In this document: positions 1 through 21,261 of the stretch, piece by piece
Layout: the number at the start of each line of letters is the position of its first letter
How positions within the stretch are numbered: position 1 is the stretch's first letter
Assembly (NCBI RefSeq): GCF_005081185.1
Contig: NZ_CP034870.1
Location: 223,884-245,144 of the forward strand
DNA from: Buchnera aphidicola (Lipaphis pseudobrassicae)
GTDB lineage: Bacteria > Pseudomonadota > Gammaproteobacteria > Enterobacterales > Enterobacteriaceae
Reading direction: 5' to 3'
Length of the DNA stretch: 21,261 bases
Position numbers and translations under genes: made by a program
Notes under the pieces: model-generated
The model's database searches: none
Told to the model about the DNA's origin: nothing
Seen by the model: only the letters and a program-made list of their open reading frames with translations

Positions 1-2612
1 TACAAGCTATTGAGTCTGTTATTCATCAAGAAGGTAATGACAGAGCTTGTTTTTTAATAAAGCAAATATTGGAAAAATCTAAAATAAATAAAATAGATTT
101 ATTTAAATCTTTTTTAACTAGTGATTATATTAATACTATTTCTAGCGAAGATGAATTTGAATATCCTGGAAATGTTATTTTAGAAAAACGAATCCGTTCT
201 ATAATTCGTTGGAATGCTATAATGATAGTATTACGTGCATCAAGAAAAAATTTAGAACTTGGCGGTCATCTATCATCTTTTCAATCATCAGCAACAATAT
301 ATGAAGTATGTTTTAATCATTTTTTTCGCGCTAAAAATAGGATAGATGGAGGTGATTTAATTTATTTTCAAGGTCATATTTCTCCTGGTATTTACTCTCG
401 TGCTTTTTTAGAAGGACGTTTTTCAGAAGAACAATTAGACAACTTTAGGCAAGAAGTTGACGGAAATGGTTTGTCTTCTTATCCACATCCTAAATTGATG
501 CCAAATTTTTGGCAATTTCCTACTGTTTCTATGGGTTTAGGTCCATTATGTGCAATCTATCAAGCAAAATTTTTAAAATACTTACAAAATAGAGAATTAA
601 AAGATACTTCAAATCAAGTAGTTTATGCTTTTTTAGGTGATGGTGAAATGGATGAGCCAGAATCTAAAGGTGCTATTTCTATAGCTGTTCGTGAAAAGTT
701 AGATAATTTAATATTTATAATAAATTGTAATTTACAAAGATTAGATGGACCAGTGATAGGAAACGGAAAAATTATTAATGAGTTGGAAAGTTTTTTTTAT
801 GGTGCAGGTTGGAATGTAATAAAAGTAATTTGGGGGAGTAAATGGGATAATTTGTTAAAACAAGATAAATCTGGAAAATTAATTCAATTAATGAATGAAA
901 CTATTGATGGTGATTATCAAACTTTAAAATCTAAAGATGGTGCATATGTACGAAAATATTTTTTTGGAAAGTATAAAGAAACATTAAAATTGGTTGAAAA
1001 TATGACTGATGAAGAAATATGGAAATTAAATAGAGGTGGACATGATCCTAAAAAAATATTTAATGCTTTAAAAAAAGCAAAAGAAACAAAAGATAGACCA
1101 ACAGTTATTTTAGCACATACTATAAAAGGATATGGTATGGGAGCTGCTGCAGAAGGTAAAAACATTGCACATCAAATAAAAAAAATAAACATAAGTGAAA
1201 TAACATATATTAGAGATCGTTTTAATATTCCTGTATCAAATAATGATTTAAATAAATTACCATATGTTAATTTTAAAATAGATTCTAAGGAATATTGTTA
1301 TATACATAAACAAAGAAAAAAATTAGGAGGTTATGTTCCTTTCCGTTTATCTAAGTTTACTAATAAATTAATTTTGCCTGATTTAACAGATTTTCAACTA
1401 TTGTTAGAAGAACAAAAAAAAGACATTTCCACAACTATAGCTTTTGTACGTGTGTTAAATATAATTTTGAAAAATAATTGTATAAAACATTTAGTAGTTC
1501 CTATTATTGCTGATGAAGCACGTACTTTTGGAATGGAAGGATTATTTCGAAAAATCGGGATTTACAGTACTAATGGTCAGAAATATATCCCTCAAGATCG
1601 AGAACAATTATCTTATTATAAAGAATCACAAACAGGTCAAATATTTCAAGAAGGAATAAGTGAGTTAGGTGCTGCTGCATCTTGGTTAGCTGCAGCTACT
1701 TCGTATAGTACAAATGATTTTCCTATGATTCCTTTTTATATTTATTATTCAATTTTTGGTTTCCAGAGAATAGGAGATTTATTTTGGGCTGCTGGAGATC
1801 AACAAGCAAGAGGTTTCTTAATTGGTGGAACTTCAGGTAGAACTACTTTAAATGGTGAAGGATTACAACATGAAGATGGTCACAGTCATATACAATCTTT
1901 AACAGTTCCTAATTGTATATCTTATGATCCTTCTTTTGCTTATGAAGTTGCTGTCATTATACAAGATGGACTAAGACGTATGTATGGTCCTCTACAAGAA
2001 AATATATATTATTATATTACTACAATTAATGAAAGTTATCATATGCCTGCTATGCCTAAAAATTCAAGAGAAGGTATTTGTAAAGGTATTTATAAATTAA
2101 AAACTTTGCATGGAAAAATGCTAAGAGTACAATTAATGGGTTCTGGTGCTATTTTGAGATCTGTTTGTGAAGCGGCTGAAATTTTATTACAAGATTATTT
2201 AATAACAACAGATATATACAGTGTTACGTCTTTTACAGAATTAGCTAGAAATGGTGAAGATTGTGAAAGATGGAATATGTTGAATCCCAACAAAAAAAAT
2301 AAAATTGCATATATTAAAGAAGTAATGAATGATAATCCTGCTGTCGCTGCTACTGATTATATGAAATTATTTGCAGAACAAATTCGTAATTATATTCCTG
2401 CTCGTGCATATTATGTATTAGGAACAGATGGTTTTGGTCGTTCAGATAGTCGTGATAAACTACGTAATCATTTTGAAGTTAATGCTTATTATATTGTAGT
2501 AGCTGCTTTAAATTTGTTAGCTAAGTCAAATAGTATTCACAATCAAGTAGTAGAAGACGCAATTATAAAATTTGATATTAACATTAATAAAATTAATCCG
2601 CGTTTAGCTTAA
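1..2612 (+). CDS. aceE: Pyruvate dehydrogenase E1 component (5' end outside window)
   Basis: E1 of the pyruvate dehydrogenase complex: ThDP-dependent decarboxylation of pyruvate and reductive acetylation of the E2 lipoyl group, in the cytoplasm. The reading frame is open from base 3, and its first visible codons (QAIESVIHQEG) align with E. coli AceE from about residue 19, so the true start lies about 18 codons upstream of the window. A TTG at 69 is internal. The visible 869 residues plus about 18 give 887, the E. coli length. The ThDP motif GDGEMDEPES followed by NCNLQRLDGP is present, as are the mobile-loop segment EGKNIAHQ (His407 of E. coli) and the ending NPRLA. aceF follows after 12 nt, so the two are co-transcribed. 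No pdhR is visible, but the upstream side is outside the window. I see no inactivating change. Confidence 0.97.
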   Translation, partial: QAIESVIHQEGNDRACFLIKQILEKSKINKIDLFKSFLTSDYINTISSEDEFEYPGNVILEKRIRSIIRWNAIMIVLRASRKNLELGGHLSSFQSSATIYEVCFNHFFRAKNRIDGGDLIYFQGHISPGIYSRAFLEGRFSEEQLDNFRQEVDGNGLSSYPHPKLMPNFWQFPTVSMGLGPLCAIYQAKFLKYLQNRELKDTSNQVVYAFLGDGEMDEPESKGAISIAVREKLDNLIFIINCNLQRLDGPVIGNGKIINELESFFYGAGWNVIKVIWGSKWDNLLKQDKSGKLIQLMNETIDGDYQTLKSKDGAYVRKYFFGKYKETLKLVENMTDEEIWKLNRGGHDPKKIFNALKKAKETKDRPTVILAHTIKGYGMGAAAEGKNIAHQIKKINISEITYIRDRFNIPVSNNDLNKLPYVNFKIDSKEYCYIHKQRKKLGGYVPFRLSKFTNKLILPDLTDFQLLLEEQKKDISTTIAFVRVLNIILKNNCIKHLVVPIIADEARTFGMEGLFRKIGIYSTNGQKYIPQDREQLSYYKESQTGQIFQEGISELGAAASWLAAATSYSTNDFPMIPFYIYYSIFGFQRIGDLFWAAGDQQARGFLIGGTSGRTTLNGEGLQHEDGHSHIQSLTVPNCISYDPSFAYEVAVIIQDGLRRMYGPLQENIYYYITTINESYHMPAMPKNSREGICKGIYKLKTLHGKMLRVQLMGSGAILRSVCEAAEILLQDYLITTDIYSVTSFTELARNGEDCERWNMLNPNKKNKIAYIKEVMNDNPAVAATDYMKLFAEQIRNYIPARAYYVLGTDGFGRSDSRDKLRNHFEVNAYYIVVAALNLLAKSNSIHNQVVEDAIIKFDININKINPRLA

Positions 2613-2624
2613 GAGGTAAAAACA

Positions 2625-3839
2625 GTGGATATTGAAGTAAAAATGCCTGATATTGGTGTAGAAGAGGTAGAAGTTATAGAGATTTTAGTAAAAATAGGTG
2701 AACATGTAGAATTAGAACAAGGTTTGATTACTGTAGAAGGAGAAAAAGCTTCTATGGAAATACCGTCACCTACATCAGGTATTATAAAAAGTATATATGT
2801 AAAAATTGGTGATAAAGTTAAAACTTCTTCGATTTTAATGATTTTAAAATTTAATAGTATTGATACTAACGTACAGGAAAAAAAAACAAATATCTTAGAA
2901 AAAGAAAATGTAATTTTAACTAAACAAAATTTTATAAAATCTAATACATTTAAAGAAGATACTTGTATACATGCTACTCCACTGATAAGACGTTTAGCAC
3001 GGAACTTAAATATTGAATTGAGTAATATTATTCCTACTGGTCGAAAAAATCGAATTTTAAAAGAAGATTTAGAATTGTATTTAAATAAATTCAAAATTAA
3101 TAATTTGCAAAACAATTCTATATTGAATTTTAATGATATTAATAAAATAGATATTAAAGAAATTGAGTTAAGTAGTCTTCAAAAAACTGTAGGTAATAAT
3201 TTAAAAAAAAATTGGAATAATATTCCACATGTTACACAATTTGATGAATTTGATATTACAGTTTTAGAAAAATTTCGTCAAAAATATAATTTTGAAAATA
3301 AAGAAAGCAATAGCATTACGGTATTAATTTTCATATTAAAAGTAGTTGCTTGTGCGTTAGAAAAATTCCCTATTTTTAATAGCTATTTGTCTAATGACAA
3401 TAAGAAAATAATTTTAAGAAAACATATTAATATAGGGGTTGCAGTAAATGTAAAAGATGGTTTGTTTGTTCCTGTTCTAAAACACGTCAATAAAAAAAAT
3501 ATTACACAGTTATCTTCTGAATTAATTTTTCTTTCAGAAAGAGCACGTCAAAAACAGTTAGATGCATCTGATATGCAACAAGGATGCTTTACGATATCTA
3601 ATTTGGGAGCGATTGGAGGAAGTTATTTTTCTCCTATTATTAATGCACCTGAAGTAGCTATTCTTGGTGTTTCAAAATCTAAGATAAAACCTTTATGGAA
3701 TGGAAAAGAATTTATTCCTTCTTTAATGTTACCATTATCTTTATCTTATGATCATCGTGTTATTAATGGAGTTGATGGAGCACGATTTATTACATTTATA
3801 GGAAAGTTATTATCTGATATGCATTTTTTAATTATGTAA
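2625..3839 (+). CDS. aceF: Dihydrolipoamide acetyltransferase (PDH E2), one lipoyl domain
   Basis: E2 core of pyruvate dehydrogenase; moves the acetyl group from lipoamide to CoA. The start is GTG, with AGAGG at 2612-2616 eight bases upstream, and the N-terminus MDIEVKMPDIG matches E. coli AceF. The order is a lipoyl domain (residues 1-78, lipoyl Lys41 in VEGEKASMEIPSP), a linker (about 79-115), a peripheral subunit-binding domain (about 116-153, HATPLIRRLAR) and the catalytic domain (about 175-404) with DHRVINGVDG, giving catalytic His377 and Asp384. The length is 404 aa against about 630 in E. coli, because there is one lipoyl domain instead of three. The linker is rich in Lys, Asn and Glu rather than Ala and Pro. 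All functional parts are present, so it is probably active. lpd follows after 19 nt. Confidence 0.97.
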   Translation: MDIEVKMPDIGVEEVEVIEILVKIGEHVELEQGLITVEGEKASMEIPSPTSGIIKSIYVKIGDKVKTSSILMILKFNSIDTNVQEKKTNILEKENVILTKQNFIKSNTFKEDTCIHATPLIRRLARNLNIELSNIIPTGRKNRILKEDLELYLNKFKINNLQNNSILNFNDINKIDIKEIELSSLQKTVGNNLKKNWNNIPHVTQFDEFDITVLEKFRQKYNFENKESNSITVLIFILKVVACALEKFPIFNSYLSNDNKKIILRKHINIGVAVNVKDGLFVPVLKHVNKKNITQLSSELIFLSERARQKQLDASDMQQGCFTISNLGAIGGSYFSPIINAPEVAILGVSKSKIKPLWNGKEFIPSLMLPLSLSYDHRVINGVDGARFITFIGKLLSDMHFLIM

Positions 3840-3858
3840 TTTTTTAAAGAGGTTTATA

Positions 3859-5280
3859 ATGCATCAAGAAATTTATGCAAAAGTTGTTGTTGTTGGATCT
3901 GGTCCAGCTGGTTATTCTGCAGCTTTTCGTTGTGCAGATTTAGGATTGGATACTATTTTAATAGAACGTTATAATAAATTAGGTGGTGTCTGTTTAAACG
4001 TAGGATGCATTCCTTCTAAATCTTTATTACATATAGCTAAAGTAATTAAAGAAGCACGAGAATTACATAAAATGGGTGTATCGTTTAATTCTCCAGTAAT
4101 TGATATTGAGAGAATTAAAAACTGGAAAAATAGTATTATTGATAAGTTGACTATTGGTTTGTCAAGTATGAGTAGTAAAAGAAATATAAAAATTATTCAA
4201 GGTAATGCTGTTTTTGATACTGAAAAAAGTCTTTTAGTAACAAATAAAAATAATGTATTTAGTATTTTTTTTGAAAATATTATTATTGCTACTGGATCTC
4301 AACCTATTAAAATTCCTTCTATAAACTATAATGATCAAAGAATTTGGGACTCAACAGATGCTTTAATGTTAAAAAATATACCTAATCGTCTTTTAATTAT
4401 AGGAGCAGGAATAATTGGTTTAGAAATGGCCACAATATACAGTGCATTAGGTTCAAAAGTCGATGTAATTGATCGTTTTAAACATTTTTTACCTACAGTA
4501 GATAAAGATATTAGTGAAATATATTTGAAATCTATTAATAAAAGATTCAATGTAATTTTAAATGCTCATATAGATGATATTAAAACAAAAGAAGAAGCTT
4601 TAATAGTTAAAATAATAGAAAATAATATTAATAAAGAATATATATCTTATGATGCAATATTAGTAGCTATTGGAAGAACTCCAAACATCCATGAATTAGG
4701 ATTAAAAAAAATAGGATTACAAATTAATAATTTTGGATTTATTGAAGTGAATGAACAATTAAGAACAAATATACCTCATATTTATGCTGTTGGTGATGTA
4801 ACAGGAGTTCCTATGTTAGCACATAAAGGAACATATCAAGCACATATTGCAGCAGAAGTAATTGCCGGTAAAAATCATTATTTTGAACCAAAAGTTATTC
4901 CATTTATAGCTTATACTGAACCAGAAATTGCTTGTGTAGGGTTGAGTGAAGAAGAAGCTAAGAAAAATAATATAAATTATAAAGTTTCTATTTTTCCTTG
5001 GAGTGCATCTGGAAGAGCTACTGCTTCTAACGCAACCATAGGAATGACAAAATTAATTTTTAATAAAAATAATAATCAAATTATTGGTGGTTCTATTATA
5101 GGAACAAACGCTGGTGAATTGATTGGTGAAGTGACTCTTGCTATTGAAATGGGATGTGATATAGAAGATATTGCATTAACCATACATGCTCATCCTACTT
5201 TACATGAATCAATTGGTTTATCTGCACAAGTTTGCAAAGGAACAGTAACAGATTTATTAAATTTTAAGTCTAAAAAATAA
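3859..5280 (+). CDS. lpd: Dihydrolipoamide dehydrogenase (E3)
   Basis: FAD-dependent oxidoreductase that reoxidises dihydrolipoamide with NAD+. It is the E3 subunit of pyruvate dehydrogenase and, in enterobacteria, also of 2-oxoglutarate dehydrogenase. The ATG at 3859 has AGAGG at 3848-3852 as ribosome binding site. It is 473 aa against 474 in E. coli. FAD-binding GSGPAGY is at residues 13-19; the redox disulfide Cys45/Cys50 is in GGVCLNVGCIPSK; a second dinucleotide fold is GAGIIGLEMA; a second FAD motif is YAVGDV; and the catalytic His445/Glu450 pair is in HAHPTLHES. It is the last gene of the aceE-aceF-lpd operon, with a terminator hairpin starting three bases after the stop. It appears intact. 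Confidence 0.98.
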   Translation: MHQEIYAKVVVVGSGPAGYSAAFRCADLGLDTILIERYNKLGGVCLNVGCIPSKSLLHIAKVIKEARELHKMGVSFNSPVIDIERIKNWKNSIIDKLTIGLSSMSSKRNIKIIQGNAVFDTEKSLLVTNKNNVFSIFFENIIIATGSQPIKIPSINYNDQRIWDSTDALMLKNIPNRLLIIGAGIIGLEMATIYSALGSKVDVIDRFKHFLPTVDKDISEIYLKSINKRFNVILNAHIDDIKTKEEALIVKIIENNINKEYISYDAILVAIGRTPNIHELGLKKIGLQINNFGFIEVNEQLRTNIPHIYAVGDVTGVPMLAHKGTYQAHIAAEVIAGKNHYFEPKVIPFIAYTEPEIACVGLSEEEAKKNNINYKVSIFPWSASGRATASNATIGMTKLIFNKNNNQIIGGSIIGTNAGELIGEVTLAIEMGCDIEDIALTIHAHPTLHESIGLSAQVCKGTVTDLLNFKSKK

Positions 5281-5282
5281 CT

Positions 5283-5332
5283 TTTTAAGTTATCTAATGA
5301 AAAATTTTTTATTAGATAACTTAAAATTTTTT
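5283..5332. terminator. Hairpin terminator between convergent lpd and speD
   Basis: A perfect 16-bp inverted repeat: TTTTAAGTTATCTAAT at 5283-5298 pairs with ATTAGATAACTTAAAA at 5311-5326. The 12-nt loop is itself A/T self-complementary. On the + strand the stem is followed at once by six T (5327-5332), as in an intrinsic terminator. It begins three bases after the lpd stop. The flank on the other side also gives a U-rich tail (with interruptions) to a - strand transcript, so it may stop transcripts coming from speD as well, although speD ends about 90 bases before it. The rest of the gap, to 5424, is plain A/T-rich sequence in which I see nothing. Confidence 0.85.
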
Positions 5333-5424
5333 ATAAATATAAAATTTATAGTTAATAACTATAATTTTTTTTTAAAAAATATATTTTTTAAGTGTTAAAT
5401 TTTTTCAATTTCTAGCTTAATCTA

Positions 5425-6216
5425 TTATATAGACATATTTTTACCATAGTATATTTCTCTCATTTCTCTCCATAACAAATTTATGATATAAGATTTTTCT
5501 TTATGAGTTAAATCTTTTAAATTAATGTTAAATAAATAATTTTTTAAATTAAATTCTCTTAATAACATTCTAGTATGAAAAATGTTTTCTTGATATACAT
5601 TGACATCAACCATATCATACATTGATTTAATATCATCAGACATAAAATTTTGAATAGAATTTATTTTATGATCAATAAAATGTTTAACACCTTCAATATC
5701 TCTAGTAAAACCTCGAACACGATACTCAATAGTCACTATGTCAGATTCTAATTTATGTATAAGATAATTTAGAGCATTAAGTGGTGATATAATTCCACAT
5801 GTGGAAACTTCAATATCTGCTCGAAAAGTACAAATTCCACTCTGAGGATGACTTTCTGGATATGTATGTACACATATATGACTTTTATCTAAATGAGCCA
5901 AAACAGAAGATGATATGATATTATCTTTTAAAATGTTAATTTTATCTATATTGTTTATTGGTTCTTCACATACTAAAATAGTTACACTTGCACCTTGTGG
6001 TTCATAGTCTTGATGGAATATATTTAAAACATTAGCGCCAATAATTGCACAAGTTTTTCTTAATATTTTAGTTAGTCGAACAGCATTATATTGTTCATCA
6101 ATGTAAGAAATGTAACTATTTCTTGAATCGTTAGTATTTGCATAGCAAATGTCATAGATACAAAAACTTAGGCTTTTAGTTAAATTATTAAAGCCATATA
6201 ATTTTAGTTTTTGCAA
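5425..6216 (-). CDS. speD: S-adenosylmethionine decarboxylase proenzyme
   Basis: Makes decarboxylated S-adenosylmethionine, the aminopropyl donor for spermidine. It is the enterobacterial pyruvoyl type: the proenzyme cleaves itself between Lys111 and Ser112 ([12 protein letters not shown]), and Ser112 becomes the pyruvoyl cofactor. It is 263 aa against 264 in E. coli and alignable throughout ([37 protein letters not shown]). The start codon is TTG at 6214-6216, chosen because [16 protein letters not shown] matches the E. coli N-terminus and a good Shine-Dalgarno sequence precedes it. It lies 26 nt after speE on the same strand and is surely co-transcribed. It is the last gene before the convergent lpd operon. 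Confidence 0.97.
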
Positions 6217-6224
6217 TTTAATTA

Positions 6225-6231
6225 CTCTCCT
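6225..6231 (-). promoter_or_regulatory. Strong ribosome binding site for the TTG start of speD
   Basis: The - strand reads AGGAGAG here, with its core nine to ten bases before the TTG of speD. It is one of the clearest Shine-Dalgarno sequences in the window, lies in the 26-nt gap after speE, and supports the non-ATG start. Confidence 0.7.
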
Positions 6232-6242
6232 ATAAAAGGATT

Positions 6243-7103
6243 TTAATTTTCGTTTAATTCATTAAGAACATATTGAGGTAAATAAAAACTACTTATGTGA
6301 ATTTTAGCATTATAGTAATTAAAAGTTAATTTTGTATCTTTTATACGTGATTTTAAATTTTTGAGATGATTTTTTCGACACTCTATATTATTAGTGCCCC
6401 ATGCAAAAATCATTATTCCACCATAATATGTTGGTATAGTTGCTTGATATAATCGTGTATCATAAAAATATTTTTTCAAGTTTTTAAAAGTAATAATAGA
6501 TTCATTTTTTTGAAGAAAAAATACACCATTTTGTGCTACAAAAACACCATCTTTTTGAAGACGATGTTTGCAATTAAAATAAAATTCTGATAAAAATAAA
6601 TTTTTTCCATGTTTAACAGGATCTGTTGAATCTGATATTATCAAATCAAATTTTTCTTTTGTTTTTTTAATAAAATTTAAACCATCATCAATAATTAACT
6701 TTAATCGAGGATCTTCATAAGCATTATCACTGTGTTTTGGAAAAAACTTTTTACATAGATCAATAATATTTTTATCGATTTCAACCATAGTAATATTTTC
6801 AATTGTTTTATGTCTGCATACTTCTCGAAGTATACCTCCATCTCCACCTCCTATAATTAATACATTTTTTATTGAACCATGAGTAAATATAGGAACATGG
6901 GTTAACATTTCATGATATATGAATTCATCTTTTTCAGTTGTTTGAACAATTCCATCTATTGCTATAACTTTACCAAGAAAAGAATTTCTAAAAATTATTA
7001 CTTCTTGATAATTAGTTTTATTTTTATATAATAATTCATCAATTACAAAATATTGTCCAAGATGATAATAAAGTTTTTCATGCCATACTCTTTTGTAATC
7101 CAT
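6243..7103 (-). CDS. speE: Spermidine synthase
   Basis: Transfers an aminopropyl group from decarboxylated SAM to putrescine, giving spermidine and 5'-methylthioadenosine. It is 286 aa against about 288 in E. coli, with an ATG start. The N-terminal beta domain ([13 protein letters not shown]) is followed by a Rossmann methyltransferase-like domain with GGGDGG at residues 85-90, the nucleoside-binding acid in MVEID (about 106-110), IDDGLNF and the catalytic Asp158 in [22 protein letters not shown] near residue 225 is also conserved. It sits between mtn, whose product consumes its by-product, and speD, which supplies its substrate. No putrescine-making gene is in this window, so putrescine must come from elsewhere in the genome or from the host. 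Confidence 0.98.
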
Positions 7104-7421
7104 GCTAATGTTTTTTATCCTATAAAATATAATGTGATAGACATTTTTGTAATTAATATAAAATTACAAATATAAGTGTATTACGATAATAGATTTTATT
7201 TTTAGATTTTTAAAAAAGGAAAGTGATCTTATAAAAATAAATAAATATTTAAAAATTTATATAGTTTTTTAATTAAAAAAAACTTTAATTTATATTAAAA
7301 GATAATATTCTAAAAGAACATTTTTTTAAATAGTAATAAAATTAGAAAAAATATCTTGAATAAGACTATCAAAAATATTATCAGAATGCTAATTTTTATT
7401 AAATTGATTTTTATTTAACTT
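7104..7421. other. 318-nt gap between mtn and speE, with a dyad and a possible speE promoter
   Basis: No ORF of note is present. It holds the leader of speE and the sequence after mtn. There is a perfect 9-bp inverted repeat, TTTGTAATT at 7146-7154 and AATTACAAA at 7162-7170, with a 7-nt loop. It has no U run on either side, so it is not a standard terminator. A weak sigma-70-like pair on the - strand, TTACAA (7147-7152) and TATTTT (7124-7129) spaced by 17, overlaps the dyad and would give a short speE leader. In sequence this A/T rich such matches are common, so this is only a suggestion. The remainder (about 7200-7421) is low-complexity A/T sequence and shows nothing recognisable. Confidence 0.4.
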
Positions 7422-8117
7422 TCATATATTAGTTATGTTTTCTAAAATTTTTTTTACTATATTAGAAGATTGAAAAGATGCAAAATCAATATTTTGTTCA
7501 AAATTTAAAGTAGCATTTTTGTCAGATAGATCAGAAATAGATTTTATAATAATGAAAGGAATGTTAAATTGATAGCAAACTTGAGCTATTGCTGCTGACT
7601 CCATTTCTACAGCTATTGCAGTAGGAAATTGATTTTTTAATTTTTTTATAGATAAACTTCCATGAATAAAAGAATCTCCACTAATCATTAATCCTGTTTT
7701 AAATTTTAATTGATATTGCTTAGTAATTGTTTCCAAAAAAATTTTTATTTTTTCATGAATTAAAAATTCTTTTGGGTATTTAGGTATTTGTCCTCGAGTA
7801 TATCCAAAATTTATCAAATCTACATCGTAATAAGATACTTTTTCAGGAATAACAACATCTCCAATTTTTAACGATAAAAGTAAACTACCAGCAGAACCAG
7901 TATTCATAATAACATCTATTTTATACAAATTAATTAAAATCATGCATGCAATACTAGCAGAAACTTTTCCTATTCCTGAAGTTATTAAAAAAATATTATT
8001 GTTTTTAAAAGTACCTATATATATATTATATTTTCCAATTATTGTTTTATATGGACATATAATTTTTTTTAGTGTTTTAATTTCTTGTTTTATTGCACCT
8101 ATTATTCCAATTTTCAT
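7422..8117 (-). CDS. mtn: 5'-Methylthioadenosine/S-adenosylhomocysteine nucleosidase
   Basis: Hydrolyses methylthioadenosine and S-adenosylhomocysteine (and 5'-deoxyadenosine) to adenine plus the thioribose sugar; also called pfs. I place the start at the ATG at 8115-8117 because the protein then opens with MKIGIIGAIKQE, as E. coli Mtn does, and is 231 aa against 232. A longer frame from a GTG at 8195 would overlap erpA and add 26 unrelated residues. Catalytic Glu12, the substrate-binding VEMES segment (Glu171, Glu173) and catalytic Asp196 in ISDLSD are present, as is NTGSAGSL. It lies 49 nt after erpA and upstream of speE on the same strand. It removes the product that would inhibit spermidine synthase and the product of SAM methyl transfer. 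Confidence 0.96.
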   Translation of the reverse strand: MKIGIIGAIKQEIKTLKKIICPYKTIIGKYNIYIGTFKNNNIFLITSGIGKVSASIACMILINLYKIDVIMNTGSAGSLLLSLKIGDVVIPEKVSYYDVDLINFGYTRGQIPKYPKEFLIHEKIKIFLETITKQYQLKFKTGLMISGDSFIHGSLSIKKLKNQFPTAIAVEMESAAIAQVCYQFNIPFIIIKSISDLSDKNATLNFEQNIDFASFQSSNIVKKILENITNI

Positions 8118-8166
8118 ATTTTTTATATCATATTTTTTATTAAAATCATCAATTGTGGATATCGTT

Positions 8167-8511
8167 TTAGATACTGAATGATAATCCACATCCACATGTG
8201 TTCTTTGCGTTTGGGTTAGATACTATAAATTTAGAACCTTCTAAATTTTCTAAATAATCTATTTTACTTCCATACAGATACTGAAAACTAATAGGATCAA
8301 TGATTAATGAAGTATTTTTTTGAGCGATGATAATATCATCTTGATTTATATGTTCATCAAATACAAATTGATATTGAAAACCACTGCATCCACCTCCAGT
8401 TATATATATTCTTAATTTTAAATTATTATTTTTTTTTATTTTAATGAGATCATTTATTTTTTTTTCTGCGTTTTTAGTGAACTTAATATATTTTTTATGT
8501 TGATTTTTCAT
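8167..8511 (-). CDS. erpA: Iron-sulfur cluster insertion protein ErpA
   Basis: A-type Fe-S carrier (formerly yadR) that delivers clusters to target enzymes; in E. coli the isoprenoid enzymes IspG and IspH are essential clients. I take the ATG at 8509-8511, preceded by GAGAA, which gives 114 aa, the E. coli length. A TTG 12 bases further upstream (8523) is less likely. The three cluster-binding cysteines fall at Cys42 (GGGCSGFQY), Cys106 and Cys108 (NTCGCG), as in E. coli, and the C-terminus is SFSI. It lies between ftsZ and mtn, an arrangement not found in E. coli, where erpA is far from ftsZ. A possible -10 TATAAT (- strand, 8544-8549) lies about 32 bases before the start with no good -35. 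Confidence 0.96.
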
Positions 8512-8604
8512 TTTATTTCTCAAAATAAATAAATATTTATTTTATTATAAATAAAATTTTTTATATATTCTATATTTTTATCTACATATGAAATATAGAT
8601 TCTA

Positions 8605-8636
8605 TGCGCCAATAAATATTTTTTGTTATTGGCACA
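8605..8636 (-). promoter_or_regulatory. RNA hairpin after ftsZ
   Basis: TTATTGGCACA at 8626-8636 faces TGCGCCAATAA at 8605-8615 (+ strand letters). In RNA of the ftsZ strand the two arms form an 11-bp stem with one U-G wobble and a 10-nt loop. In RNA of the opposite strand the wobble becomes a C-A mismatch, leaving an inner stem of 8 bp. It begins about 78 bases after the ftsZ stop. No U run follows, so it is not a typical intrinsic terminator; it could mark a 3' end, an RNase barrier or a weak terminator. It is one of the few G/C-containing stretches in the 190-nt gap; the rest of 8524-8713 is plain A/T sequence. Confidence 0.5.
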
Positions 8637-8713
8637 AGTTATTAAGATAAAGATATCATTAATCAATATTTAATTTATTTTTTTAAAAAGTATATTTTAA
8701 TTATATAAATAAG

Positions 8714-9871
8714 TTAATCTGATTTCTTACGAAGAAAAGATGGAATGTCTAAATATTCTAGTTCTTTATTTGTTTTGTTTTCTGAATCAATTTTTTCTGT
8801 TTTTACTATTTTTTTTTCTATTTTTTTTGGAGAAATATTTAAATATTGATATCGATAATCCATTAATAATTCTCTAGAAGATTTATTTTTTATTTGATTA
8901 ACATCTGAATGTTTTTCCATTCCAATACCTGTAGCAACAACTGTAACCCGAAGTGTGTCATTCATATCAGGATCTAGAGAAGTTCCTATAACTACTGTAG
9001 CATTATCAGAAGAAAAAGATCTAATAGTATTTCCTACCGTTTCAAATTCATCTAATTTCAAATCAAAACCAGCAGTAATATTTACTAATACACCACGTGC
9101 TCCAGATAGATCTATATCTTCTAATAAAGGACTAGATATAGCTATTTCAGCCGCTTCTTCTGCACGGTTGTCTCCTGAGGATATTCCAGTTCCCATCATT
9201 GCATATCCCATTTCTAGCATGACAGTACGTACATCAGCAAAGTCTACATTCATTAAACCAGGTCTTGTAATTAGTTCAGCAATACCTTGAACTGCTCCTT
9301 TTAAAACATTGTTAGCTGCACTAAATGCATCAAGCAAAGAAATCCCTCGGTTTAAGACTTTGAGTAACTTATCATTTGGAATGGTGATTAAAGAATCAAC
9401 ATGTTTTGACAATTCAATAATACCTTGATCTGCAACGATCATTCTTTTTTTACCTTCAAAATTAAAAGGTTTTGTTACTACAGCAACAGTTAAAATACCT
9501 AATTCTTTTGCAATTTCTGCTACTACTGGAGCTGCACCAGTACCAGTTCCTCCTCCCATTCCTGCGGCTATGAAAACCATATCAGCACCGTCTAAAGCAG
9601 ATTTTAATGATTCTTTATCTTCTTCAGCTGAAGTACGTCCAATTTCTGGATTAGCTCCTGCACCTAATCCTTTAGTTATATTATTTCCGATTTGTATAGT
9701 TTGTTCTACTTCTATTTTTTTTAACGCTTGTGCATCAGTATTGATTGCAAAAAATTGAACTCCTTGAATACACTCTTTAATCATATGCTCGACTGCATTT
9801 CCACCACCACCTCCAACACCAATTACTTTAATTATTGCGTTGTTGTTGCTTAACTCTAAAGGTTCAAACAT
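8714..9871 (-). CDS. ftsZ: Cell division GTPase FtsZ
   Basis: Tubulin homologue that polymerises with GTP into the division ring. It is 385 aa against 383 in E. coli and almost co-linear. N-terminal MFEPLELSN is followed by the glycine-rich [10 protein letters not shown], the tubulin signature GGGTGTG at residues 106-112, [10 protein letters not shown], and the T7 catalytic loop NVDFADV near 208-214. The C-terminal linker (about 320-370) is Lys/Asn rich and diverged, but the end peptide [14 protein letters not shown], the docking site for FtsA and other partners, is kept. It lies 58 nt after ftsA. The neighbour lpxC that follows ftsZ in E. coli is absent here. Its base composition is slightly less A/T rich than its neighbours, as expected for a highly constrained protein. 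Confidence 0.99.
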
Positions 9872-9929
9872 AATTTATTTCCATTATCTATCTTTATTTT
9901 TATAAAGTTTTAAGTATAGTTGATTGTTT

Positions 9930-11186
9930 TTAAAATTCTTTTTTAAACCAATTATTAATTTGTTTAAACCATTTTTCAAAAAAAGAAAATTCTTTTTTTT
10001 TCTTTTCAGTATTTTTATAAAATTCTTTTCCATAATGTAGTAACCCTACTACTGTCGAGTAGCTTGGTTCATTTATATTTTCTGCTAATCCTAATGTATT
10101 TAATGGTTTAGCAATTCGTATTTTTTTATGAAATATTTTTTCCGAACAATTATTTAAAAAAGCAATATTTGATCCACCTCCAGTAAGCACTATACCACTT
10201 GATAATTGATATTTTTCACCTTTTTTATGTAGTTTTTTTTGTACATTTAAAATATTTTTTTTAACTAAATTTAATAATTCAATGTATCTTGATTCAATAA
10301 CTTCTATTAATGCATCTTGTTGTAAAATTTCTTGAAAGTTACCATTAATATTTGAACAATCAATGTTTTTTGATGATCCTAAAGGTGGTTTTATAGCTGA
10401 TCCATATTGAATTTTCATATTTTCTGCATCAGTATAAGAAGTATTAAAAGCATATGAAATATCACTAGTTACAATATTTCCTGCATATGGAATAACTTGA
10501 CTATGTTTTATAGAACCATCAATATAAATAGTAAAATCAATTGTCCCTCCACCTATATCGATCATACATACACCTAGTTTTTTTTCATCTTCAGTTAAAA
10601 CAGATTTACTTGAAGCAAGACCTGAAAAAATTACTTGATCAACTTTTAAATCACATCGTTCTACCGCTTTAACAATATTTCTAGACATATTTTGATCACA
10701 AGTGATTAAATGTACTTTTACTTGCATTCGTACACCAGATAATCCAATGGGATTTTTTATTCCAGATTGTTGATCAATTAAATATTCTTGAGGAATTATA
10801 TGTAATATATGATGTTCATTAGGAATTTGTACGGATTTTGCTGTATGTATCACATTTTCTAAATCTTCTTTTGTTACTTCGTCTTCAGAAATAGGTACTA
10901 TACCTATTTCATTTTGACAATTGATATATTTATTAGATAAAGAAAGATATACAGAAGTAATATGACAATCTGCCATTATTTCAGCTTTATTAACGGATTC
11001 TCGTATGCATGTAACAATTGTATCTAAATTATTCACTCTTCCTTTATCAATTCCTTGAGATAAACATATTCCATATCCAATTACTTTGATTGTATTATCT
11101 ACTAATATTTCTCCAACCAAAGTGACTACTTTAGTAGTACCAATTTCTAATCCGACTACTAATTTTCTGTCTTTTGATATAATCAT
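9930..11186 (-). CDS. ftsA: Cell division protein FtsA
   Basis: Actin-like ATPase that tethers FtsZ filaments to the inner membrane and recruits later division proteins. It is 418 aa against 420 in E. coli, alignable without gaps to about residue 300. Phosphate-1 region VGLEIGTTKV (11-20), phosphate-2 MIDIGGGTIDF (about 208-218) and adenosine motif GIVLTGGGSNI are present. The C-terminus WFKQINNWFKKEF is the amphipathic membrane-targeting helix. Compared with E. coli as I remember it, it carries Arg50 for Gly, Gln139 for Tyr and Glu286 for Arg, positions known from E. coli mutants that bypass ZipA. The start is ATG; an AGG lies about 12 bases upstream. ddlB is upstream after a 235-nt gap where ftsQ would be expected. 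Confidence 0.98.
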   Translation of the reverse strand: MIISKDRKLVVGLEIGTTKVVTLVGEILVDNTIKVIGYGICLSQGIDKGRVNNLDTIVTCIRESVNKAEIMADCHITSVYLSLSNKYINCQNEIGIVPISEDEVTKEDLENVIHTAKSVQIPNEHHILHIIPQEYLIDQQSGIKNPIGLSGVRMQVKVHLITCDQNMSRNIVKAVERCDLKVDQVIFSGLASSKSVLTEDEKKLGVCMIDIGGGTIDFTIYIDGSIKHSQVIPYAGNIVTSDISYAFNTSYTDAENMKIQYGSAIKPPLGSSKNIDCSNINGNFQEILQQDALIEVIESRYIELLNLVKKNILNVQKKLHKKGEKYQLSSGIVLTGGGSNIAFLNNCSEKIFHKKIRIAKPLNTLGLAENINEPSYSTVVGLLHYGKEFYKNTEKKKKEFSFFEKWFKQINNWFKKEF

Positions 11187-11421
11187 TATTCTTTGGCCTG
11201 TACTATATTTCTTTAATTATTACTTTTTTTGAGTCAAATTTAATTTTTCTATTTTATTATATTTATGTTATAATATTTTTTTAGGTTATAATTTTTTAAA
11301 AATTTATATAAATATTTCTTTATTTTTTTATACTTTATGTAAATAGTATAATTATTTTTATGAACATTTTAAAAAATATAATGATAACTATATAAAAAAT
11401 GTTTTTAGTGTTTCTTGCTTG
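11187..11421 (-). other. Gene-free gap where ftsQ is expected
   Basis: In E. coli ftsQ (about 276 codons) lies between ddlB and ftsA. Here there are only 235 nt of very A/T-rich sequence with stops in all frames and no stretch that I can match to FtsQ. A TTGACT on the - strand (11232-11237) resembles a -35 box but has no well-spaced -10; several TATAAT-like hexamers occur, which is expected by chance at this composition. It is most likely the eroded site of ftsQ, which may now serve as a leader for ftsA-ftsZ. Confidence 0.5.
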
Positions 11422-12345
11422 TTAAAAATTTTTATTATTTATATTTAAAATTAGTAAAACTAATTTATCAAATGATATTCCAGCTTCTTTTGCTGCGATC
11501 GGAACTAAACTACGATTAGTCATACCTGGTATAGTATTTACTTCTAATAACCAGAATTTATTTTCGTGATCTAATATCACATCAATTCTTCCGCATCCTT
11601 TACAACCTAATATATTCCATGCTGAAATTGCTATTTCATTTAGTTTTTTTTCTTGTTTTATATTTAATTTACTAGGACATAAATATTCTGTAGAACTAGA
11701 TTTATATTTAGCATTATAGTCATAGAAACTATTTCTTGTAGAAATATTAATGATAGGCAATGTTTTTTGGTTTAAAATAGAAACTGTATATTCCTTACCT
11801 ATGATAAATTGTTCAATTAAAATGTCATCATTATAATTGGCAGCGAGATTAATGCCTTTACTAAGTTCTTTTGCAGAAGATACTAATGTAATTCCTATGC
11901 TAGATCCTTGATTATTTGGTTTTACTAAAACAGGAAATTTTAATTTTAATATTTGTTTTATTGCATAAGTATTTAATGGTATGGCATTTTTTTTAATATA
12001 CACATCTGGTATGATCGGTAAATTATGAGATTTCCACAATAATTTAGTTCTGAATTTATCTATAGATATTGCAGAAGCCATTATACCACTTCCTGTGTAA
12101 GGAATTTTCAAATATTCAAGAACTCCTTGAATACTACCATCTTCTCCTCCTTTACCATGTAATGCTATATATACTTTATCAAATTTTTCTTTTTTTAAAT
12201 CAGTAATAGAATAGTTATATGTGTCAATTGCATGTACATTAAAACCAGATTTTAATAAACTCTGAACTATATAGTTTCCTGACCGTATTGAAATTTCTCT
12301 TTCAGAAGATGTTCCACCTAATAAAACCGCTATTTTTTTTTTCAT
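11422..12345 (-). CDS. ddlB: D-alanine--D-alanine ligase
   Basis: ATP-grasp enzyme that makes the D-Ala-D-Ala dipeptide which MurF adds to the peptidoglycan precursor. It is 307 aa against 306 for E. coli DdlB. LLGGTSSEREIS (Glu15), ALHGKGGEDG (His63), VKPNNQGSSIGI (141-152), GKEYTVS and the C-terminal LLEVNTIPGMT with its Mg-binding Glu and Asn are all present. The start ATG has AGGAA about 5 bases before it. The coding sequence opens with an A10 run (12333-12342) directly after ATG, in frame (Lys-Lys-Lys), a potential slip site that has not caused a frameshift. It lies 20 nt after murC. Only one Ddl is seen in the window. Confidence 0.97.
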   Translation of the reverse strand: MKKKIAVLLGGTSSEREISIRSGNYIVQSLLKSGFNVHAIDTYNYSITDLKKEKFDKVYIALHGKGGEDGSIQGVLEYLKIPYTGSGIMASAISIDKFRTKLLWKSHNLPIIPDVYIKKNAIPLNTYAIKQILKLKFPVLVKPNNQGSSIGITLVSSAKELSKGINLAANYNDDILIEQFIIGKEYTVSILNQKTLPIINISTRNSFYDYNAKYKSSSTEYLCPSKLNIKQEKKLNEIAISAWNILGCKGCGRIDVILDHENKFWLLEVNTIPGMTNRSLVPIAAKEAGISFDKLVLLILNINNKNF

Positions 12346-12365
12346 GTATTCCTTTTTTTATTTTT

Positions 12366-13796
12366 TTAAATGAATATTTCTTTTATGATTTTATTGATAT
12401 TTCCTGCTCCTTGTATTAAAACAATATCGTTTCCTTTAAGCTTAGAAATAAGTGTATTTAATATAAATTTATGATTAGAAATGAAAGTTATATCAGTTTT
12501 TTTATTTTTTTTTATATCTTTATAAAGTGAATAGCTATCTGCTCCAGATATAAATTTTTCATTAGCAGAATATACATTTAGCATTAAAAGCGTATCGACT
12601 GTTGATAAAACTTTAACAAATTCATAATATAAATTATATGTTCTTGTATACCTATGTGGTTGAAATATCATTATTAAGTTTTTTTTAGGCCAACTAATTT
12701 TTATTGTTTGAATAGTTTCAGATAATTCTGTAGGATGATGTCCATAGTCATCTATCAACATAACACTATTGTTTTTGTTCTTTTTGTTTTTAATTGAAAA
12801 ACATCCAATATATTCAAATCTTCTAGAAGTACCTTGAAAGTATTTTAGTGCTGTAATTATATCATTTTTTTTTAATCCTTGATTTATAGAAAACGAAACA
12901 GCAGCTGCAGCATTGAGAGCATTATGCTTTCCTGGCATATTTAACGTGATATTTAATTTCATTTTGTTTTTTACAATTAATGTAAAATATCCTAGAAAAT
13001 AATGTTGTTGATAATTAACAATACGAACATCTGCATTTTTATCAAATCCATACGTTATAATTCTACATTTGATTTTAGAACAAATATTAGAAATAGGAAA
13101 ATTATCTATACATATTATAGCTGTTCCGTAGCAAGGTATTTTTTTTAAAAATTTTAAAAATGTTTCTGTTAACATTTTAAAATCATCATAGTAATCCATA
13201 TGGTCCCTTTCAATATTTGTAACAATAATTATAGATGGATTTAGATATAAAAATGAAGCATCACTTTCATCAGCTTCTACAATTAAGTACTCAGAATCAC
13301 CTAATTTTGCATGAGAATTAATAGATTTTATTAAACCTCCATTAATACAAGTTAAATTCATTCTACTTTTAACGCATATTTCTAAAATCATAGACGTAGT
13401 AGTAGTTTTACCATGTGTTCCAGCAATTGCTACTCCAGTTTTAAATTTCATTAATATTTGAAGCATTTCTGCTCTTAACAATATAGGAATATTATCTTTT
13501 TTTGCTGTAATTATTTCTTTATTGTCTAATTTAATAGCACTAGATTTAATAATCAGATCAGTATTTTTAACGTTTTTTTCAGAATGTTGAAAATATATTT
13601 TGGCTCCTAATTTAATTAGTTGTTTTGTCATTGTATTTTCTAATAAATCAGATCCACTGATTTTATAACCTAATTTTAATAAAATTAAAGCAAGGCCTCC
13701 CATTCCTGATCCACCAATACCAATAAAATGAATATTTTTTATTTTTTTTATATCATCAATAAAAAAATTAATATTTTTAATTTCTTTAATGTTCAT
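12366..13796 (-). CDS. murC: UDP-N-acetylmuramate--L-alanine ligase
   Basis: Adds L-alanine to UDP-MurNAc, the first of the four Mur ligase steps. It is 476 aa against 491 in E. coli, with the difference mainly at the C-terminus. The N-terminal UDP-binding fold has [12 protein letters not shown] (23-34). The central ATPase domain has the P-loop GTHGKTTTT (126-134), [10 protein letters not shown] and [23 protein letters not shown] and the C-terminal domain with [11 protein letters not shown] and FQPHRYTRT follow. The ATG start is not preceded by a clear ribosome binding site. It lies 52 nt after murG and 20 nt before ddlB. It appears intact and active. Confidence 0.98.
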
Positions 13797-13848
13797 ACTT
13801 TTATCTTTTAATTTTTAATTGTTAAAGTATCTCTTAGAAACATAATTT

Positions 13849-14913
13849 TTATATTTTATTAGATGTATCATCAATAATTTTAAAAATTTTTGACATTGAA
13901 TCACGTATACCTAAAGAGTAAGCTTTTTTTGCCATAATAAGAAGTTTTTCTCTATTTAATTTTCTAAGTGTATTAATTATTAAGTGATTATTCACAAATG
14001 ATTGATCAATGATTTTTGCAGCTCCAATTTTTTTTAAGTCTTGTGCATTTAAATGCTGTTGTTTATCTTTATGTGGATAAGGTATAAAAATAGCACCTAA
14101 TCCTACTACAGATATTTCGCTTACAGTCAAAGCTCCAGAACGACAAACAATTATATCAGCCCATTTATATGCAGATGCTATATTATTTATAAAATTAGTC
14201 ACAATATTTGATTTTAGTTCTAGTTTTTTATATTTTTTTTTAGTTTGTTCTAATTCATGATCACCTACTTGATGCCAAACAATAATTTTTTCTTTTAATA
14301 CGAATGCAACTTCTGGAAAAATATTGTTTAGTATTGAAGCACCTTGACTTCCTCCTACTACTAATACCCTTAAAGGTCCTTTTCGATTTTTAAAACGATC
14401 TTCAGGAGGAAGAACATTTATGATACTTTGACTTACTGGATTACCTACTATTTCAGCATTAATTAAAGCTCCTGATGAAGCTTGCATGTTTTTTGTAGAT
14501 ATTTTAGATAACCACTTATTAGTAATCCCAGCAATTTTATTTTGTTCATGTAAAATAAATGGAATTTTAGAATACCAAGCAGCCATCCCACCGGGACCAG
14601 AAACGTATCCACCCATTCCTAACATAATATCTGGAGACCAATCTTTGATAATTTTTTTTACTCGATAAAAAGCATTGAATATATATATCGGTGAACAAAT
14701 TAAGTTTTTTAAACTAGCATTACGCAATCCTTTGATTTTAATAAAATGAATTTTAATACCATTTTGTGGAACAATTTGAGATTCAATGTTATTTTTTGTT
14801 CCTATCCAATTTACTTCCCATCCTTTTTTAACTAAATATTTTGCTATCGTTAATCCTGGAAAGACATGACCACCACTTCCACCTGCCATTATAATTATTC
14901 TTTTAGAAATCAT
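13849..14913 (-). CDS. murG: Lipid II-forming GlcNAc transferase MurG
   Basis: Transfers GlcNAc from UDP-GlcNAc to lipid I on the cytoplasmic face of the inner membrane, making lipid II. It is 354 aa against 355 in E. coli; GT-B fold. Acceptor-side glycine loops MAGGSGGHVFPG (9-20) and LGMGGYVSGPGG, the hinge motif LHEQN, donor-side VVGGSQGA and the UDP-GlcNAc-binding ADIIVCRSGALTVSE are all present. The start ATG directly follows the ftsW stop (TGA then ATG), and its ribosome binding site AGAGGA (14920-14925) is inside the ftsW 3' end, so translation is probably coupled. Confidence 0.98.
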   Translation of the reverse strand: MISKRIIIMAGGSGGHVFPGLTIAKYLVKKGWEVNWIGTKNNIESQIVPQNGIKIHFIKIKGLRNASLKNLICSPIYIFNAFYRVKKIIKDWSPDIMLGMGGYVSGPGGMAAWYSKIPFILHEQNKIAGITNKWLSKISTKNMQASSGALINAEIVGNPVSQSIINVLPPEDRFKNRKGPLRVLVVGGSQGASILNNIFPEVAFVLKEKIIVWHQVGDHELEQTKKKYKKLELKSNIVTNFINNIASAYKWADIIVCRSGALTVSEISVVGLGAIFIPYPHKDKQQHLNAQDLKKIGAAKIIDQSFVNNHLIINTLRKLNREKLLIMAKKAYSLGIRDSMSKIFKIIDDTSNKI

Positions 14914-16050
14914 TCAGTTTCCTCTGGGAAAAGCTTGTGCCATTCTTAATTTTGTTTCAAAATCAATTCTTAAGAGAAAAAAAATAGCTATTGAATTAAT
15001 AATTAAACTTGATCCACCATAACTAATTAGTGGTAAAGTTAGCCCTTTAGTAGGCAAAATTCCAGTAACTGCACCAACATTGATTAATGTTTGAAATCCA
15101 ATCCAAATACCAATAGAGCATGCTAAAAATCCAGAAAAAATTTGTTTTTTTTCTATGGCTTTTTTTCCAATATACATTGCTCGGAAAGAAATACCAAAAA
15201 TCATCAAAAGTACAGACACTGATCCTATATAACCTAATTCTTCACCTATAATAGAAAATATAAAATCACTATGTGCATCAGGTAAATAATCTAGTTTTTG
15301 TATTGAATTTCCAAGACCTTGACCAAAAAAATTACCACGTCCTAATGCCATTAAAGATTGTGTCAATTGATAACCATTTCCAAATGGATCTTCCCAAGGA
15401 TTCCAGAAAGATAATATTCTTTTTATACGATAAGGTTCTATTATTATTAATAAAATAATTGTTATTATGCTAATAAATATAATTACTAAAAATTGTCCTA
15501 TTTTAGCACCAGAAAGAAATAAAATAGATAAACTAGTAAAAAAAATAACGATTACGCTTCCTAGATCAGGTTCTGCTAATAATAAAATAGACTGTATTAT
15601 AACAATACTCATGGGTTTAAAAAATCCCCAAAAATTATTACGTACTTCTTTATGTTTACGTGATAAATAACTAGATATGTAACAAAAAGATGAAATTTTA
15701 GATATTTCTGAAGGTTGTATATGTAATAATCCTATATTTATCCATCTAGAAGATCCATGTACTGAATGGCCTATTAATAAAACAGATATAAGCAATATAA
15801 TTGATATTATTAGTATAATTTTACTTTTTTTTTTCCAATAAATAATAGGAATTCGTAAGAAAAAAAAAGATAAAAAAAATATTAAGAAAAAATAAAATAT
15901 TTCTCTTTTTACGAAAAAAAATGGATCTTTATACAGACTTTGACCTATAGGAATAGATGTGGAAATGACCATTATTAATCCAATTGCAGATATACTTAAA
16001 CTCAACCAAACTAATACACGATCATATAATATGACACATGAATTTTTCAT
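14914..16050 (-). CDS. ftsW: Septal SEDS glycosyltransferase FtsW
   Basis: SEDS-family membrane protein that polymerises lipid II into septal glycan with its partner transpeptidase FtsI. It is 378 aa against 414 in E. coli. It starts at the equivalent of about residue 40 ([16 protein letters not shown]), so the cytoplasmic N-terminal tail of E. coli FtsW is missing; an ATG in the right place supports this start. About ten hydrophobic segments are visible. Conserved SEDS elements include [24 protein letters not shown] with the key Asp in the extracellular loop, [22 protein letters not shown] and [10 protein letters not shown]. An A10 run at 15825-15834 is in frame. It lies 38 nt after murD and abuts murG. 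Confidence 0.98.
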
Positions 16051-16088
16051 ACTGTTTTTTCTATATTTTTAAATTTTTGTCAAATATA

Positions 16089-17414
16089 TTAAGAAATTAT
16101 TTCTTTTGTAATTTTTGTAAAAAGATCACCTCTCTCTTCAAAACTAGAAAATTGATCTAAACTGCTGCATCCAGGAGATAAAAGCACTGTATCACCTGAT
16201 ACAACTTCTTTTTTAATTAATTGCATTGCTTGTGTTAAGGTGTTAACGTAGATAGATTTTTTTTTACATATTTTTGAAAGATATTCACCATCTTTTCCAA
16301 AACAGTAAATTTTTATTTTTAGTTTTTCAAAATTATTTTTCAATATGCTAAAATTTGCAGATTTTCTATCTCCACCTAATAGTAATCGTATTGTTCCTGT
16401 AATGTTTAAAGAATTTAAAGCTACTTGAGTACTGTTTACATTAGTAGATTTAGAATCATTGATCCACTCTATTCCTTTTGCTTTATGTATTACTTGAAAC
16501 CGATGTGGTAAACTTGAAAAATTTTTAATTACATCTATTACACAATTTCTGGGAAATTTCATCATATCAGAGATAGCTAAAGCAACTAATGCGTTTTCAT
16601 AATTGTGATAACCATATAATGATGTTTTTTTTAACTCAAATATTTTTTTGTTATTATGACATAATATAGCATTTTTTTTATTGCAATAAACTTGATAATC
16701 GCTTTTTTTTCCGCCAAAAGTAATCCATTTTTTAAAGTTTTTATTATAAATATTACTTTTTACTTGATGTTTTACATGTATAATACAAATTTCTGCTTTT
16801 TCATAAATAGATAATTTAGTTTCTTGATATTGTTTGAATCCTTTTGGATATCTATTGATATGATCTTCACTAATATTAAGTACTACAGCTATTTTTGATT
16901 TTAACATAAATATATTTTCTAGTTGAAAACTAGATAATTCCAATATATATAAGTCTGCTTTTTCATCAAGCATTTCTAAAGCAGGAATACCGATATTACC
17001 ACCTAACAGTGCTTTATAACCTGATTTTTTTGCAATTTTTTCAACCATCTTAGATACGGTACTTTTTCCATTAGTTCCTGTAATTGAAATGATAGGGATA
17101 TTTGTTTCTCTAGAAAATAATTCTATATCACTAATAATTTCAATTCCTAAAGAACGTGCATGAACTAAAATAGGTATGAAGGAAGAAATTCCTGGACTTA
17201 TAATAATTAAGTCTGATTCTAAAATCCATTTATGATTTAATGTTCCTAGACGATATTCAATATTTTTAGGTATTTTTTCTAAAAGAACAGGATGTTTAGA
17301 TTCATCAATAATTTTTGGCTTTACACCTTGTTTTAAAAAAAAATTAATACATGATATTCCTGTTAATCCCATTCCTAAGATTAATATTTTTTTATTAGAG
17401 TAATTATAGATCAT
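16089..17414 (-). CDS. murD: UDP-N-acetylmuramoyl-L-alanine--D-glutamate ligase
   Basis: Adds D-glutamate to UDP-MurNAc-L-Ala. I choose the ATG at 17412-17414, whose A is shared with the TGA stop of mraY (TGATG), a classic coupling overlap. Two TTG codons just upstream are in frame but less likely. The product is 441 aa against 438 in E. coli. It has the N-terminal LILGMGLTGISC fold, P-loop GTNGKST (113-119), LELSSFQLE, NISEDHINRYP with the metal-binding acidic/His group, YENALVALAI and the C-terminal NDSKSTN and LLLGGDRK, ending in LLSPGCSSLDQFSSFEERG. All key motifs are present. ftsW follows after 38 nt. Confidence 0.97.
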   Translation of the reverse strand: MIYNYSNKKILILGMGLTGISCINFFLKQGVKPKIIDESKHPVLLEKIPKNIEYRLGTLNHKWILESDLIIISPGISSFIPILVHARSLGIEIISDIELFSRETNIPIISITGTNGKSTVSKMVEKIAKKSGYKALLGGNIGIPALEMLDEKADLYILELSSFQLENIFMLKSKIAVVLNISEDHINRYPKGFKQYQETKLSIYEKAEICIIHVKHQVKSNIYNKNFKKWITFGGKKSDYQVYCNKKNAILCHNNKKIFELKKTSLYGYHNYENALVALAISDMMKFPRNCVIDVIKNFSSLPHRFQVIHKAKGIEWINDSKSTNVNSTQVALNSLNITGTIRLLLGGDRKSANFSILKNNFEKLKIKIYCFGKDGEYLSKICKKKSIYVNTLTQAMQLIKKEVVSGDTVLLSPGCSSLDQFSSFEERGDLFTKITKEIIS

Positions 17415-18484
17415 CAACAAACCTTTAAAGATATAAGACTGATTAACAGTAATATCAATGAAATAATCCAGAATCTTACAACTATTATAGGTTCTAATAT
17501 TCCTTTCATTTCATAATGATGATGAATTGGAGCCATTTTAAAAATTCTTTTCTTTCTGATTTTAAATGATATAATTTGCAAAATAACAGATATAGTTTCA
17601 AATACAAATACGCCTCCCATTATTATTAGCAATAACTCTTGATGCAATAGTATTGCCATTGTTCCTAAACATCCTCCTAATGATAAAGATCCAATATCTC
17701 CCATAAATATTTTTGCAGGATAACTATTGAACCATAAAAATCCTAATCCCGATCCAATAATTGCAGTACATAATACAACTAATTCATTTGAATTTTGTAT
17801 ATAATCTACATTTAAATAATTAGAATTTTTTATGTCAATACTTAGTAAAGATATTAACGTAAAACCACATGCTAATAGAATCACAGGCATAATAGCTAAA
17901 CCATCTAATCCGTCTGTTAAATTCACTGCATTACTAGTACCAACAATAACAAAATAAGATAGAAATATATGTAAATAATTGATTTCAATATTTTTTTTAA
18001 AAAAAGGAATTATTAATTGAGTAGAAATAACTTTTTCACTATCGTTATACATTGTATAAATTATTCCTAAAGCAACAATAGACAATAAAAAATATTTACA
18101 AAAAGGTGTTAATCCCCAAGAATTATTATATTTTATTTTTTTGTAATCATCTAAATAACCAATCAAACCATATGAGAGCAAAACACTTATAACATACCAA
18201 ACATAATTGTTAGATAAATCACAGTATAAAATTGTTGAAACTACTATAGAAATTATAATAAATAAACCACCAATAGTAGGGGTATTATTTTTCGTATAAT
18301 GGTTTTTAGGTCCATTTTTTCTTATTATTTGGTATTGTTGTATTTTTCTAAAAAATTTTATAAAATAAGGTCCAATAAACAAATTTATAAAAAAAGCAGT
18401 TAATAAACTAAATATTGCACGAAATGAAATATAAGAAATATTATTAGAATAATTATTTAGATATTTATACCACCAAATTAACAT
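17414..18484 (-). CDS. mraY: Phospho-MurNAc-pentapeptide translocase MraY
   Basis: Integral membrane enzyme that attaches phospho-MurNAc-pentapeptide to undecaprenyl phosphate, making lipid I. It is 356 aa against 360 in E. coli, with about ten transmembrane helices. The start MLIWWYKYLNN matches E. coli. Family motifs include the paired Asp of YLDDYKKI, the NAVNLTDGLDGLA nucleophile/Mg region, GFLWFNSYPAKIFMGDIGS, and the histidine segment MAPIHHHYE. It overlaps the 3' end of murF by 20 nt and shares its last base with the murD ATG. Because murF is frameshifted upstream, translation coupled to the murF 3' end may depend on how many ribosomes get past the frameshift. Confidence 0.98.
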   Translation of the reverse strand: MLIWWYKYLNNYSNNISYISFRAIFSLLTAFFINLFIGPYFIKFFRKIQQYQIIRKNGPKNHYTKNNTPTIGGLFIIISIVVSTILYCDLSNNYVWYVISVLLSYGLIGYLDDYKKIKYNNSWGLTPFCKYFLLSIVALGIIYTMYNDSEKVISTQLIIPFFKKNIEINYLHIFLSYFVIVGTSNAVNLTDGLDGLAIMPVILLACGFTLISLLSIDIKNSNYLNVDYIQNSNELVVLCTAIIGSGLGFLWFNSYPAKIFMGDIGSLSLGGCLGTMAILLHQELLLIIMGGVFVFETISVILQIISFKIRKKRIFKMAPIHHHYEMKGILEPIIVVRFWIISLILLLISLISLKVC

Positions 18485-19843
18485 GTTCTTGACTCTCTTT
18501 AATTAAATTTTGTACTATTTTCTCCATTTTTGCATTTCGAGAACCTTTAACTAAAATTGTAATTTTTTCTCTTTCAAAAAAAATTTTTTTTAAATATTTA
18601 TTTAATTTTTCTTTTGTAAAAAAATGTTTACCATTATTAAATGTTTTACTTATTTCATAACTTCTATTACCAATAGTAAGAATTTCATCTATATTAGATA
18701 AATTTGCAATATTTCCTATCATTTTATGATATAAAATACTTTTTTCTCCTAATTCAGACATATCTCCTGTAACTAATATTTTATATTTTGGCATATTTTC
18801 TAATACTTTAATCGCTGCAATCATAGACGAAACATTAGCATTATAAGTATCATTTATTAAAATTTTATGAGGTTTTAATTGAATCAGCTCGAGTCTTCCA
18901 GATACAATAGGAGTTTTTAATAGTCCATTTTTTATTTTTTTTAAAGGTATGTTAATAGAGAAAGCTAGTGCAGTTGCGGCTAATACATTAGATATACTTT
19001 GATAGCCTAAAAAAGGTAACGAAATATTTATTGTTCCAGAGGGTGTATGTATTGTAAAAGAAGTACCATATCTATGAATTTTAATATTACTAGAAAAAAA
19101 GTTACTGAGTTTTTTTTTTTAATAGAAAAGTATAAAATATTTTTTTTTTGTATTTTTTTTTTCCAACTGGAAAGATGATGACTATCTAAGTTTATAACTA
19201 CTGTACCATGATTTTTTAATCCAGAGAATATTTCTGATTTTGCATTAGATACTCCTATAAGTGATTTAAATCCTTTTAAATGAGCATAATAGATATTATT
19301 TATTAATACAACTTCTGGTTGACTAATATTACTAGTATAGAAAATTTCACCTGGTTGATTAGCACCTAATTCAATTACACCATATTGGTGTTCTAACGTA
19401 AGTTTTAATAAAGTAATAGGAACACCGATATTATTATTTAAATTTCCAGTGGTAGATATTGTTTTTCCATTTTGTGCTAATATAGAAGCTGTCATTTCTT
19501 TGACAGAAGTTTTACCACACGAACCTGTAATAGCTAATATTTTTGCATTGGTTATTTTTCTAATCCAAGAAGCAATTTGACCTAAAGCCATAGATGTATT
19601 TTTTACTACAATATAAGAAATGCAATATTTTATTTTTTTTTGTGTTATAACTGCAGAACATCCTTGAGAAATAGCATCTTTTATAAAAATATGAGCATCA
19701 AATTTTTTACCTATTAACGCAATAAACAAACAATCTGGAACAACTTTTTTGGTATCAATAACTATGTGATTTATTATTAAGTCTGATCCATATAAATTTC
19801 CGTTAATAATTTTAGCTATTTTTTTTAAGGATAGAGAAATCAT
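18465..19843 (-). CDS. murF: UDP-MurNAc-tripeptide--D-Ala-D-Ala ligase, split by a frameshift at an A11 run
   Basis: Adds D-Ala-D-Ala to UDP-MurNAc-tripeptide. The first frame (19843 to 19028, 271 codons) matches MurF to about residue 244: start MISLSLKKIAKIINGNL, P-loop ITGSCGKTS (107-113), TGNLNNNIGVP, IELGANQPGEI. After the A11 run (19110-19120) it becomes unrelated and stops 27 residues later. From that run on, homology continues in the -1 frame (LSNFFSSNIKIHRYGTSF, TPSGTINISLPFLGYQSISN, SGRLELIQL, NDTYNANVSSM, VTGDMSELGEK, LVKGSRNAKM) to the stop at 18465, with no stop in between. With 12 A, or a -1 slip, the product is 459 aa against 452 in E. coli. Everything else is conserved, so it is probably functional through slippage; a true pseudogene or a one-base sequencing error remain possible. 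Confidence 0.95.
19110..19120 (-). other. A11 slippage site in murF
   Basis: Eleven consecutive A on the coding strand, directly between the last homologous codon of the first frame (Ile-Lys-Lys-Lys, residue about 241-244) and the first of the second frame (Leu-Ser-Asn). It contains the A-AAA-AAA heptamer on which E. coli ribosomes shift by -1, and runs of this length also make RNA polymerase add or drop A. Adding one A restores the gene. It is the longest homopolymer I found in any coding region of the window. Confidence 0.85.
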
Positions 19844-21261
19844 GTTTTTTTTCCAATAAATTTAAAACTGTTGCTTCATCTGAATAATTAATACATTTGT
19901 CTTGAATAATTTGTATTTTTTCATGACCTTTTCCTGCTATAAAAATTATATGATTTAGTTTTGATTGATAAAAAGCATAATGTATTGCTTTTTTTCTATT
20001 TAGAATTGTTAATATATTTTTTTTTTGACAGCCCATTAATATATCGTTAATAATATTCATTTCTTTTTCATTTCTTGGATTGTCATTTGTAAGAATGATT
20101 TTATCTGCTATTTTTTCTGCTATAGAACCCATTATAGGACGTTTTTTTTTATCTCTTTCACCTCCACATCCAAATATACACCATATGTAATTTTTATGAT
20201 AATGTAAACGAATTGTGGTAAGTGCTTTTTCTAATGCATCAGGAGTATGTGCATAATCAATAATAAAAATTGGTTGTTTATTACGAATAAAAATTTGCAT
20301 TCGACCATTTATAGGTTTTATTGAACGAGATGTTGCAATTAAGTTTGATATATCATGACCTAATTCTAAAAGAGAAGCTAATGATAATAATAAATTTATA
20401 ACATTAAATTTTCCTATTAAACAAGATGATAAATTTCCTTCTCCCCAACTTGATTCAAATCTAATATTAGTTGAATTTTTTTCATATTTAACTTTAGTAG
20501 CGTTTATCCATTTTTTTGCATATTGTTTTTGTTTATTGTCTTTAATAGTAACAGCTACAGTGTGATAATTAAATAATTTTTTTAACCATATTTTTCCATA
20601 TTCATCATTTGCATTTAATATGATTTTTCTTACCGAATGTGTGCTAAATAATAACCATTTTGCTAATTCATATTGTTTCATATTTTTATGATAATCTAAA
20701 TGATCTTGACTAAGATTTGTAAATATTCCAATTTCAAAAGGAATACTTTTAACACGATGTTGTATTAAACCATGTGATGAAACTTCCATAGTAACTAATT
20801 TAGTTTTTTTTTCTAACATCATTTGTAAAAATGATTGTATGTAAATAGCTGAAGGTGTTGTATTTTTTGTTGGGTATAACGAATTATAAAAACCGTTTCC
20901 TAGTGTTCCAATAGTTGCTGTTTTAGTTCCTAAGATTTCACTCCATTGATTAATTAAATGCGTTACAGTAGTTTTCCCGTTAGTTCCAGTAACACCAATA
21001 ATTTTTATTTTTTTTCCCGGTTGTTTATAAAAACGACCTGCTAACATTGAAATGTTTTCAGAAAGTTTAAAAAAATATATAATAGGAATTTCATTAATAA
21101 AATGATATAATCCATGATTTTCTTTTTTTTTTGTTTCACATAAAATTGCAGCTGCTTTTTTGGTAATAGCATCAAAAATAAAATTACGTCCATCTGTTTT
21201 TATTCCTGAAACAGCTATAAATAAACTTCCTTTTATTAAATTTCTACTATCTATATTTAAA
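19812..21261 (-). CDS. murE: UDP-MurNAc-L-Ala-D-Glu--meso-diaminopimelate ligase (5' end outside window)
   Basis: Adds meso-diaminopimelate to the peptidoglycan precursor. The frame is open to the window edge: upstream of an internal ATG at 21047, 71 further codons continue (LNIDSRN, GSLFIAVSG, KTDGRNFI) and align with E. coli MurE from about residue 25, so about 24 codons including the start lie beyond 21261. 482 residues are visible. P-loop GVTGTNGKTT, NTTPSA, MEVSSHGL, SQDHLDYH and DYAHTPDAL are present. The DNPR motif (LTNDNPRNE) marks specificity for meso-diaminopimelate rather than lysine. The 3' end overlaps murF by 32 nt. An in-frame A10 run (21123-21132) has not shifted the frame. 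Confidence 0.97.
   Translation of the reverse strand, partial: LNIDSRNLIKGSLFIAVSGIKTDGRNFIFDAITKKAAAILCETKKKENHGLYHFINEIPIIYFFKLSENISMLAGRFYKQPGKKIKIIGVTGTNGKTTVTHLINQWSEILGTKTATIGTLGNGFYNSLYPTKNTTPSAIYIQSFLQMMLEKKTKLVTMEVSSHGLIQHRVKSIPFEIGIFTNLSQDHLDYHKNMKQYELAKWLLFSTHSVRKIILNANDEYGKIWLKKLFNYHTVAVTIKDNKQKQYAKKWINATKVKYEKNSTNIRFESSWGEGNLSSCLIGKFNVINLLLSLASLLELGHDISNLIATSRSIKPINGRMQIFIRNKQPIFIIDYAHTPDALEKALTTIRLHYHKNYIWCIFGCGGERDKKKRPIMGSIAEKIADKIILTNDNPRNEKEMNIINDILMGCQKKNILTILNRKKAIHYAFYQSKLNHIIFIAGKGHEKIQIIQDKCINYSDEATVLNLLEKKHDFSILKKNS

Follow-up and report, generated by a model that had tools for sequence, protein, structure and literature searches.

A murF gene one base short at a poly(A) tract in most sampled Buchnera genomes is probably rescued by transcriptional slippage

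Runs of adenines, such as that in A_AAA_AAG, are used in programmed frameshifting or slippage of the dnaX type. In Buchnera and Blochmannia, slips of RNA polymerase at poly(A) tracts reportedly restore the output of frameshifted genes, and in the work ascribed to Tamas et al. (PNAS, 2008) MurF itself is said to have been immunostained and full-length protein detected in another Buchnera. Rescue of this kind is summarised in passages of PMC5009743, PMC3164680 and PMC3017870, and for Buchnera cell-wall genes it is already known in print. PMC3017870 also describes ancient homopolymer frameshifts that have been maintained in Blochmannia (Wernegreen et al. 2010, as cited there). At the same time, murF is listed as inactivated or lost in Buchnera in parts of PMC3164680 and PMC9116674; the homopolymer frameshift considered here is the same, but it is read as belonging to a retained gene. 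The present locus shares with the system of Tamas et al. a Buchnera cell-wall gene, a single frameshift at a long A run and a constrained protein. It differs in that the earlier system is another Buchnera (that of R. padi, according to a passage of PMC3164680), while here 35 genomes are compared, the phase of the frameshift is seen to be shared and selection is measured after the frameshift, including on the strain's own branch. As in Blochmannia, the out-of-frame state is common to several species without decay; unlike it, another symbiont and other genes are involved, and the states of Buchnera murF at the tips fit persistence and recurrence alike. What is new is the breadth of the phenomenon, the shared phase, the selection on the downstream half (own branch included), the similar frameshifts in murC, murE and ddlB, and a candidate explanation for the cell wall of Aphidini Buchnera.

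The genome under study comprises 652 kb in three contigs and is that of a Buchnera by its content and relatives. The window, i.e., the whole stretch of 21,261 nucleotides that was analysed, carries a dcw cluster running from murE to ftsZ on the minus strand (Table 1), in which the nine genes other than murF are open over their length, murE being cut by the window end. murF occupies positions 18465-19843 of the minus strand. The preliminary description of this DNA had stated that MurF homology passes to the -1 frame at a run of 11 A, and frameshift-aware alignment against the intact MurF of another Buchnera (G029) bears this out: there is one frame change, located at the run, which is exactly 11 T on the plus strand and hence A11 in murF, with neither an internal stop nor any other lesion. 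The 271-residue zero-frame product matches the families NF008041 and TIGR01143, with scores below the curated whole-protein cut-offs, as expected for a half. Starting just within the run, the -1 frame stays open until it meets a stop at 18465-18467, and its ATG-initiated part matches profile positions 341-449 of NF008041. As in the endosymbiont genes reported to be rescued by slippage, a single frameshift thus lies inside a run of at least nine A or T in a gene that is otherwise whole. The loop encoded by the tract is gapped in the alignment with E. coli MurF (1gg4) and variable among outgroups; because the tract lies in a variable loop, an extra lysine is probably harmless.

Table 1. Positions in the window of murF, its parts and neighbouring dcw genes.
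Feature	Positions	Strand	Remarks
murE ORF	19812-21047	-	from first start inside the window (cut by window end); open
murF zero-frame ORF	19028-19843	-	residues 1-250 match MurF, followed by 21 out-of-frame residues
A11 run	19110-19120	-	site of frame change, gene one base short; from sequence and genus-wide alignment
murF -1-frame continuation	18465-19118	-	covers the G029 reference from residue 242 or so onward; no internal stop
-1-frame part from first ATG/GTG/TTG	18465-18824	-	starts some 98 residues past the run, at reference residue 340
mraY	17414-18484	-	open; start overlaps murF stop
murD	16089-17420	-	open
murC	12366-13796	-	open here; frameshifted at A runs in 15/35 genomes
ddlB	11422-12345	-	open here; frameshifted at A run in 7/35 genomes

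Far from being peculiar to this strain, the offset is found through much of the genus. A MurF family search of 36 genomes of the genus returned a match in 35, the sole genome without any being G024 (contig C1 of 587,277 bases). Among these 35 genomes, murF is in frame in six (G004, G013, G022, G026, G029 and G034), one base short at the same tract in 28, this genome included, and in the opposite phase in one (G030, which has an A14 run). An uninterrupted run of 9-13 A is kept in all 28 one-short copies, none of the 29 split copies contains an internal stop, and a second murF frameshift was found only in G018, again at an A11 run. A frame change at the tract, present in 29 of 35 genomes as against no frameshift in 238 copies of seven neighbouring control genes, is commoner than expected by chance. 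At the level of the family, murF matches exceeded the curated cut-off in 129 of 149 sampled genomes (this genome and G024 included), and by eye the 22 of these 129 with genomes of at most 0.9 Mb all carry murF in one frame. Likewise by eye, ten outgroups, one of them putatively the Buchnera of Baizongia pistaciae, have murF in frame, with at most nine A at the site of the run.

Homopolymers are error-prone, and the missing base might in principle be a sequencing or assembly error; this alternative, which the preliminary description had itself raised, is very unlikely, to the point of being negligible. The same state is found in 27 other assemblies, three of which (G002, G016 and G001) are putatively those of A. 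kondoi, U. ambrosiae and S. graminum, in all of which PMC3164680 gives murF as frameshifted in a homopolymer; the murF states in that paper match for these three and for A. pisum Tokyo, putatively G029. Moreover, 14 of the 16 other coding runs of at least 11 A in this genome are in frame, as judged by eye from the 3-5 kb around each run. Buchnera is polyploid, and some of its many chromosome copies might carry the in-frame length and supply MurF. Two Buchnera samples have indeed been reported to be polymorphic for single-base indels, and the frame of murF is not the same in all A. pisum strains (both in PMC3164680), but such a mixture is decidedly unlikely to explain the pattern, the consensus being out of frame in 29 of 35 assemblies, so that in-frame copies would be a minority almost everywhere. 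To regard murF as a recent pseudogene on its way out would follow common practice, in which homopolymer frameshifts are taken as recent inactivations, and would agree with the four independent murF inactivations inferred in Degnan 2011, with the lack of a murF match in G024, a member of the same genus, and with a slight, borderline relaxation of selection in non-intact branches. We give this reading a small chance at best, since 28 of the 29 split copies carry no further lesion and the sequence after the tract has remained under strong constraint.

Indeed, under a codon model on the species tree, omega in 13 species that are all split is 0.083 before the tract and 0.111 after it, to be compared with 0.078 for murG, 0.088 for murD and 0.109 for mraY, and on this strain's own branch it is 0.083 after the tract. 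For the part after the tract, setting omega to 1 worsens the fit by 287 lnL units in the 13 split species and by 105 on this strain's tip. The five intact tips of this strain's clade are marginally more constrained there than the other branches (0.083 vs 0.105, lnL difference 1.86, p 0.054), and the same trend is seen before the tract (0.063 vs 0.076). Under neutral simulation, all 100 replicates had stops in 13 of 13 copies, also when the fitted divergence was cut to a quarter, whereas 0 of the 13 real copies contain one. Positions that are invariant in ten other enterics are kept about equally in the split C halves (1343/1711 cells, 78%) and in intact ones (274/354, 77%). Purifying selection thus persists after the frameshift, as in slippage-rescued genes, and neither accumulating lesions nor relaxed selection, beyond the borderline trend in non-intact branches, was found in murF. 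The dN/dS of both halves against other Buchnera had been proposed as a check in the preliminary description, and its outcome, with both halves strongly constrained and the 3′ half not relaxed beyond the borderline, supports the accompanying claims that both halves are conserved and that the gene is rescued rather than simply lost. These tests assume lineages that have been split for most of the branches tested; if all the splits were very recent, the low omega could be inherited from in-frame ancestors, a scenario in which separate recent hits would have to be about as numerous as the split species. Because of the constraint after the tract and the absence of stops as compared with the neutral simulation, we conclude, as far as sequence evolution can tell, that the product of the 3′ part of murF is used.

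Use of the 3′ part might also be achieved if the two halves were separate proteins made by internal re-initiation, and most split copies do have an ATG in the C frame at reference residue 264, about 20 codons after the tract. In this strain, however, the -1 frame contains no ATG, GTG or TTG before residue 340, and residues 252-339, which lie beyond the reach of any internal start here and would be missing from a re-initiated product, show an omega of 0.062 on this tip (0.075 on the five tips without the 264 ATG). Re-initiation is barely credible on these grounds, and because these residues are constrained while no start occurs until residue 340, a tract-spanning protein is most likely made in this strain. 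Two mechanisms could read a gene in this phase, transcripts being lengthened by one A or ribosomes shifting by -1, and the preliminary description had left the choice between them open. Ribosomes might shift by -1 at A_AAA_AAA or A_AAA_AAG on a faithful mRNA with 11 A: the direction fits, A_AAA_AAA can be read by eye in the zero frame of this strain's tract, as for the slippery heptamer of dnaX-type frameshifting, 12 of the 28 one-short copies have A_AAA_AAG in that frame of the tract, as dnaX does, and some shifting can occur on a bare slippery run even where stimulators are lacking. The likeness to dnaX ends there, since neither of the stimulatory elements of that type of frameshifting, an upstream Shine-Dalgarno (SD) motif or a downstream structure, was found: none of the 35 copies has an SD-like motif within 30 bases upstream, and the fold of the 70 bases downstream is no more stable than that of shuffled sequences (z between -2.3 and 1.6, G014 being the only copy below -2, with simple mononucleotide shuffles). 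A ribosomal shift is accordingly an unlikely source of the full-length protein.

Of the two slips, that of RNA polymerase is the better supported, and within rescue, the addition of one A to the transcript is favoured over a ribosomal signal because no SD-like motif or unusual fold is present, because transcription in Buchnera is reported to insert bases in A/T runs, and because corrected transcripts have been reported. PMC5574713 places 151 of 157 Buchnera transcription insertions in homopolymer runs, all of A or T, with a rate that rises exponentially with run length up to 11, and PMC5009743 gives 12-50% corrected transcripts for frameshifted genes, Buchnera cell-wall genes among them. Against this, Traverse and Ochman (2017) state that no frame-restoring transcription error was found in Buchnera. 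Altogether, we consider it likely that murF is a working gene rescued by RNA polymerase adding an A at the A11 run, such that part of the mRNA would encode full-length MurF. The slippage step, its yield and the function of the enzyme in this strain are what we infer. In such a model, murF DNA is one base short at the run, on which RNA polymerase would slip backward and add an A in a sizeable share of the transcripts; the corrected mRNAs would be translated into full-length MurF, the remainder into the truncated 271-residue product. Enough MurF would be made to keep both halves under ordinary purifying selection, with the one-short state persisting or recurring across the genus.

Parsimony on the tip states requires 7 changes with either root state, in frame or one short, and a loss-only model, with 9 changes, gives a fit no worse than that of a reversible one. 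Either the split is old and would have been reversed several times, or the same tract would have been hit repeatedly in the same phase, the latter view being taken for four lineages in Degnan 2011. A sign test on phase, from a hand count in which losses are taken as irreversible, sets about 32 one-short origins against 4 others (4/36, p = 1.9e-6). This skew is no evidence for rescue, because deletion-biased replication slippage would give the same skew and could be the origin of the one-short bias.

The ten dcw genes were surveyed in 35 genomes (350 copies) by genus-wide frameshift alignment with this genome's nine other dcw genes as references, to which most other genomes align without frameshift. 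Alignment end effects were seen at murE 397-401 and ddlB 300-304, and calls from residue 390 on in murE and from residue 298 on in ddlB were dropped as reference end effects. The survey yielded 63 frameshift calls (murF 30, murC 15, murE 7, ddlB 7, murD 2, mraY 1 and ftsW 1), with zero in murG, ftsA and ftsZ in the 35 genomes; 59 are one base short and 4 of another kind, and 60 lie on A runs of at least 9, 2 on T runs (10 and 8) and 1 on no long run. The control genes mentioned above (aceE, aceF, lpd, speD, speE, pfs and erpA, with pfs and erpA at 0/35 each) adjoin the far side of the cluster. Their A runs of at least 9 number 125, as against 370 in the dcw genes, and those of at least 11 number 5 vs 63; because only 5 are so long, the contrast between dcw and control genes is partly one of opportunity. 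In 10 of 35 genomes, murC is one base short at one A run, around residues 94-104 (loci L125-L159); close sisters have it in frame, as though the gene toggled back and forth.

It may be speculated, though we regard this as rather doubtful, that Buchnera holds murF, murC, murE and ddlB out of frame, in the phase that transcript insertion corrects, as a maintained and heritable set-point. In a genome with few regulators, the tract would then act as a transcript-level throttle on wall synthesis, and lineages would switch between full and throttled output by single-base changes in its length.

Rescue by transcriptional slippage as such, with or without a set-point, bears on the reported gene content of Aphidini Buchnera. 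These are described in PMC9116674 as being without murF, murC and/or murE, yet the Buchnera of R. maidis, which according to that paper has none of the three, takes up a wall label; the labelled aphid line, Rma-NM-1, need not be the sequenced one. The pipeline described there discarded coding sequences with internal stops or frameshifts, and the main text contains no mention of slippage, homopolymer, infidelity or Tamas. In the candidate R. maidis Buchnera of our sample (G007, locus L132), murC, murE and murF are all kept, each one base short at an A10 run. Rescued murC, murE and murF could resolve the puzzle of a walled R. maidis symbiont without new enzymes, an explanation drawn from gene sequences; a link between slippage and this puzzle was not found in the open literature searched. 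These ligases are scored as lost whenever a survey of gene content discards frameshifted genes, and the present data suggest that a gene with a shared one-base offset in a long A run is not to be counted as lost. murD of the same genome may also lack one base, at a T8 run, although faulty assembly could account for this.

Some further runs were noted in the genome under study. lolE shows a split of the same phase as murF, likewise at an A11 run (L199:1113-2359, corresponding to about 327112-328358 of G000:C1; family-checked); across the genus, lolE is split in 9 of 36 genomes and lolC is whole in 36 of 36. By eye, cysH too seems to lack one base, at an A11 run some 17 codons into the gene (G000:C1:465180-465190, minus strand, L202). 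The longest A run noticed in this genome is an A21 at G000:C1:612416-612436, seemingly outside genes.
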